The notes below the pieces were generated by a model that made no database searches, had not been told where the DNA came from, and saw only the letters and a program-made list of their open reading frames with translations. Below are positions 1-64,000 of a stretch of DNA of 64,000 bases, piece after piece. Position 1 is the stretch's first letter, and each line of letters starts with the position of its first letter. This stretch comes from Succinispira mobilis DSM 6222. GTDB taxonomy: Bacteria; Bacillota; Negativicutes; Acidaminococcales; Succinispiraceae. The DNA lies in the NCBI RefSeq assembly GCF_000384135.1, contig NZ_KB913028.1, forward strand, positions 771,351 through 835,350, read 5' to 3'. Both the position numbers and the translations under genes were made by a program.

Positions 1-1
1 G

Positions 2-1408
2 GTATGTCCGCTAGTAAATGCTCATTGGTGGGAAGAAAATATGGGCAAGGTTAGTTTGTTTTGGGCCGCTCTATTTACAATTCCTTCAGGGATCTTTTGG
101 GGATTTGGTCAAGCTGCATACGAATTTATACATATTATGTTAGTTGATTACGTGCCGTTTTTAACCCTAGTTGCGGGCTTGTTTGTTGTGGCAGGTGGAA
201 TTAATGTTAGTGGACGTTTACCAAATACACCACTTTCTAATACAATAATGTTATTTATTGGCACTTTTTTAGCTAGTATTGTTGGAACTACGGGAGCTAC
301 AATGCTGGTTATTAGACCACTAATTAATGCTAATAGTGATAGACGTATGAAAATGCATACAATAATTTTCTTGATTTTCCTAGTAAGTAATATTGGCGGG
401 GCCTTGACACCAGTCGGCGATCCTCCGCTATTTTTAGGGTTTTTACATGGGGTGCCTTTTTTTTGGACGTTAAAATTAATTGGCCCATGGTTAGTCAATA
501 TTTTCTTGCTGTTGACAGTATATTTTGCTTTAGATGCATTTTTTTATACACGACATAAATTACATATTAGTGAAGAAAGAGTTGCGGGTAGTGTAACTGG
601 CCCAGCAAAATGGAATGAAATTACAGCTAAAGAACAAGTAGCGGAAATTTTTAGTGTACATGTACATAATGACGAGATGCATGGCGAAAAAACTATTCCC
701 AAAATAAAAATTCTTGGACTACATAACTTGATTTTTTTAGCGGGCATTTTAGCAGCAGTTATTTTAAGTGGTACGCTGGCACATCATCCAATGTTTTATG
801 ATACTGCCAATAGTTGCTTAAAAGGTATAACTGTTATGCAGCATGCGGGACATGATTTTAATATAGCTTATATAAATATCGCAAGAGATGTAACAATTTT
901 ATTGATGGCATTGTGTTCTTTAAAGTTTACGTCGAAAGAAATTAGAACAAATAATAAATTTACTTGGATGCCAGTACAAGAGGTAGGCTTACTATTTGCC
1001 GGCATTTTCGCCACTATAGTTCCAGCTTTGCAAATTTTGCAAGTACGTGGTAATGAGCTTGGTGTTAATACTCCGGTAGAGTTTTTTTGGGCAACTGGAA
1101 TACTTTCGAGTTTTCTTGATAATGCTCCTACTTATTTGGTGTTTACGAGTATGGCTGGGCAAATGGGTGCCACAACGGGTGTTATTACTGACTTGGGCAT
1201 ACTCAATGAACAGGTTTTAATGGCCATCTCCTGTGGAGCGGTGTTCATGGGTGCGAATACTTATATAGGCAATGCGCCTAATTTTATGACAAAGTCAATT
1301 GCTGAAGAAAATGGGATAAGGATGCCAAGCTTCTTTGGTTATATGCTTTGGTCGGGTGCGATTTTAATTCCGTTGTTTTTATTAAATACAGTATTGTTTT
1401 TCCGGTAG
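2..1408 (+). CDS. Sodium/proton antiporter, NhaD/citrate-transporter-like family (5' end missing)
   Basis: Polytopic inner-membrane ion transporter that probably exchanges Na+ for H+. The frame is open from base 2, and the 13 codons before the ATG at 41 read VCPLVNAHWWEEN, which fits the family's interior. The ATG at 41 is therefore probably not the start, and the true N-terminus lies outside the window. About ten hydrophobic segments are visible. Family-like stretches include GGALTPVGDPPLFLGFLHG in the first third and SSFLDNAPTYLVF and GANTYIGNAPNFM near the C-terminus; the paired DNAPT/GNAPN segments are typical of ion-transporter superfamily re-entrant loops. The exact ion cannot be read from sequence; a carboxylate transporter of the same superfamily is the alternative. 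Confidence 0.85.
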   Translation, partial: VCPLVNAHWWEENMGKVSLFWAALFTIPSGIFWGFGQAAYEFIHIMLVDYVPFLTLVAGLFVVAGGINVSGRLPNTPLSNTIMLFIGTFLASIVGTTGATMLVIRPLINANSDRRMKMHTIIFLIFLVSNIGGALTPVGDPPLFLGFLHGVPFFWTLKLIGPWLVNIFLLLTVYFALDAFFYTRHKLHISEERVAGSVTGPAKWNEITAKEQVAEIFSVHVHNDEMHGEKTIPKIKILGLHNLIFLAGILAAVILSGTLAHHPMFYDTANSCLKGITVMQHAGHDFNIAYINIARDVTILLMALCSLKFTSKEIRTNNKFTWMPVQEVGLLFAGIFATIVPALQILQVRGNELGVNTPVEFFWATGILSSFLDNAPTYLVFTSMAGQMGATTGVITDLGILNEQVLMAISCGAVFMGANTYIGNAPNFMTKSIAEENGIRMPSFFGYMLWSGAILIPLFLLNTVLFFR

Positions 1409-1444
1409 TTTTGTATAAAAAAGCTATTAATATTAAAGGAAATT

Positions 1445-1491
1445 TGCTATAATAAAGGTTGCGAAGAGGCAGAAAGTATCTTCTGCCTCTT
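1445..1491 (+). promoter_or_regulatory. Extended -10 promoter followed by a hairpin
   Basis: A perfect extended -10 (TGcTATAAT, 1445-1453) lies between the antiporter gene and the next gene; no good -35 was found at 17 bases. Right after the expected start site is a perfect 11-bp inverted repeat (1464-1474 with 1481-1491, 6-base loop). The tail after it is mixed T and A, so it is a weak terminator. It may end antiporter transcription or form the 5' end of the downstream mRNA. Confidence 0.5.
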
Positions 1492-1525
1492 TAAATTTAT
1501 AAAAACTAGTATAGGAGGTTGTAAT

Positions 1526-2017
1526 TTGGAAATTTATCGGGAAGTATCCAGAGAAGATTCGGAAAGAAACTTTTATCGCTATGGCGCTCTATTAGTAATA
1601 TTAGCATTATTTGCCTGGGAAGCCTATCAGTCTAGTTTAGGGAAGATTAGTTTATTAGGCTGGTCTTATGCAACAATATTTTTAGGCTTATGGGTCTGGC
1701 GCTGTATATTTACATACACATATATACTTACAGATACAGAATTTATTGTATTAAGCCATGGATTAGGATTTACGCGTAAATATGTGAACAAATTAGAGCT
1801 TACAGAAAGTTATACTAATAAATATGTAAAAAGCTTTTTTAAGAAAACGAAGTTGCGACATTATATTCATCGCTATTCTTCAGTGGACGACGAAACAATG
1901 CGTTTGATTGTATTTAATGAAAATGGCTCGTTAAGAGGAGTTTTGTTTAAAGTAAGTGATAGATTTATCAAAGAATTGAGAAAAAAAATGCCTGAGAAAT
2001 TTTTACCTTTAGAATAA
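1526..2017 (+). CDS. Unknown membrane-anchored protein, possibly bacterial PH-like
   Basis: A 163-residue protein starting at TTG, with AGGAGG 7 bases upstream. Two hydrophobic segments (about residues 18-36 and 45-62) are followed by a basic, beta-rich cytoplasmic part of about 100 residues containing YILTDTEFIVLSHGLG. A membrane hairpin followed by such a domain resembles bacterial PH (YdbS-like) proteins, but I cannot assign a family with certainty. It heads a run of closely spaced genes leading into maf-radC-mreBCD, so it may be co-transcribed with cell-shape genes. Function unknown. Confidence 0.7.
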   Translation: MEIYREVSREDSERNFYRYGALLVILALFAWEAYQSSLGKISLLGWSYATIFLGLWVWRCIFTYTYILTDTEFIVLSHGLGFTRKYVNKLELTESYTNKYVKSFFKKTKLRHYIHRYSSVDDETMRLIVFNENGSLRGVLFKVSDRFIKELRKKMPEKFLPLE

Positions 2018-2032
2018 CTGGTGGAGGACTTT

Positions 2033-2317
2033 ATGACAGACAGAGAAAGTATGGTTGTTTTAGAAAGATTAATTCAAATAATAGGTGTTTCTTTCGCGTA
2101 TATTTATTTAGTTGCAAGACTTATTGGGCAAGAGAACAAAAACACCTGGTTTAAAAAAAGGACTCGCTCTAGTTTTTTTACAAGAAGAGGTTTTATGGGG
2201 GATTACATTAATTTTGGTTATCCAGTTAGTTGGCAAGGGATTTTGGTTTTTCTTGCCATATATGGTGCCATTTTTTCTTTTGGATACTGGTATTTGTTTG
2301 TTTTACCATTGATTTAA
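2033..2317 (+). CDS. Unknown small membrane protein
   Basis: A 94-residue protein. An in-frame GTG at 2021 overlaps the ribosome binding site GGAGG (2023-2027), so the ATG at 2033 is chosen. There is a moderately hydrophobic N-terminal segment (residues 11-28), a basic middle (KKRTRSSFFTRRGF) and a strongly hydrophobic C-terminal third. It lies 15 bases after the previous gene and was probably translated with it. No family recognised and no catalytic motif visible; probably a small integral membrane protein. Confidence 0.6.
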   Translation: MTDRESMVVLERLIQIIGVSFAYIYLVARLIGQENKNTWFKKRTRSSFFTRRGFMGDYINFGYPVSWQGILVFLAIYGAIFSFGYWYLFVLPLI

Positions 2318-2345
2318 ATAAGCAAGGAAATTGAGAGGGTTAATA

Positions 2346-2720
2346 GTGAAAGAGCAAATTGGGACAGTTATTGAAGTATATAGTACGCAAGCCAAGGTAA
2401 AAATGGGAGATAACCAACAACGAATAATTGATGCTTGGAATAGTGTGGGTGCTAAGGTTGGCAATAAAGTAAATGTAGAAGAGCGGGAAGTAAATATCCG
2501 CAAGTTGCAACTTATAACTTTTGGGTTGCCGATATTAGCGTTTTTAGCAGGATTTCTTTTTGGGGGGAATTTAGCAAATTATTTTGACCAAAATGTTTGG
2601 TTGGGCCGAGGAATTGGCGGTGTTGTTTGGTCAATTATTTCACTTTTTTACATAATTCCTTTAAGGAAAAATTTGAGTGGGAAAGATAATTATTGGATTG
2701 TCAGCAAAATAATTAATTAG
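2346..2720 (+). CDS. RseC/MucC-like membrane protein lacking the family cysteines
   Basis: A 124-residue protein. The GTG at 2346 is preferred over the TTG at 2331 because GAGAGGG (2333-2339) sits at correct distance only from the GTG. It opens with a short beta region (IGTVIEVYSTQAKVKMG), has the VGAKVGNKVNV turn, and carries two membrane segments (about residues 57-76 and 90-108). This is the architecture of the RseC/MucC (SoxR-reducing system) family. Relatives usually have a cysteine cluster in the N-terminal domain; this protein has no cysteine, so a redox role is unlikely. Assignment rests on architecture and short similarities. Confidence 0.5.
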   Translation: MKEQIGTVIEVYSTQAKVKMGDNQQRIIDAWNSVGAKVGNKVNVEEREVNIRKLQLITFGLPILAFLAGFLFGGNLANYFDQNVWLGRGIGGVVWSIISLFYIIPLRKNLSGKDNYWIVSKIIN

Positions 2721-2734
2721 CGAGGTGAATATAT

Positions 2735-3313
2735 ATGGAGTTTATTTTAGCTTCAGCCTCGCCTAGACGCAAAGACTTATTAGAGCAAATTGGTATTAAA
2801 GCACAAATACTTCCGAGTGAATTTCAAGAAGCTTCTAGCGGCGAAGACGTTTATCAGTTGTTGGAAACTAATACTTTAGGTAAACTAAACGATGTTGAGG
2901 GAAAAGTGTTGAATACTGATAAAGTTATCATTGCTGCGGATACGGTTGTGGTGCTTGATGGTAGAATTCTAGGGAAACCGGCTGATTTACATGAGGCAGT
3001 TAGTATGTTAGAATCTTTATCTGGCCGAGAACATAGTGTTTTGACTGGTTTGGCAATAAGTTACGCAGGTAAAAGAAACTATCAATTTCTAGAAACTAAG
3101 GTGAAATTTAAAACTTTAACTAAGGACGAAATTTATAGTTACGTGAACACTGGTGAAGGTTTGGATAAAGCGGGTGGCTATGCTGTTCAAGGGTTAGGGG
3201 CGGTTTTTGTTGAAAAGATTAAGGGGTGTTATAACAATGTTGTTGGTTTACCATTGAATTTATTATATTCAATGCTGAATTGTTGGCAAATTAAGACTCC
3301 AAAATTGAAGTAG
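2735..3313 (+). CDS. maf: Maf family nucleoside triphosphate pyrophosphatase (dTTP/UTP type)
   Basis: Cytoplasmic house-cleaning enzyme that hydrolyses dTTP, UTP and modified pyrimidine triphosphates to the monophosphate and pyrophosphate; overexpression of homologues blocks septation. Visible are the N-terminal SASPRR motif (residues 7-12), the catalytic Asp69 in AADTVV, GKP at 80-82, and K145-AGGYAVQG, the pattern of the dTTP/UTP subclass. Its 192 residues match the family. GAGGTG precedes the ATG. It starts the maf-radC-mreB block, the same order as in B. subtilis. Confidence 0.95.
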   Translation: MEFILASASPRRKDLLEQIGIKAQILPSEFQEASSGEDVYQLLETNTLGKLNDVEGKVLNTDKVIIAADTVVVLDGRILGKPADLHEAVSMLESLSGREHSVLTGLAISYAGKRNYQFLETKVKFKTLTKDEIYSYVNTGEGLDKAGGYAVQGLGAVFVEKIKGCYNNVVGLPLNLLYSMLNCWQIKTPKLK

Positions 3314-3334
3314 ACACTTTAAAGAGGTGTGGAT

Positions 3335-5075
<1,741 letters not shown>

Positions 5076-5083
5076 GGTCAGAT

Positions 5084-5956
5084 ATGAGACTAATAGATAA
5101 GCATAAAAATTTTATATATGCACTAGTGATAATAGTGTTGTGTTTCTTTGTGGCGCGTAATGATTCTAGGTCGCTGTTAAATATTTTATTTTTAAACGTC
5201 TTAACACCAGTACAAGAAAAAGTTACTGATGGTGGAAGTTGGTTGGTTGGGCGCAAGGATTATTATTTTAATTTAGCCCATATTTATCAAGAAAATAATC
5301 GTTTAAAAAAAGAAGTTGAAGAATTACAAGCTGCTAATTATTCTACGGTAGAAGTTTGGGCAGAAAATAAGCGTTTACGGGAATTGCTCGCTTATCGGGA
5401 AGAAAATCGCCAGTTCACCTTAATTACTGCTAAGGTAATAGGGAGAGCTCCAGGCAGAATTAAAAACGAGTTTATTATTAACCGTGGTCGAGTTGATGGT
5501 ATTAAAGAAAATATGCCAGTTGTTACCGCTGATGGTTTGATTGGTAGTATTGCTATGTTGTATGATAATTCAGCAAAAGTCAATCTGATTTCGCATCCCC
5601 AAAGTTCCGTGGGTGGACTAGTTCAACGAGTTGCTTCGAGAGCAGTGGGAATTGTTGGTGGGGAAGTAATAGATGGGCAGTATTTAAAAGTTAGTAAGTT
5701 ATCGCGTGATGCAGATGTCATTGTCGGCGACAAAATTATTACTTCAGGTTTTGGTGGGATTTACCCAAAAGGCCTGCTGATAGGTGAAGTTTTGAAGGTG
5801 GAAAATGCAGATGGCGGTTTGCTAAAATATGCTATAATTAAACCGAGTGTTAATTATGATAAGTTAGAAGAGGTTATGATAATTACCAATGTTAATACTT
5901 TACCAGAAGTTGTAGGCAATAACTTGTTAAATAAGCCAATCGGAGAGAAAAAATGA
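5084..5956 (+). CDS. mreC: Rod shape-determining protein MreC
   Basis: Bitopic elongasome scaffold that links MreB/MreD to PBP2 outside the membrane. The ATG at 5084 follows GAGGT by 5 bases; an in-frame GTG at 5072 overlaps the mreB stop and is less likely. It has one N-terminal membrane segment (about residues 8-25), a heptad-rich coiled coil (NRLKKEVEELQAAN, about 65-105), then beta-barrel domains containing NRGRVDGIKENMPVVTADGL and ITSGFGGIYPKGLLIGEV, both family hallmarks. 290 residues is normal. Confidence 0.96.
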   Translation: MRLIDKHKNFIYALVIIVLCFFVARNDSRSLLNILFLNVLTPVQEKVTDGGSWLVGRKDYYFNLAHIYQENNRLKKEVEELQAANYSTVEVWAENKRLRELLAYREENRQFTLITAKVIGRAPGRIKNEFIINRGRVDGIKENMPVVTADGLIGSIAMLYDNSAKVNLISHPQSSVGGLVQRVASRAVGIVGGEVIDGQYLKVSKLSRDADVIVGDKIITSGFGGIYPKGLLIGEVLKVENADGGLLKYAIIKPSVNYDKLEEVMIITNVNTLPEVVGNNLLNKPIGEKK

Positions 5957-6444
5957 AAAGAGAATTAGCCGTGTTATTTACGACAATACTAATTTTATTT
6001 ATCCAAATAACTGTATGGCCGATGACTTTTTTTGCTAAAAGTGAAATTGTTTTGCCGTTGGTATATATTATAACTTTAAGTATGGTGTTTCCTTTAAAAA
6101 CTAGCTTATTTAATGCTTTTATTGTTGGCGCAGTTCAAGATAACTTGTCTGGTGGGATGTTTGTTTTTCATTTGTTAACTACTTTAGTGTTGTCTTATAT
6201 TATAATTCAAATTAGAGAAAAAACTTTCCGTGATAATGTTTATTTGTCTATCTTTTTAACTGCTGCTTTTTTGGTGGCATATAATGTGATTTATATAGTT
6301 TGGTCGTTGCTGGCTGGCTATGTTGTTTATAGTTGGATAAATATTTTAACTGATATGTTAGTTGGTGTGTTTGCTAGTTCAATAGTTGCTTATCCGTTAC
6401 ATATTCTGTGCAAAAAACTATATCAACAAACTGATTTCAGCTAA
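5953..6444 (+). CDS. mreD: Rod shape-determining protein MreD
   Basis: Polytopic membrane component of the elongasome. The 163-residue protein is almost entirely hydrophobic, with about five membrane segments. FNAFIVGAVQDNLSGGMFVFH contains the family pattern G..qD..sg...G. Its ATG overlaps the mreC stop by 4 bases, so translation is coupled. MreD is poorly conserved in sequence, so position after mreC supports the call strongly. Confidence 0.92.
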   Translation: MKRELAVLFTTILILFIQITVWPMTFFAKSEIVLPLVYIITLSMVFPLKTSLFNAFIVGAVQDNLSGGMFVFHLLTTLVLSYIIIQIREKTFRDNVYLSIFLTAAFLVAYNVIYIVWSLLAGYVVYSWINILTDMLVGVFASSIVAYPLHILCKKLYQQTDFS

Positions 6445-6473
6445 AGTCGATAGGTTGTTCTTGGAGGATACTT

Positions 6474-8258
6474 ATGCTTAGTAAAAAATATACCTACAAA
6501 TTTGAATTTATGGGTATGCTTATCGGAATTTTATTTCTAGTTTTAATCATGCGCTTAGTATATATGCAAGTTTTTGAAGGTGATTCATATAAACGGAAGG
6601 CTGATGGAAATAGAATTAGAATAACTTCAATTATGGCTCCAAGAGGTATTTTTTATGACCGCAAGGGAGATGTTTTGGCTACAAATCGGCCTGGATTTAC
6701 AGTTTCCTTAGTGGTGACGAAAGGCAAAATCAATCAAGATAACTTAGGGAAATTAAGTAAAATACTTAATGTTTCAAGTGAAGAAATATTAAATAAAGTT
6801 TCTAAAAACACTGAGTTAAATCGAGTTGTTATAAAAACAGATGTTTCAGCAGAAATAGTTACAATGCTGGAAGAACGAAAGAGAGAATTTCCAGATGTTT
6901 TAATAGAAGTTCAACCTATAAGAATTTATTCACACAATCAATTGGCAGCACACATAATTGGTTATGTAGGTGATATAAATGAAACTGAGTTGGAAAAACT
7001 TAAGGAAAAAGGTTATGTAGCTGGTAGCGTATTAGGTAAGATGGGTTTAGAAAAAAAATATGATGAATATCTGCGTGGGAAAGATGGTGCTAACCGAGTC
7101 GAAGTTGATGTTTCCGGTAATGTGGTAGATAATCTAGGCAAAGAGGAACCAGTTCCAGGTTACAATGTTCAATTGACGATAGATGCAGAATTGCAAAAGG
7201 CTGCTGAGCAGGCTTTAGATGCGCAAATGGAATATTTACGCAAATATGGTGGTAGTCCTAATGCTTATGCAGGCGCATTAGTTGCTTTGGATCCGAACAC
7301 TGGTGCAATTTTGGCTATGGTGAGTAGACCAACTTTTAATCCAAATTTGTTTTCTACGGGAATTTCCTATAAAGATTGGCGCGAGATAAATGAAAATCCA
7401 TTCCATCCTATGGATAATAAGGCTATAAGTGGTGAATATCCGCCAGGGTCGACTTTTAAAATTGTTACTGCGGCAACTGCCTTAGAAACGGGAAAAGTAA
7501 CGCCAGAAGAGTTATATTATGATCGTGGTTATCATCCGTTAGTTCCTGAAAAAGGCAATGATGAAGGCAAAGCTTTAGGCTCGATAAACTTAAAAACAGC
7601 GTTAGCTAAATCAGATAATGTATATTTTTATGAGATGGGTTTGCGGACAGGGATTGATAAGTTAGAGGAATATTCGAGGAAATTCGGCTTTGGTTCATTA
7701 ACAGGAATAAATTTAGATGGCGAATCAGAAGGTTTAGTTGCTAGTCGTGATTATAAACGTCGAGTTTTTGATGAGGACTGGTATTTAGCAGAAACTTTTG
7801 ATGCGACAATTGGACAAGGTTTCCAACTAGCCACGCCTATACAACTAGCCATAGCAACAGCAAGTGTTGCTAATGGCGGCATAAGATATCGTCCATACTT
7901 AATTGAGAAAATCTTAGATCAGAATGGAAAAGTAATTAAGGAATTTAAAAAAGAAAAAATAGCAGATATCGGTGTTAGTAAAAGTAATTTAGCCGCGATT
8001 AACTTAGGTTTGCGTGGTGTAGCTCAAGAAGGTGGTACTGGACAGCAGTTGAAAGATTTCCCAATACCAATAGCCGGGAAAACAGGAACAGCAGAAAACC
8101 CGCATGGCAAAAATCATGGTGTTTTTGTTGGCTATGCACCATTTGACAATCCTAGCATTGTTGTGGCAATTATTATTGATCAAGGTGGTTACGCAAGTAT
8201 GTCCGTAGTACCAGTTGCTAGAAAAGTTTTTGCGGCAGCATTTGGGATAAAGGAGTAG
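6474..8258 (+). CDS. mrdA: Penicillin-binding protein 2, peptidoglycan transpeptidase
   Basis: Class B penicillin-binding protein that cross-links peptidoglycan during elongation, partnered with the glycan polymerase RodA encoded downstream. It has an N-terminal membrane anchor (about residues 12-31), then the pedestal/dimerisation domain including APRGIFYDRKGDVLA. The transpeptidase domain shows Ser326 in STFK, SDN at 380-382 and KTGT at 536-539, all three active-site motifs intact. 594 residues is typical. GGAGG precedes the ATG. Its place between mreD and minC ties it to shape control. Confidence 0.96.
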   Translation: MLSKKYTYKFEFMGMLIGILFLVLIMRLVYMQVFEGDSYKRKADGNRIRITSIMAPRGIFYDRKGDVLATNRPGFTVSLVVTKGKINQDNLGKLSKILNVSSEEILNKVSKNTELNRVVIKTDVSAEIVTMLEERKREFPDVLIEVQPIRIYSHNQLAAHIIGYVGDINETELEKLKEKGYVAGSVLGKMGLEKKYDEYLRGKDGANRVEVDVSGNVVDNLGKEEPVPGYNVQLTIDAELQKAAEQALDAQMEYLRKYGGSPNAYAGALVALDPNTGAILAMVSRPTFNPNLFSTGISYKDWREINENPFHPMDNKAISGEYPPGSTFKIVTAATALETGKVTPEELYYDRGYHPLVPEKGNDEGKALGSINLKTALAKSDNVYFYEMGLRTGIDKLEEYSRKFGFGSLTGINLDGESEGLVASRDYKRRVFDEDWYLAETFDATIGQGFQLATPIQLAIATASVANGGIRYRPYLIEKILDQNGKVIKEFKKEKIADIGVSKSNLAAINLGLRGVAQEGGTGQQLKDFPIPIAGKTGTAENPHGKNHGVFVGYAPFDNPSIVVAIIIDQGGYASMSVVPVARKVFAAAFGIKE

Positions 8259-8263
8259 ATGTT

Positions 8264-8950
8264 ATGCAGGAAAAATTGACTTTAAAGGGCAAAAAAAATG
8301 GTTTGGAACTGCATGTGCAAGATGACCTAGATTTTGAAGAATTATTAACTTTAGTTGAGAAAAAATTAAAAGCAACGGGAGATTTTTTGAAGAAGTCTCC
8401 TGTTGAAATGAATATTTCACTTATAGGTAAAGTGATTTTAAAAGATGAGCAAAAAGAAATACTAAAAGCTCTTATGGAAAAATATTCTTTAACATATGTT
8501 GAAACAGAACTTATTGCTAAACCAACAAAAATAACTTCGGAGAAAATGACAATTGATATTGAAGAAAATAAACAAAAAGTTTGTGAGAGCAATATTTCAT
8601 TTGTAAATGGTGAAGTTGCAGAGGAACAGTGTTTGATAGTATATAAAACATTGCGTGGCGGGCAGCATGTTAGTTATTGTGGTTCCGTTGTAATAATTGG
8701 CGATGTGAATCCAGGTGCAACAGTATTGGCCGAAGGGAATATTACGATTAGTGGCGTGAGCCGAGGATTTTTACATGCAGGCGCTTTAGGTGATGCTGAG
8801 GCTGTAATTACAGCAAGCAAGATAATCGGTGGTCAATTACGTATTTCTGAATACATAGCTGTGGGCGGACAAGATATAACAAATAGCTCCAAAGTACTAG
8901 AGCGTGCAAAAGTGGTAGATGGTAATATAGTTATATACAATTTAGTATAA
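8264..8950 (+). CDS. minC: Septum site-determining protein MinC
   Basis: Inhibitor of FtsZ assembly, recruited to the membrane by MinD. The N-terminal about 100 residues form the variable FtsZ-inhibiting domain. The C-terminal part is the conserved beta-helix that binds MinD, with GGQHVSYCGSVVIIGDVNPGA and the glycine turns SGVSRGFLHAGALGD. The 228 residues are full length. AGGAG lies 8 bases before the ATG, and minD follows after 44 bases. Confidence 0.95.
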   Translation: MQEKLTLKGKKNGLELHVQDDLDFEELLTLVEKKLKATGDFLKKSPVEMNISLIGKVILKDEQKEILKALMEKYSLTYVETELIAKPTKITSEKMTIDIEENKQKVCESNISFVNGEVAEEQCLIVYKTLRGGQHVSYCGSVVIIGDVNPGATVLAEGNITISGVSRGFLHAGALGDAEAVITASKIIGGQLRISEYIAVGGQDITNSSKVLERAKVVDGNIVIYNLV

Positions 8951-8994
8951 GCAATAAATTACAACAAAAATATTGAAGTAAGGAGCTAAAGCAT

Positions 8995-9786
8995 ATGGGT
9001 GAAGTTATTGTTATAACATCAGGTAAAGGTGGCGTAGGCAAGACTACTACTACAGCGAATCTAGGTGCAGGGTTAGCAATGCAAGATAAGAGTGTTGTGT
9101 TGATTGATACTGATATCGGTTTAAGAAACCTAGATGTGGTTATGGGTTTGGAAAACAGAATAGTTTTTGATTTAGTCGATGTGGTTGAAGGACGTTGTCA
9201 ATTAAAAAAAGCATTAATAAAAGATCGCCGTTATGAAAAGTTGTTTTTGCTACCGGCATCACAAACAAAAGATAAAAATAGCGTAAACCCAGAGCAAATG
9301 GTAGAATTATGTGCTGAACTCAAAAAAGAATTTGACTATGTTTTGATTGATTGTCCAGCCGGGATTGAAAGTGGCTTTAAAAATGCGATTGCTGGAGCCG
9401 ACAAGGCAATAATTGTAACAATGCCAGAAGTTTCGTCAGTACGGGATGCAGACCGCATAATTGGTCTATTAGAATCAGCTGGTTTGTCCAATCCACGGTT
9501 AATCGTAAATAGAATTAGGACTAATATGGTAAAACGGGGCGATATGCTAGATATTCGTGATATAGAAGATATTTTGGCGATAAAATTAATTGGCATGATT
9601 CCAGATGACGAACAGGTTATAATTTCTACTAATAAAGGTGAGCCAGTGGTAGTAGCAGAAGATTCAATAGCAGCAAGAGCTTATAACAACATTGTTGGTA
9701 GAATGTTGGGACAGGAAATTCCGTTTATAAACTTGAATCATCAAGAAAGTTTTTTTGAAAAGATTAAAAATATTTTTAGAAAATGA
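8995..9786 (+). CDS. minD: Septum site-determining ATPase MinD
   Basis: ParA/MinD-type ATPase that binds the membrane in its ATP dimer form and carries MinC. The deviant Walker A motif GKGGVGKTTT runs from Gly10 with Lys11 and Lys16. DTDIGLRNLDVVMG and VLIDCPAGIESGF are classical MinD stretches. The C-terminus ends in an amphipathic basic helix (SFFEKIKNIFRK) matching the membrane-targeting sequence. 263 residues. Because minE follows, the system probably oscillates rather than being held at the poles. Confidence 0.97.
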   Translation: MGEVIVITSGKGGVGKTTTTANLGAGLAMQDKSVVLIDTDIGLRNLDVVMGLENRIVFDLVDVVEGRCQLKKALIKDRRYEKLFLLPASQTKDKNSVNPEQMVELCAELKKEFDYVLIDCPAGIESGFKNAIAGADKAIIVTMPEVSSVRDADRIIGLLESAGLSNPRLIVNRIRTNMVKRGDMLDIRDIEDILAIKLIGMIPDDEQVIISTNKGEPVVVAEDSIAARAYNNIVGRMLGQEIPFINLNHQESFFEKIKNIFRK

Positions 9787-9807
9787 ATTTAGGGATGGTG
9801 CTGTAAC

Positions 9808-10077
9808 ATGATGGATTTAATACAAAAGTTTTTCTCTTCTAATAGTCGTGATAAAGCTGGGTCTAAAAATATTGCGAAGGAAAGATTGCAATTTGTTTTA
9901 GTACAAGATAAATTAGAAATCTCACCAAGAAATCTTGAAAAAATAAAAGACGAATTAATTGCAGTACTTTCCAAGTATGTAGAAATAGATCGGGAATATA
10001 TTGATATTACTTTGAATAAAATTGATACATCAACAGCTATAATTGCTAATATTCCTGTTAAAAAGAAAAAAGGTTAG
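9808..10077 (+). CDS. minE: Cell division topological specificity factor MinE
   Basis: Small regulator that stimulates MinD ATPase and sets Min oscillation. The 89-residue protein starts with an amphipathic helix (MMDLIQKFFSS), has an AKERLQFVLVQDK segment matching the family's MinD-interacting helix/strand, and ends with the topological-specificity domain (ISPRNLEKIKDELIAVLSKYVEID). Bacilli usually lack MinE and use DivIVA/MinJ, so its presence here is a lineage clue. It is separated from minD by 21 bases. Confidence 0.93.
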   Translation: MMDLIQKFFSSNSRDKAGSKNIAKERLQFVLVQDKLEISPRNLEKIKDELIAVLSKYVEIDREYIDITLNKIDTSTAIIANIPVKKKKG

Positions 10078-10091
10078 TTTGTGGGGAAAAA

Positions 10092-11198
10092 ATGATAAAT
10101 AATAAGTTATTAAGAAACCTCGATTGTACTTTAATCGGGGTTACTGTTTTATTAAATATTATTAGCATAATAATGATTGGGAGCGCAACACACGTAAATA
10201 GCATTGCCGAGGATCGTTATTGGTATATGCAAAGACAAGGAATATTTTTTTTGGTTAATGTGCTAATTGTATTTTTTACTTTAAAATTTGATTACCGTAA
10301 TTTGTTACAAGCTAGTAAAGTTATATATATTTTTAATTTATTGATGTTAGTAGCGGTGCTAGTTGTAGGTCATTCAGCTTTAGGGGCTCAAAGATGGATT
10401 CAAATTGGGCCAGTAAGTTTACAACCCAGTGAATTTTCTAAAATAATTATGATCGTTACCTTTGCCGCTTTTCTCGAAGAGCGCAAAGGCAAATTGAAAA
10501 AACTAGTAGATATAGCTCCAGTATTATTGTTTGTAATAATTCCAGCGATAATAGTGATGAAACAACCTGACTTAGGTACTTCGCTAGTTTTTTTTGCGAT
10601 TATGTTAGGGATGGTTTATGTAGCCGGAATTAATACTAGGTTTTTATTGTCATCTATGGGGATTTGCGTACTGTTGTTACCTGTTTTTTGGCAAGTTTTA
10701 AAAGAATATCAAAAATCTAGAATAAAAGTTTTTTTAAATCCCGAAATGGATCCACTTGGCTCTGGGTACCATGTTATCCAATCAAAAATAGCAATTGGTT
10801 CAGGGTTAATTACAGGAAAAGGACTATTTCAAGGGACGCAAAGTCAATTAAGTTTTTTACCGGAAAACCATACAGACTTTATTTTTGCTGTAATAGGTGA
10901 AGAGTTAGGTTTAATTGGTTGTCTGTTTGTATTATTGCTGTATGCGATATTGATATATCGAGGTTTGAAAATTGCAATGAATGCTCAAGATGATTTTGGA
11001 GCCTTGATTGCAGTGGGAATTGTTTCAATGTTTATTTTTCATTTGTTTGTAAATATTGGGATGACAATTGGGATAATGCCAGTGACAGGAGTACCCCTGC
11101 CTTTTATGAGCTATGGGGTAAGTGCTTTGACAACTAACATGCTGTCAGTAGGATTGCTGTTGAATATAAATATGCGTAAACAAAAACTAATGTTCTAG
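10092..11198 (+). CDS. rodA: Rod shape-determining protein RodA, peptidoglycan glycosyltransferase
   Basis: SEDS-family membrane glycosyltransferase that polymerises lipid II in the elongasome together with PBP2. About ten membrane segments fill the 368 residues. Family motifs include GAQRWIQIGPVSLQPSEFSK, KQPDLGTSLVF, the LPENHTDFIFAVIGEELG loop and GVPLPFMSYGVSALTTNM near the C-terminus. FtsW is a relative, but association with mreBCD and mrdA favours RodA. It is 14 bases after minE and is probably co-transcribed. Confidence 0.93.
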   Translation: MINNKLLRNLDCTLIGVTVLLNIISIIMIGSATHVNSIAEDRYWYMQRQGIFFLVNVLIVFFTLKFDYRNLLQASKVIYIFNLLMLVAVLVVGHSALGAQRWIQIGPVSLQPSEFSKIIMIVTFAAFLEERKGKLKKLVDIAPVLLFVIIPAIIVMKQPDLGTSLVFFAIMLGMVYVAGINTRFLLSSMGICVLLLPVFWQVLKEYQKSRIKVFLNPEMDPLGSGYHVIQSKIAIGSGLITGKGLFQGTQSQLSFLPENHTDFIFAVIGEELGLIGCLFVLLLYAILIYRGLKIAMNAQDDFGALIAVGIVSMFIFHLFVNIGMTIGIMPVTGVPLPFMSYGVSALTTNMLSVGLLLNINMRKQKLMF

Positions 11199-11208
11199 GA
11201 GAAGTGTA

Positions 11209-13086
11209 ATGAAAAAAAACAAAACGGCAATACCAGAAAAATTCTTGCACCAGGTTTTAAAACCAGCACGTTATACTGGGGGAGAATTTGGCAATATATA
11301 TAAAGATGAACAAAATATACCAGTTAAGTTTGCTTTGGCTTTTCCTGATATTTATGATGTCGGAATGAGTTATTTAGGTTTTAAAATTTTGTATCATTTA
11401 CTAAATCAACAGGAGTATATTTGGGCAGAAAGAGTTTATACGCCTTGGGTAGATATGCAAAAAATAATGCAGGCTGAGCAATTAACTCTAGGGAGTATAG
11501 AAAGTAAACGAGCTTTAAATGAGTTTGATTTTGTTGGTTTTACTTTGCAATATGAGATGTCTTATACTAATATTGTGAAAATGCTCCAGTTGGGTAAGAT
11601 AGATTTATTAGCAAAAGAGCGAGATGAAAACCAACCGTTTATTGTGGGCGGCGGGCCTTGTGTTTATAATTGTGAACCACTAGCTGATTTTTTCGATATT
11701 TTTATTATTGGCGAAGGTGAAGAAGTGCTTATTGAACTTTGTGCAGCCTATAGAAATTGGAAATTAGCGGGGAAGGTTGGCGGCAAAAATGAATTTTTAC
11801 GTTTAGCTGCCCAAATTTCAGGTATTTATATTCCGAATTTTTACGATATAACTTATCAAGCTGATGGGCAAATTGCAGCTGTAAAACCCAATATGCCAGA
11901 GGCACCAGCTATAGTTTATAAGCGTGTTGTTCAAGATTTAGATAAGGTTGATTATTTTACTAAACCAATTATTCCGTTTACAGACATTGTACATAATCGG
12001 ATTATGTTGGAAATTTTCCGAGGGTGTACACGGGGTTGTAGGTTTTGTCATGCCGGCATGGTGTATCGCCCAGTAAGGGAACGCAGTAAGGAACGCTTAA
12101 AAGATTTGGCGAGAAAACTTGTTGCCAATACAGGTTACGATGAAATGTCGCTTGTATCTTTAAGTACAGCAGACTACTCATGTTTGCAGCCTTTAATTGA
12201 AGAATTTATTGAAGAATTTCGTTCGGAACAAGTAAGTGTTTCTTTGCCTTCTTTGCGCATTGATAGTTTTTCAGTTGATTTAGCAAAAAAAGTCCAAACA
12301 GTAAGGCGCAGTAGCTTGACTTTTGCACCAGAAGCTGGAAGTCAGCGGATGCGCGATGTTATTAACAAAGGTGTGACAAAAGAAGATCTTTTAAATGCTG
12401 TTAAAAGTGCCTTTGAATCAGGTTGGTCACATGTTAAATTATACTTTATGATTGGCTTACCTACGGAAACAGACGAAGATATAAAAGCTATAGCAGAACT
12501 TGCTTATAGTGTATTAGCATGTTATAAGGAAGTTACGGGTAAGGGGGGCGCGAAAGTTACGGTAAGTGTTTCTAATTTCGTGCCTAAACCACACACTCCT
12601 TTTCAATGGGTAGTACAAACTTCAGAAGAAGAATTAAAAAGAAAACAATACTTACTTAAAGAAATTTTGCAACAAAATAAAAATATTAATTTTCAATATC
12701 ATGATAGTAAAGTTAGTAGATTAGAAGGAGTTTTTGCACGTGGGGATCGGCGCTTGGGCAAAGTACTTGCGAGAGCTGTAGCCTTAGGAGCGGAGTTTGA
12801 TGGCTGGTCGGATAAATTTAATTATCAAGCTTGGGTGGAGGCTTTTGCTTTAGAGGGCGTGGATATGGCTTTTTATATTGATCGTCAACGTGATTTTTCA
12901 GAAGTTTTTCCATGGGATCATATTCAACCTGCGGTGCAAAAAAGCTTTTTAATAAGTGAGTACCAAAAAGCTTTGGCAGAACAATTAACAACAGATTGTC
13001 GTCGGGGAATTTGTACTGGCTGTGGAGTCTGTCCTAAATTAGGAGTTCATATCGTAGATGGGCAGGTGCAAGAGAATGAAAATTAG
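11209..13086 (+). CDS. B12-binding-type radical SAM protein, TIGR03960 family
   Basis: A 625-residue radical SAM enzyme of unknown reaction. The N-terminal about 230 residues resemble a cobalamin-binding-like fold (FALAFPDIYDVGMSYLG, FIVGGGPCVYNCEPLADFFD). The SAM cluster ligands are Cys273, Cys277 and Cys280 in GCTRGCRFCHAG. TFAPEAGSQRMRDVINKG and KLYFMIGLPTETDEDI are typical of the family. A second cysteine set at the C-terminus (Cys597, 602, 605, 608) could hold an auxiliary Fe-S cluster. It overlaps the DUF2344 gene by 11 bases and sits upstream of RNase G and rplU, a linkage known from other Firmicutes. Confidence 0.9.
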   Translation: MKKNKTAIPEKFLHQVLKPARYTGGEFGNIYKDEQNIPVKFALAFPDIYDVGMSYLGFKILYHLLNQQEYIWAERVYTPWVDMQKIMQAEQLTLGSIESKRALNEFDFVGFTLQYEMSYTNIVKMLQLGKIDLLAKERDENQPFIVGGGPCVYNCEPLADFFDIFIIGEGEEVLIELCAAYRNWKLAGKVGGKNEFLRLAAQISGIYIPNFYDITYQADGQIAAVKPNMPEAPAIVYKRVVQDLDKVDYFTKPIIPFTDIVHNRIMLEIFRGCTRGCRFCHAGMVYRPVRERSKERLKDLARKLVANTGYDEMSLVSLSTADYSCLQPLIEEFIEEFRSEQVSVSLPSLRIDSFSVDLAKKVQTVRRSSLTFAPEAGSQRMRDVINKGVTKEDLLNAVKSAFESGWSHVKLYFMIGLPTETDEDIKAIAELAYSVLACYKEVTGKGGAKVTVSVSNFVPKPHTPFQWVVQTSEEELKRKQYLLKEILQQNKNINFQYHDSKVSRLEGVFARGDRRLGKVLARAVALGAEFDGWSDKFNYQAWVEAFALEGVDMAFYIDRQRDFSEVFPWDHIQPAVQKSFLISEYQKALAEQLTTDCRRGICTGCGVCPKLGVHIVDGQVQENEN

Positions 13087-13777
13087 ACTGTTAATTACTA
13101 AGGATCGAGAAATTTCATTTATTTCACATTTGGAATATGTGAAAACTATCGAAAGAGCAATAAAAAGAGCTAAAATTCCAGTGGCTTATTCCGAAGGATT
13201 TAATCCGCACATGAAGATTTCCTTAGCATCAGCTTTAGGGGTGGGGGTTAGTAGTAATTGTGAGGCTTGTGAAATTGAACTAAAACAGCTTGAGGCTCCA
13301 GAAGTATTAGTGAGTAGACTTAAAGATTGTTTGCCCAGAGGAATAAAAATAGTGGCAGTGGACATGGTGCCCAAAAAAACAGCGAAATTAATGGCTACGG
13401 CTCGAGCAGCAGATTATTTAGTGACTTTGCCGCTAGTGAAAGAGTTATCAATAACGGAATTGAATGCTATTGAACAAGCTTATGGAGATACGTTAGAGAT
13501 AAAATTTCAAAAAAAATTGCCGAAAAACAAAGGTGTCAAAACAATAGATCTCAAAGATTTTGTAGGTGCAATTAGTTTGCAGCAAGAAAACCAAAATTTA
13601 TTGATAAAGTTCAGTTGTTTAATAACGCCCACAGGAAGTCTAAAAGCTATGGAAATTTCCCAAGTGCTCGTTGAACACTTTGCATTACCTGTTTCCTTGG
13701 AAGATATTCATATTTTAAGAGAGCGACTATACACTTTTGATGAAATGGGTGTAGCAAAATCATTGATAGGCAATTGA
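13076..13777 (+). CDS. TIGR03936 / DUF2344 protein, partner of the radical SAM protein
   Basis: A 233-residue cytoplasmic protein. The ATG at 13076 is preferred to the in-frame ATG at 13058 because only it has a nearby purine-rich site (GCAGGTG, 13062-13068). It begins MKIRLLITKDREISFISHLE and contains RAKIPVAYSEGFNPHMKISLA, the conserved core of DUF2344. In several lineages this domain is fused to, or adjacent to, the TIGR03960 radical SAM protein. Function is unknown; the tight overlap suggests the two proteins act together, perhaps on RNA or ribosomes given the neighbours. Confidence 0.88.
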   Translation: MKIRLLITKDREISFISHLEYVKTIERAIKRAKIPVAYSEGFNPHMKISLASALGVGVSSNCEACEIELKQLEAPEVLVSRLKDCLPRGIKIVAVDMVPKKTAKLMATARAADYLVTLPLVKELSITELNAIEQAYGDTLEIKFQKKLPKNKGVKTIDLKDFVGAISLQQENQNLLIKFSCLITPTGSLKAMEISQVLVEHFALPVSLEDIHILRERLYTFDEMGVAKSLIGN

Positions 13778-13787
13778 GGATAATGCT

Positions 13788-15194
13788 ATGCAAAAAAAAA
13801 TTATAATTAGTGCTAATGCGGAGCAAACTTGTGTGGCTTTATGTGAAGATGATGTGCTGGTTGAATATACAATGGAAGGGACCTATTCCGAAAGTTTAGT
13901 AGGCTGTGTGTTTAAAGGTCAAATAAAACAAGTTAAACGTGGTATTAATGCTGCGTTCCTAGATATTGGTATTGGAAAAAATGTTTTTATGACGATGGAA
14001 CCAAACTCACAGATAACAGAAGGGCAGATAATAATTGTACAAGTAGTTAAAGATGCTACGGGTGATAAAGGTGCTGTTGTTAGTCAAAAAATTTCTCTAG
14101 CAGGTAGATATGTTGTCTTAATGCCGTTAGTAAATTATATTGGCATATCTAAGAATATAACAGATAAAGAAAAACGCTTATCTTTGGAAAAATTGGCAAA
14201 AACAACAAGAACTTTAGATATAGGCTTAATAATGCGAACTAATTGTCAAGAGGCAAGTATGGAAGAAATAGCCTTGGATATTAAGCAAGCGATTTCTTTG
14301 TGGCAAGGAATACAAGCTAAATATAAAATTTTGCCAGTCGGTAGCATTTTATATCGAGAACTATCCTTACCAGTTAGAGTAATCAGAGATTATTTGCAAG
14401 TGGAAATTTCGGAAGTAATTGTTGATAATGAAGCCATATACCGTATTATTCAAGAATTGGCTAATGACATAGACCAGCAGCTAATAAAAAAAATAAAACT
14501 GTATCGCAATAAAATAGATATATTTAAGTTTTATGGTTTAAATCAAGAAATTAATAATTTACTAAATCGTAGGGTCGATTTGGCTAATGGTAGTTACTTA
14601 ATTTTTGACTATACCGAAGCCCTAACGGTGGTAGATGTAAACAGTGGTAAATTTACTGGCCAAAATAAAATGGGCGACAGTTATTTGCAAGCAAATTTAT
14701 TAGCAGCGCAAGAAATTGCTAGGCAAATAAGACTTAGAGATATTACGGGTATAATCATTATAGATTTTATTGATATGCAAAAGGAAAAAGAACGCGAACA
14801 AATTAGTCAGGTTTTGAAAAATAAATTTATCTTAGATAGGCGTAAGCCAAAAGTTATAGGCTTTACAGAATTAGGCTTGATGCAGATTACCAGAAAAAAG
14901 ATGCGAAAAAATATGTATAACTTGTTGATGTCGGATTGTAATTATTGCCATGGTAGTGGTAAATTGAAATCAGTAGAGCATGTTTCCTTGGAAATTTATC
15001 GCAGCCTAATAAGTTTAAGTAAAGAAAAATTAAGCAACAGGAAAATAGTTTTGCAAGTTCATCCAATTTTAGGGGATTTTTTTAGTAAAAAATACTTGGC
15101 AAATGTAGAACATAACCTTAATTTAAAAATTAAGGTTAAACTAGTGGAGTCTATGCACCGGGAATTATTTTCGATTTTGTTGGATAAAGCTTAG
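13788..15194 (+). CDS. rng: Ribonuclease E/G family endoribonuclease
   Basis: Single-strand endoribonuclease for rRNA maturation and mRNA turnover. The 468-residue protein is the short RNase G type without the long degradosome tail of RNase E. An S1-like RNA-binding domain spans about residues 38-120 (GCVFKGQIKQVKRGINAAFL). Metal-binding Asp283 (VVDVNSGKF) and Asp326 (IIIDFIDM) are 43 residues apart, as in E. coli RNase E. Cys384 and Cys387 (CNYC) form the zinc link. It is the last gene before the rplU promoter. Confidence 0.95.
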   Translation: MQKKIIISANAEQTCVALCEDDVLVEYTMEGTYSESLVGCVFKGQIKQVKRGINAAFLDIGIGKNVFMTMEPNSQITEGQIIIVQVVKDATGDKGAVVSQKISLAGRYVVLMPLVNYIGISKNITDKEKRLSLEKLAKTTRTLDIGLIMRTNCQEASMEEIALDIKQAISLWQGIQAKYKILPVGSILYRELSLPVRVIRDYLQVEISEVIVDNEAIYRIIQELANDIDQQLIKKIKLYRNKIDIFKFYGLNQEINNLLNRRVDLANGSYLIFDYTEALTVVDVNSGKFTGQNKMGDSYLQANLLAAQEIARQIRLRDITGIIIIDFIDMQKEKEREQISQVLKNKFILDRRKPKVIGFTELGLMQITRKKMRKNMYNLLMSDCNYCHGSGKLKSVEHVSLEIYRSLISLSKEKLSNRKIVLQVHPILGDFFSKKYLANVEHNLNLKIKVKLVESMHRELFSILLDKA

Positions 15195-15200
15195 CACAAC

Positions 15201-15229
15201 TTGACAATAAGTATTACATATGATATCAT
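15201..15229 (+). promoter_or_regulatory. Promoter of rplU-prp-rpmA
   Basis: Perfect -35 TTGACA at 15201-15206, a spacer of exactly 17 bases, and -10 TATCAT at 15224-15229 preceded by TG (extended -10). This is the best sigma-A-type promoter seen in the window and fits a highly expressed ribosomal protein operon. It lies just after the RNase G stop codon. Confidence 0.85.
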
Positions 15230-15235
15230 TTCATA

Positions 15236-15342
15236 GATTAAAATTATATCTATAATTTTATCCCAAACCGCACGGAGAGGTTCAGGTTAAATTACGTAGG
15301 TAATACCGTATTCGGCGAGTAACATATGAGGGAGGTGTAATT
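15236..15342 (+). promoter_or_regulatory. Structured 5' leader of rplU, candidate L21 leader
   Basis: About 105 bases of leader separate the promoter from the L21 start. Visible pairings are a perfect 10-bp AT inverted repeat (15239-15248 with 15251-15260), AACC/GGTT (15266-15269 with 15279-15282) and TACG/CGTA (15293-15296 with 15307-15310), then GGGAGGTG before the ATG. L21 leaders that bind the ribosomal protein are known upstream of rplU in Firmicutes. I could not align this one to the known consensus, so the identification is tentative. Confidence 0.45.
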
Positions 15343-15654
15343 ATGTACGCAATTATTAAAACTGGTGGTAAACAATACCGTGTTAGCGAAGGAGATACTC
15401 TAGTTGTAGAAAAATTATTGGCTGGCGAAGGCGAGCAAGTAGTTTTTGAAGAGATTCTTTCAGTAGTTAATGGCGAAGATATGAAATTTGGTACTCCATT
15501 TGTAGCTAACGCTAAAGTAACAGCTAAAGTTGTTGAACATGGCAAAGGTGAAAAGATTTTAGTTTTCAAATACAAAGCTAAATCTAACTACCGTAAACGT
15601 CAAGGTCATCGTCAACCTTTTACAAAAGTTGTTATTGAGAAAATCGAAGCCTAA
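15343..15654 (+). CDS. rplU: 50S ribosomal protein L21
   Basis: Structural protein of the large subunit that binds 23S rRNA. The 103 residues include the N-terminal [18 protein letters not shown] and C-terminal [18 protein letters not shown], both diagnostic. GGGAGGTG precedes the ATG. Its stop codon shares one base with the prp start, so the two are translationally coupled. Confidence 0.98.
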
Positions 15655-15977
15655 TGACAAATATTGATATTGTACGTAATAAGCAGAAACGGATTATTGA
15701 GTTTTCTGTACAAGGACACTCAAATTATGCTAATTATGGCGAAGATATTGTTTGTGCTGGAATTTCAGCACTGACTCAGGCGGCCTTGTTGGGCTTGGTA
15801 GAGCATCTTAAACTCGCTGTAGTGCACGAGGTTAAACCGGGTCTTTTAAAGGTAACTTTGACGGAGCAACTGCTAGATGAACGCTCCGATGCAATATTAG
15901 AAACGATGGTGCTAGGTTTAAGGCAGATAGCACAAGCGTACAAAAAACATGTGCGCATTAAAGAGAGCGGGAGGTGA
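15654..15977 (+). CDS. prp: Ribosomal-processing cysteine protease Prp
   Basis: Cysteine protease that removes the N-terminal extension of L27 in Firmicutes. The catalytic dyad is visible as His22 in [16 protein letters not shown] and Cys34, in the spacing of the family. The 107-residue protein lies between rplU and rpmA, the conserved position, and its substrate gene rpmA begins 6 bases after its stop. The L27 encoded here has a matching cleavable extension. Confidence 0.95.
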
Positions 15978-15983
15978 AATACT

Positions 15984-16274
15984 GTGTTTAAATTTAATTT
16001 ACAATTATTTGCATCTAAAAAAGGTGTTGGTAGTACTAAAAATGGTCGTGATAGCCATTCAAAACGTTTAGGCGTGAAAAGACATTCTGGCGAAACTGTA
16101 ACTGCAGGTAGCATTTTAGTTCGTCAACGTGGAACAAAATTTCACCCAGGTCATAATGTTGGCATAGGTAAAGATGATACATTATTTGCGAAAATACCTG
16201 GTCGCGTGGCTATAGAACGTAAAGGTCGCAGTGATCGTCAAATCAGTGTATATCCTGTAGAAGTGGCCATCTAA
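15984..16274 (+). CDS. rpmA: 50S ribosomal protein L27 with cleavable N-terminal extension
   Basis: Large-subunit protein whose N-terminus reaches the peptidyl-transferase centre. It starts at GTG with GGGAGGTG upstream. The first nine residues (MFKFNLQLF) precede Ala10-Ser-Lys-Lys-Gly, the mature start of L27. This matches the Prp site known from Staphylococcus, where cleavage lies just before the Ala. [20 protein letters not shown] and [20 protein letters not shown] are the conserved body. 96 residues before processing. Confidence 0.98.
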
Positions 16275-16285
16275 AACAATTAAAT

Positions 16286-16326
16286 AAAAGCTGTTTCCTT
16301 TGCTTAGCTTAGGAAACAGCTTTTTT
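16286..16326 (+). terminator. Intrinsic terminator after rpmA
   Basis: A perfect 14-bp inverted repeat (16286-16299 with 16311-16324) with an 11-base loop is followed by a T run. The A-rich left arm also makes it a possible bidirectional terminator for the convergent nicotinate phosphoribosyltransferase gene, whose 3' end is at 16366. Confidence 0.95.
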
Positions 16327-16365
16327 GCATAATAATTTATTTTAAAAGCAATTTATTGTGCCGAT

Positions 16366-17418
16366 TTACTTAACTTGTTCCAAACGTGGATTAGGTAAAA
16401 ATTTTCTACCCTGTTTAGAAGCTGGTTTACCATCAACCAAAACAATATCGGCAGTGAAATTTATATTTCCATCAAAGAAACTACTACCAATAGCGTAAGT
16501 GTCTACGGGAACTTTAGCTTGCTCGAATTCAGCTATTTTAGTAGCATTAAAGCCGCCAGAAACCATGATTTTTACATGCTTAAAGCCTTCTTGATCAAGT
16601 GCTTGGCGTACGTTGTGGACTAATTGCGGACAAACACCTGTCGGATTAAACATGCCCATGTTTTCTAATACAGATTTGTCTACCATATTCCCGGAGGTAT
16701 CAAGACGAACTCCGAATAATTTATCGCCGAAACGTCTTGCAGCTTCGAGTGAAGTCTGAACACAATCATTATCGAAGTCAACTAGAGCAACACGTTTAAT
16801 ATCAGCGGGCATATATTTGTCAAAAGCTTCCGTTGCAGCAAGGGTATCTTTATTGTAAGTGGCAATTAGCGCATGGGGAATTGTACCCACACCTTGCAGG
16901 TTAATGTAGGCTCCGTTTGCATCAGTTGAAACTGCGTTTACACCACCGATGTAGGCTGCATAACCATCACGCTCTTGCACGCTATAGTGATCATAACGCG
17001 AAGAAAAGAAAAGAACTGGCTTGTTGTTAGCAGCTCGCACACAAGCATCAACATTAGTAGCGATGCGCGTTTGGCGTGCGAGTGCACCTAGGTAAATAGT
17101 CTCTAAATGAACAAAGTCTTGATAGCGCCCCTCAATGGTCATAACTGTTTCCCAGGGTTGCACGTGATCACCATCATATAAAGCGCTTATTTTTAAATTA
17201 TCAGGATTATAGGCGCAACGTTTTAAAATAGCAATACTTTCTTCAATGCCACAAAGACAAACTTGATCGCGTTGAAAAACCTGCATTAGTACCTGGGGAT
17301 TTTTATTATCTGAATTTAAAATATCAGCAGTGCGCAAAAAATATTTATCAGTATAAAATCCAGACTTGATTTTTTCCACTGGTAAATCGAAGGTGTTAAT
17401 GTCTAATCTTTTTTTCAT
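16366..17418 (-). CDS. Nicotinate phosphoribosyltransferase
   Basis: NAD salvage enzyme that converts nicotinate and PRPP to nicotinate mononucleotide. Start chosen at 17418: AAGGAGA (17424-17430 on the complement) stands directly before this ATG, whereas an in-frame ATG 18 bases upstream lacks a site. The resulting 350-residue protein has family stretches FYTDKYFLRTADIL (N-terminus), HLETIYLGALARQT, FFSSRYDHY, and VSGGFNATKIAEFE near the phosphate-binding end. This is the shorter clostridial-type branch. It is the only minus-strand gene in the window, convergent with rpmA and divergent from the glycosyltransferase. Confidence 0.88.
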   Translation of the reverse strand: MKKRLDINTFDLPVEKIKSGFYTDKYFLRTADILNSDNKNPQVLMQVFQRDQVCLCGIEESIAILKRCAYNPDNLKISALYDGDHVQPWETVMTIEGRYQDFVHLETIYLGALARQTRIATNVDACVRAANNKPVLFFSSRYDHYSVQERDGYAAYIGGVNAVSTDANGAYINLQGVGTIPHALIATYNKDTLAATEAFDKYMPADIKRVALVDFDNDCVQTSLEAARRFGDKLFGVRLDTSGNMVDKSVLENMGMFNPTGVCPQLVHNVRQALDQEGFKHVKIMVSGGFNATKIAEFEQAKVPVDTYAIGSSFFDGNINFTADIVLVDGKPASKQGRKFLPNPRLEQVK

Positions 17419-17495
17419 GATCTTCTCCTTAGTCATTAGCTTAAAATAATATTACATAAAAAAATTTCTTAGGGTAGTTACTTTAATGCTAATTA

Positions 17496-17504
17496 TGATA
17501 CAAT
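17496..17504 (+). promoter_or_regulatory. Candidate extended -10 for the glycosyltransferase gene
   Basis: TGaTACAAT at 17496-17504 fits an extended -10; no clear -35 is present. A small hairpin (TGCTT/AAGCA, 17514-17518 with 17523-17527) falls in the leader. The next gene starts at 17551, and the gene to the left is divergent, so a promoter is required here. Confidence 0.4.
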
Positions 17505-17550
17505 AAATGACAGTGCTTTTGCAAGCATTTTAAGTAAAAGGATGATTATA

Positions 17551-18651
17551 ATGCTGAAAAAACAAGAAAAATTTAAAATACTGTTATTAAGTTTACCAAT
17601 TGGTAGTGGGCATACGATTGCGGCACAAGCTCTAGCTAAGGAGTTAGAAAAATATAATGTAGAGACTAAACATTTAAATGTTTTTGAGTATATCCCCAAG
17701 TTTTTAACAGCAATATTTATGCAAGCTTATTTATTAAGTTTGCGTATATCACCGCAAATTTATTCATTTCTCTATAAATGGGGCAATAAGGATAATAAAA
17801 GTACTTTTTCAAGAGACCTTCTTAATGCATATATTGCTAGGAGAGCTTATCGAGATATTTGTCACTGGCAACCGGATTTAATTATTGCTACGCATGCGAC
17901 TGCGGCAGGGATTGTTGCACAAATGAAACAGCAACGACAACTAAAAGCTCCGCTTATTGGAGTGGTTACTGATTACACTATGCATAATTGGTGGTACTAT
18001 CCAGAAGTGGCAGAGTATTATCTGCCCGATATTAACCTAGATAAAATAATGTTTTCAGAAAACCAACGAATTTTTAAGTTTGGAATTCCTTTGCGACAAG
18101 AATTCAGTCAGCCTGCTGCTAATAATAAAAAATTATTATTAGCTAAGTGGCAGATTAAAACTAACGATAAGCTCTGTTTGTTATTAGGCGGCGGCGAAGG
18201 ATTATTGCCAATGTTGGAAATAATCAAGGCACTAAAAGCTAAGAAAAATTTAACTTTTATAGCCGTTACGGGAAATAACGAAACTTTATATCACCAAATA
18301 CAGAATATAAAAGATGTAAAAATTTATAATTATCGCTTTGTGGAAAAAATTGTAGAGTTAATAGAGTTAGCAGATGTAGTAATTTCTAAAGCTGGTGGAT
18401 TAAGCTCCACAGAGATAATAAGTAGACAAGTACCTTATATTATATATAAGCCCTTACCTGGACAAGAGAGAAAAAACGCTGAGTACTTACAAGAAATGTA
18501 TGGTGCTGAGATTGTAGAACAAGAGGAAAATTTGAGTGAAAAAGTCAATTGCTTATTGTGCGGCGTACGGAGACAAGCCAAAAAAGAGTTGAATTTGACA
18601 AGTACTAGGCTTATTTGTAGCAAGATACTGCAACACTTTTGCAAAAACTAA
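17551..18651 (+). CDS. MGDG-synthase-family glycosyltransferase (processive diacylglycerol glycosyltransferase type)
   Basis: GT28-superfamily enzyme that probably transfers a hexose from a UDP-sugar to diacylglycerol, making membrane glycolipid and possibly lipoteichoic acid anchor. The ATG at 17551 is chosen because AAAAGG abuts the upstream ATG at 17542. The 366-residue protein has the N-terminal MGDG-synthase domain (LSLPIGSGHTIAAQALAKEL), CLLLGGGEGLLPMLEIIKAL in the hinge region, and the donor-binding SKAGGLSSTEIISRQVPYII motif. A MurG-like role is less likely because the N-terminal signature is of the MGDG/UgtP type. Substrate is inferred. Confidence 0.82.
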   Translation: MLKKQEKFKILLLSLPIGSGHTIAAQALAKELEKYNVETKHLNVFEYIPKFLTAIFMQAYLLSLRISPQIYSFLYKWGNKDNKSTFSRDLLNAYIARRAYRDICHWQPDLIIATHATAAGIVAQMKQQRQLKAPLIGVVTDYTMHNWWYYPEVAEYYLPDINLDKIMFSENQRIFKFGIPLRQEFSQPAANNKKLLLAKWQIKTNDKLCLLLGGGEGLLPMLEIIKALKAKKNLTFIAVTGNNETLYHQIQNIKDVKIYNYRFVEKIVELIELADVVISKAGGLSSTEIISRQVPYIIYKPLPGQERKNAEYLQEMYGAEIVEQEENLSEKVNCLLCGVRRQAKKELNLTSTRLICSKILQHFCKN

Positions 18652-18733
18652 TTATAAAAACTTGTATTTCAAAGCTTTTTATAGTATCCTAAAAGCCGAA
18701 TTGATAAAATCCTTGTTTTAGAGGTGAATTATC

Positions 18734-19876
18734 TTGGAAAAATATTATTTGGCTACATTGAAACTGGTAAAAGGCCTAGGTGATCGTAAAATTTTACGCT
18801 TATTGGAAATTTTTCAAACAGCAACAAGAATTTGGCAGTTATTGCCTAGAGAATTAGAACAAACGAAATTGTTGACTACAGTAGGCTTACAACATTTACA
18901 GCAATTGAAAAAGGAAAATATTCCAGAACGGTTACGTGAAATTTGCGTAAGGCAAAATATAAAAATCATCACATACCGAGAAACTGAATATCCAGAAAGC
19001 TTGCGACAACTCTGTGATTGTCCAATATTGTTGTATACAAAGGGGCAGGGTAATTTAACCGCTACTTATAACTTAGCTGTGGTTGGGCCGCGCGAAGCTA
19101 GTCTCTATGGTAAGCAGGTTGTGGAGTATTTATTGCAAGCGTTAAGTAAAACCACGCAACAAGTACAGATAATAAGTGGAGGCGCACGTGGTATTGACAC
19201 CAAAGCACATCTTGGTGCTTTAGAATATGGTTTACCAACGATCGCTGTTTTTGGTTGTGGTTTAGATCAAGCCTATCCGCCAGAAAATAGCAGGTTATTT
19301 GAGCAGATTCAAACAACTGGGTTGATTGTATCTGAATATCCCCCGGGTAGTAAAGCTAGTAAATTCACTTTCCCAGCTCGAAATAGAATTATTTGTGGTT
19401 TGAGTCGTGGCGTGGTGCTAGCAGAAGCCCCAGAACGTAGTGGAGCTCTGATTACGGCAGAGCTAGCTTTGGAAAACGGACGCGAAGTTTATTGCGTGCC
19501 AGGTAGTATTTTTTCGAAAAATACTGTAGGGGTGCATAATTTAATAAAGCAAGGTGCTAAATTGATAACTAACATAGAGGATATTTTGATTGATTTTCAA
19601 GATGATTTTAAAGTTGGAAATAGACCTAAAAATATCTTTTCTGGTAGCGATCAATATCAACAAATATCATTAAAAGAAGCTACTAATGGCCTTGAATTAG
19701 ACGAAAAGCAAAAAAATGTTTATAATAGCCTAGACTATCAGATCGAACTAAGTGCAGAAGACCTTTTATGTAAATTGCAAATTGAACTTAGCGAACTTAA
19801 CTTAGTGCTGTTGCAGTTAGAGATGTATGGCTTAGCAGTGAGAAATGAATATAATAAAAAATACTTACGAAAATAG
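18734..19876 (+). CDS. dprA: DNA-processing protein DprA
   Basis: Single-strand DNA-binding protein that loads RecA during natural transformation; also called Smf. It starts at TTG, 8 bases after GAGGTG. The N-terminal region carries a helix-hairpin-helix-like segment (KLVKGLGDRKILRLLEIF). The Rossmann-like domain shows VVGPREASLYGKQVV, ISGGARGIDTKAHLGAL and FPARNRIICGLSRGVVLAEAP, all hallmarks. A C-terminal winged-helix-like part (about 315-380) is present. 380 residues, intact. The dprA-topA-trmFO order matches B. subtilis. No other competence gene lies in the window. Confidence 0.95.
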   Translation: MEKYYLATLKLVKGLGDRKILRLLEIFQTATRIWQLLPRELEQTKLLTTVGLQHLQQLKKENIPERLREICVRQNIKIITYRETEYPESLRQLCDCPILLYTKGQGNLTATYNLAVVGPREASLYGKQVVEYLLQALSKTTQQVQIISGGARGIDTKAHLGALEYGLPTIAVFGCGLDQAYPPENSRLFEQIQTTGLIVSEYPPGSKASKFTFPARNRIICGLSRGVVLAEAPERSGALITAELALENGREVYCVPGSIFSKNTVGVHNLIKQGAKLITNIEDILIDFQDDFKVGNRPKNIFSGSDQYQQISLKEATNGLELDEKQKNVYNSLDYQIELSAEDLLCKLQIELSELNLVLLQLEMYGLAVRNEYNKKYLRK

Positions 19877-19890
19877 AGGAGTGTTGTGGT

Positions 19891-21966
19891 TTGGGAAAAA
19901 CGTTATTAATTGTTGAATCCCCAGCAAAATCTAAAACTATAGAAAAATTTTTGGGTAAAAATTATGCAGTAGCAGCTTCGATGGGACATCTTCGAGATTT
20001 GCCGAAAAGTCAATTTGGTGTTGATGTAGAAAACGATTATACGCCTAAGTACATTAATATTCGTGGCAAAGGGGATTTGATAAAAAAATTGAAAACCCAA
20101 GCGAAACAAGCTGATAAAATTTTTCTAGCAACTGACCCTGATCGCGAAGGCGAGGCAATTGCGTGGCATTTAGCTCATATTTTTAACATTGATACTGAAC
20201 AAATTTGTCGGGTGGAATTTAACGAAATTACCAAAAATGCTATTCAGCAAGCTATAAAACAACCTAAAAAAATAGATTTAGATAAAGTAAATGCTCAACA
20301 AACTAGAAGAATTTTAGATAGAATTGTAGGTTACAAATTAAGTCCACTGTTGTGGCGTAAAGTTAAAAGAGGACTAAGTGCGGGTCGCGTTCAGTCGGTG
20401 GCTGTTAAAATAATTTGTGAGCGCGAGCAAGAATATCTGAACTTCAAACCACAAGAATACTGGACTTTTACAGTTAGTTTGAGTAAAAATGATAAAAGTA
20501 AAGAGTTTACTGCGGAACTAGTTAAAATTAAAGATAAAAAGCTTCATATTGATAATCAAGGTGCAGCAGAAAAAATAGTTGCCGAATTAAAAAATATTGA
20601 TAAATACCTTGTGGAAAATATTGAAAAAAAAGAAAAACGTAGGAAACCAGCGGCTCCTTTCACTACTAGTTCTTTGCAACAAGAGGCAGTTCGCAAACTA
20701 GGGTTTACTACTAAAAAAACTATGATGTTAGCGCAACAATTGTATGAAGGTTTGGCAATAGGGAAAAGTGGGCATATGGGTTTAATAACTTATATGCGTA
20801 CTGATTCTACGCGCATTTCTTTACAAGCTCAAGCTGAAGCTAAAGAATATATTACTAGTGTTTTTGGAGCAGAGTACTATCCCTCAAAAGCTAATGTTTA
20901 TGTGGGCAAGAGTGCCGCTCAAGATGCACACGAAGCAATACGTCCTAGTGATGTTACAAAAACACCAGATTTAATTGAAAACTATTTAACTAAAGACCAA
21001 TATAAATTATATAAATTAATTTGGCAAAGATTTTTGGCAAGCCAAATGGCACCAGCTATATCGGATAGCACGGCTTTGACAATTAGAGCGCAAGATTATT
21101 TATTTAAAAGTAATGGTTCCAAACTTAAATTTATGGGATTTTTGGTATTAGATAGCAAACGTGATTTGGATAAGGATGTTATTTTGCCAGAACTAGAAGT
21201 GGAAGATTTATTGAAATTGCGCAGTGTGCCAGAACCAGTGCAACATTTTACCGAACCGCCACCTAGATACAACGAAGCAACACTGGTTAAAGAGTTAGAA
21301 GAATTGGGTGTAGGTAGGCCTAGTACGTATTCACCTACAATTCAAACAATTATAGATCGTGGGTATGTAAGACGTGAAGATAAAAAAATAGTACCAACTG
21401 AGTTGGGTATTTTGGTGATGGATCTATTGAAAACTTACTTTAAAGACATCGTGGATGTAAATTTTTCGGCTAAACTAGAGGAAAACCTAGATAATATTGC
21501 CGAAGGAAAAGCGGATTTAATTCATGTACTAGATGAGTTCTATCGCCCTTTTGCGGAAAAACTCGAATACGCTGAGCAAGAGATTGGCAAAGTTGAAATT
21601 CAACCAATTGTTTCGGATGTACAGTGTGAAAAATGTGGCAAGATGATGGTTGTTAAGCAAAGTCGCTATGGTTCTTTCTTAGCTTGTCCTGGTTATCCTG
21701 AGTGCAAGAATACCAAACCGATTATCAACTACATTGATGTTCCTTGTCCGTTGTGTCAAGAACGAGTTGGTGAATTTAAAACGAAAAAAGGACGAAGGTT
21801 TTACAAGTGTACTAGTCAAACAGGTTGTGAATTCATGAGTTGGAATAAACCAAGTGGGGAAAAGTGTCCAGATTGTGGTAGTTATATGACTGAAAAAATT
21901 GATAAAGCGCGGCGGACAGTAGTAGTCTGTGCTAATGATAAGTGTAATAAGGAGATTATTAAATGA
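19891..21966 (+). CDS. topA: DNA topoisomerase I
   Basis: Type IA topoisomerase that relaxes negative supercoils. It starts at TTG with GAGGAG upstream. The TOPRIM domain opens with [18 protein letters not shown] and contains [15 protein letters not shown]. The active-site tyrosine is Tyr301 in [14 protein letters not shown]. The C-terminus carries three four-cysteine zinc ribbons beginning [18 protein letters not shown] and CPDCGSYM. 691 residues, full length. Its stop overlaps the trmFO ATG by 4 bases. Confidence 0.97.
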
Positions 21967-23285
21967 ATTTAGAAACAAATAGCCAGCCGGCTGTAAATGT
22001 AATAGGTGCTGGCTTAGCTGGTTGTGAGGCTACTTGGCAATTGATCAAGAGAAATATTCCTGTAAAGTTATATGAAATGCGACCGCTAAAAAACACTCCA
22101 GCACATCAAACCGCATATTTTGCAGAATTGGTTTGTAGTAATTCACTTCGGGCTGATAATGTAGAAAATGCAGTGGGCTTACTAAAAGAAGAAATGCGGT
22201 TGCTAGATTCGCTAATTATGAAATTTGCAAATTCACATAAACTACCGGCTGGCGGAGCTTTAGCCGTGGATCGGGAAGGATTTTCCAAAGCGATAACCGA
22301 GTTTCTTTACAAACATCCCCTAGTGCAAGTAATAAACGAAGAAATTAAAGATTTAAACAGTTTGGAAGGAATAGTAATTGTAGCCACTGGCCCATTAACT
22401 TCGGAAATATTAGCAAATAATATTAAGCAAATAACTGCTAGTGAGTACTTATATTTTTATGACGCAGCGGCACCAATAGTAACAGTAGATTCACTGGATA
22501 TGAATAAAGTATTTCGCGCTTCGCGCTATGATAAAGGTGAAGCTGATTATCTAAATTGTCCGATGAGCGAAGCCGAATATAACAGATTTTGGCAGGAATT
22601 GGTAAAGGCAGAAGTTGTTAAACCCAAAGACTTTGAAAAAGAAATATTTTTTGAAGGTTGTATGCCCATTGAAGTTATGGCCGCGCGGGGTGAACACACT
22701 ATGCGGTTTGGTCCATTAAAACCAGTAGGTCTAGTTGATCCTAGAACTAATGTTGAATCGTATGCAGTAGTCCAATTAAGGCAAGACAATGCCATTGCGA
22801 CAATGTATAACTTAGTTGGTTTTCAGACACACTTGAAATGGCCTGAACAAAAACGAGTTTTTGGCTTGATTCCAGGCCTGGAAAATGCAGAATTTGTACG
22901 TTATGGGGTTATGCACCGTAATACTTTTATTAATTCGCCACAGTTACTTACTGATAAATTTTCCTTGCGCACGCAGCCTAATATTTTTTTTGCAGGACAA
23001 ATTACTGGAGTTGAGGGTTATGTTGAATCGGCAGCATCTGGGTTGATGGTAGGCATAAATGCAGCCCGCTTGTATAATAACCAGCCTTTACTTGAATTTC
23101 CCCGAGAAAGTGCACATGGCTCTTTAGCGAATTATATTAGCTGTGCGGAACACAAGAATTTTCAACCGATGAATATAAACTTTTCTTTAATTCCTAGCTT
23201 ACAAGAAAGAATTAAAAATAAGAAGTTGAAAAATGCCAAAATAGCAGAAATTGCCTTAAATAGCATTAAAAATATAGAATTGTGA
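21963..23285 (+). CDS. trmFO: tRNA (uracil-54-C5) methyltransferase TrmFO, folate-dependent
   Basis: Flavoprotein that makes ribothymidine at position 54 of the tRNA T-loop using methylenetetrahydrofolate and reduced FAD. The dinucleotide-binding motif [15 protein letters not shown] lies at residues 13-27. The conserved Cys58 in ELVCSNSLR and a second cysteine in [11 protein letters not shown] correspond to the catalytic pair. The C-terminus has [19 protein letters not shown]. 440 residues. In B. subtilis, codV, clpQ and clpY follow; here codY comes next. Confidence 0.96.
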
Positions 23286-23315
23286 AAAAACTTACTGGAT
23301 TGAGATTTTTTACTA

Positions 23316-23344
23316 TTGACTAAATAATAAAAAAATTATATTAT
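23316..23344 (+). promoter_or_regulatory. Promoter of codY
   Basis: TTGACT at 23316-23321, a 17-base spacer and TATTAT at 23339-23344. An overlapping TATAAT at 23342 would have a 20-base spacer. The start site would lie near 23351, giving a leader of about 200 bases before codY. Confidence 0.7.
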
Positions 23345-23350
23345 AATATA

Positions 23351-23553
23351 GTATATAGCGTGTAAATATATCAAAGTTTTTGCTTAATTAAAAATGCTTT
23401 GAATATTACAAGCGCTAGCTTGTTAATGTATAATTTGCAGAAATGGACGTAGATGCTAACTATTCTTTAATATAATTTAAAGAGTAGTTAGTTGCTTTAT
23501 TTAATTTATAAAAAAATTCAATACATTACAAAATTTTAGGATAGGAGAATTAT
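23351..23553 (+). promoter_or_regulatory. Long structured leader of codY
   Basis: No protein-coding gene is seen here. Inverted repeats are CAAGC/GCTTG (23409-23413 with 23418-23422) and a 15-bp stem with one G-U pair (23456-23470 with 23477-23491, 6-base loop), followed by a T-rich but interrupted stretch. The large stem could terminate transcription within the leader, or the segment could be an independent small RNA. No known riboswitch class recognised. Confidence 0.45.
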
Positions 23554-24327
23554 ATGACAGCATTATTAGAAAAAACACGTAAAATTAATCGTTTGTTACA
23601 AAAGTCTGAAAAAGTTGATTATGCAGAAGTTTCACACGTGATGAGTGAAGTAATGGGAGGCAATGTTTACATTGTATCTAGACAAGGCAAAATTTTAGGA
23701 CATTCTCTATTAGACGATTTTGAATGTAAGTTAATGTTAGAAAAGGTAATAAAAAAAGAAGTTTTTCCTGAAAGATATGTAGAGTGGTTAATGCGAATTA
23801 CGGAAACATACCCCAATGTGCTTTTAAAAGACCATATGTGTGCTTTTGAAGAGGGAACTAAATGCATTTTCTCTGGTAAATTCACGACGATTGTACCTGT
23901 TTATGGTAGTGGTGAACGAATTGGAACATTAATTTTAGCTAAATTTAGTTCAGAGTTCAATGATTCCGATTTATTATTGTCAGAATATGGTGCGACAGTA
24001 ATCGGGATGGAGATCCTTCGTGACCGCACAGAAAAAATTGAAGAAGAGGCCCGTAAAAAAGCAACTGTGCAAATTGCTTTAGCGACTTTATCGTATTCAG
24101 AACTAGAAGCGATTGTACATATTTTGGGTGAGTTAAATGGGACTGAAGGCTTATTAGTTGCTAGTAAAATAGCAGATCGAGTAGGCATAACTCGGAGTGT
24201 TATCGTGAATGCGCTACGCAAATTTGAAAGTGCGGGAGTTATTGAATCTAAGTCTCTAGGCATGAAAGGTACTTATATCCGTATTTTAAATGACTTGTTG
24301 TTGGATGAATTGAAAAAATTAAGATAA
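23554..24327 (+). CDS. codY: GTP- and branched-chain-amino-acid-sensing global regulator CodY
   Basis: Cytoplasmic DNA-binding repressor that senses GTP and isoleucine/valine/leucine and controls nutrient-limitation genes, including motility in several Firmicutes. The 257 residues split into an N-terminal GAF ligand domain ([36 protein letters not shown]) and a C-terminal winged helix with recognition segment [19 protein letters not shown] and the tail [14 protein letters not shown]. Full length. It lies directly upstream of the flagellar operon but has its own promoter and terminator. Confidence 0.97.
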
Positions 24328-24347
24328 TAATAAAAATATGAAACTAG

Positions 24348-24391
24348 GATACTAGACTAATAATTAAAAATTAGCCTAGTATCTTTTTTTT
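24348..24391 (+). terminator. Intrinsic terminator after codY
   Basis: A 14-bp stem with one A-C mismatch (24348-24361 with 24370-24383) and a short loop, followed by an eight-base T run. It separates codY transcription from the flagellar operon. Confidence 0.9.
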
Positions 24392-24426
24392 ATATCGACA
24401 TAGCGCAAGTTTACAGACAAAAAGGC

Positions 24427-24469
24427 TTTTACAATATCAATTTATGTTATATAATATGTGTTATATAAT
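24427..24469 (+). promoter_or_regulatory. Candidate tandem promoters of the flagellar operon
   Basis: Two consensus TATAAT -10 elements occur at 24450-24455 and 24464-24469, each inside an exact copy of the 10-mer GTTATATAAT. The first has TTTTAC 17 bases upstream (24427-24432); the second has only TTTATG (24441-24446). Both look like housekeeping promoters. No sigma-28-type motif was seen here. Confidence 0.55.
24446..24469 (+). repeat. Direct repeat GTTATATAAT x2 in the flgB promoter
   Basis: Exact 10-base direct repeat at 24446-24455 and 24460-24469, 14 bases apart start to start. Each copy holds a -10 hexamer. Confidence 0.9.
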
Positions 24470-24525
24470 GACAGATGTAAAAACAAAACCATGTAGTTTA
24501 TAAAAATAGAGATAGGAGCGTATTT

Positions 24526-24978
24526 ATGAATTTTTTAGACAAACAGAAAACTTTTGTTGTTCTTGATAAATCTCTGCAAGCCTCAGCATTAAGACATAAA
24601 GTTATTGCTAATAATATTGCGAATATAAATACACCGCTCTTTAAAAGAAGTGAAGTTAGTTTTGAAAATCAATTGGCAGAAGCCTTGGCTGAAGAAGCGC
24701 CTGTTGATTCTAAACACAAAAAAGAATTACCGTTGAAAACAACAAACCCCAAACATTTTACAAACATCAGTGCAACGAGACCGAAACTTACTTTAGATGA
24801 GGTAGTTGCTCAAAAAGTGGAAATTCCTGATGAAAGTATGCGTAATGACCAAAACAATGTAGATATTGACCGCGAAACTGCAGACATTGCAAAAAACAGT
24901 ATTTATTATCAGGCTGTAGCCGCACGTTTGAGTAGCTATACGAGTACTTTAAAGCAAGTTATTGAAGGGAGAAAATAA
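24526..24978 (+). CDS. flgB: Flagellar proximal rod protein FlgB
   Basis: Rod subunit exported through the flagellar type III apparatus, joining the MS ring to the drive shaft. The 150-residue protein has the N-terminal rod signature (LRHKVIANNIANINTPLFKR) and a C-terminal coiled-coil-forming stretch (SIYYQAVAARLSSYTSTLKQVIEGR). It is the first gene of the flagellar operon, with flgC two bases after its stop. Confidence 0.95.
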   Translation: MNFLDKQKTFVVLDKSLQASALRHKVIANNIANINTPLFKRSEVSFENQLAEALAEEAPVDSKHKKELPLKTTNPKHFTNISATRPKLTLDEVVAQKVEIPDESMRNDQNNVDIDRETADIAKNSIYYQAVAARLSSYTSTLKQVIEGRK

Positions 24979-24980
24979 GA

Positions 24981-25439
24981 ATGGGTATGTTTAATGCTAT
25001 TGATATCGCCGCTTCAGGAATGACAGCAGAGCGATTACGCTTAGATGTTGTTTCAAATAATTTGGCAAATGTAAATACAACAAGAACAGAAAATGGCACG
25101 CCTTATAGACGTCAAATAGTTGTGTTTGAACCGCGCGAAGATTTCGAAAGTGTGTTGCAAACTAATATAAATAAAGACAATAGCCAAGGGGCTAGAATTG
25201 ATCAAGTTGGACAAGGGGTTCGAGCAAGGGCAATTATTGAAGATCAATCCCCGTTTAGAGCTGTTTACGAACCAGGACATCCAGATGCTGATGCGCAAGG
25301 TTACGTAATGATGCCGAATGTAAATGCAGTAGCCGAGATGATTGATATGCTTAGTGCTTCAAAAGCTTATGAGGCAAATGTAGCAGCTGTTAATGCGGCT
25401 AAAAGTATGGCTTTAAAAGCTCTAGATATCGGTAAATAA
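24981..25439 (+). CDS. flgC: Flagellar basal-body rod protein FlgC
   Basis: Rod component exported by the flagellar apparatus. The N-terminal flagellar rod motif LDVVSNNLANVNTTRTENGTP is clear, PYRRQIVVFEP follows, and the C-terminus (AEMIDMLSASKAYEANVAAVNAAKSM) is the conserved helix found in all axial rod proteins. The ATG follows the flgB stop by two bases, which suggests coupled translation. 152 residues, normal length. Confidence 0.96.
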   Translation: MGMFNAIDIAASGMTAERLRLDVVSNNLANVNTTRTENGTPYRRQIVVFEPREDFESVLQTNINKDNSQGARIDQVGQGVRARAIIEDQSPFRAVYEPGHPDADAQGYVMMPNVNAVAEMIDMLSASKAYEANVAAVNAAKSMALKALDIGK

Positions 25440-25453
25440 AGGAGCGGAAAAAA

Positions 25454-25750
25454 ATGCGAATTAATGAAAATGTACAAACAATGCTAACTTCTGCTAGCAA
25501 AAGTGCCTTGACTCCAGAAAATGATAGTCCCGTTAATTTTTCTAATCTCTTAAAAGAAGCTGTTTATAAAGTGAATGAAACCCAGGTTCAATCGCAACAG
25601 GCGACCATGAAATTGGCTACGGGTGAAATTGAAGATATTTCTCAAGTCACAATTGCCGCGGAAAAAGCTGCAATTAACTTGCAACTAGCAATACAGGTGA
25701 GAAATAAGGCTTTGGATGCGTATCAAGAAATTATGAGGATGCAAATGTAG
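25454..25750 (+). CDS. fliE: Flagellar hook-basal body protein FliE
   Basis: Adaptor between the MS ring (FliF) and the rod, and the first substrate of flagellar export. The 98-residue protein has the typical C-terminal half (KLATGEIEDISQVTIAAEKA, then NLQLAIQVRNKALDAYQEIMRMQM). GGAGCGG precedes the ATG. Position between flgC and fliF is the universal one in Firmicutes. Confidence 0.94.
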   Translation: MRINENVQTMLTSASKSALTPENDSPVNFSNLLKEAVYKVNETQVQSQQATMKLATGEIEDISQVTIAAEKAAINLQLAIQVRNKALDAYQEIMRMQM

Positions 25751-25796
25751 CAGGAGCGTTTTATCGTTCTGTTAGTTTATTGAAAGGATTGATAAG

Positions 25797-27470
25797 ATGG
25801 CTGAATGGAAAGCGCAATTGCAGGCGGTTTGGCAAAAATTAAGCAAAACTCAACGATATGCAATTATGGGAGGAGCCTTAGCGGTATTTATAGCGATATT
25901 AGGTTGGAGCTATTGGTTAGGCGGTAAGGCGGAATATCAACCTCTGTACACAAATTTAGAAACAAAAGATGCAGGCGAAATAGTTAACAAGCTTAAAGAG
26001 CAAAAAGTTGACAATAAAATTAGTGATAACGGTAGTACGATTTTAGTGCCAGCGAAAGATGTTTATGCTTTGCGCCTATCTTTGGCAGCGCAAGGATTGC
26101 CTAGAGGCAAAAAAGGGTTTGAAGTCTTTGACCAAACAAAGTTTGGTACAACTGAATTTCAGAATAAAATGAATTATCTACAGGCTATGCAAGGTGAGAT
26201 GGCCAGAACAATTGAAGAACTTAAAGAAGTTGAGTCCGCACGAGTGCACATAGTTATGCCTGAGGATAGTCTTTACAAAAAAAATGAAAAACCAGCAACT
26301 GCATCGATTATGTTAAAGTTGAAACCTGATGCTGAGTTGGATAAAAATCAAGTTAAAGGAATCGTTAATCTTGTAGCCCATAGTGTGCAAGGATTAAAAC
26401 CAGAAAATATTACAGTAGTAGATAATTTTGCCAAAGTTCTAAATGTCTACGATGAAGAAGAGCAAAAAAATCAAGATAGCAAAAACAATAAGGCTTTTGC
26501 CTTAGATAAGTTTTTAATGACCAAAAAGATTCAAGATCAATTACAATATAACGTGCAATCATTATTAGATCAATCTTTAGGCCAAAATCGTGCAGCGGCA
26601 CGAGTAACGGTGGAATTGGATTTTGATAAACGCTTAATAGATAAGCAAGTTTTTGCTCCAGTAGTAGAAGAAAAAGGTATTTTAAGAAGTTCACAAGATA
26701 TTACCGAAAATTATCAGGGCACTGGCAAACCTCCGGCGGGTGGTCCAGCAGGCACAACTAGTAATATTCCAGGGTATCCAGCGGCGACAAACCAACAAAC
26801 CCAGTCTAACTATGAGAAGAAAGATTCTACAAAAAATTATGAAATAAATGAAACCAAGGAAAAAATAGTCGTTGATCCAGGGGCAATTAAAAGGATTACC
26901 GTAGCGGTATTTATTGATGAAACTTTGACGCAAGCGCAACAAGAAGGTATTTCAAGAGTAGTTGCTTCTGCTTCAGGGATAAATCTTAATCGTGGTGACT
27001 TAGTTTCTGTAGAGCGAATTCCTTTCAATACTGATTTAGCGGAACAGAAAAAAGCTGAACAAGCTAAAGCTGAACAAGAACGCTATATTTACTATGGCTT
27101 AGGTGCGTTAGCGCTATTGATTGTTATTGTGGGAATGGTTATCTGGTATTTGCGTAAAAAGAGTGCCGAAGAAAGAGAACGTATTTTACAAGAACAAAGT
27201 TTCGCAGAACGGATGGAAAAAGAACGTTTGGCTACAGAGCGGATGATTGCTGAGAAGAAAATGTTAGCAGACTACGAAAAAGAACGTGCTGCGATGATTA
27301 GATCAGCTGAAGGTAAAGGTAGTGATGATGGTATGGATAGCTTTACCGGAGAAGAATTGAGCGAGGAAGAAAAATTCTTCAAAGAACAACAAGTTTTGGT
27401 GGAAAGTTTTGCTAAAGAAAATCCTGAAGAATTTGCTCAATTATTACAAGCTTGGTTGTCTGAGGAGTAA
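25797..27470 (+). CDS. fliF: Flagellar MS-ring protein FliF
   Basis: Forms the membrane ring on which the motor assembles. Two membrane segments bracket a large periplasmic-side domain: about residues 23-42 (YAIMGGALAVFIAILGWSYW) and 431-452. Ring-building motifs include YQPLYTNLETKDAGEIVNKL, LPRGKKGFEVFD, ELDKNQVKGIVNLVAHSVQG and DKQVFAPVVEEKGILRSSQD. The cytoplasmic tail is long, charged and ends LSEEEKFFKEQQVLVESFAKE, the FliG-binding part. A Gly/Pro-rich loop lies near residues 307-330. 557 residues, normal. Confidence 0.96.
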   Translation: MAEWKAQLQAVWQKLSKTQRYAIMGGALAVFIAILGWSYWLGGKAEYQPLYTNLETKDAGEIVNKLKEQKVDNKISDNGSTILVPAKDVYALRLSLAAQGLPRGKKGFEVFDQTKFGTTEFQNKMNYLQAMQGEMARTIEELKEVESARVHIVMPEDSLYKKNEKPATASIMLKLKPDAELDKNQVKGIVNLVAHSVQGLKPENITVVDNFAKVLNVYDEEEQKNQDSKNNKAFALDKFLMTKKIQDQLQYNVQSLLDQSLGQNRAAARVTVELDFDKRLIDKQVFAPVVEEKGILRSSQDITENYQGTGKPPAGGPAGTTSNIPGYPAATNQQTQSNYEKKDSTKNYEINETKEKIVVDPGAIKRITVAVFIDETLTQAQQEGISRVVASASGINLNRGDLVSVERIPFNTDLAEQKKAEQAKAEQERYIYYGLGALALLIVIVGMVIWYLRKKSAEERERILQEQSFAERMEKERLATERMIAEKKMLADYEKERAAMIRSAEGKGSDDGMDSFTGEELSEEEKFFKEQQVLVESFAKENPEEFAQLLQAWLSEE

Positions 27471-27510
27471 TAGAATCGCGTTTTAAGAATAACAATTTTG
27501 AGGTGGTAAA

Positions 27511-28527
27511 ATGTACGCATCATCGTCTTTATTAAGTGGAAAAAAGAAAGCGGCGATTTTATTAATAAGTTTAGGGCAAGAAACAGCTGCCAATATTTTT
27601 AAAAAATTAAAAGAAGAAGAATTAGAAGTTATAACTTTAGAAATAGCAAACCAAAAAAAAGTTACCCCCGAACAAAAACAGTTAGTAATATCTGAGTTTT
27701 ACCAAATGTGTAAAGCGAAAGAATATATTAGCGAGGGTGGTTTAGACTATGCTCGTACAGTCCTAGAAAAAGCAGTAGGTCTAGAGAGTGCGCTTAGTGT
27801 TATCAATAAGCTAACTTCTAGCTTGCAAATCAGACCATTTGACTGTGTGCGCAATACTGATCCATCACAATTGTTAAATTTAATTCAAAATGAACATCCA
27901 CAAACAATTGCGTTAGTTTTAGCTTATTTACGACCTGAACAGGCCGCAGCCATTTTATCGGCACTGCCTAATGATGTTCAGTATGATGTAGCAAGACGTA
28001 TAGCTACTATGGATCGAACTTCGCCAGATATAATTCGTGATGTTGAAAAAGTTCTTGAACGTAAAATTAGTTCTTCTTTGGGAAATCAAGACTTCACTAT
28101 TGCTGGTGGGGTAGAGGCAATTGTAGAGTTGTTAAACAGATCAGACAGAACTACAGAGCGCTCTATTATTGAAAATTTAGAATCACAAGATCCGGAATTG
28201 GCAGAAGAAATTCGCAAGTTGATGTTTGTATTTGAAGATATTATTCTCCTTGATGATCGCTCTCTACAAATGGTATTGCGTGAGGTAGAAAACAAAGATT
28301 TGAGTTTAGCTTTGAAGGGTGTGCCTAATGAAGTCGCTAATAAAATTTTCAAAAACATGTCCAAACGGGCAGCCGATATGTTGCGGGAAGAAATTGAATT
28401 TATGGGACCAGTTAGAATTCGTGATGTAGAAGAAGCGCAACAAAAAATTGTTAATATTATTCGCAAACTAGAAGATTCAGGCGAAATTATAGTTTCTCGT
28501 GGTAAAGGAGACGAAGTAATTGCGTAA
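27511..28527 (+). CDS. fliG: Flagellar motor switch protein FliG
   Basis: Torque-generating switch protein bound to FliF and contacted by the stator. The 338 residues show the N-terminal KKAAILLISLGQETAANIFKKL, the middle-domain EHPQ motif (near residue 128), and the C-terminal charged helix region (LMFVFEDIILLDDRSLQMVLRE) with the motif NMSKRAADMLREEIE. A GAGGTGG site precedes the ATG. Its end overlaps the start of fliH by 8 bases. Confidence 0.97.
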   Translation: MYASSSLLSGKKKAAILLISLGQETAANIFKKLKEEELEVITLEIANQKKVTPEQKQLVISEFYQMCKAKEYISEGGLDYARTVLEKAVGLESALSVINKLTSSLQIRPFDCVRNTDPSQLLNLIQNEHPQTIALVLAYLRPEQAAAILSALPNDVQYDVARRIATMDRTSPDIIRDVEKVLERKISSSLGNQDFTIAGGVEAIVELLNRSDRTTERSIIENLESQDPELAEEIRKLMFVFEDIILLDDRSLQMVLREVENKDLSLALKGVPNEVANKIFKNMSKRAADMLREEIEFMGPVRIRDVEEAQQKIVNIIRKLEDSGEIIVSRGKGDEVIA

Positions 28528-29485
28528 GCTGATAAAATCTAACTGTACCCAAGAACAGCAACCTTTTTTGATAGTGCACAAACTGGATTCAGAATCTAAA
28601 GTTTTGTCTAAAACTAAACAGCAAGATTTAAAGGAAGAAAAAGAGAGTAATAATCAAGTTGCTAAGGATACTGAAGTTAGTCTAGAGGCTTTAGCAAAGC
28701 AGATAAGTGATAAACAACAGCTTTTGGAAAAACTAGAACAGGATTTAACAGATAAAGCAAATTGTAGTGAGGCTGTGTTAGAAAATGCACGGCGAGAAGC
28801 TGAAGAATTAATAGTTCAAGCTAAACTACAAGCTGGGGAGATTTTACTAGAAGCCAGAAAACAAAGCGACCAAATTGTCAAAGAATTTGAAGAGCAAGGG
28901 TTAGAGCAGGGAAAACTAACTGGCTATCAAGAAGGTTTTCAGCAAGGATTTGCCGAGGGGAAAGCCGAAGCACAACAAGAAGGCTTTAAACTAGGTTTAG
29001 AAGAAGGGCAGGCGCAAGGATTTATTGAAATTCAGACGCAAATGCAGACTACTTTGCTAGAAGCAGAAAACAAGGCGAAACAATTAGTAGCAGATGCTCA
29101 GACAGAAGCAGAGCAGACTATTACTGGCTGTGCCGATAAAGTTCAGACAACTATTTGGTTAGTGGCAGAGAAAATTTTGCATAAACAATTAACTTTAAAA
29201 CCTGAATATGTTTTGGCCATAGTAAAGGCAGCCTTGGAAAAAGTTAGTAGCCAAGCGATGATAAAAATTTCGGTGGCACCGGTTAATAAAGAGTTAGTAG
29301 CGCAGCAAGTGCCGCAGTTAAAGCAATTATTTGAAGCGAACACTACCATGGAAGTTTTTGCTGATGAAAGCTTGAACAAGGCAGATGTTTTGATAGAAAC
29401 TAATAATGGATTGGTAGATGCGAGGTTGGAAACACAAATGTCTCTTTTGAAAATGTGTGTTGAGGAGATTTTTACAAATGTTTGA
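28520..29485 (+). CDS. fliH: Flagellar export apparatus protein FliH
   Basis: Peripheral-stalk regulator that holds the export ATPase FliI and links it to the C-ring. It starts at TTG behind AAAGGAGA within fliG. The 321-residue protein is strongly helical with a long coiled coil and glycine-spaced repeats ([20 protein letters not shown], then [14 protein letters not shown]), the GxxxG pattern typical of FliH. The C-terminal third resembles the globular V-ATPase E-subunit-like domain. Identification rests on architecture and position. Confidence 0.9.
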
Positions 29486-30785
29486 TGTGGACGCTTTGCA
29501 AGAAAAACTAAAACAATGTAATACAATTTTACTAAAGGGTAAAGTAACACAAGTAATTGGCTTGGTAATCGAATCTATTGGTCCAACGGTTATTTTGGGT
29601 GAATTGTGTTATATCAAAAGTCGCGAACAAAATATCATTAAAGCGGAAGTTGTAGGCTTTAAAGAAGGCAAAGTTTTGTTAATGCCATTAGGGGTTTTAG
29701 CTGGAATAGGACCAGGCTGTGAAGTTATTGCTTCCGAACAAACCTTATCGGTTAAAGTTGGCGAAAGTTTATTAGGCAGAATACTAGATGGTTTAGGAAA
29801 TCCGATGGATGGTTTAGGTCCGCTTAATGAATCATTAAGTTATCCTTTAGAAAATATGCCCCCACCGCCTCTTACTAGAGCTAGAATTCGCGATAAACTT
29901 TCCGTAGGCGTAAGAGCTATTGATGGCTTGCTAACTTTTGGTTCAGGACAAAGGATAGGAATTATGGCTGGTAGTGGAGTAGGGAAAAGTACCTTACTTG
30001 GCATGATTGCTCGCAATACGGAGGCAGATATTAACGTCATTGCGCTAATTGGTGAGCGTGGTCGAGAAGTTCGGGAGTTTATTGAACGAGATTTAGGTGA
30101 AGAAGGGCTAAAAAGATCTGTAGTAGTAGTAGCAACTTCAGACCAACCAGCCTTAGTTCGTTTAAAAGGCGCACTTACGGCTACAGCAATTGCTGAATAT
30201 TTTCGCGATCAAGGCAAACGAGTGGTATTGATGATGGACTCAGTTACACGTTTTGCTATGGCACAACGTGAAGTTGGCTTAACTGTAGGCGAACCGCCAG
30301 CAACTAGAGGATATACACCTTCTGTTTTTGCAATGCTACCTAAGTTACTAGAACGCACAGGTCCTAGCGACGTAGGCAGTATTACTGGTATTTACACGGT
30401 GCTAGTTGAAGGTGATGATATGAATGAGCCAATTGCGGATACAGTGCGGGGGATTCTTGATGGACACATTGTTTTATCGAGACATATCGCAGCGCAAAAC
30501 CATTATCCAGCGATTGACATTTTAGCCAGCGTAAGTCGGGTAATGTTAGAAATTGTTGAAAAAAATCATTGGGATGCAGCTCAACAGTTGCGAAAAGTAT
30601 TGGCGACTTATAAAGAAGCAGAAGACTTGATTAATATTGGTGCCTATGTAAATGGTAGTAATGCAAATATTGATATGGCCATTGCCAAAATTGAAAGTGC
30701 TAGAAAATTTTTGCAACAAGGCGTCTATGAAGTAGATAATTTTGACAGCACAATTACTCAACTATGTGCAGGATTTGCAAAGTAG
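29478..30785 (+). CDS. fliI: Flagellum-specific export ATPase FliI
   Basis: F1-beta-like ATPase that energises flagellar protein export. The ATG at 29478 follows GAGGAG by 10 bases; an upstream TTG at 29457 lacks a site. Walker A GSGVGKST lies near residues 164-171, followed by [15 protein letters not shown], and Walker [41 protein letters not shown] is specific to the flagellar/type III branch. 435 residues. It overlaps fliH by 8 bases. Confidence 0.97.
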
Positions 30786-30793
30786 GTTAGCTT

Positions 30794-31237
30794 ATGAAAA
30801 AATTTGTTTTTAAACTAGAAGCTTTACTAAAGATTCGCAAACGGCAGGAAGATCAAGCACAGACAGAACTAACAAAAGAACGACGAATTTTGCAACAAGA
30901 AAAAATAAAGTTATTTGATTTGCAAGATTTGCGGGTAAATGCGCAAGCAGAATTTGAAGAACAAAAAAGTAAATATAAAATTTATATTCAAGATTTACTA
31001 ATTTGGAATGAGTATCTTTCTCAAATTGATAAGCGTATTGAGCAGCAAACGGCCCTAATCAAAAATCAAGAGGATATCGTAAAAAAAGCGCTTAAAATAT
31101 TAGAAGAAGCTATAAAGAAGCGTAAAGTTGTAGAAATGCTAAAAGAAAAGCGGTTGCAACAATATAATTTAGAACTTATTGCGCAAGAACAGATTGTTCT
31201 AGATGAGTTATCACTATCGATATTTACTAGAGCTTAA
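30794..31237 (+). CDS. fliJ: Flagellar export chaperone FliJ
   Basis: Coiled-coil protein that acts as central stalk of the export ATPase. The 147 residues are almost wholly helical and charged, beginning FVFKLEALLKIRKRQEDQAQ, the typical FliJ opening. Sequence conservation in this family is low; position immediately after fliI gives most of the confidence. The following gene begins within a dozen bases. Confidence 0.88.
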   Translation: MKKFVFKLEALLKIRKRQEDQAQTELTKERRILQQEKIKLFDLQDLRVNAQAEFEEQKSKYKIYIQDLLIWNEYLSQIDKRIEQQTALIKNQEDIVKKALKILEEAIKKRKVVEMLKEKRLQQYNLELIAQEQIVLDELSLSIFTRA

Positions 31238-31249
31238 GTGGGGTGTACA

Positions 31250-31774
31250 ATGAAGATAGGTAATGTTACGCAGGTTTTAAATAGAATAAATGAAATAGAA
31301 GCAAAATTTAACTTTAGCTCGGAAAACGACGATAAATCTTTTGAAAAGACTTTGCAAAAAGAGTTGCAACCAACAAAAGCAACTCAGAATCATGATAATA
31401 AAAAAACTCAAGATGTAAAAGCAATTTTGCAGGAAACTGCCCAAAGATATGGTGTTGACCCAACATTAGTGGATAATTTAGCCAAAACGGAATCCAACTA
31501 CCAAACTGATGTTGTCTCAAGTGCAGGGGCTATTGGTGTGATGCAGTTAATGCCTGAAACTGCTCAAGAGTTGGGTGTGAAAAATGCTTATGACCCGCGC
31601 GAGAATATTGAAGGTGGCGTCAAGTACCTGAAAACGCTATTAAATAAATATAATAATACTGAACAGGCAATAGCAGCTTATAATGCGGGTATGGGTGCAG
31701 TAGATAAATATGGCGGAGTCCCGCCTTATGAAGAAACTAAAGAGTATGTTGCTAAAGTTTTAAATAAAAATTAG
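31250..31774 (+). CDS. Lytic transglycosylase (SLT domain) without signal peptide
   Basis: Peptidoglycan-cleaving enzyme that probably opens the wall for the flagellar rod. The ATG at 31250 is preferred over the in-frame GTG at 31238, which overlaps the site GGGGTG. The N-terminal about 55 residues are hydrophilic with no signal peptide. The SLT domain runs from about residue 65, with catalytic Glu81 in KTESNY, AGAIGVMQLMPETAQELGV and AIAAYNAGMGAVDKYGGVPP. 174 residues. Lack of a signal suggests export through the flagellar channel, as proposed for FlgJ-type enzymes; that is inference. Confidence 0.9.
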   Translation: MKIGNVTQVLNRINEIEAKFNFSSENDDKSFEKTLQKELQPTKATQNHDNKKTQDVKAILQETAQRYGVDPTLVDNLAKTESNYQTDVVSSAGAIGVMQLMPETAQELGVKNAYDPRENIEGGVKYLKTLLNKYNNTEQAIAAYNAGMGAVDKYGGVPPYEETKEYVAKVLNKN

Positions 31775-31805
31775 CGAGTAAAGCTTTGGGGAAGGATGTA
31801 TAAAT

Positions 31806-32594
31806 TTGCTTAATAAAATAAAAGAAATGTTTACCAGAAAAAAGGTAACAGCATCAGAAAACAAGCCGAATTCTGCTAAACAAGAAAATAAGCCTAATTT
31901 AAAGCAACGTGTTGCTGGCACCGGCTCAGCGTTCTTAAATTCAATGAAAAAAATTAGTATATACATCTTGTTATTGGCTGTTTTAGCTTTAGCAGCGACT
32001 TATGTATTATTAAAATATAAGTTGATAACACCTGAAGAGCTGGTGAAACTTACTAACATGCAAGATAATCCGAATGCTCAAATGGTAGTTGAAAAACTAG
32101 ATGAGCACTTTAAACCAGTTGTCGAAGAGACTAAAGAAGAACCAAAGCCAGAAGATAAAAAAGATAGTAAAACCGAATTGAAGCCAGAAACAGCTGTAGT
32201 TGTTAAACCAACTGATGCTAAAGCTAAAGACAGTATTGATATAGCTGAAAAAAATAAAAAAATAATAGCTGAATTAGAAAAACAAGAGCAGGAACGACTA
32301 TTAGAAGAGAAAAAGAGAATATCGAAGTTGGCGAGAATGTATGAAAGCCTGAAGCCCAAAGAGGCTGCAGATATTATAAATAAAATAGATGATAATACCG
32401 CGGTACAAATTCTTTTGAAAATGGAAGAAGAAACAGCCGCTAAAGTATTAGCTAACATGCCGTCCTTAAAAGCGGCAACCTTGTCTAAAGTTTTGATAAA
32501 GTATCGGGCAGAAAAACCGAAAACGATAACTTTACCAAACACTACTGATACTAATCAGCTAACAGCAAATGAACAAAATGCTGTTAGTAATTAG
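31806..32594 (+). CDS. MotE-like protein with MgtE-N-type domain (YlxF position)
   Basis: A 262-residue membrane protein starting at TTG behind GGGAAGGA. It has a lysine-rich N-terminal cytoplasmic part, one membrane segment (about residues 50-69), a charged coiled-coil linker (about 100-185) and a C-terminal domain with YESLKPKEAADIINKIDDNT and EETAAKVLANMPSLKAATLS. That helical repeat is the MgtE intracellular/FliG-like fold found in MotE, a chaperone for stator protein MotC in other bacteria, and in B. subtilis YlxF. Position before fliK matches YlxF. Exact function unknown here. Confidence 0.8.
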   Translation: MLNKIKEMFTRKKVTASENKPNSAKQENKPNLKQRVAGTGSAFLNSMKKISIYILLLAVLALAATYVLLKYKLITPEELVKLTNMQDNPNAQMVVEKLDEHFKPVVEETKEEPKPEDKKDSKTELKPETAVVVKPTDAKAKDSIDIAEKNKKIIAELEKQEQERLLEEKKRISKLARMYESLKPKEAADIINKIDDNTAVQILLKMEEETAAKVLANMPSLKAATLSKVLIKYRAEKPKTITLPNTTDTNQLTANEQNAVSN

Positions 32595-32621
32595 ATATAT
32601 TAAGAAAAAGGAGGTGAGTAA

Positions 32622-34232
32622 ATGAGTGAAGCTTTAAATTTATTGGCGAAAAATACCCCAAAAACAGCTCCTGATAACTTCAAGTTAGAAAGTCGCAAAA
32701 CTAATCGCGAGAGTAATTTTAGCTTAAAGAAAAACGAAAACACTTTTAGCAAGGTTTTATCAAGTAAATCCCAAAAAATTTCTGAATCAGAAGCTCTTCC
32801 AGAAGTTGATAATAGCAAAGCTTTAGAGCAACTTAATTTTTTGGCTAATTTAAATATGCATAAACAAGTTAGCGAAGACACTTCTACATCAGAACAGAAT
32901 TTTGATGAGGAGAAAGCAGAATTACTAGCAACGTTTGCTGATATTGTGTTAGTTAAACCAGAAAAAATAGAAATTGCTCCGACGGAATCAATGCTAGCTA
33001 TTCCGGGCGCACAGATGCCTAGTGTGAATAATCTGATGGCTGATGAAGTTGTGGATAATACTAAAGCCCTGCCAGAAAATTTGCCAATTAGCGTTATTAG
33101 CAGTGTAATTAGTGAAGATTTGCTACAAGAAATTGCACCAAAGGCAGTGCCCGCGAAGCAGGCAGTAGAGTCAACAGAAAACATGATTACGGTCGAACAG
33201 CGTTTAAACCTTGAAAAAACAATTACGACTGAAACTAGCAAACCTGAAACAACTGTAAATGATTTAAAGTTAGATACAGGTGTTGATTCTGTTGAAAAAA
33301 CGAAAAACGGTTCTGGAATTACGAAGCTAGACGCTTCTATAGAAGATCCGGATACTGCTAAGTTAGACACAACAATCGTAAAGCCTAACTTGACCAAGGT
33401 TCCAAATCTAGCAGAAACCACAAAGGCAGACCTTGATAGCACCCAGAAATTGGAACAGGTGATTTTAAACAAGTTGGATACTACTACAAAACTTGCAATA
33501 AAGCCACCCGTAGATGCCAGTTTGCTACAACAAAAAATAATTTTAGAACAACAACCTGCAGAGTTTAAAGTGGCAGAATCCGAGACGGAATTGCCGCAAA
33601 CAACTGCCGCACCAGTAGTTGAGACTTTAGCAATTGGGGCACAAACAGCTAATAACAATACCGGTTCTAATTTGGATTTTGCTCAAAGTAGTGTCGGTGG
33701 TACTATGGAAAAAAACACAGAAATTAGCAGTGCTACAAGCGATTTTAAAACTAGTCTAGAAACAGCACTTCCTAACAGTTCAGTAGAACTTACAGAAGAT
33801 AAACTACGAACAGCAAGGCAGTTGGTAGAAAACGTACGTCTATTACAAAAAGCTGGAAACACAGAGATGATGATTAGGTTAAAACCAGAGCATTTAGGTG
33901 AAATGGTTTTAAAAATCAGTATTGTAAATGGTAGTGTTAATGCGAATTTCCATACTAACAACGCAGAAGCTCGGGGAATTCTAGAAGCCGCAATGCCACA
34001 ACTGCGACAAGAATTAAGTCATAGTGGTTTTAAGGTGCATGATGTAGGTGTATATGCAGGTTTAGGTGAGTTTATGTCTAAAAAAGATGGACAAGATTCT
34101 TTAGCTTATAACCAAAAACAAAAACCAACTAACTTACAAAAAATCAATAATTCCAAACTAACCGAAACAGAGTTGCAGCAGTTGCAAGAACAAGGATTGA
34201 CCGTTAATGAAGGGATTGACTATAAAATATAA
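32622..34232 (+). CDS. fliK: Flagellar hook-length control protein FliK
   Basis: Secreted molecular ruler that measures hook length and switches export specificity through FlhB. The first about 370 of 536 residues are low-complexity, rich in Thr, Lys, Glu and Ala, as expected for the ruler. The C-terminal flg_hook domain is clear (MMIRLKPEHLGEMVLKISIV, then LEAAMPQLRQELSHSGFKV). A very strong AAGGAGGTGA site precedes the ATG. Composition of the ruler also produces a long open frame on the opposite strand. Confidence 0.93.
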   Translation: MSEALNLLAKNTPKTAPDNFKLESRKTNRESNFSLKKNENTFSKVLSSKSQKISESEALPEVDNSKALEQLNFLANLNMHKQVSEDTSTSEQNFDEEKAELLATFADIVLVKPEKIEIAPTESMLAIPGAQMPSVNNLMADEVVDNTKALPENLPISVISSVISEDLLQEIAPKAVPAKQAVESTENMITVEQRLNLEKTITTETSKPETTVNDLKLDTGVDSVEKTKNGSGITKLDASIEDPDTAKLDTTIVKPNLTKVPNLAETTKADLDSTQKLEQVILNKLDTTTKLAIKPPVDASLLQQKIILEQQPAEFKVAESETELPQTTAAPVVETLAIGAQTANNNTGSNLDFAQSSVGGTMEKNTEISSATSDFKTSLETALPNSSVELTEDKLRTARQLVENVRLLQKAGNTEMMIRLKPEHLGEMVLKISIVNGSVNANFHTNNAEARGILEAAMPQLRQELSHSGFKVHDVGVYAGLGEFMSKKDGQDSLAYNQKQKPTNLQKINNSKLTETELQQLQEQGLTVNEGIDYKI

Positions 34233-34245
34233 TGAGGTGTAAAAG

Positions 34246-34674
34246 ATGGCAGTAACAAGTGTAGATAATAATTTAACCACGTATGAAAACAAAGTTACTG
34301 GAAAAACCAATACTGGCAGTACCATGGGGAAAGATCAGTTTTTAAAATTACTAGTAACGCAATTGCGCTATCAAGATCCAACTAATCCGATGGAAGACAA
34401 AGAGTTTGTTGCGCAAATGGCACAATTTTCTTCCTTAGAACAAATGCAAAACTTAAATAGTTCAATGCAGTTAAATCAAGCAATGTCCGTAATTGATAAA
34501 AAAATTACTTGGCAAGAGTCAGATGGGAACTACTATGCTGGGGTTGTAAGTTCTGTAAGAATGAAAGATAATAAACCATATTTAATGATTGATGATGTAG
34601 CGATTGATATGGAAAAAGTTGTGAAAATTGAACCGAAACCGGCAACAGCTACAGAAAACACAACGACTGATTAG
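34246..34674 (+). CDS. flgD: Flagellar hook assembly protein FlgD
   Basis: Cap that promotes polymerisation of hook protein. The N-terminal signature GKDQFLKLLVTQLRYQDPTN and PMEDKEFVAQMAQFSSLEQM is diagnostic. The 142-residue form is short and lacks the large C-terminal Fn3/FlgD-Ig part, as is common in Firmicutes. It lies 13 bases after fliK. Confidence 0.95.
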   Translation: MAVTSVDNNLTTYENKVTGKTNTGSTMGKDQFLKLLVTQLRYQDPTNPMEDKEFVAQMAQFSSLEQMQNLNSSMQLNQAMSVIDKKITWQESDGNYYAGVVSSVRMKDNKPYLMIDDVAIDMEKVVKIEPKPATATENTTTD

Positions 34675-34686
34675 TGTGATACAATA

Positions 34687-35076
34687 ATGAACGATTTAAA
34701 ATTAAACATTCTTTGTTCTCAAGTTGCTACAGTTGCTAATAAACAGAGTAATAACCAAAATACAAAAGCAACTTCTGTAGCTAAAGAACAAGTATTTAGT
34801 GAAGTTTTAAAAAATCAAATCCAGCAAGTTAAATTTTCCAATCATGCTACACAAAGAATGAATTACCGGAATATCAAGTTAGACGCAGCGCAAAATTTGC
34901 GGTTAGAAGAAGCGGTGTCAAAAGCAGCAGATAAGGGTCTGAAAGACAGCTTAATTTTGTTAGACAATAATGCTTTTATCGTAAATATCCCCAATAAGAC
35001 AGTGGTGACGGTAGTAGATCAAACTAATCTAAAAGATAACGTATTTACTAATATTGATGGCGCAGTTATTATCTAG
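34687..35076 (+). CDS. Flagellar operon protein, TIGR02530 family
   Basis: A 129-residue protein of the uncharacterised family found between flgD and flgE in many Firmicutes. Conserved parts are VKFSNHATQRMNYRNIKLD in the middle and LLDNNAFIVNIPNKTVVTVVD near the C-terminus, ending in a hydrophobic NIDGAVII. No signal peptide or membrane segment. Role unknown; position suggests hook assembly. Confidence 0.85.
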   Translation: MNDLKLNILCSQVATVANKQSNNQNTKATSVAKEQVFSEVLKNQIQQVKFSNHATQRMNYRNIKLDAAQNLRLEEAVSKAADKGLKDSLILLDNNAFIVNIPNKTVVTVVDQTNLKDNVFTNIDGAVII

Positions 35077-35163
35077 GCTGGACCTAATTAGGAAGCTTAA
35101 ACTATTGAACGACAGAGATAGTTGCATAACTGCAAACCACATAAATTTTGGAGGTAATAAATT

Positions 35164-36795
35164 ATGATGAGCTCACTTTTCTCGGCGGTGTCGGGGATGA
35201 AAAACCATCAAACACGGATGGACGTAATTGGTAATAACATTGCCAATGTTAATACATATGGATTTAAAGCAGGGCGGGTAACTTTTCAAGACCAGTTAAG
35301 TCAAACCTTGCAAGGGGCTTCAATGCCGCAAAATAATGGTCGTGGCGGAACAAACCCAATGCAAAAAGGTCTGGGTGTGGGTATTGCCAGTATTGATACC
35401 TTGTTTACGGACGGTAGTTACCAATCAACTGGTAAAGCCACAGATTTATCTATTCAAGGCGATGGCTTTTTTATCTTGAGTGATGGGGCCACGCAATACT
35501 ATACGCGTGCTGGTAACTTTGACTTTGATACTGATGGCAACTATGTAGTGCCAGGTACAGGTCTTAAAGTAATGGGCTGGATGGCTGATGCTAATGGGGC
35601 GATTGCCTTAGCTTCAGAACCAGCTGCATTGAAGGTTCCGGTAGGTAAAATTACACCAGCACAAATTTCCACGAATATTGTGCATGCCAAGAATCTTTCG
35701 GCAGATTCTAAACCGGGAGCAACTAATTCAGCGAGCATTGATATTTATGATTCGCAAGGGATTGCCCATAAAGCAAAAACTACTTATAGCAAATTAAGTG
35801 ATAACACCTGGCTGTCTTATACAGCAGTTTCAGATATTATGACAGATGCTGCACATGCGCCAACTGGTACTATGCAATTGATAACTTTTAATAGTGATGG
35901 TACATTGCAAAGCACAAAAACTGTTTTAGATGCAAGTATAACTGGTGCGGTAAATGCTACAATACCAGTAGATGCAGCTTTGGATACTGAAGTATATGGT
36001 TCAGCTGTGGCCATGGTTAATGGCATTCCTACAACTATTGGGATAAAAATGAAAAAAACAGCTATGGCAGATCCAGGGGATCCATTAGCTGTACCACCAG
36101 TTCCGCCTACCACGCCTAAATGGCAGATTGATTATACGGTAAATGGTAAGGCTGCGGCAGGTGGAGAAATAGAAGAAGGCAATGCGTTTCCAGCAGTTAC
36201 GATTTCAGGAACTCCGCCTACTACAGTTACACTAACTGGTAATCTTAATGCAGGAGCCGCTGGATCAATAGCCTCAGTTGTTCCAACTTATTCTGTTAGT
36301 GCTAACTTAGATCCAATTAAATTTACCCCGCTTGGAGGGGTTCAAGCACCAATGAGTATCACTATCGATTTAAGCACGGTAAGTCAATTTGGTGGCGATA
36401 CTTCTTTACAAGCCACAGACCAAGATGGTAACGCCGCTGGTTCCTTAAATGGAGTATCTATTGATACCAATGGGATGATAATTGGTAAGTTTACTAATGG
36501 AAAATCAGAAATTTTAGGACGAGTAGCTTTGGCAAACTTCAACAATCCTGCTGGGTTAGAAAAGGCTGGAACTAGCCTTTATGCTCGCTCTAACAACTCT
36601 GGAACACCACAAATTAATGGTGCTGGAATTGGTGGCTTAGGCATGTTGAATGCTAGCAATTTAGAAATGTCCAACGTAGATTTATCAGAAGAATTCAGTA
36701 ATATGATTATTACGCAACGTGGTTTCCAATCTAATGCGCGGGTAATCACAACCTCTGATGAAATGTTGCAAGAATTGACCAACTTAAAACGTTAA
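35164..36795 (+). CDS. flgE: Flagellar hook protein FlgE
   Basis: Main hook subunit, exported and assembled under the FlgD cap. The N-terminal rod/hook motif (MDVIGNNIANVNTYGFKAGR) and the C-terminal helix (VDLSEEFSNMIITQRGFQSN, then ARVITTSDEMLQELTNLKR) are conserved. The central region (about residues 200-420) is the variable exposed domain and contains a proline-rich insert near residue 310 (PPVPPTTP). 543 residues, longer than the B. subtilis hook protein but within the range of others. Start could be the first or second ATG of a tandem pair behind GGAGG. Confidence 0.95.
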   Translation: MMSSLFSAVSGMKNHQTRMDVIGNNIANVNTYGFKAGRVTFQDQLSQTLQGASMPQNNGRGGTNPMQKGLGVGIASIDTLFTDGSYQSTGKATDLSIQGDGFFILSDGATQYYTRAGNFDFDTDGNYVVPGTGLKVMGWMADANGAIALASEPAALKVPVGKITPAQISTNIVHAKNLSADSKPGATNSASIDIYDSQGIAHKAKTTYSKLSDNTWLSYTAVSDIMTDAAHAPTGTMQLITFNSDGTLQSTKTVLDASITGAVNATIPVDAALDTEVYGSAVAMVNGIPTTIGIKMKKTAMADPGDPLAVPPVPPTTPKWQIDYTVNGKAAAGGEIEEGNAFPAVTISGTPPTTVTLTGNLNAGAAGSIASVVPTYSVSANLDPIKFTPLGGVQAPMSITIDLSTVSQFGGDTSLQATDQDGNAAGSLNGVSIDTNGMIIGKFTNGKSEILGRVALANFNNPAGLEKAGTSLYARSNNSGTPQINGAGIGGLGMLNASNLEMSNVDLSEEFSNMIITQRGFQSNARVITTSDEMLQELTNLKR

Positions 36796-36809
36796 TTAAA
36801 GCTTATAGT

Positions 36810-36838
36810 CTAAAGGTGGGCGTTGTGCTCACCTTTAG
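36810..36838 (+). terminator. Hairpin after flgE
   Basis: A 12-bp stem with one G-U pair (36810-36821 with 36827-36838) and a 5-base loop, 15 bases after the flgE stop. No T run follows, so it is more likely an mRNA-stabilising or processing hairpin than a strong terminator. Confidence 0.5.
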
Positions 36839-36850
36839 CTTAAAGAAAAT

Positions 36851-36904
36851 AAAATTATTTTACTTATAGATGGTAGCTTAACTACTTATAAGTAAAATAA
36901 TTTT
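36851..36904 (+). promoter_or_regulatory. Perfect 18-bp AT-rich inverted repeat between flgE and flbD
   Basis: Arms 36851-36868 and 36887-36904 are exact reverse complements, with an 18-base loop that can pair a little further. The right arm ends in TTTT and is immediately followed by the flbD ribosome binding site (GAAAGGAG). It may attenuate transcription, mark an mRNA processing site, or bind a dimeric protein. Confidence 0.8.
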
Positions 36905-36920
36905 AGAAAGGAGTGGTAGA

Positions 36921-37118
36921 ATGATTAAATTAACTAAATTTCAATCCAAAGGAGTGGAATTTATTTTAAATGCCGAACTAATCGAGACAATCGAGGAGAC
37001 TCCAGATACAGTTATTACTTTAGTTAATGGTAAAAAAATCATCGTGGAAGAGAATATGCGTGAAATTGTCGCGCGCACCATGGAATATAAGAGAGCCTTA
37101 GGACGTTTTGTCAGATAG
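36921..37118 (+). CDS. FlbD/SwrD family flagellar protein
   Basis: A 65-residue cytoplasmic protein with the family pattern MIKLTKFQSKGVEFILNAEL and IETIEETPDTVITLVNGKKI. In B. subtilis the homologue at the same place (SwrD/YlzI, between flgE and fliL) raises flagellar motor power. AAAGGAG precedes the ATG. In many Clostridia motA and motB follow this gene; here fliL follows directly. This is not the unrelated Caulobacter regulator that shares the name FlbD. Confidence 0.9.
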   Translation: MIKLTKFQSKGVEFILNAELIETIEETPDTVITLVNGKKIIVEENMREIVARTMEYKRALGRFVR

Positions 37119-37134
37119 CAGTGAATAATTTTCA

Positions 37135-37164
37135 TTGAAGTTAGTAAGTAAAATTTGTTATAAT
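37135..37164 (+). promoter_or_regulatory. Internal promoter upstream of fliL
   Basis: TTGAAG at 37135-37140, an 18-base spacer and TATAAT at 37159-37164 preceded by TG (extended -10). The fliL start is 60 bases downstream. This looks like a housekeeping-type promoter that can drive fliL and the genes after it independently of flgB. Confidence 0.65.
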
Positions 37165-37223
37165 GAAGTGAAGAACTATTTTTAATTTAATAAATAAAAT
37201 ATTCGGATTGGGTGGTGTTGTAA

Positions 37224-37730
37224 ATGGCAGATACTCCGGAAAATGAAATAGTAGAACAACCAGCTAAAAGTAATAAAAAATCAATGATTTTAATAGTAGT
37301 AGCAATTGTAGTTGGAGTCTTCATAGCGGCAGGGATGTCATATTTCGTAGCGATGCATTTTTTAGCTAATAGCCCTAAACAGTCAGAATCAACTGTGCGG
37401 CGCGTAAATGATGCACCAGGAACTTTTGTGAAAATTGGGGACCCCAAAGAAGGAATTATTGTAAATATTGGCGGACTAAATAGCGGAAGATATTTAAAAA
37501 TTAACATGACAGTGGAGATTGAGCCAGCGAAAGAGAAAAGTAAAACTGCCGATCCGCAAGAAATAAGAATTCAAGATACTGTAGTTCAGTTTTTAAGAGC
37601 GAGAAAAATAGAAGAGTTTGATCCGACAAAACAAGATCAATTAAAAGCTGAGGTTAAAAAAGCTGTAGAAGCCGTAATTGGCGTAAATAAAGTTTATGAT
37701 GTCTATATAACCAATTTCGTTTTACAATAA
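37224..37730 (+). CDS. fliL: Flagellar basal body-associated protein FliL
   Basis: Single-pass membrane protein that surrounds and supports the stator. It has a short cytoplasmic N-terminus, one membrane segment (about residues 20-42) and an extracytoplasmic stomatin-like domain with VNIGGLNSGRYLKINMTVEI and IRIQDTVVQFLRARKIEEFD. The C-terminus ends VYDVYITNFVLQ, typical of FliL. 168 residues. Start at ATG behind GGGTGG. Confidence 0.93.
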   Translation: MADTPENEIVEQPAKSNKKSMILIVVAIVVGVFIAAGMSYFVAMHFLANSPKQSESTVRRVNDAPGTFVKIGDPKEGIIVNIGGLNSGRYLKINMTVEIEPAKEKSKTADPQEIRIQDTVVQFLRARKIEEFDPTKQDQLKAEVKKAVEAVIGVNKVYDVYITNFVLQ

Positions 37731-37763
37731 AATTCTGATAAAACCAAGTCAGGAGGGGATTTA

Positions 37764-38768
37764 TTGGCCAGTGCAGATGTTTTATCACAATCAGAAATAG
37801 ACGAATTACTTGCGGCACTGTCTACAGGCACGGTTTCAGCAGAAGAAATTGCTATAGAAGAAAGCAAAAAGAAAATTAAAACATATAATTTCAGACGTCC
37901 CGACAAATTTTCGAAAGATCAAATTCGGACTTTATATATGTTGCATGAAAATTTTGCCCGCCTGTTGAATACGTACTTATCTGCGCATTTGCGCACAATG
38001 GTGCACGTAAATGTTGTTTCCGTGGATCAGCTAACTTATGAAGAGTTTATCCGTTCAATGGCCTCACCCACAGTGATTAGTGTTTTTCAAATGCGACCTT
38101 TGCAAGGAAGTGCTTTGTTAGAAATTAATCATGAAATAGCTTTTGCAATCATTGATAGATTAGCGGGTGGTTCAGGTAGTCCTTTGAATAAAAATCGCGC
38201 TCTAACAGATATTGAGCAGACAATTATTTCACGAATAACCAATAAAGCTTTAGATAGTTTTAAAGAAGCGTGGAAACAAGTTATTGATATAACCCCGAAA
38301 CTAGATACCATAGAAACTAATCCCCAATTTACTCAAATAGTGCCTCCTAATGATATGGTGGTTATTATTGCTTTTCAGGCCAAAATCATGAACACTGAAG
38401 GGACAATAACCTTTGCGATTCCTTATTTAGTTTTAGAGCCAATTATGTCGAAGCTGACAACTACTTTTTGGGTTTCAGCAGCAACTGGTAGACAAGAACG
38501 AATTCGTCAAGATGAACTTATTCAAAAGAGAATTGAGAGAACTAAAATTCCCCTTAGTGTAAACTTGGGCCATACCAACATCACGGTGCGTGAATTGATG
38601 GGACTAGTCGTTGGCGATGTCTTGGTTTTAGACAAAAAACATTCTAGCGATTTAGATATAGTAGTTGGCAAAAGAGAAAAATTCAAATGTAAACCAGGAT
38701 TAGTAAATAACAAGCTTGCCGTACAAATTACATCAGTAGCAAGTGAAGAGGAGGATGGCAATGGCTGA
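37764..38768 (+). CDS. fliM: Flagellar motor switch protein FliM
   Basis: C-ring protein that binds phospho-CheY and changes rotation. It starts at TTG behind AGGAGGGG. The N-terminal CheY-P docking motif LSQSEIDELLAAL is intact. The middle CheC-like domain contains RPDKFSKDQIRTLYMLHENF and GSALLEINHEIAFAIIDRLAGG, and the C-terminal SpoA domain TNITVRELMGLVVGDVLVLD. 334 residues. It overlaps the fliY start by 8 bases. Confidence 0.97.
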   Translation: MASADVLSQSEIDELLAALSTGTVSAEEIAIEESKKKIKTYNFRRPDKFSKDQIRTLYMLHENFARLLNTYLSAHLRTMVHVNVVSVDQLTYEEFIRSMASPTVISVFQMRPLQGSALLEINHEIAFAIIDRLAGGSGSPLNKNRALTDIEQTIISRITNKALDSFKEAWKQVIDITPKLDTIETNPQFTQIVPPNDMVVIIAFQAKIMNTEGTITFAIPYLVLEPIMSKLTTTFWVSAATGRQERIRQDELIQKRIERTKIPLSVNLGHTNITVRELMGLVVGDVLVLDKKHSSDLDIVVGKREKFKCKPGLVNNKLAVQITSVASEEEDGNG

Positions 38769-40008
38769 CGGGGTTCTATCCCAAGAGGAAATAAATGCAT
38801 TATTAAACGGCAATTCTGGGGCTGATAATAGTGAGCAAACTGTAGATAATACGGAATTGGAATTCCAAGAAATACCCAATGTTTTGTCAGATTTGGAAAA
38901 AGATGTTTTAGGTGAAGTTGGGAACATCTGTATGGGAAACGCAGCGACAACCTTATCAATTTTATTGAATAATAAAGTTGATATAACGACACCGCGGGTA
39001 ACTGTAGCTAATATTCAGCAGATAAAATCTGCTTACCCGATGCCGTATTTGGTAATCGAAGTAGCCTATACACATGGTCTTAATGGTACTAATATCTTAG
39101 CGATAAAAGAACATGAAGCTATGATTATTGCAGATTTAATGATGGGTGGTGATGGACTTAATCCGCCAACAGAAACTACAGAATTATATATGAGTGCTGT
39201 TTCTGAGGCGATGAACCAAATGATGGGAGCTATATCCACATCAATGTCGACAATGTTGGCAAAGAAAATTGATATTTCTCCACCTAAATGCGAAATTGTA
39301 GACTTTTCGCATACTGGGGAAATAACTAAATCTGTGGGAATGCAAGATCCGGTAGCTAAGATTTCTTTTAGTTTAAAAATTGGCGATTTGATTAATTCAG
39401 AGATTATGCAAATTGTAACAATTGATGTCGCTAAAGCAATGGTTGCAGATATGATGAACCCTACTGAGGCGACACCAGAACCCAAAAAAGAAACTGCACC
39501 TGTGATTCCACCCCAAACTCCCCCAACAAATATGCAACAACCTATGATGCAACAGCCCATGATGGATCAACAACAAATGATGCAACAACCGATGATGCAA
39601 CAGCAAATGATGTATCAACAACCAATGATGCAGCAACCAATGATGTATCAACAACCCATGATGTATCAACAGCCGATGATGCAGCAACAAGCCGCGGTTC
39701 AACCAGTGCAATTTACTCCATTACAACCTCAATTTATGGGTGCTTTAGATGGAAATATGAATTTGCTAATGGATGTATCTTTGCAAGTAACGGTTGAATT
39801 AGGAAGAACAAAAAAACTGATTAAAGATGTTTTGGAGTTGTCGCCAGGTTCGATAATCGAGTTGGACAAATTGGCCGGTGAGCCTGTAGATGTATATATC
39901 AATACCAAACTTATTGCTAAAGGTGAAGTTGTAGTTATTGATGAGAATTTTGGTGTTCGGATTACCGAGATTGTTAATAAGACAGATCGGTTAAATACAT
40001 TACAATAA
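38761..40008 (+). CDS. fliY: Flagellar motor switch phosphatase FliY
   Basis: C-ring component in Firmicutes that also dephosphorylates CheY-P. The ATG at 38761 is chosen since GAGGAGG (38748-38754) lies 6 bases upstream. It has an N-terminal CheY-P-binding motif (LSQEEINALLNG), a CheC-like phosphatase domain with two ExxN helices (EVGNICMGNAATTLS and AVSEAMNQMMGA), and a C-terminal FliN/SpoA domain (LQVTVELGRTKKLIKDVLEL). Between them is a Met/Gln/Pro repeat of about 50 residues. 415 residues. Confidence 0.95.
   Translation: MADGVLSQEEINALLNGNSGADNSEQTVDNTELEFQEIPNVLSDLEKDVLGEVGNICMGNAATTLSILLNNKVDITTPRVTVANIQQIKSAYPMPYLVIEVAYTHGLNGTNILAIKEHEAMIIADLMMGGDGLNPPTETTELYMSAVSEAMNQMMGAISTSMSTMLAKKIDISPPKCEIVDFSHTGEITKSVGMQDPVAKISFSLKIGDLINSEIMQIVTIDVAKAMVADMMNPTEATPEPKKETAPVIPPQTPPTNMQQPMMQQPMMDQQQMMQQPMMQQQMMYQQPMMQQPMMYQQPMMYQQPMMQQQAAVQPVQFTPLQPQFMGALDGNMNLLMDVSLQVTVELGRTKKLIKDVLELSPGSIIELDKLAGEPVDVYINTKLIAKGEVVVIDENFGVRITEIVNKTDRLNTLQ
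39532..39690 (+). repeat. In-gene tandem repeat coding for QQPMM units in FliY
   Basis: About 160 bases of imperfect 15- to 18-base repeats encode seven QQPMM and two QQQMM units, some led by Tyr or Asp. Codons vary (CAA/CAG, CCT/CCC/CCG/CCA), so the repeat is not freshly duplicated. It forms a flexible linker between the CheC-like and SpoA domains. Confidence 0.95.
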
Positions 40009-40044
40009 AAAATAATTTTAAGTAGAAGAAAAGGAGAATTTTTA

Positions 40045-40407
40045 ATGGGACGTATTTTAGTTGTTGACGATGCCGCTTTTATGAGAATGATGATCAAAGA
40101 TATTTTGTCGAAAAATGGCTTTGAAGTAGTAGGTGAAGCTGAGAATGGACAAATTGCTGTAGAAAAATATAAAGAGTTGAAACCAGATTTAGTAACAATG
40201 GATATTACTATGCCAGAATTAGATGGCATTGGAGCAGTAAAAGAGATTAAGAAAATTAATCCAGCGGCAGTAATTGTGATGTGTAGTGCTATGGGACAGC
40301 AATCAATGGTTATTGAAGCTATTCAAGCTGGAGCGAGAGATTTTATTGTTAAACCTTTCCAAGCTGATCGGGTAGTTGAAGCTATAAAAAAAGCCTTAGG
40401 TCAGTAG
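40045..40407 (+). CDS. cheY: Chemotaxis response regulator CheY
   Basis: Single-domain receiver that carries the signal from CheA to FliM/FliY. The acidic pocket is Asp8 and Asp9 (VVDDAAFMR), the phosphorylation site Asp53 (LVTMDITMPELDG), with the conserved Ser/Thr in VMCSAMGQQ and Lys in DFIVKPFQ. 120 residues. AAAAGGAG precedes the ATG. Located between fliY and fliO, as in B. subtilis. Confidence 0.96.
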   Translation: MGRILVVDDAAFMRMMIKDILSKNGFEVVGEAENGQIAVEKYKELKPDLVTMDITMPELDGIGAVKEIKKINPAAVIVMCSAMGQQSMVIEAIQAGARDFIVKPFQADRVVEAIKKALGQ

Positions 40408-40410
40408 TAC

Positions 40411-40938
40411 ATGAAAAGGTTTGTTTTTCTGACAAGTGCAATTTTGACCTTTGGCAGGCAAGCAGCGGTGATGGCTCAAGAAAAAACAGGCTATTTGCAA
40501 TACAAAGAGCCATCACCGATAGTTTCTACCACAAGTACAGTTACAGTTATTGGTTATATAATTAGCTTGGTACTTGTATTGGTCGTAGTCGCTTATTTAG
40601 CGTTTTACGCTTCGAAATTACTGGGGAAGAACTATACTAAAAATAGAGTGTTAACCAGTGAAAAAATTATTGCCACATTGCCATTAGGCATAAATAAAAA
40701 CTTATGTTTAGTGGAGTTAGGAAAGAAAGTTTTAGTTTTGTCTATTACCGAACAGAATATAAATTTTGTTAAAGAGATAACTGATTTACAAGAGATTGAA
40801 GACTTAAAGCAAGAATTTAAGAATTCGCAAGTAGCTGAATCAGTTTTTTTAAATGATGATATTCTCAAAGTACAACAAATAAAAGAAAAGCTTACTAAAA
40901 AACTGCTGGAGTTTAGAAATGGTAAAAGGGAGAAATAA
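40411..40938 (+). CDS. fliO: Flagellar biosynthesis protein FliO (FliZ)
   Basis: Assembly factor for the FliP ring of the export gate. It begins with a likely signal sequence (residues 1-22), then an extracytoplasmic stretch, a membrane segment (about 51-74, VIGYIISLVLVLVVVAYLAF) and a small cytoplasmic domain (RVLTSEKIIATLPLGINKNL) with a coiled tail. The family is poorly conserved. 175 residues; position before fliP is decisive. Confidence 0.85.
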   Translation: MKRFVFLTSAILTFGRQAAVMAQEKTGYLQYKEPSPIVSTTSTVTVIGYIISLVLVLVVVAYLAFYASKLLGKNYTKNRVLTSEKIIATLPLGINKNLCLVELGKKVLVLSITEQNINFVKEITDLQEIEDLKQEFKNSQVAESVFLNDDILKVQQIKEKLTKKLLEFRNGKREK

Positions 40939-40941
40939 GTT

Positions 40942-41712
40942 GTGAAGCATAGAAAAATTATTTTAGCTTGCTTGTTGTTTTTTACGAGTATTTTAGTTTT
41001 ACAAACAGGCACAGTAAATGCGGCACCATTTATTCCTTTACCAGGTAGTGTGAATATTGATGTCAAGCAGGCGCAAACGCCAGAAGAGTTGGTTTTGAGT
41101 TTACAATTGTTAATAGGCTTAACAGTGTTTACTTTGGCGCCATCGATATTGATTTTAATGACATCTTTTACGCGAATTGTAGTTGTTTTGTCATTTTTGC
41201 GTAGCGCTATGGGAACTCAACAAATGCCGCCCACACAAGTTTTGCTTGGCTTGGCGATGTTTTTAACAGTGTTTACGATGAGTCCATATTTTAAAGAGAT
41301 AAATAATTCTGCATTGCAGCCTTACTTAGAAAGTAAAATAACACAAGAACAAGCGTTAGATGCTGGAGTTAAGCCTCTAAGAGATTTTATGTTTAAGCAA
41401 ACAAGAGAAAATGATTTAGCCTTATTTGTGGAGTTGTCACAAGATGCCCGCCCTAATTCACCAGAAGATGTTCCAACTTTTACACTAATTCCAGCTTTTG
41501 TAATTAGTGAATTAAAAACAGCCTTTCAAATTGGATTTTTGATATATGTGCCGTTTATTGTAATTGATATGGTTGTAGCGAGTACATTGATGTCTATGGG
41601 GATGATGATGGTACCTCCTGTGATGATTTCTTTACCGTTTAAACTATTATTATTTATTTTGGTTGATGGTTGGCATTTGATTATTCAATCTTTGGTAGCG
41701 AGCTTTAGATAG
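40942..41712 (+). CDS. fliP: Flagellar export gate protein FliP
   Basis: Core of the membrane export channel, a ring of five FliP with FliQ and FliR. It starts at GTG behind AAAGGGAG. A cleavable signal peptide (residues 1 to about 28) is followed by membrane segments and the signatures LMTSFTRIVVVLSFLRSAMG, TQQMPPTQVLLGLAMFLTVF, and IPAFVISELKTAFQIGFLIY. 256 residues, normal. Confidence 0.97.
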   Translation: MKHRKIILACLLFFTSILVLQTGTVNAAPFIPLPGSVNIDVKQAQTPEELVLSLQLLIGLTVFTLAPSILILMTSFTRIVVVLSFLRSAMGTQQMPPTQVLLGLAMFLTVFTMSPYFKEINNSALQPYLESKITQEQALDAGVKPLRDFMFKQTRENDLALFVELSQDARPNSPEDVPTFTLIPAFVISELKTAFQIGFLIYVPFIVIDMVVASTLMSMGMMMVPPVMISLPFKLLLFILVDGWHLIIQSLVASFR

Positions 41713-41721
41713 GAGTTTATT

Positions 41722-41991
41722 ATGAATTCAGATTTAGCGATTGAAATTGGCAGAGACGCATTAGTTGTTTTAATGTTGGTTTCCGCACCAATGTTGTTGT
41801 TAGGCATGTTAGTTGGGGTAATCATGAGTATTTTTCAAGCTGCTACACAAATTCAAGAACAAACATTGGCTTTTGTACCTAAAATAATAGCTGTGTTTGT
41901 TTCTATAGTAGTTTTTGGTCCATGGATGCTAGGTATGTTGGTAACTTTTATTCATGACCTATTTAAGCAAATACCCTTGATGATACGTTAG
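41722..41991 (+). CDS. fliQ: Flagellar export gate protein FliQ
   Basis: Small two-helix membrane protein that stacks around FliP/FliR in the export gate. The 89 residues show both hydrophobic helices with the signature GVIMSIFQAATQIQEQTLAF and FVPKIIAVFVSIVVFGPWML. AGGAG precedes the ATG. It follows fliP by 9 bases. Confidence 0.96.
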   Translation: MNSDLAIEIGRDALVVLMLVSAPMLLLGMLVGVIMSIFQAATQIQEQTLAFVPKIIAVFVSIVVFGPWMLGMLVTFIHDLFKQIPLMIR

Positions 41992-42005
41992 CGAGAAGAT
42001 GAATT

Positions 42006-42791
42006 ATGCAAATGATTGAGTTTATGTACATTAATTTAGCGGTAGCTATTTTAATTTTTGCTCGAATAAATGGGATTTTTGTAACAGCCCCTTTTTTTGG
42101 GAGCAGAAATATTTCTGCTAAACTGAGAATTGGTTTGAGTTTGCTTTTGACGATATTAATCTTACCCAGTGTTTTAAAATTGAATATAGCTAGTAATTAT
42201 CAAGAAGCAAATTTATTATATTTTTCACTAGTTGTAGGTGAATTTCTTGTTGGACTAATTATTGGGTTTGTAGCCAATATATTTTTTAGTGTAGCTCAAA
42301 TGGCAGGACAGGTTCTAGATATGCAAATTGGTTTTGGGATGGTAAATGTTCTAGACCCTCAATCGGGACAACAGATGCCTGTAATTGGTAATTTTTTAAA
42401 TATTTTAGCGGTGTTAGTTTTCCTAACTACGAATGCGCATCATTTTTTATTAATATCTTTAAATGATTCGTTTTCGGTAATTTCTCTAGGAGCACCGAAT
42501 TTTCAAGCTGGTATCTTAGCTTTTGCTTTAGAAGTATTTAAAAAAACTTTTGTAATAGCATTTAAATTTTGTTTGCCGATTGCTACAGTAATTTTGTTAA
42601 CGGATATTGCGTTAGGCATGTTGTCGAAAACTATGCCCCAGATGAATATATTTATTGTGGGAATGCCTGCAAAGATTATTTTGGGTATATTTATGCTCAG
42701 TGCTATATTACCTACGTATATTTACGTTTTAAAGGTTGGATTTGATGAAATATATAAAGATGTTCAGAACATCATACGTATTTTGGCCTAA
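42006..42791 (+). CDS. fliR: Flagellar export gate protein FliR
   Basis: Polytopic export gate component. The 261-residue protein has about six membrane segments, with RINGIFVTAPFFGSRNISAK, GEFLVGLIIGFVANIFFSVA and AGQVLDMQIGFGMVNVLDPQ as family motifs. The start may be the ATG at 42006 or 42012; neither has a strong ribosome binding site. Its 3' end overlaps the likely flhB start by about 45 bases. Unlike in C. difficile, fliR and flhB are not fused. Confidence 0.93.
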   Translation: MQMIEFMYINLAVAILIFARINGIFVTAPFFGSRNISAKLRIGLSLLLTILILPSVLKLNIASNYQEANLLYFSLVVGEFLVGLIIGFVANIFFSVAQMAGQVLDMQIGFGMVNVLDPQSGQQMPVIGNFLNILAVLVFLTTNAHHFLLISLNDSFSVISLGAPNFQAGILAFALEVFKKTFVIAFKFCLPIATVILLTDIALGMLSKTMPQMNIFIVGMPAKIILGIFMLSAILPTYIYVLKVGFDEIYKDVQNIIRILA

Positions 42792-43872
42792 AAAACAATT
42801 GAACACTTTTGATTTACAGTTGTTTAGTGGTGAAAAAACAGAAGAACCTACTTCTAAACGTCAAAGTGAAGCGAGAAAAAAAGGACAAGTTGCTAAAAGT
42901 GCAGAAGTAAATGCAGTATGTCTTTTCATAACGGCCTTTACTGTTTTGCAGGTATATGGTGCTAGCATATATAGCGAACTTGTTGGAATAATGCATTATA
43001 TGTTCACGGAATTTTTTCGACAACCTTTTACGATAGAAGCCATACACGGACTGTTTTTGCTGCTGTGTATGGTTTTTTTAAAAACTTTAATGCCAGTTAT
43101 GGCGGCTATTTTCGTAGTTATGATTGTTGTTAATGTTGCCCAAGTAGGTTGGGCTTTTAATACAGAAAGCTTGATGCCGAATTTTGAAAAACTAAACCCC
43201 ATTAGTGGTATTCAAAAACTTTTATCGCCTAAGGTTTTGGTAGAATTATTGAAGGCAATAATAAAAGTTATCATAGTCATATACTATTTATACAAGTTTA
43301 TTGCCCAGGAAATAGATTCCTTGCCAGCGATGGTTTTATCAGATTTAAAATTAGATGTTGGTTACAGCATAGATTTATTGGTGCGATTGGTGTATGATAT
43401 TTGTAAAGTGATGTTGGTATTTGCCTTGTTTGATTATGGTTACCAATGGTGGAATCATAAACAAAGTTTAAAAATGAGTAAACAAGAGATTAAAGAAGAA
43501 ATGAAACAGACTGAAGGTAATCCGCAGATTAAAAGCAAAATAAAGCAAAAGCAACGTGAGATGGCAATGCAACGCATGATGTCTGAAGTTCCTAAAGCGA
43601 ATGTAATTGTTACCAATCCAACGCATTTTGCAGTTGCCCTAAAATATGAAAACGATATGCCAGCCCCATTAGTGGTTGCAAAAGGTAAAGATTTAGTGGC
43701 CTTTAAGATAAGAGAAATTGCTAAGAGTAATAATGTAGCTATCGTAGAGAATAAACCTCTAGCAAGAATAATTTATCAAACTGTGGAAATAGGTGATATT
43801 ATTCCCCCTGAACTTTATCAAGCAGTTGCTGAGGTTTTGGCATATGTATATAAACTTAAAGGTCGCAAATAA
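42745..43872 (+). CDS. flhB: Flagellar export switch protein FlhB
   Basis: Membrane protein that gates export and switches from hook to filament substrates after self-cleavage. The self-cleavage motif NPTH begins at Asn291 counted from the ATG at 42745. Four membrane segments lie in the first half. The start is uncertain: ATG 42745 has AAAGG upstream but lies inside fliR; TTG 42799, just after the fliR stop, would give a shorter product beginning at NTFDLQLF. That segment followed by SGEKTEEPTSKRQSEARKKG is the normal FlhB beginning and resembles a Prp cleavage site. Confidence 0.92.
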   Translation: MKYIKMFRTSYVFWPKKQLNTFDLQLFSGEKTEEPTSKRQSEARKKGQVAKSAEVNAVCLFITAFTVLQVYGASIYSELVGIMHYMFTEFFRQPFTIEAIHGLFLLLCMVFLKTLMPVMAAIFVVMIVVNVAQVGWAFNTESLMPNFEKLNPISGIQKLLSPKVLVELLKAIIKVIIVIYYLYKFIAQEIDSLPAMVLSDLKLDVGYSIDLLVRLVYDICKVMLVFALFDYGYQWWNHKQSLKMSKQEIKEEMKQTEGNPQIKSKIKQKQREMAMQRMMSEVPKANVIVTNPTHFAVALKYENDMPAPLVVAKGKDLVAFKIREIAKSNNVAIVENKPLARIIYQTVEIGDIIPPELYQAVAEVLAYVYKLKGRK

Positions 43873-43893
43873 GCGCCTAGAGGAGAGTTTTTT

Positions 43894-45963
43894 TTGGAAC
43901 AAATAGGTAGCAATTCATGGATTGATAAAGTTAATAAGTATAGTGATATTGTAGTTACAATAGCAATTATAACGATTGTTGTAATGATGATAATTCCTTT
44001 GCCGCCGTTTATTTTGGATTTATTGTTAACTTTAAATATAACGGTGGGTTTGATAATTCTAATGATTGCGATTTACAATGTCGAAACTTTGGAATTTTCA
44101 GTTTTCCCGTCCTTGCTGTTGGTTACTACTTTATTTAGATTAGCATTGAATGTTTCGGGAACTCGCTTAATTTTATTAGAAGGTTATGCGGGTGAGGTAA
44201 TACGAGCTTTTGGCGAGTTCGTTATTGGTGGTAATCCTGTGGTTGGATTTATTATCTTTATTATTTTGATAATTATTCAGTTTATGGTAATTACGAAGGG
44301 GTCGGAGCGGGTTTCAGAGGTTGCAGCACGCTTTACCCTAGATGCAATGCCTGGTAAACAGATGAGTATTGATGCTGACTTAAATTCAGGTTTAATTGAT
44401 GAGCAACAAGCTAAAGATCGGCGTCTGAAAATTCAACGTGAAGCTGATTTCTATGGCGCAATGGATGGTGCCAGTAAGTTTGTTAAAGGAGATGCTATTG
44501 CGGCAATAATGATCATTGTTATCAATATTGTGGGTGGTTTTGTCATTGGGATGTTACAAAAAAACATGTCTGCTTTAGACGCTCTACAAAACTATACACT
44601 TTTGACAGTAGGTGAGGGTTTGGTAAATCAAATACCTGCTTTGTTGATTTCAACTTCTACGGGTATAGTTGTTACTCGCGCCGCTTCTGACTCGGATTTA
44701 GGACACGATATTACTGCGCAATTATTAAAAAATCCGCGAATTTATTATATAGCTTCAGCGGTTTTGATAACATTTTCTTTAATTCCTGGGTTGCCAGGGG
44801 TACCATTTTTCTCACTAGGAATTATTGCCGGTCTAATAGCTTATACTTTAAGTAAAACTATGGAAACTGCGGTTGAAGAAGAATTGAGTCGACAAGAAGA
44901 ACAAGAAGAAGAAGAAATCAAAAAACCTGAAAATGTTGTAGGCCTATTACAAGTTGATCCTATGGAATTAGAAATTGGTTATAGCCTAATTCCGATGGTT
45001 GATTCTAGCCAAGGTGGAGACTTGTTAGATAGAATTGTTATGATTAGAAGACAGTGTGCTTTAGAATTGGGATTGGTAGTGCCAACAATACGGATCCGCG
45101 ATAATATTCAACTTAAACCTAATGTATACTCGATAAAGTTAAAGGGTGTTGAGATAGCGTCGGGAGAGTTGTTGTTAGACCATTATTTAGCGATGAATTC
45201 GGGGATGGTAGATGAAGAAATAAGCGGCATAGCGACAACAGAACCGGCTTTCGGATTACCAGCCTTATGGGTGCCGGAAAACATGCGTGAGCACGCAGAA
45301 ATTGTTGGCTACACAGTAGTAGATCCCATATCAGTTCTGGCAACACATCTAACAGAGATTATAAAACGACATGCTGCAGAAATTTTGGGCAGACAAGATG
45401 TACAAACCTTAATTGATTCAATTAAGCCAACTTATCCAGCAGTTGTCGAGGAATTGATTCCTAATTTATTATCTTTAGGTGATTTACAAAAGATTTTAGC
45501 TAATCTTTTGAAAGAAAGAGTTTCGATCCGCGACTTAGTAACTATTTTTGAGACTCTAGCTGATTACGCGGTAATGGGTAGAGACATTGAAATGTTGACA
45601 GAATATGTTAGACATGCTTTATCCAGGCAGATATCACAACAGTATGTTCAAGATGGGGTATTAACTTGTATAACCTTTGATTTGCAGTTAGAAAATGCAA
45701 TCCATCAAGCCGTACAAAAAACAGAACAAGGCTCGTATGTTTCTTTAGATCCCAAAAGTATGCAAGCTTTAGTTGCAGCACTAAACAAAGAATTAAACAA
45801 GTTGGCAGAAACGGGATATCAACCAGTAGTGTTGGTAAATCCAGCGGTGCGATTGTATGTTCGAAAAATTACGGAACGTGTTGCACCTAATTTAGCGGTA
45901 TTGTCTTATGCCGAGATTGATTCCAAGGTAGAAGTTCAAGCGTTAGGAACGGTGAGAATTTAG
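43894..45963 (+). CDS. flhA: Flagellar export gate protein FlhA
   Basis: Largest membrane component of the export gate; its cytoplasmic ring docks chaperone-substrate complexes. It starts at TTG behind AGAGGAGAG. The N-terminal half has about eight membrane segments with SVFPSLLLVTTLFRLALNVS, RFTLDAMPGKQMSIDADLNS and ALLISTSTGIVVTRAASDSD. The C-terminal cytoplasmic domain begins near residue 345 after a Glu-rich linker. 689 residues, full length. Confidence 0.97.
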   Translation: MEQIGSNSWIDKVNKYSDIVVTIAIITIVVMMIIPLPPFILDLLLTLNITVGLIILMIAIYNVETLEFSVFPSLLLVTTLFRLALNVSGTRLILLEGYAGEVIRAFGEFVIGGNPVVGFIIFIILIIIQFMVITKGSERVSEVAARFTLDAMPGKQMSIDADLNSGLIDEQQAKDRRLKIQREADFYGAMDGASKFVKGDAIAAIMIIVINIVGGFVIGMLQKNMSALDALQNYTLLTVGEGLVNQIPALLISTSTGIVVTRAASDSDLGHDITAQLLKNPRIYYIASAVLITFSLIPGLPGVPFFSLGIIAGLIAYTLSKTMETAVEEELSRQEEQEEEEIKKPENVVGLLQVDPMELEIGYSLIPMVDSSQGGDLLDRIVMIRRQCALELGLVVPTIRIRDNIQLKPNVYSIKLKGVEIASGELLLDHYLAMNSGMVDEEISGIATTEPAFGLPALWVPENMREHAEIVGYTVVDPISVLATHLTEIIKRHAAEILGRQDVQTLIDSIKPTYPAVVEELIPNLLSLGDLQKILANLLKERVSIRDLVTIFETLADYAVMGRDIEMLTEYVRHALSRQISQQYVQDGVLTCITFDLQLENAIHQAVQKTEQGSYVSLDPKSMQALVAALNKELNKLAETGYQPVVLVNPAVRLYVRKITERVAPNLAVLSYAEIDSKVEVQALGTVRI

Positions 45964-45964
45964 T

Positions 45965-47104
45965 ATGAAAGTAAAAGTTTTTACAGCGGCGAATATTCAA
46001 GATGCAATGCGTAAAGTGAAGGAAACTCTCGGTGTAGATGCGATTATATTACATACTCGCAAAATAAAACAGGGTGGAGTAATGGGATTATTTGCCAAAG
46101 AAACAGTAGAAATTGTTGCGGCGGTAGAAGATGTTTATGTAGCGCCTAAAAAAAACAATCAACCCGTTAAAAATCTTAACAAAGACTTAGCGCTTAGCTA
46201 TATAGAAAAAAGCACTCAAGAGCGAGATTCACTAGTTAAAGATATTGCTGATATAAAAAATATATTACGAGATGTAGTTCAAAATACTAATAGGCTTAAT
46301 AGTAATTGTGAAGATATAAGCGAAAATAGTAATAATAAAATTAATTTTTTAGAAAAATATTTACAAGAAAAAGGATTAATACCCACTCTTGTTGAATACT
46401 TAATCAAGAATAGTTCTTTAACGGAAAACATTGATTTGGAAGATGCCAAAAAATTGTTTGCTTTTAAATTAGCTGATTTAGTAAAAACTGCCGAGATTGA
46501 AAAACAAAATGTAACTGGACCAGTTAAGATTGCACTTATAGGTCCTACGGGTATAGGTAAAACGACTACTTTGGCAAAATTGGCAGCAATGAGTATTTTT
46601 GAAGCTAATTTAAACGTAGGACTTTTGACTGCGGATACCTACCGGATAGCTGCGGTCGAGCAGTTGCGAACCTATGCTAATATTTTAAATATTCCTTTGG
46701 AAGTAGTATACAACTTAAAGGATATTGGCTTGGCCGTACAAGGATTCCAAGATAAGGATATTATTTATATTGATACAGCAGGTAGAAGTCAGTACAATAA
46801 GCAGCAAATTAGTGAGTTGAAGCAAGCTTTACAGGAAAATACAGATATAACTCCTTGTTTGGTTATAAGTGCCAATATTACTTTTAAAGAAGCTGTACAA
46901 ATAATTAATAATTTCAGTGTTAATAATTTAGAAAATGTTATTTTCACTAAGTTAGACGAAACGTTTGACACCAGCATAATATTCAATGTTGCCTATACTT
47001 ATCCGAATTTAAAAGTTGCTTATATTACTAATGGACAAAATGTTCCAGAAGATATAACTGTGATAGATTCCTTGATACTCGCAAGAAATTTTCTAAAGGA
47101 TTGA
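45965..47104 (+). CDS. flhF: Flagellar biosynthesis GTPase FlhF
   Basis: SRP-type GTPase that controls flagellum position and number. The N-terminus MKVKVFTAANIQDAMRKVKE is typical. The G domain has the P-loop GPTGIGKTTTLAKLAAM, LTADTYRIAAVEQLRTYA, DTAGRS and TKLDE. The basic, variable B domain lies at about residues 55-170. 379 residues. It follows flhA by one base and is paired with flhG. Confidence 0.96.
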   Translation: MKVKVFTAANIQDAMRKVKETLGVDAIILHTRKIKQGGVMGLFAKETVEIVAAVEDVYVAPKKNNQPVKNLNKDLALSYIEKSTQERDSLVKDIADIKNILRDVVQNTNRLNSNCEDISENSNNKINFLEKYLQEKGLIPTLVEYLIKNSSLTENIDLEDAKKLFAFKLADLVKTAEIEKQNVTGPVKIALIGPTGIGKTTTLAKLAAMSIFEANLNVGLLTADTYRIAAVEQLRTYANILNIPLEVVYNLKDIGLAVQGFQDKDIIYIDTAGRSQYNKQQISELKQALQENTDITPCLVISANITFKEAVQIINNFSVNNLENVIFTKLDETFDTSIIFNVAYTYPNLKVAYITNGQNVPEDITVIDSLILARNFLKD

Positions 47105-47108
47105 TAAA

Positions 47109-47972
47109 ATGGATCAAGCAAGTTCATTACGTAAGTTGATTTTTCAAAACCAGCAAAACAATGGTGCTAGTACCAAAATTATTACTGTTAGCAGTGGCAA
47201 AGGTGGAGTAGGTAAGAGCACTTTTACTGTAAATTTTGCTTTAGAGTTAGCGAGAACAGGGAAAAAAGTTTTAATTGTAGATGCTGATATTGGAATGGCC
47301 AATATTGATATTATGTTGGGGTGTATGACTAAAAAAGATAGCTTACTAGATCTGATCAACCCAGATACAACGGTCGAGGATATAGTTTTAGCGGTTTCAG
47401 AAAATTTGTCGCTGTTATCGGGTGGCTCTGATATTGCCAAATTTGCCAACTTACAGGAAAATGAAGTTCAGCTAATTCTAGATAAAATAGCAACATATAG
47501 TGAAAATTTTGATGTAATTCTTTTTGACACTGGAGCAGGAATAAGCGACAATGTTTTAAATTTTTTAATGATTGCCGATGAAATTTTTATTATTACGACA
47601 CCTGAACTTACTGCTTTAACAGATGCATATGTACTAATAAAAGCAATATCATATAGATTGACGGAGCCTAAGCTTTCAGTAGTAATTAATAGAGCTCTAA
47701 GTGTTCAAGAAGCAAAAGATATTTTTCAGCGTTTAAATTCGATAAGCGGTAATTTTTTAAATTTAAATTTAAATTTATTGGGTTTTATTTATGAAGATGT
47801 TGCGGTTAGTAAGTCCATTCGTAATCAAGAACCAATAATGCTTAAAGAAAAAGAAGCTAACATTGTGCAGTGTTTCAGAGAGATAACTAAGAATTATCTC
47901 TGCTTGCCACTTTCTAATAGCGGCAAAAAGCATAGTCTTAAAAATTTTTTTGAAAAACTTTTCAGGCGATAG
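47109..47972 (+). CDS. flhG: MinD-like ATPase FlhG (YlxH), flagellar number regulator
   Basis: ParA/MinD-family ATPase that activates FlhF GTPase and limits flagellar number. The N-terminal activator motif DQASSLRKL (residues 2-10) is the FlhF-stimulating helix. The Walker A motif is SGKGGVGKSTFT and the ADP-stacking region VDADIGMANIDIMLGC. A C-terminal basic amphipathic tail (SLKNFFEKLFRR) resembles a membrane-targeting sequence. 287 residues. Distinct from MinD at 8995. Confidence 0.95.
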   Translation: MDQASSLRKLIFQNQQNNGASTKIITVSSGKGGVGKSTFTVNFALELARTGKKVLIVDADIGMANIDIMLGCMTKKDSLLDLINPDTTVEDIVLAVSENLSLLSGGSDIAKFANLQENEVQLILDKIATYSENFDVILFDTGAGISDNVLNFLMIADEIFIITTPELTALTDAYVLIKAISYRLTEPKLSVVINRALSVQEAKDIFQRLNSISGNFLNLNLNLLGFIYEDVAVSKSIRNQEPIMLKEKEANIVQCFREITKNYLCLPLSNSGKKHSLKNFFEKLFRR

Positions 47973-47995
47973 TTTAATAAAGGGGGTAAAAACAC

Positions 47996-48658
47996 ATGGA
48001 TGAAATTTTTTATATAAATCAAAGAATAGAAGTAGCGAGACTGGGCAGTGATGATTTTTACTCTACTCGCTTGGAAGATATTACAAAAGATACATTTGTG
48101 GTGGCAGCTCCTCTGCAAAGAGGAATGTTGAGTGTTTATGAAGGTGAAGAGTTGCAAGGGGTTGTGTTGACTAAAGATAAACAGCTCTATGGTTTTCGTT
48201 TGAAAATTATAAAGCGCGTACGGGACCGACTATCTTACTGGATTACGAGTATTCCTTATTTTATAAAAAAAATTCAGCGTCGTAACTTTTTCCGTTTGGG
48301 AATTGTTTTTCCGATTGACGTTTATCTATATGATTTTAAGGCTAATGCTTATAAAGATGAACCAGAACGATGTTTTACAACCGATCTTAGTGCTGGGGGT
48401 CTGGCTTTTGTTTTAAAAAATGGTAGAGTTAGAGTAGGCGATAAACTGAAAGTTGCATTTAAGTTGGATTTAATTGAAGCAGTGATGTATTTAGAAGCTA
48501 GCGTTGTGCGCGCTGATAAAAAGATAAATGAGGAAGATAACAGTATTATGTATGCAGTAGGTTTAAAGTTTCGTGACATAACGGAACCAATGCAAGATAA
48601 GATTGTAAGGTATGTAAATGCAGTTCTGATAGATAGAAGAAAAAGGGGCGTTCAGTAA
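47996..48658 (+). CDS. PilZ-domain c-di-GMP effector, YcgR-like flagellar brake
   Basis: Cytoplasmic c-di-GMP receptor that probably slows flagellar rotation. The N-terminal YcgR-type domain spans about residues 1-90. The PilZ domain holds both ligand motifs: RxxxR at Arg96 and Arg100 (RNFFR) and DxSxxG at Asp130, Ser132 and Gly135 (DLSAGG). 220 residues, start ATG behind AGGGGG. Both motifs are intact, so c-di-GMP binding is expected. B. subtilis has a related protein (YpfA/MotI). Confidence 0.92.
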   Translation: MDEIFYINQRIEVARLGSDDFYSTRLEDITKDTFVVAAPLQRGMLSVYEGEELQGVVLTKDKQLYGFRLKIIKRVRDRLSYWITSIPYFIKKIQRRNFFRLGIVFPIDVYLYDFKANAYKDEPERCFTTDLSAGGLAFVLKNGRVRVGDKLKVAFKLDLIEAVMYLEASVVRADKKINEEDNSIMYAVGLKFRDITEPMQDKIVRYVNAVLIDRRKRGVQ

Positions 48659-48670
48659 GGAGGGGCGAAA

Positions 48671-49753
48671 ATGATAAGAATCTTAATTGTTGATGATTCG
48701 GCGTTTATGCGTAAAGTTATTACCGACTTATTTAATGAGGCTAAAGATTTTCAAGTAGTTGGTACTGCTAAAAATGGTAAAGAGGCTGTTGAATTAGTTG
48801 AAAAACTAAATCCGGATTTAGTGACAATGGATGTGGAAATGCCGATAATGAATGGCTTAGACGCTTTAGAACAGATTATGCAAAAACATCCCGTCCCAGT
48901 GGTGATGTTTAGTAGTTTGACGCATGAGGGAGCAGATGCAACGATTAAGGCTTTATCATTAGGGGCAGTTGATTTTGTAGCGAAAACAGGTGGTTCGATT
49001 TCTAGCGTGGATGGTATAAAAAATGAAGTGCGTGAAATTTGCCGCAATGCAGCAAAAGCTAATTTAAAAAGGTTTTCAAAACTTAGCTCATATAACTTTT
49101 TAAAAGAAAAAACACAAGTTACGACAATGCCTAAAAATATTATGACAACAAAAGTGGTTACACCCTTGAAGACAGGGAATAATAAATATAAAATAGTAGC
49201 TATAGGGACTTCAACTGGTGGACCGAGAGCTTTACAGGAAATTATTACTAAATTACCCGAAAATTATCCTTACCCAGTAGTAATAGTTCAACACATGCCA
49301 GTTGGTTTTACGAAATCATTGGCAAACCGACTAGATTTTATTTCTAAGATTAAAGTAAAAGAAGCCGAACAAGATGATAGACTGGTGCCGGGGACAGTAT
49401 ATATAGCTCCAGGGGGATATCATATGCGCTTTATTACGAAAGCTAATGATGTTTTTGTTAACTTGACGAAAGATGAATTAGTTAACGGGCATCGCCCCGC
49501 AGTAGATCCGATGTTTGAGTCTGTAAGTGCGGTTTACGGAAGTGCGGTTATTGCTGTTATTTTGACAGGAATGGGTGGTGATGGTGCGCAAGGTATGCAG
49601 CTGATAAAAAATAAAGGTGGATATAATATTGCAGAGTCGCAAAATACAGCGGTAGTTTTTGGAATGCCTAAGGTAGCTATAGAAAAAGGTGTTGTAGATC
49701 GGGTCGTTGATTTGGGAGACATAGCAAAAGAGCTGATTTCGTTTACTATTTAA
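48671..49753 (+). CDS. cheB: Chemotaxis methylesterase/deamidase CheB
   Basis: Receptor-modifying enzyme controlled by phosphorylation. The receiver domain (residues 1-120) has the phosphoacceptor Asp in VTMDVEMPIMNG. The C-terminal methylesterase domain shows the Ser-His-Asp triad in GTSTGGPRALQ, VQHMPVGFT and GMGGDGAQGM. A Thr/Lys-rich linker of about 45 residues joins them. 360 residues. GGAGGGG precedes the ATG. No cheR gene lies in the window. Confidence 0.97.
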   Translation: MIRILIVDDSAFMRKVITDLFNEAKDFQVVGTAKNGKEAVELVEKLNPDLVTMDVEMPIMNGLDALEQIMQKHPVPVVMFSSLTHEGADATIKALSLGAVDFVAKTGGSISSVDGIKNEVREICRNAAKANLKRFSKLSSYNFLKEKTQVTTMPKNIMTTKVVTPLKTGNNKYKIVAIGTSTGGPRALQEIITKLPENYPYPVVIVQHMPVGFTKSLANRLDFISKIKVKEAEQDDRLVPGTVYIAPGGYHMRFITKANDVFVNLTKDELVNGHRPAVDPMFESVSAVYGSAVIAVILTGMGGDGAQGMQLIKNKGGYNIAESQNTAVVFGMPKVAIEKGVVDRVVDLGDIAKELISFTI

Positions 49754-49775
49754 CAAAATAGAGGGGTGTTTAGAT

Positions 49776-51836
49776 ATGGATTTAGATCAATATATGGGTA
49801 TGTTTATGGATGAAGCAAAGGAACATTTACAAGTTTTAAATGAATGTTTGTTGCGATTAGAAGCTAACCCCAATGAAAAATCAAGCCTGGATGAAATTTT
49901 CAGAAGTGCACACACCTTAAAAGGGATGTCAGCAACAATGGGCTTTCATAGTGTAGCTGAACTAACACATGAAATGGAAGATGTATTAGATAAGTTGCGT
50001 AAAGATACGCTGGAAGTTAACGAAGATATTGTTAATATTTTGTTTGCTTGCGTAGATTCTTTAGAAAAAATGGTGGAAGATATTTCTAATAGTGGTGGTG
50101 CTGAGTTCGATATTAAACCAATGATTGCAAGACTACAAAATATTTCACAAGGAAAATCAGGGATTGTGTCTGCGCCTAAAATTCAAGAAGCTAAACCTAA
50201 GACTGTGGTAGTTGAAGAATCGGCTTCGGATTTAAATATTGATTTCGGATTAGAAGAGCAGGAAGAACATGCTATTTATACAGCGCAAGAAGAAGGGCTG
50301 AATGTATTTGCTTTGGAAGTGGTTTTGGTAGAAGGCTGTATCTTGAAAGCAGCTAGAACATATATGGTAATGACGCAATTAGAAAACAATGGGGATGTTA
50401 TTAAAACAATTCCTAGTGTTCAAGATTTAGAAAATGAAAACTTTGAACATAGTTTTGCGGTGTTATTTGTAACGACTAAATCTTTAGAAGAGATAATTAA
50501 GAAGATAAAAGAAATTTCTGAGATTGCAGAAGTTAATGGCAGTAACTATGTGCTTGCAGAACAGGAAAATGTTTTAGGGCATATTGAAAATACACCGCCA
50601 GAAGTTACTCAAAAAGCGGAAAAAACAGAAACTAAAGAAAATGGTGGGAATACCAATGTCGATAAAAATAACGACAAGAAGTCTAAGGGTTCACAATCAG
50701 TACGGGTTGATATTGAAAGATTGGACGATTTATTAAACCTTGTGGGTGAGTTAGTTATTAATAAAACGCGCTTAGCTCAAATAGGGTTAAATAATAAACT
50801 AACAGAGTTAGTAGAGACAATCGAACAAATGGAACGGGTTACTACCGATTTACAAAATGTTGTAATGAAAGTACGGATGGTACCGGTAAGTCAAGTGTTC
50901 AATCGTTTTCCACGAATGGTGCGAGATTTGGCTCGAGAAATACATAAAGACATAAATCTGGTTATTACCGGTGAAGAGACAGAGTTAGATCGAACTGTAA
51001 TTGATGAAATAGGTGATCCGTTGGTACATTTGCTTAGAAATTCCATTGACCATGGAATTGAGTTGCCAGAAGAACGTGAAGCGGCTGGGAAATCGCCTAC
51101 TGGACAGGTTAGTTTAATTGCACGTTATGAGGGTAATAATGTAATTATTGAAGTTGTTGACGATGGACATGGAATAGATGCGAATAGAATTAGACGCAAA
51201 GCAGTGGAAAAAAATGTCTTAACCCAACAAGAGGTAGATAAGCTAGATGATAATGAAGCACTACGATTGATTTTTTTACCAGGATTTTCAACTGCGGAGA
51301 AAGTTACAGATATCTCAGGGCGTGGGGTTGGCATGGATGCAGTGCGTAATAAAATTGAATCCTTAGGTGGAAATATTGACTTAGAAACTACTTTAGGTAA
51401 GGGCAGTAAATTTAAAATTCGCTTACCACTAACTTTGGCAATCACGCAAGCTTTGATGATTGGCGTTGCTGAGGAAATTTATGCAATTCCATTAGGCGCA
51501 ATTGATAGTACAATTAATATTACCGAAGAAAGTATTAAAACCGTAAGGAATAAAGAAGTTATTTTGCTAAGAGGGGAAATTATTCCGATTGTGCGTTTAG
51601 ACAAAGCCTTAAATATACCGCGCACAGAAGCTTTTGAACAAGAAGAAATTTTTGTAGTTATTGTTCACGTGGGCACTCAAAAAATTGGTATTATTGTTGA
51701 CGGCTTAATTGGACAACAAGAGATTGTAATTAAGTCTTTGGGCAAACTAATGAACGGAATTAAAATCATTGCTGGTGCAACAATTTTAGGTAATGGTAGA
51801 GTTTCTTTGATTATTGATGTAGCTTCTTTAGCTTAA
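49776..51836 (+). CDS. cheA: Chemotaxis sensor histidine kinase CheA
   Basis: Central kinase that phosphorylates CheY and CheB. P1 contains His46 in FRSAHTLKGMSATMG. A P2-like CheY/CheB-binding region lies near residues 170-265. P3 dimerisation begins at RVDIERLDDLLNLVGELVIN. P4 kinase motifs are LLRNSIDHGIE (N box), VVDDGHGID (G1) and DISGRGVGMDAV (G2). P5, the CheW-like domain, ends the protein. 686 residues, intact. Confidence 0.97.
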   Translation: MDLDQYMGMFMDEAKEHLQVLNECLLRLEANPNEKSSLDEIFRSAHTLKGMSATMGFHSVAELTHEMEDVLDKLRKDTLEVNEDIVNILFACVDSLEKMVEDISNSGGAEFDIKPMIARLQNISQGKSGIVSAPKIQEAKPKTVVVEESASDLNIDFGLEEQEEHAIYTAQEEGLNVFALEVVLVEGCILKAARTYMVMTQLENNGDVIKTIPSVQDLENENFEHSFAVLFVTTKSLEEIIKKIKEISEIAEVNGSNYVLAEQENVLGHIENTPPEVTQKAEKTETKENGGNTNVDKNNDKKSKGSQSVRVDIERLDDLLNLVGELVINKTRLAQIGLNNKLTELVETIEQMERVTTDLQNVVMKVRMVPVSQVFNRFPRMVRDLAREIHKDINLVITGEETELDRTVIDEIGDPLVHLLRNSIDHGIELPEEREAAGKSPTGQVSLIARYEGNNVIIEVVDDGHGIDANRIRRKAVEKNVLTQQEVDKLDDNEALRLIFLPGFSTAEKVTDISGRGVGMDAVRNKIESLGGNIDLETTLGKGSKFKIRLPLTLAITQALMIGVAEEIYAIPLGAIDSTINITEESIKTVRNKEVILLRGEIIPIVRLDKALNIPRTEAFEQEEIFVVIVHVGTQKIGIIVDGLIGQQEIVIKSLGKLMNGIKIIAGATILGNGRVSLIIDVASLA

Positions 51837-51854
51837 AATTTGGAGGTGAATTAT

Positions 51855-52319
51855 ATGCAAGACAATATGCACGATATGGATAGTGAATATAATTTAAATG
51901 AAATTCAGTTGGTAGTATTTAAGTTGGCTTCAGAGTTTTATGCGGTTGATATTTTAAAAGTCAAAGAGATAAAATTAATGACTAATATAACTAGAGTGCC
52001 ACATTCACCAGATTACTATAAAGGGGTAATAAATTTAAGAGGGAGCGTTTTTCCTGTAATTGATCTAAAAAAACGCCTGAATTTACCCGATAACGAATAT
52101 ACTGATGAAACTAGAATTATCATGGTAAGAATTGAAGACACTTTTGTGGGCATTATAGTTGATTCTGTTGTGGAAGTGACAACAGTTGATGAAAAAGTTA
52201 TTGAACCTATACAAACGGGCAATAGCGAAGTAAACAATAAATATTTATCAGGCGTTGCAAAGCACAATGAAGAATTGCTGATTTTGCTAAATATTGAAGC
52301 GATAGCGGAAATTGAGTAA
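51855..52319 (+). CDS. cheW: Chemotaxis adaptor protein CheW
   Basis: Scaffold that couples receptors to CheA. The ATG at 51855 follows GGAGGTG by 6 bases; an in-frame TTG at 51840 lies before the site. The 154-residue protein shows QLVVFKLASEFYAVDILKVK, the RVPHSPDYYKGVINLRGSVF core and GIIVDSVVEV. It follows cheA by 18 bases. Confidence 0.96.
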   Translation: MQDNMHDMDSEYNLNEIQLVVFKLASEFYAVDILKVKEIKLMTNITRVPHSPDYYKGVINLRGSVFPVIDLKKRLNLPDNEYTDETRIIMVRIEDTFVGIIVDSVVEVTTVDEKVIEPIQTGNSEVNNKYLSGVAKHNEELLILLNIEAIAEIE

Positions 52320-52365
52320 ATAAGCAATCAATTTGCCTAGCAAATGTTAGGAAGGGGATAGACTT

Positions 52366-53004
52366 TTGGGGGATGTCAATCAATTATCAGCAAAACGGCT
52401 CGATACTTTGGGAGAAATCGTGAATATTGGTTCGGGAAATGCAGCTACGGCAATGTCACAACTATTAAATAAAAAAGTTGAAATGAGCCTACCGCATGTT
52501 GAGGTTTGCCCGCTTACCGAAATAGGCGAGATTTATGGGAATTCAGAGAGTATTGTCGTGGCAGTATATTTCCGATTGTTTGGAGAAATTCCTGGAGGAA
52601 TACTGTTTGTTTTGCCAGTAGAAAGTACAGATTATTTGGTTAAGTTATTGATTGCGGGTTATGATAGTTTGTCAGAATATGCAGATGATGAGCTTGTAAA
52701 ATCTTCGGCAATTATGGAGATTGGAAATATTTTGACAGGTGCGTACCTAAATGCTATACATATGATGACGGATAAAAGCTTACATCCGTCTACTCCTTCT
52801 TATGCGGTAGATATGTTTGGCGCAATATTAAGTAGTTTATTGTTTGATATTGGTAATGATAGTGATTACGCCTTGTTAATGGATACCTCTTTCACTGTAG
52901 GCGAAGAAGATATCAAGAGTAATTTGTTTTTAATTCCTGATGCAGGAGCATTAGATAGTCTATTTCAAGCGATTGAGGTGAAATATTGTGCCAGAATTGA
53001 TTAA
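52366..53004 (+). CDS. cheC: CheY-P phosphatase CheC
   Basis: Phosphatase of CheY-P that also regulates CheD. It starts at TTG behind AGGAAGGGG. Both phosphatase helices are present: LGEIVNIGSGNAATAM with E..N and SSAIMEIGNILTGAYLNAI. 212 residues. The gene overlaps cheD by 17 bases, reflecting the known CheC-CheD interaction. With FliY, the window encodes two CheY-P phosphatases. Confidence 0.96.
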   Translation: MGDVNQLSAKRLDTLGEIVNIGSGNAATAMSQLLNKKVEMSLPHVEVCPLTEIGEIYGNSESIVVAVYFRLFGEIPGGILFVLPVESTDYLVKLLIAGYDSLSEYADDELVKSSAIMEIGNILTGAYLNAIHMMTDKSLHPSTPSYAVDMFGAILSSLLFDIGNDSDYALLMDTSFTVGEEDIKSNLFLIPDAGALDSLFQAIEVKYCARID

Positions 53005-53476
53005 AGTTGGAATGGCAGACTATCAAGTTTCTAAAGCAGGTACGGGTGGAATAATAACTTATGGACTAGGTTCATGCGTAGCTATTGCGATGTATGACAC
53101 AAGTACAAAAATTGGTGGCTTAGCACATATTATGTTGCCAGATAGTACTCAGGCGAGAAGTGTAGAAAATTTAGCGAAATTTGCAGATACTGCGATTAAG
53201 TTGATGTTAGAAGACATGTTGAAGCTTGGGGCTAATAAATCAAGATTATGGGCTAAAATTGCGGGTGGTTCACAAATGTTCTCCTTTGACAAAATGAGTG
53301 AAGTTATGAAAATTGGTGAACGCAATGCGGTAAGTACGCGCAATGTTTTGAAAGAATTAGGTGTAAAAATAATTGCGGACGATACTGGTGGCAACTATGG
53401 CCGTACCGTGGAACTTTGTCTGGATAATGGTATATTTAAAATACGGACAATGAATAAGGGAGAAAAGGAAATATAA
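52988..53476 (+). CDS. cheD: Chemoreceptor glutamine deamidase CheD
   Basis: Deamidates glutamines in chemoreceptors and cooperates with CheC in adaptation. It starts at GTG behind GAGGTG within cheC. Catalytic Cys30 sits in GLGSCVAIAMYD and His47 in GGLAHIMLPDS. AKIAGGSQMF and YGRTVELCLDNG are further family motifs. 162 residues. Confidence 0.96.
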   Translation: MPELIKVGMADYQVSKAGTGGIITYGLGSCVAIAMYDTSTKIGGLAHIMLPDSTQARSVENLAKFADTAIKLMLEDMLKLGANKSRLWAKIAGGSQMFSFDKMSEVMKIGERNAVSTRNVLKELGVKIIADDTGGNYGRTVELCLDNGIFKIRTMNKGEKEI

Positions 53477-53477
53477 A

Positions 53478-53840
53478 ATGCTATTACAAAAGTATAGAGT
53501 GATGTTGCCGACTGTACTTGCTAGCGTAGCAATTATATTGACTGTGGGGTTTGCTGTACTGTTTGGAAACATAAAATTATCAACAGTTTTGTTGCGGGCA
53601 ACAATTTCTGGAATTTTATTTACAGGATTTGGCATGGCTTTAGTTAAAATTTTTGAACCACATATCGTAAAGTATCTTGAAGCCTTAAAACCTGAAAATA
53701 CTGATGAACAGATGGAGTTGCAAGATCAGCAAAATACTGTAACTGGCAATCAAGTTAATATTATTTCTGAGGCAGATGAACAAGATTTTCAACCTTTAAG
53801 TGCTGGAGATTTTGAAAGCATTAATGTTAAGGAAAAATAA
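53478..53840 (+). CDS. Unknown small membrane protein in the chemotaxis cluster
   Basis: A 120-residue protein whose ATG lies two bases after the cheD stop. Two membrane segments are visible (about residues 9-29 and 36-58), followed by an acidic, glutamine-rich cytoplasmic tail. No family recognised. The tight link to cheD upstream and fliA downstream suggests a motility-related role; no equivalent is known to me at this position in B. subtilis. Confidence 0.75.
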   Translation: MLLQKYRVMLPTVLASVAIILTVGFAVLFGNIKLSTVLLRATISGILFTGFGMALVKIFEPHIVKYLEALKPENTDEQMELQDQQNTVTGNQVNIISEADEQDFQPLSAGDFESINVKEK

Positions 53841-53861
53841 AAATCATCGGAGATACTATAA

Positions 53862-54590
53862 ATGAGTGGTAAAACTGAGGGTTTATGGCTAGAGTTTATT
53901 AAAACTCGAGATTCGAAATTGAGAGATAAGTTGATTGAAATATATATGCCATTGGTTAAGATTATTGCCAATAAACTGAGTATTTCTCTGCCAGCCTATG
54001 TTGACCGAGATGATTGTATCAGTGATGGGTATATTGGTTTAATTCAAGCGGTGGATCGCTTTGATCCTAGCTTAGGGTATAAATTTGAAACTTTTGCTAG
54101 TATTAGAATCAAAGGTGCAATTATTGATTCTTTGCGGGCAAAAGATTGGCTGCCGACGATAGTAAGGCAAAAAGTAAAAAAATATCATCAAACTGTTTTT
54201 GATTTAGAGTGCAAATTAGGTCGCAGTGTGAGCGAACAAGAAGTAGCTAAAGCCTTGGATATCTCTAATGAAGAATTTACATCTTTGTTAAAACAAGTAC
54301 AAGTTGCTAATGTTTTGTCGTTAGAAGAGTTCTCGCGTATTTGTGATTTGCAGATTGACAATATTTCTGAGCGCTTAGAACGACAAGAATTAGTAAAGGA
54401 CTTAGCTAAGGTAATTGAAACTTTATCAGAAAAAGAAAAACTTGTAATTTCATTATATTATTATGAAGAGCTAACTTTGAAAGAAATTAGTTATATTATG
54501 AAATTATCTGAAGCGAGGATTTCGCAAATTCATACTAAAGCAGTGTTTACTATTCGGGGGAAGTTACTAAATTTGTTAGATAAGCAATAA
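53862..54590 (+). CDS. fliA: Flagellar RNA polymerase sigma factor (sigma-28, FliA/SigD/WhiG type)
   Basis: Alternative sigma factor for late flagellar and chemotaxis genes. Region 2 contains ISDGYIGLIQAVDRFDPSLG and YKFETFASIRIKGAIIDSLR; region 3 begins DWLPTIVRQKVKKYHQT; region 4 has LSEKEKLVISLYYYEELTLK and the helix-turn-helix EISYIMKLSEARISQIHTKA. 242 residues. Placement at the end of the flagellar operon matches sigD of B. subtilis. Its antagonist flgM is not in the window. Confidence 0.96.
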   Translation: MSGKTEGLWLEFIKTRDSKLRDKLIEIYMPLVKIIANKLSISLPAYVDRDDCISDGYIGLIQAVDRFDPSLGYKFETFASIRIKGAIIDSLRAKDWLPTIVRQKVKKYHQTVFDLECKLGRSVSEQEVAKALDISNEEFTSLLKQVQVANVLSLEEFSRICDLQIDNISERLERQELVKDLAKVIETLSEKEKLVISLYYYEELTLKEISYIMKLSEARISQIHTKAVFTIRGKLLNLLDKQ

Positions 54591-54646
54591 TTTTTTAGAC
54601 GGTTTTATGGAGATAAATATATTTTAGTATTTAAGAAAGGGGATAT

Positions 54647-54706
54647 ATGCAAAACTTGCAAGTGAATTTAGTGAGTATTTGCATAATACAAAGCGGCTAT
54701 GAATAA
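54647..54706 (+). CDS. Candidate 19-residue leader peptide overlapping the FapA-like gene
   Basis: A short open frame (MQNLQVNLVSICIIQSGYE) starts at ATG 54647 behind a strong AAGAAAGGGG site. Its stop (54704-54706) overlaps the start codon of the next gene (54699), which itself has only a weak site. The arrangement suggests translational coupling. An inverted repeat TATGCAAA/TTTGCATA (54646-54653 with 54678-54685) spans the start codon. Not verified as expressed. Confidence 0.45.
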   Translation: MQNLQVNLVSICIIQSGYE

Positions 54707-56303
54707 AGAAATAATTAGCATAGAAGATCAAGAAGCTGTTATTGAAGTGTACTTTGAAGAAGATGGTGCTTATGTAAAACTTAATGCGGCAATAAATAAT
54801 AAAGGTGCCGCATATAATAAAGTTATTGAACTTTTGCAGGAGAAAAATTTTAAAGACGTAGAGCTTGATAAATTGCTGAATTTACTAGATGCTAGTGATG
54901 CTCAAGAAAAAACTTTAATTGCGACAAATCCCATAATCCCCGAACCCAAACTAATAATAAATGTTTCTCCAGACAGACTAACAGCTTATCTAACTATTAT
55001 CGTCGAAAAGGGTGCGCGGTCAGTAACCAAAGAGGATATTGCTGTAGCTTTGGAAAAAGCAAAAATTAGCTATGGAATTGTTCAAGAACTAGTAAATGAA
55101 CCAGATAAAATTCCTTTAGGTGAACAAGTTTTAATTGCTCAAGGACAGGCTGGGTCTAAGCCCAAAGATGCGGAATTGAAGATTTACTTTAATACAGATG
55201 AACTAGGCCGACCTAAAAAACTTGAAGATGGTCGGGTGGATTATCGTGATTTGAATTTGTTTATTCAAGTTAAACAAGATGAAGTTTTAGCTGAAAAAAT
55301 ACCGGCCGAATTAGGTGTAGAATCAATAGATGTGCGTGGTGCAGTATCTAAGGTTGCAAATCCAAAAGACTTTATGCTAAAAGCTGGTAGCAATGTAAGA
55401 ATTGAAAATAATAAAGTGTTGGCAAACTGTGCAGGACAGGTTATTTATAAAAATAATGTGTTTAGTGTAGTGCAACATATCGAAATAAAAAGTGATATTG
55501 GGCCAGCTACTGGCAATATCACTGTTGATGTTAATGTTACTATTAAAGGAAGTGTTTTGACAGGTTATTTTGTGAAAACTATCGGCGATGTTTTGGTTGA
55601 AGGTGGGGTTCAAGGCGGTTCAGTACAAGCAAATAATCTAGTAGTAATGCGGGGAATTCAAGGTAGCGGAGACAATAAGATAATATCTAGTGGCAATATA
55701 ACTACGCTGTTTGTGGAGAATGCGGATATTCAAGTAAGTGGTGATTTATTGGTATATGATAGTGTTTTAAATAGTAATATCAAAGCGGGGGGAAGCATTT
55801 TAATAGGTGAACGGGGTAAAGGTATTGTTTCAGGTGGCAATATCATGGCAGGAGAAACAGTAGCTGCGAAGGTTATTGGCAATGTTTTTGCAACTGTTTC
55901 GAATATTGAAGTTGGCAATAATCCTCTACTAAAAATGGAATATGAAGAATTGAAAAAGCAATTGAATATAGATCAAGTAGAGTTAGATAAAATACAAAAA
56001 ACATTGAAATTTTTGCAAGATATTGATGTTAGCAGTTTACCTAAAGAAAAACGCGAGACATTTTTTAAATTGACGCGGAATCAATTTAAACTTTTAGGCG
56101 AAATTGAAAAGTCAAAAAGTCGAATAATTGAAATTGAGGCAACACTAAATAATTCTAAAAAGGGTAGTATAAAGGTACAAAATATGTTGTATCCTGGAGT
56201 AAAAATTATTGTTGGCACAACGATTTTTAAAGTTAATGAGCCCTTAACTTACGTTACTTTAAGAGAGCAAGAAAAAGAAATTAGTATATCTCCTTATAGC
56301 TAG
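54699..56303 (+). CDS. FapA-type DUF342 polymer-forming protein
   Basis: A 534-residue cytoplasmic protein with the DUF342 N-terminal region, a right-handed beta-helix core rich in short turns (VNVTIKGSVLTGYFVKTIGD, then SGNITTLFVENADIQVSGDL) and a C-terminal coiled coil (about residues 415-490). Its ATG is the first start in the frame after a stop. DUF342 proteins are common in flagellar clusters of Firmicutes and related bacteria but their role is unclear. The beta-helix resembles that of MinC and bactofilins, suggesting a scaffolding function. Confidence 0.88.
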   Translation: MNKEIISIEDQEAVIEVYFEEDGAYVKLNAAINNKGAAYNKVIELLQEKNFKDVELDKLLNLLDASDAQEKTLIATNPIIPEPKLIINVSPDRLTAYLTIIVEKGARSVTKEDIAVALEKAKISYGIVQELVNEPDKIPLGEQVLIAQGQAGSKPKDAELKIYFNTDELGRPKKLEDGRVDYRDLNLFIQVKQDEVLAEKIPAELGVESIDVRGAVSKVANPKDFMLKAGSNVRIENNKVLANCAGQVIYKNNVFSVVQHIEIKSDIGPATGNITVDVNVTIKGSVLTGYFVKTIGDVLVEGGVQGGSVQANNLVVMRGIQGSGDNKIISSGNITTLFVENADIQVSGDLLVYDSVLNSNIKAGGSILIGERGKGIVSGGNIMAGETVAAKVIGNVFATVSNIEVGNNPLLKMEYEELKKQLNIDQVELDKIQKTLKFLQDIDVSSLPKEKRETFFKLTRNQFKLLGEIEKSKSRIIEIEATLNNSKKGSIKVQNMLYPGVKIIVGTTIFKVNEPLTYVTLREQEKEISISPYS

Positions 56304-56333
56304 AACTATCAATAGTAAAAGGCTGGTGATGAG

Positions 56334-56660
56334 ATGAATATAAGGCCCATAGATTTGCAAATATTAGTTACTCAGGCAACAGAAATTGCTAAAGTGCAAG
56401 CGCAAGATAACAGCCAGTTAGCAAACCAACAACTAGCATTTAATGACCAACTTCATAAAGAAATGGAAGCTAAACGCAAAAAAGTTGGGGGCACAGAAAA
56501 AACTGAAGGTAAAGTAATTGTTGCTGATGCAAAGACCCCTGAGTCTAATATTGGGAAGAAAAATGTCAAGAAAAAAAATAAAAAAGAAGCAACAAAAAAA
56601 CAGGAAAAAAAGCAAAGTGCAGATGGCTTAAGAGGGACGAATATTGACATATCTTCTTAA
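56334..56660 (+). CDS. Unknown lysine-rich protein of the flagellar operon
   Basis: A 108-residue hydrophilic protein. The N-terminal half (PIDLQILVTQATEIAKVQAQ) is helical and resembles small uncharacterised proteins near fliA in related bacteria. The C-terminal half is a run of Lys and Glu/Gln (IGKKNVKKKNKKEATKKQEK) that could bind nucleic acid or acidic membrane. No cysteine, signal or membrane segment. Start ATG 56334 behind AGGCTGGTG. Function unknown. Confidence 0.7.
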   Translation: MNIRPIDLQILVTQATEIAKVQAQDNSQLANQQLAFNDQLHKEMEAKRKKVGGTEKTEGKVIVADAKTPESNIGKKNVKKKNKKEATKKQEKKQSADGLRGTNIDISS

Positions 56661-56675
56661 AGCTAGGAGAGAAAA

Positions 56676-57215
56676 ATGTATTGGTTATTTGGTTTAATTT
56701 TAGGGGTTTGTGTAATCATAATTTTTGTTTATAAAAGACGAGCAAGGAATGCTAGCCTATTAGTTAATTATGAACAACGGATTAAGCAATTGGAAATTAA
56801 TTTCCAAGAAGTTTCACAGGCGGCCGTAGAGAATATGGAAGTAAGTACGGCAGAGTTGACGGAACTGTTAGATAGTGCTAACCTCGCCCTTAGTGAATTG
56901 CGTTTGGAAATTCAGAAGGCTGAAAAAATAATATATCAAGCAAGAATAGCTGGGGAAAATAAAAATTCTCTGGGAGAAAAGCTGGAAAAACAATCAACTT
57001 TGGATACTTTAGAGCAAACAGCCGAACCAACAACCGCTTTTGCTAATATTTTAGCAAAAGAAAATATCTCAGAAGATATTTTTCAACAAGAGCCACGATA
57101 TCAAAAAATTAGCAATTTATTGGCGACAGGGGTATCTGAACAAGAAATTGCTCAAACCTTGGGTGTTGGATATGCAGAGATTAACTTAGTAAAATATTTA
57201 AAAGAAAAAACCTAG
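56676..57215 (+). CDS. DUF6115-like membrane-anchored protein at the SwrB position
   Basis: A 179-residue protein with one N-terminal membrane segment (residues 3-19), a coiled coil (about 30-95) and a C-terminal small helical domain (LATGVSEQEIAQTLGVGYAE, residues about 149-168) that looks like a helix-turn-helix. B. subtilis SwrB, which activates flagellar export gating, has the same place between sigD and rpsB and the same layout. Homology is suggested by position and architecture only. It is the last gene of the flagellar operon and overlaps the terminator. Confidence 0.75.
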   Translation: MYWLFGLILGVCVIIIFVYKRRARNASLLVNYEQRIKQLEINFQEVSQAAVENMEVSTAELTELLDSANLALSELRLEIQKAEKIIYQARIAGENKNSLGEKLEKQSTLDTLEQTAEPTTAFANILAKENISEDIFQQEPRYQKISNLLATGVSEQEIAQTLGVGYAEINLVKYLKEKT

Positions 57216-57252
57216 ATGTTTCAAAATTAACACTTGAAGCATCTAGGTTTTT
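57206..57252 (+). terminator. Intrinsic terminator of the flagellar operon
   Basis: An 18-bp stem with one G-U pair (57206-57223 with 57235-57252) and a T-rich right end. The left arm includes the last codons and stop of the preceding gene. It separates the motility operon from rpsB. Confidence 0.9.
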
Positions 57253-57365
57253 ATGCTAAAATTAGGTTTAGTGTAAAATACACACGCAAAAGGATTGACA
57301 AGCTGTGCTGTGAAGTTTCTTGTTGAGTTGAGTTTTGCGGAGGGAAAAAACAGGAGGGTTTTAAA

Positions 57366-58088
57366 ATGGCAATTATTTCCATGAAACAATTATTAGAAGC
57401 AGGGGTTCATTTCGGTCATCAAACAAGACGTTGGAACCCAAAAATGAAAACTTATATTTTTACTGAGCGTAATGGTATTTATATCATTGACCTACAAAAA
57501 ACAGTAAAAAAAGTAGAAGAAGCATACAACTTTGTGCGCGATGTAGCGATGAGTGGTGAAAAAATTCTATTTGTTGGTACTAAAAAACAAGCTCAAGAGG
57601 CAATGAAAGAAGAAGCACTTCGTTCAAATATGTTTTTCGTAAATGAAAGATGGTTGGGCGGGATGTTGACAAACTTCCAAACTATTCAAAAACGAATTGA
57701 TCGTTTACGCGACCTAGAAAGAATGGAAGCAGATGGTACTTTTGACGTATTGCCTAAAAAAGAAGTATTGTCTTTGCGTCATGAAATGGATCGTCTAGAT
57801 AAATTCTTAGGCGGTATTAAAGATATGAAAGGTCTTCCAGGCGCATTGTTTGTTGTAGACCCACGTAAAGAGCGCATTGCTATACTTGAAGCACGCAAAC
57901 TAGGAATTCCAGTTGTAGCTATTATCGATACTAACTGTGATCCTGATGAAGTTGATTATCCAATTCCAGGTAATGATGATGCAATTCGTGCGGTAAAATT
58001 AATTGCTGCAAAAATGTGCGATGCTATTTTAGAAGGTAGACAAGGCGAACAACTAGAAGAAGCTGTTACTGAAGAAATTTCTGAGTAA
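57366..58088 (+). CDS. rpsB: 30S ribosomal protein S2
   Basis: Small-subunit protein near the mRNA exit. The 240 residues contain [36 protein letters not shown] and [20 protein letters not shown], all diagnostic. CAGGAGGG precedes the ATG. The rpsB-tsf-pyrH-frr order is nearly universal. Confidence 0.98.
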
Positions 58089-58136
58089 TTTTCGAATATA
58101 TAAATAAACGCATAAAACTCTAAGGAGGATTTTTTG

Positions 58137-58781
58137 ATGATTACAAGTGCTATGGTAAAAGAATTGCGTGAACGCTCTGGGGCGGGCATGATGGATTGTA
58201 AAAAAGCATTGACTGAAACAAACGGCGATGTTGAAAAAGCAATTGACTTTTTAAGAGAAAAAGGCTTGGCTGCGGCTGCTAAAAAAGCTAGTCGTGTTGC
58301 GGCTGAAGGTATCGTAGAAGCTTACATTCACGGAGCAGGTCGCATTGGTGTACTTTTAGAAGTAAACTGCGAAACAGACTTTGTTGCTAAAACTGAAGGT
58401 TTTAGAGGTTTAGCTAGAGATATTGCTATGCAAGTTGCTGCTAATAATCCACTTTATGTTGCTCGTGAAGAAGTAGCTGAAGAATTATTGCAACACGAAC
58501 GTGATGTACTTCGTGCACAAGCTTTAAATGAAGGCAAACCAGAAAAAATCGTAGATAAAATGGTAGAAGGACGTATTGAAAAATACTATAAAGAAGTTTG
58601 CTTGTTGGAGCAACCATTTATTAAAAATCCAGATATCACAGTGAAAGAATTGATTACTGAAAGTATTGCTAAAATTGGTGAAAACATTAACGTACGTCGT
58701 TTTGTTAGATTCCAACTTGGTGATGGTATCGAAAAGCAAGAAAATGATTTTGCAGCAGAAGTAATGTCTTTCGTAAAATAA
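58137..58781 (+). CDS. tsf: Elongation factor Ts (short form)
   Basis: Nucleotide-exchange factor for EF-Tu. The ATG at 58137 follows AAGGAGG by 8 bases. The N-terminal [20 protein letters not shown] and [20 protein letters not shown] region and the [10 protein letters not shown] motif are clear. At 214 residues it is the short type lacking the second core subdomain, as in several Firmicutes and cyanobacteria. Confidence 0.97.
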
Positions 58782-58800
58782 GATAAATTATGTATTAAAC

Positions 58801-58832
58801 AAACAAGAGAACACGGTTGTGTTCTCTTGTTT
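58801..58832 (+). terminator. Hairpin terminator after tsf
   Basis: A perfect 14-bp stem (58801-58814 with 58819-58832) and a GGTT tetraloop. The right arm ends TTGTTT with no further T run, so termination may be partial. Confidence 0.75.
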
Positions 58833-58855
58833 GCTAAGCAGGGATAATATATAAT
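58827..58855 (+). promoter_or_regulatory. Candidate pyrH promoter overlapping the tsf terminator
   Basis: TTGTTT (58827-58832), a 17-base spacer and TATAAT (58850-58855). The -35 hexamer coincides with the right arm of the tsf terminator. Confidence 0.5.
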
Positions 58856-58893
58856 ATACTTGGTCACTTAAATGTGCAGAAAGAGGTGATAGG

Positions 58894-59610
58894 ATGAATG
58901 AATTTAAAAGAGTTGTTATAAAGTTGAGTGGAGAAGCTTTAGCTGGCGATAAAGGTTATGGCATTGATCCTGTGGTTGTAGAAAATATTGCTAAAGAGAT
59001 TAAAAAAATTAGTGAGTTAGGTTTAGAAATAGCGATAGTTAATGGTGGCGGCAATATTTGGCGTGGTTTATCTGGGAGTGCTAAAGGAATGGATAGGGCA
59101 ACGGCCGATTATATGGGTATGTTAGCTACTGTTATCAATTCTTTGGCCTTACAAGATGCTTTAGAAAATCAAGGTGTAAATACTCGAGTGCAGACGGCAA
59201 TTGAAATGCGTCAAGTTGCAGAACCGTATATTAGAAGAAAAGCAATTAGACATATGGAAAAAGGCCGAGTAGTTATTTTTGCTTCAGGTACAGGAAATCC
59301 TTATTTTTCAACAGACACAACAGCGGCTTTACGGGCAGCTGAAATTGAAGCAGATGCTATCTTAATGGGTAAGCAAAATGTTGATGGAGTATATGATTCT
59401 GATCCTAAAATTAATGCTGCGGCAATTAAATTTGATTGTTTACAATACATCGAAGTTATTCAACGTGGCTTAGGTATTATGGATTCTACAGCAATTAGCT
59501 TGTGCATGGATAATAATATTCCGATTATTGTTTTTAATATTGATGATCCTGAAAACATTTATCGCGTGGCCAAAGGGGAAAAAATTGGCACGATTGTAGG
59601 AGGAAAATAG
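58894..59610 (+). CDS. pyrH: Uridylate kinase (UMP kinase)
   Basis: Hexameric bacterial UMP kinase that makes UDP from UMP and ATP; amino acid kinase family, unlike eukaryotic UMP/CMP kinases. Visible are [31 protein letters not shown] and the C-terminal [20 protein letters not shown]. 238 residues. GAGGTGATAGG precedes the ATG; frr begins one base after the stop. Confidence 0.97.
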
Positions 59611-59611
59611 A

Positions 59612-60172
59612 ATGAGTGTAGCAGAAATTAGAACTAACCATGAAAATAAAATGAAAAAAGCATTAGATGTTTTAAAACATGATTTAGCGAGTGTTAGAGC
59701 TGGTAGAGCCAATCCATCTATTTTAGAAAAAGTAATGGTTGACTATTATGGTACTCCTACTGCAGTAAATCAACTTGCTAATGTCACTGTGCCTGAACCA
59801 AGAATGATTGTAATTCAACCTTGGGAAAAAAACTTGTTGAAAGATATTGAAAAAGCAATTATGAAATCTGATTTAGGTTTAAACCCTAATAACGATGGTT
59901 CGGTAATTCGTTTGAATATTCCACAGTTAACAGAACAAAGAAGACAAGAAATAGTAAAAAGCGTTAGTAAAAAAGTAGAAGATTCTAAAGTTGCGATAAG
60001 AAATATTCGCAGAGATGCAAATGATTGCATTAAAAAGTTAGAAAAAGACAAAGAAATAGCTCAAGATGAAAGCAAAAAAGCACAAGAAGATATGCAAAAA
60101 TTAACGGATAAATATATAAAAATAGCTGATGAAATTTATCAATTAAAAGAAAAAGAAATAGTAGAGGTTTAA
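59612..60172 (+). CDS. frr: Ribosome recycling factor
   Basis: Releases ribosomes from mRNA after termination together with EF-G. The 186 residues contain [40 protein letters not shown], and the C-terminal coiled helix. GTAGGAGG precedes the ATG within the pyrH end. Confidence 0.97.
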
Positions 60173-60175
60173 CTT

Positions 60176-60406
60176 TTGAATGAGATAATTGATTTATTAG
60201 GCTATCCGTTAGAAGACGCTCTAGCTCTATTGGAAAAAAAACAGTTACAATATATTCTAGTTGAAACCAAGTCCCCTTTTGTGTATAATGAAGGTGACTT
60301 TATAGAGAGAAAGTTTGTTGTGAAACAAGAACTCTCGGAGGAAGTGTGTACCCTTTACTTTGTAAATAAACGTTGTTTGAAGGGAGGTGTAGAAGATGGC
60401 TTATAA
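60176..60406 (+). CDS. Unknown small protein coupled to ferredoxin
   Basis: A 76-residue acidic/mixed protein from a TTG start with AGAGG upstream. It opens MNEIIDLLGYPLEDALALLE, then QYILVETKSPF and a short C-terminal VCTLYFVNKRC with two cysteines. It lies 3 bases after frr and overlaps the ferredoxin gene by 11 bases. The fold looks like a small alpha-beta domain; PASTA-like similarity is possible but unproven. Function unknown. Confidence 0.7.
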   Translation: MNEIIDLLGYPLEDALALLEKKQLQYILVETKSPFVYNEGDFIERKFVVKQELSEEVCTLYFVNKRCLKGGVEDGL

Positions 60407-60566
60407 AATTACAGAAGAGTGTGTTGCTTGCGGTTCTTGTGCAGCAACTTGTCCAGTAGGAGCTATTGCCGAAGGTTCTCCAATTTATGTAATCAGTGAA
60501 GAAGCGTGTGTTGAATGTGGTGCGTGCGCGTCTGTTTGTCCAGTAAGCGCAATCGTTGCTCCTTAA
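60396..60566 (+). CDS. 2[4Fe-4S] ferredoxin
   Basis: A 56-residue clostridial-type electron carrier. Two complete cluster motifs are present: Cys9, 12, 15, 19 (CVACGSCAATCP) and Cys38, 41, 44, 48 (CVECGACASVCP). The ATG at 60396 follows GGGAGGTG by 6 bases. There are no insertions, and length matches classical clostridial ferredoxin. The gene sits at the end of the frr transcription unit, before a strong terminator. A low-potential ferredoxin indicates an anaerobic metabolism. Confidence 0.95.
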   Translation: MAYKITEECVACGSCAATCPVGAIAEGSPIYVISEEACVECGACASVCPVSAIVAP

Positions 60567-60583
60567 TATGCTAATTAGCATAA

Positions 60584-60617
60584 GACCCCCTCTGTGTTTT
60601 ATAGAGGGGGGTTTTTA
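60584..60617 (+). terminator. Intrinsic terminator after the ferredoxin gene
   Basis: GC-rich stem of about 9 bp (60585-60593, ACCCCCTCT, with its complement at 60603-60612, one extra G) followed by a T run. It separates the frr-ferredoxin unit from uppS, although uppS begins only 26 bases later. Confidence 0.93.
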
Positions 60618-60642
60618 TTAGTACAGATGATGTGGAGGTTTT

Positions 60643-61443
60643 ATGTTAAAGAGATTTTTTTCACGTAAGCCAAAAGAAACAATAATTTTGGATAATAAAA
60701 TCGATCTGAACAATGAATATTCGGCGATGAAAATCGCCTTAGATAGATTGCCGCAACATGTTGCCATAATTATGGATGGCAATGGTCGCTGGGCTAAACA
60801 ACAAGGTAAACCTAGAACTTATGGACATTATGTTGGCGCTGAAACTTTGCGTAAAATTGTTAAAATTGCGCAGAAACTAAATATAAAGGCTTTGACCGCT
60901 TATGCGTTCTCTACAGAAAATTGGAAAAGACCGCAGTTAGAAGTTGATATTTTAATGGGATTGTTGGATAAATATCTGACAGAAGAGATTGAGGAATTTA
61001 ATCGCAATAATATAAAAGTTGTTTTTAGTGGTAACATTACAGGCTTGTCCAGCAAATTACAAGCTAAGGTTCAAAATACCTTACGAGATACAGCTGAAAA
61101 TACGGGCTTGGTTTTAAATTTAGCAATAAATTACGGCGGTCGCGCGGAGATATTAGCTGCCGTAAAAAAAGTTGTAGTGGATACACAGGCTGGGCAACTA
61201 GATATTAATAATTTGACAGAAGAAAAATTTGCTAAATATTTATATACAGAAAATTTGCCAGACGTTGACCTATTAATTAGACCAGGTGGTGATATGCGCA
61301 TAAGTAATTTTTTGCTTTGGCAAATTGCTTATGCGGAAATTTGGTTAACAGATAAGTATTGGCCAGAGTTTACAGCGGAATTGTTTATACAAGCAATTCA
61401 AGATTTTCAAAAACGCGATCGCCGCTTTGGCGGTCTAAAATAA
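60643..61443 (+). CDS. uppS: Undecaprenyl diphosphate synthase
   Basis: cis-Prenyltransferase that makes the C55 lipid carrier for peptidoglycan. The catalytic Asp45 lies in IIMDGNGRWAKQQGKPR. TAYAFSTENWKRP, LAINYGGRAEILAA, and LLIRPGGDMRISNFLLWQIA are family motifs. 266 residues, with a short basic N-terminal extension of about 30 residues. GGAGG precedes the ATG. Confidence 0.97.
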   Translation: MLKRFFSRKPKETIILDNKIDLNNEYSAMKIALDRLPQHVAIIMDGNGRWAKQQGKPRTYGHYVGAETLRKIVKIAQKLNIKALTAYAFSTENWKRPQLEVDILMGLLDKYLTEEIEEFNRNNIKVVFSGNITGLSSKLQAKVQNTLRDTAENTGLVLNLAINYGGRAEILAAVKKVVVDTQAGQLDINNLTEEKFAKYLYTENLPDVDLLIRPGGDMRISNFLLWQIAYAEIWLTDKYWPEFTAELFIQAIQDFQKRDRRFGGLK

Positions 61444-61466
61444 ATTTAGAATAGCAGGTGAAAAAA

Positions 61467-62285
61467 GTGCTTAAACGTATTTTAACAGCGCTGATCGGAA
61501 TTCCAATTGTAGCAGGAGCGATTGTACAAGGGGGAGCACTTTTTGCTTTATTAGCAATGATTTTGTCGATGGGTGCTTGGATAGAATTAAAAAAGATGTT
61601 GGAAAAAAATGAAATTAAGCTCTTGCCAGTAGGTTTAGGTGCGAATATGATCGTTTTATTTGTAACTTGGCAATTTGGGTTGCAAGGGTTAGCCGCTGGG
61701 ATTACAGTAACTTTCCTTAGTTTGTTTGTGGCCACTTTATCTTTACATAAAGATCCTGCTTGGTTTGAAAAAATCAATTATACTTTTTGGGGATTTTTTT
61801 ATACGGGAGTTTTGCCGGCCCATTTTATTTTATTAAGAGAATTTTTGCCGAATTTTATTTTGACAACTAGTTATGGTAATTATACTTTTGGCGAATTAGT
61901 GTTATGGTTGGTGCTATTGGGAACTTGGGCTAGCGATACCTTTGCTTATTTTTTCGGGATAACTTTGGGCAAACATAAAATGTGTCCAACTATTAGTCCC
62001 AAAAAATCTTGGGAAGGCGCAGTTGCAGGTTTTATTGGTTGTTTAGCAACTATTGTTTATTTGGGAAATAATTTTTTGCAAATGCAGTACCAATTGTTAA
62101 TTGCTATTGGCTTAATAGTGGCTTTTTTTGCGCCTATTGGTGATTTACTGGAATCTGTTTTAAAACGTAAGTTGCAGGTAAAAGACTCAGGTAATTTTTT
62201 CCCAGGACATGGTGGAATTTTAGACCGTTTGGATAGTTTAATTATTGTTTTGCCGTTGATATATTATTTGGTTTTGTTAGCATAA
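61467..62285 (+). CDS. cdsA: Phosphatidate cytidylyltransferase
   Basis: Membrane enzyme that makes CDP-diacylglycerol from phosphatidate and CTP. The GTG at 61467 is chosen because the upstream in-frame GTG at 61458 lies within the AGCAGGTG site. About eight membrane segments fill the 272 residues. The signature near the C-terminus includes ESVLKRKLQVKDSGNFFPGH followed by GGILDRLDS. Confidence 0.95.
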   Translation: MLKRILTALIGIPIVAGAIVQGGALFALLAMILSMGAWIELKKMLEKNEIKLLPVGLGANMIVLFVTWQFGLQGLAAGITVTFLSLFVATLSLHKDPAWFEKINYTFWGFFYTGVLPAHFILLREFLPNFILTTSYGNYTFGELVLWLVLLGTWASDTFAYFFGITLGKHKMCPTISPKKSWEGAVAGFIGCLATIVYLGNNFLQMQYQLLIAIGLIVAFFAPIGDLLESVLKRKLQVKDSGNFFPGHGGILDRLDSLIIVLPLIYYLVLLA

Positions 62286-62315
62286 ATTGCAATAGTTTAA
62301 TAGGGATGTGTAAAA

Positions 62316-63473
62316 TTGAAAAAATTAGCGATATTGGGAAGCACAGGTTCTATTGGTCGACAAAGTTTAGAAGTGGTTAGAGCCAATAAAGAATTATTTA
62401 GCATAACAGCTTTAGCAGCGGGTTCAAATGTAAATCTGCTGGAAGAACAAATGGCGGAATTCTGCCCTAGGAAGGTAGTGATAGCTGATAAACAGGTTGG
62501 TGAACAATTTAGAGCTAATTATTCAGGTAATTGCCAAATATTAATCGGGGAAGAATATTTAGAGGAGCTGGCTACCGAACCAGAAGTAGATGTAGTGCTT
62601 ACTTCAGTTGTTGGTTTTACTGGTTTAAAACCAACACTTGCAGCGATAAAAGCTGGCAAAACAATTGCTTTAGCTAACAAGGAAACTCTAGTAGCAGCAG
62701 GTGAATTAGTTACCAACTTAGCTAAAAAACATCAAGTAGCTATTTTGCCAGTCGATAGTGAGCATAGTGCTATTTTACAAAGTATGCAGGGACAAGATTT
62801 GACGGCAATACATAGAATTATTCTTACAGCTTCAGGGGGGCCTTTTAGGACTAAAACGGCGCAAGAACTTGAAAAAGTTACGATTGCGGATTGTCTAAAA
62901 CATCCTAATTGGAGCATGGGGCGTAAAATCACGGTAGATTCTGCGAGTTTGGCAAATAAAGGGCTAGAGGTTATTGAAGCAAGGTGGTTATTTGCTTTAG
63001 ATTATGATAAAATTGATGTTGTTGTTCATCCTCAAAGTATTGTTCATTCTATGGTTGAGTATGTTGATGGTGCAGTGATAGCCCAACTTGGAATTCCGGA
63101 TATGAAATTGCCCATTCAATATGCCCTTACTTATCCTAAAAGATTGGTTGCTGGATTTGGGCGCTTGGATTTTTTGAAGTATAGCAATTTAACCTTTGAA
63201 GAGCCTAATCTAGGATTATTTCCTTGTTTAGATTTAGCTTATCAAGCTGGGAAAGCCGATGGCGTTATGCCTTGCGTATTCAACGCTGCCAATGAAATAG
63301 CTGTAGAGAACTTTTTAGCGGGGAAAATAAATTTTGTGCAAATACCTCGAGTGATCGAAGCTGTATTATCACAACAAGAGAATATTCACGATTATACATT
63401 TACAGATATTTTGCAAGTTGATGCAACTAGTCGAAAACTGGCAACTGAATATATAAAAAAATCTAGATTATAG
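62316..63473 (+). CDS. dxr: 1-deoxy-D-xylulose 5-phosphate reductoisomerase
   Basis: Second step of the MEP isoprenoid pathway, which supplies precursors for UppS. It starts at TTG behind AGGGATG. The NADPH-binding motif is LGSTGSIGRQSLEVV. Metal and substrate residues lie in PVDSEHSAILQ, ASGGPFR, HPNWSMGRKITVDSASLANK and GLEVIEARWLF. 385 residues, full length. Confidence 0.97.
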   Translation: MKKLAILGSTGSIGRQSLEVVRANKELFSITALAAGSNVNLLEEQMAEFCPRKVVIADKQVGEQFRANYSGNCQILIGEEYLEELATEPEVDVVLTSVVGFTGLKPTLAAIKAGKTIALANKETLVAAGELVTNLAKKHQVAILPVDSEHSAILQSMQGQDLTAIHRIILTASGGPFRTKTAQELEKVTIADCLKHPNWSMGRKITVDSASLANKGLEVIEARWLFALDYDKIDVVVHPQSIVHSMVEYVDGAVIAQLGIPDMKLPIQYALTYPKRLVAGFGRLDFLKYSNLTFEEPNLGLFPCLDLAYQAGKADGVMPCVFNAANEIAVENFLAGKINFVQIPRVIEAVLSQQENIHDYTFTDILQVDATSRKLATEYIKKSRL

Positions 63474-63486
63474 AGTGGAGGTTAAT

Positions 63487-64000
63487 TTGATTACATTATT
63501 AGCAACAATTTTTGTTTTTGGATTATTGGTTTTTGTTCATGAATTAGGGCATTTTTTAGCAGCTAAGGCCACGGGCATGAAGGTTGAGGAATTTGCTATT
63601 GGTTTTGGTCCAGTCCTATATCAACAACGTGATGGAGAAACATTATATTCCCTACGATTAATTCCGTTGGGGGGGTTTAATAAAATAGAAGGCATGAGTG
63701 AAGAAGAGGCAACGGACGAACGTTCTTTTGCTAATAAACCGATTTTAGCAAGAATGTTTGTAATTGCAGCTGGTTCAGCTATGAATTTTATTTTACCGAT
63801 TCTATTACTTTTTGTGGTATTTATGTCGAGTGGTTACGAAAAGCCATTAGAACAACCGATAATTGGGAAAGTTGTACAAAATGCTCCAGCGGCACAAGCG
63901 GGATTGCAAGCCGGAGATAAAGTTATAAGAATTAATGAGAAAAGTATTAATAGTTGGCAAGAATTGGTACTGAGTTTAAACACAAATCCTAGCAATAAGA
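63487..64000 (+). CDS. rseP: Site-2 intramembrane zinc protease RseP/RasP (3' end missing)
   Basis: Intramembrane metalloprotease that cleaves anti-sigma factors and signal peptides. It starts at TTG behind GTGGAGG, 13 bases after dxr. The zinc motif is His18-Glu19-x-x-His22 (HELGH) inside the first membrane segment; IPLGGFNKIEGM and AAGSAMNFILPILLLF follow, then the start of a PDZ domain (IGKVVQNAPAAQAGLQAGDK). The frame is open to the window end, so about 171 residues are visible. Confidence 0.95.
   Translation, partial: MITLLATIFVFGLLVFVHELGHFLAAKATGMKVEEFAIGFGPVLYQQRDGETLYSLRLIPLGGFNKIEGMSEEEATDERSFANKPILARMFVIAAGSAMNFILPILLLFVVFMSSGYEKPLEQPIIGKVVQNAPAAQAGLQAGDKVIRINEKSINSWQELVLSLNTNPSNK

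Follow-up and report, generated by a model that had tools for sequence, protein, structure and literature searches.

The scaffold and capsid proteins of phage 80alpha are cut by the host protease Prp. They share with the flagellar export switch protein FlhB, the subject of this work, an N-terminal site, and differ from it in being viral head proteins and not part of a cellular secretion machinery. A further point of comparison is the ribosomal protein L27 of Staphylococcus aureus: The likeness lies in a [DN]LQ[FL]F/A motif near the N-terminus (the slash marks the scissile bond throughout), in the placement of Prp in the L27 operon and in a conserved domain that starts right after the site, whereas FlhB has a more variable P2 residue (L, F, W, R, H, Q, M, I, Y), often carries a longer leader and is an inner-membrane protein. 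The autocleavage of FlhB at its NPTH motif is likewise a proteolytic maturation of this protein; it is, however, autocatalytic, confined to the C-terminal domain, universal and independent of the N-terminal leader.

That FlhB might itself be a Prp substrate was proposed from a hand alignment by Hotinger et al. in 2022 (PMC9405229, section 3.2, Table 3), an article according to which the proposal of FlhB as a Prp candidate is to be credited to Wall et al. The alignment sets the N-termini of FlhB and L27 side by side, including B. subtilis FlhB (MKLRVDLQFF/AGEKTEK), and E. coli FlhB begins after the site; the occurrence of Prp in spirochaetes and Thermotoga without a long L27 is posed there as an open question (PMC9405229, Table 3). 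Since this proposal comprises the same motif match and suggests the same second role for Prp, the FlhB–Prp idea followed here is a rediscovery. Hotinger et al. considered about a dozen species by hand, some of them without the LQ pair (C. difficile, C. tetani, Borrelia), and what was missing is a systematic comparative test. Here, we go beyond the published proposal by classifying about 200 flagellated genomes, mostly Bacillota, by including Prp-less Bacillota, by measuring the start position of FlhB and by a phylogenetic test.

Results and Discussion

The 64-kb window, i.e., the whole stretch of DNA analyzed, contains both an L21–Prp–L27 cluster (15343–16274) and the flagellar fliR–flhB cluster, all on the forward strand. 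The former consists of rplU for ribosomal protein L21 (15343..15654; PF00829, 4.6e-40), prp for a cysteine protease of the MEROPS C108 type (15654..15977; PF04327, 2.1e-25) and rpmA for L27 with an N-terminal extension (15984..16274; PF01016, TIGR00062). Prp reaches 89 bits against PF04327, for which the gathering cut-off is 27, and is encoded in a single copy, with one match genome-wide. Its residues H22, D31 and C34, the positions that matter in S. aureus Prp (PMC9405229), are all in place, the His/Cys dyad among them, and follow the same numbering. The protein stays below the equivalog cut-off of the NCBIfam sub-models PRK14553 (best score 67 bits vs 135); these parallel sub-models look narrow and lineage-specific, and the miss bears on the sub-group and not on the family. 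The L27 leader MFKFNLQLF (15984..16010; motif at 15996–16012) has its cut site after F9, and the matches of L27 to PF01016 and TIGR00062 start at residues 9–10, just past this site. Elsewhere, three genomes (G376, G433, G484) have two PF04327 matches each, one of which is possibly phage-borne. In an uncultured Clostridia metagenome-assembled genome (G042; L115, L035), the active-site loop of Prp is shortened to NHGRDIVC in place of GHxxYAxYGxDIVC, and the FlhB site reads LSFF while the L27 site reads LQFF.

The gene flhB follows directly on fliR (42006..42791, forward strand; assigned by gene order and sequence) and was identified by TIGR00328 (406 bits, curated cut-off 349) and PF01312 (E 1.1e-128); the NPTH autocleavage motif can be read in its sequence. 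Its start is ambiguous: A TTG codon at 42799 yields a leader of 9 residues (gene at 42799..43872), and an in-frame ATG at 42760, which would overlap the 3' end of fliR, yields one of 22 residues (gene at 42760..43872), so that residue numbers in FlhB, such as 15–35, change with the start chosen. The translated N-terminus consists of KKQLNTFDLQLF before and SGEKTEEPTSKRQSEARKKGQVAKS after the predicted cut, i.e., NTFDLQLF/SGEKTEEPT. The Prp-type recognition site DLQLF/S occupies 42811..42828 (codons GAT TTA CAG TTG TTT AGT), the predicted scissile bond lies between 42825 and 42826, and the leader predicted to be removed is, in its minimal version, LNTFDLQLF (42799..42825). The domain matches to PF01312 and TIGR00328 begin at residues 24–25, right after the motif. 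Outside the window, the C-terminal domain of FlhB has a short paralogue encoded on its own (G000:C1:941499-941717; open frame of 109 amino acids), and such a paralogue is also present in many related genomes.

The initial annotation had pointed out that the start of FlhB resembles the Prp site of L27, which we confirm: The stretch reads FDLQLF/SGEKTE, and the window contains the pattern RAYYTNCARYTNTTYDS two times, exactly at the L27 and FlhB sites, compared with 0.22 occurrences expected from shuffles, 4 of 100 of which reach two. When the genome of 2.09 Mb was scanned with a nucleotide pattern that encodes [DN][LF]Q[LF]F and extends into the next codon, combined with a reading of the open frames, 11 matches were obtained, vs 2 for the reversed control. 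Among these 11, only the matches in L27 and FlhB are N-terminal in a real gene; the remaining matches fall into short, antisense or non-coding frames or inside LigA (around residue 220). A stricter pattern gave 14 matches in nine other Prp-positive genomes: Position near Prp or the FlhB domain assigns at least ten to L27 or FlhB, one lies in a prophage head scaffold and two are in short frames. N-terminal matches in these nine genomes are confined to L27, FlhB and the prophage scaffold protein. Besides FlhB, the motif singles out those substrate classes that are known for Prp. One could argue that a hydrophobic motif this short, with 11 matches in the genome and two in the window, resembles the L27 site by chance. 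The distribution of the stricter matches over L27, FlhB and a phage scaffold speaks against this reading, and it is refuted by the conservation of the motif at the same place in more than 100 genomes, leaving it a virtually negligible probability. The prophage head scaffolding protein matched in the scan, from genome G416 (L456:879-1595; phrog_2303, E 1e-59), has the N-terminal site RLNLQFF/ADGDGG.

The comparison across genomes draws on two samples: FlhB loci from 80 named genome contigs of Bacillota and other phyla, of whose genomes 50 were searched for Prp and L27, and 399 genomes of the phylum of genome G063 (FlhB family matched in 330, Prp in 309). All 66 genomes of the latter set with FlhB and without Prp were followed for FlhB and L27; Prp-positive genomes were sampled. 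The motif is present in FlhB of 112 of 123 Prp-positive genomes (95 + 10 + 7 across three readings, G065 being counted as Prp-positive) and in none of the 73 Prp-negative genomes for which L27 was read, or none of 81 if eight with L27 unread are added. A short L27 was found in all 73 of the former, a long L27 in all 89 Prp-positive genomes read, including one IDIQLF leader that the regular expression had scored as short. The LQxF segment is hence not equally conserved in Prp-less FlhB, and the co-occurrence of motif and protease strongly supports the earlier suggestion that Prp could process FlhB. Eight genomes have a motif-bearing FlhB and no detected Prp; here, assembly gaps or contig ends took the L27/Prp locus. 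In seven of them neither Prp nor L27 is in the assembly, and in G065 (L144) the contig ends inside Prp, of which a C-terminal fragment is visible. A home-made Prp profile that matched all 90 Prp-positive loci found no Prp in the 74 L27 loci of the Prp-negative set except for this edge fragment.

The 11 Prp-positive genomes without the motif constitute a caveat to cleavage: Ten encode a leaderless FlhB that starts directly near M-xxEKTE, and one encodes a FliR–FlhB fusion with a degenerate IIF/A site, from which it follows that FlhB processing is not universal among Prp-positive genomes. The fusion is natural and occurs in G418 (L428/L458), with the junction LLIIF/ADDSGDKTE lacking LQ; a second apparent FliR–FlhB fusion (G332:C17:129665-131554) brings the number in the sample to two. 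The FlhB sites of G202, G423, G170 and G302 (L411, L473, L476, L477) read KLQIF or KLQLF, and the L27 leader of G202, MKLQLF, is also unusual and very short.

Within the FlhB leader only the protease-recognition positions are conserved and the rest is unalignable. Of 102 motif-bearing FlhB sequences, 99 have Q at P3, 96 have D or N at P5 and about 95 have A or S at P1'; G285 (L417), whose leader has two tandem sites (LQVFRIDLQLF/AD), was scored at the first of these, and its P2 and P1' entries in these counts are wrong. The P2 residues of L27 and FlhB mostly agree within a genome (L/L 44, F/F 23, L/F 3, Y/W 3), an agreement that is inseparable from descent because it rests on about five changes on the tree. 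The distance from the predicted cut to the conserved KTE is 2–9 residues in the same 102 proteins (mode 3), and FlhB of Prp-negative genomes (n = 81) starts at most 11 residues before KTE (median 7). Because the latter proteins start near the cut position, cutting would give Prp-positive species approximately the same N-terminus, as is the case for L27. An AlphaFold2 model, for which 46 FlhB sequences served as input, gives the leader of the version starting at 42760 (residues 1–20) a pLDDT of about 54, compared with 90+ in the body of the protein.

These data also bear on the possibility that mature FlhB keeps the LQxF segment as a structural or membrane-contacting N-terminal element, which Prp may bind without cutting. 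The segment is indeed hydrophobic, and the open literature searched yielded neither an experimental test of FlhB cleavage by Prp, peptide evidence included, nor a demonstration of such cleavage. A retained element of this kind is nevertheless difficult to reconcile with a segment that is absent from every Prp-negative genome read, that is identical in its residues to the sites of L27 and phage scaffolds, that is modelled at low confidence and that lies ahead of the start of the curated FlhB models; we therefore regard it as very unlikely.

Both leader and Prp could also be ancestral in one part of the Bacillota and absent elsewhere, in which case one or two old events would account for the association and FlhB need not be cut. 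On an FlhB tree built leaving the leader out, the state of Prp changes at least 12 times and that of the motif at least 9 times (a second tree gave 13 and 10, respectively). A model of dependent evolution is favored over an independent one (likelihood ratio 58.1, 4 degrees of freedom, p about 7e-12), a test that can be inflated by a few deep changes. Of the supported pairs that are strictly independent, 4 point in the same direction, 0 in the opposite direction and 4 are uninformative (p = 0.125). Such phylogenetic inertia thus draws support from the small number of four strictly independent contrasts and from the concentration of most Prp-negative genomes in a few clades. Against it stand the at least 12 changes of Prp and the restriction of conservation to the protease-recognition positions of an otherwise unalignable leader. 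Moreover, at three separate points of the FlhB tree, leaves with Prp and without the motif adjoin Prp-negative clades, and not a single Prp-negative leaf with the motif is found on it, which is as expected if the FlhB leader goes before Prp. Taken on these grounds, we consider inertia unlikely.

The reading we prefer is that the N-terminus of FlhB is very probably a Prp-cleavable leader, which would make FlhB, next to L27, the second cellular protein that Prp cuts behind the F of a [DN]LQxF site. Prp, made alongside the ribosomal proteins encoded beside it, would most likely cut the flexible leader while FlhB is being made or shortly afterwards; we assume that it has access to FlhB, a membrane protein translated beside FliR. 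The cut FlhB would acquire the short N-terminus SGEKTEEPT..., which is encoded directly in Prp-less bacteria such as E. coli. In a cryo-EM structure of the Salmonella export apparatus, the N-terminus of FlhB is ordered and wraps around residues situated directly beneath the transmembrane helices (PMC13308203, preprint). Because the ordered N-terminus contacts this region, an uncut leader of 9–22 residues could interfere there, and uncut FlhB would presumably be a poor component of the export gate.

Conclusion

Prp is probably a dual-purpose leader peptidase with two cellular clients, L27 in the ribosome and FlhB in the export gate. It appears to be lost only where the FlhB leader is gone, so that FlhB processing would help to explain the persistence of Prp, including in spirochaetes without a long L27. 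Ribosome assembly may also be tied to flagellar export and, through regulation, to motility. Trimming of FlhB by Prp would make an essential ribosome-maturation protease a motility factor as well, and Prp inhibitors could then stop both translation and swimming. Such trimming would, moreover, give Prp a function in those spirochaetes and Thermotoga that lack a long L27.
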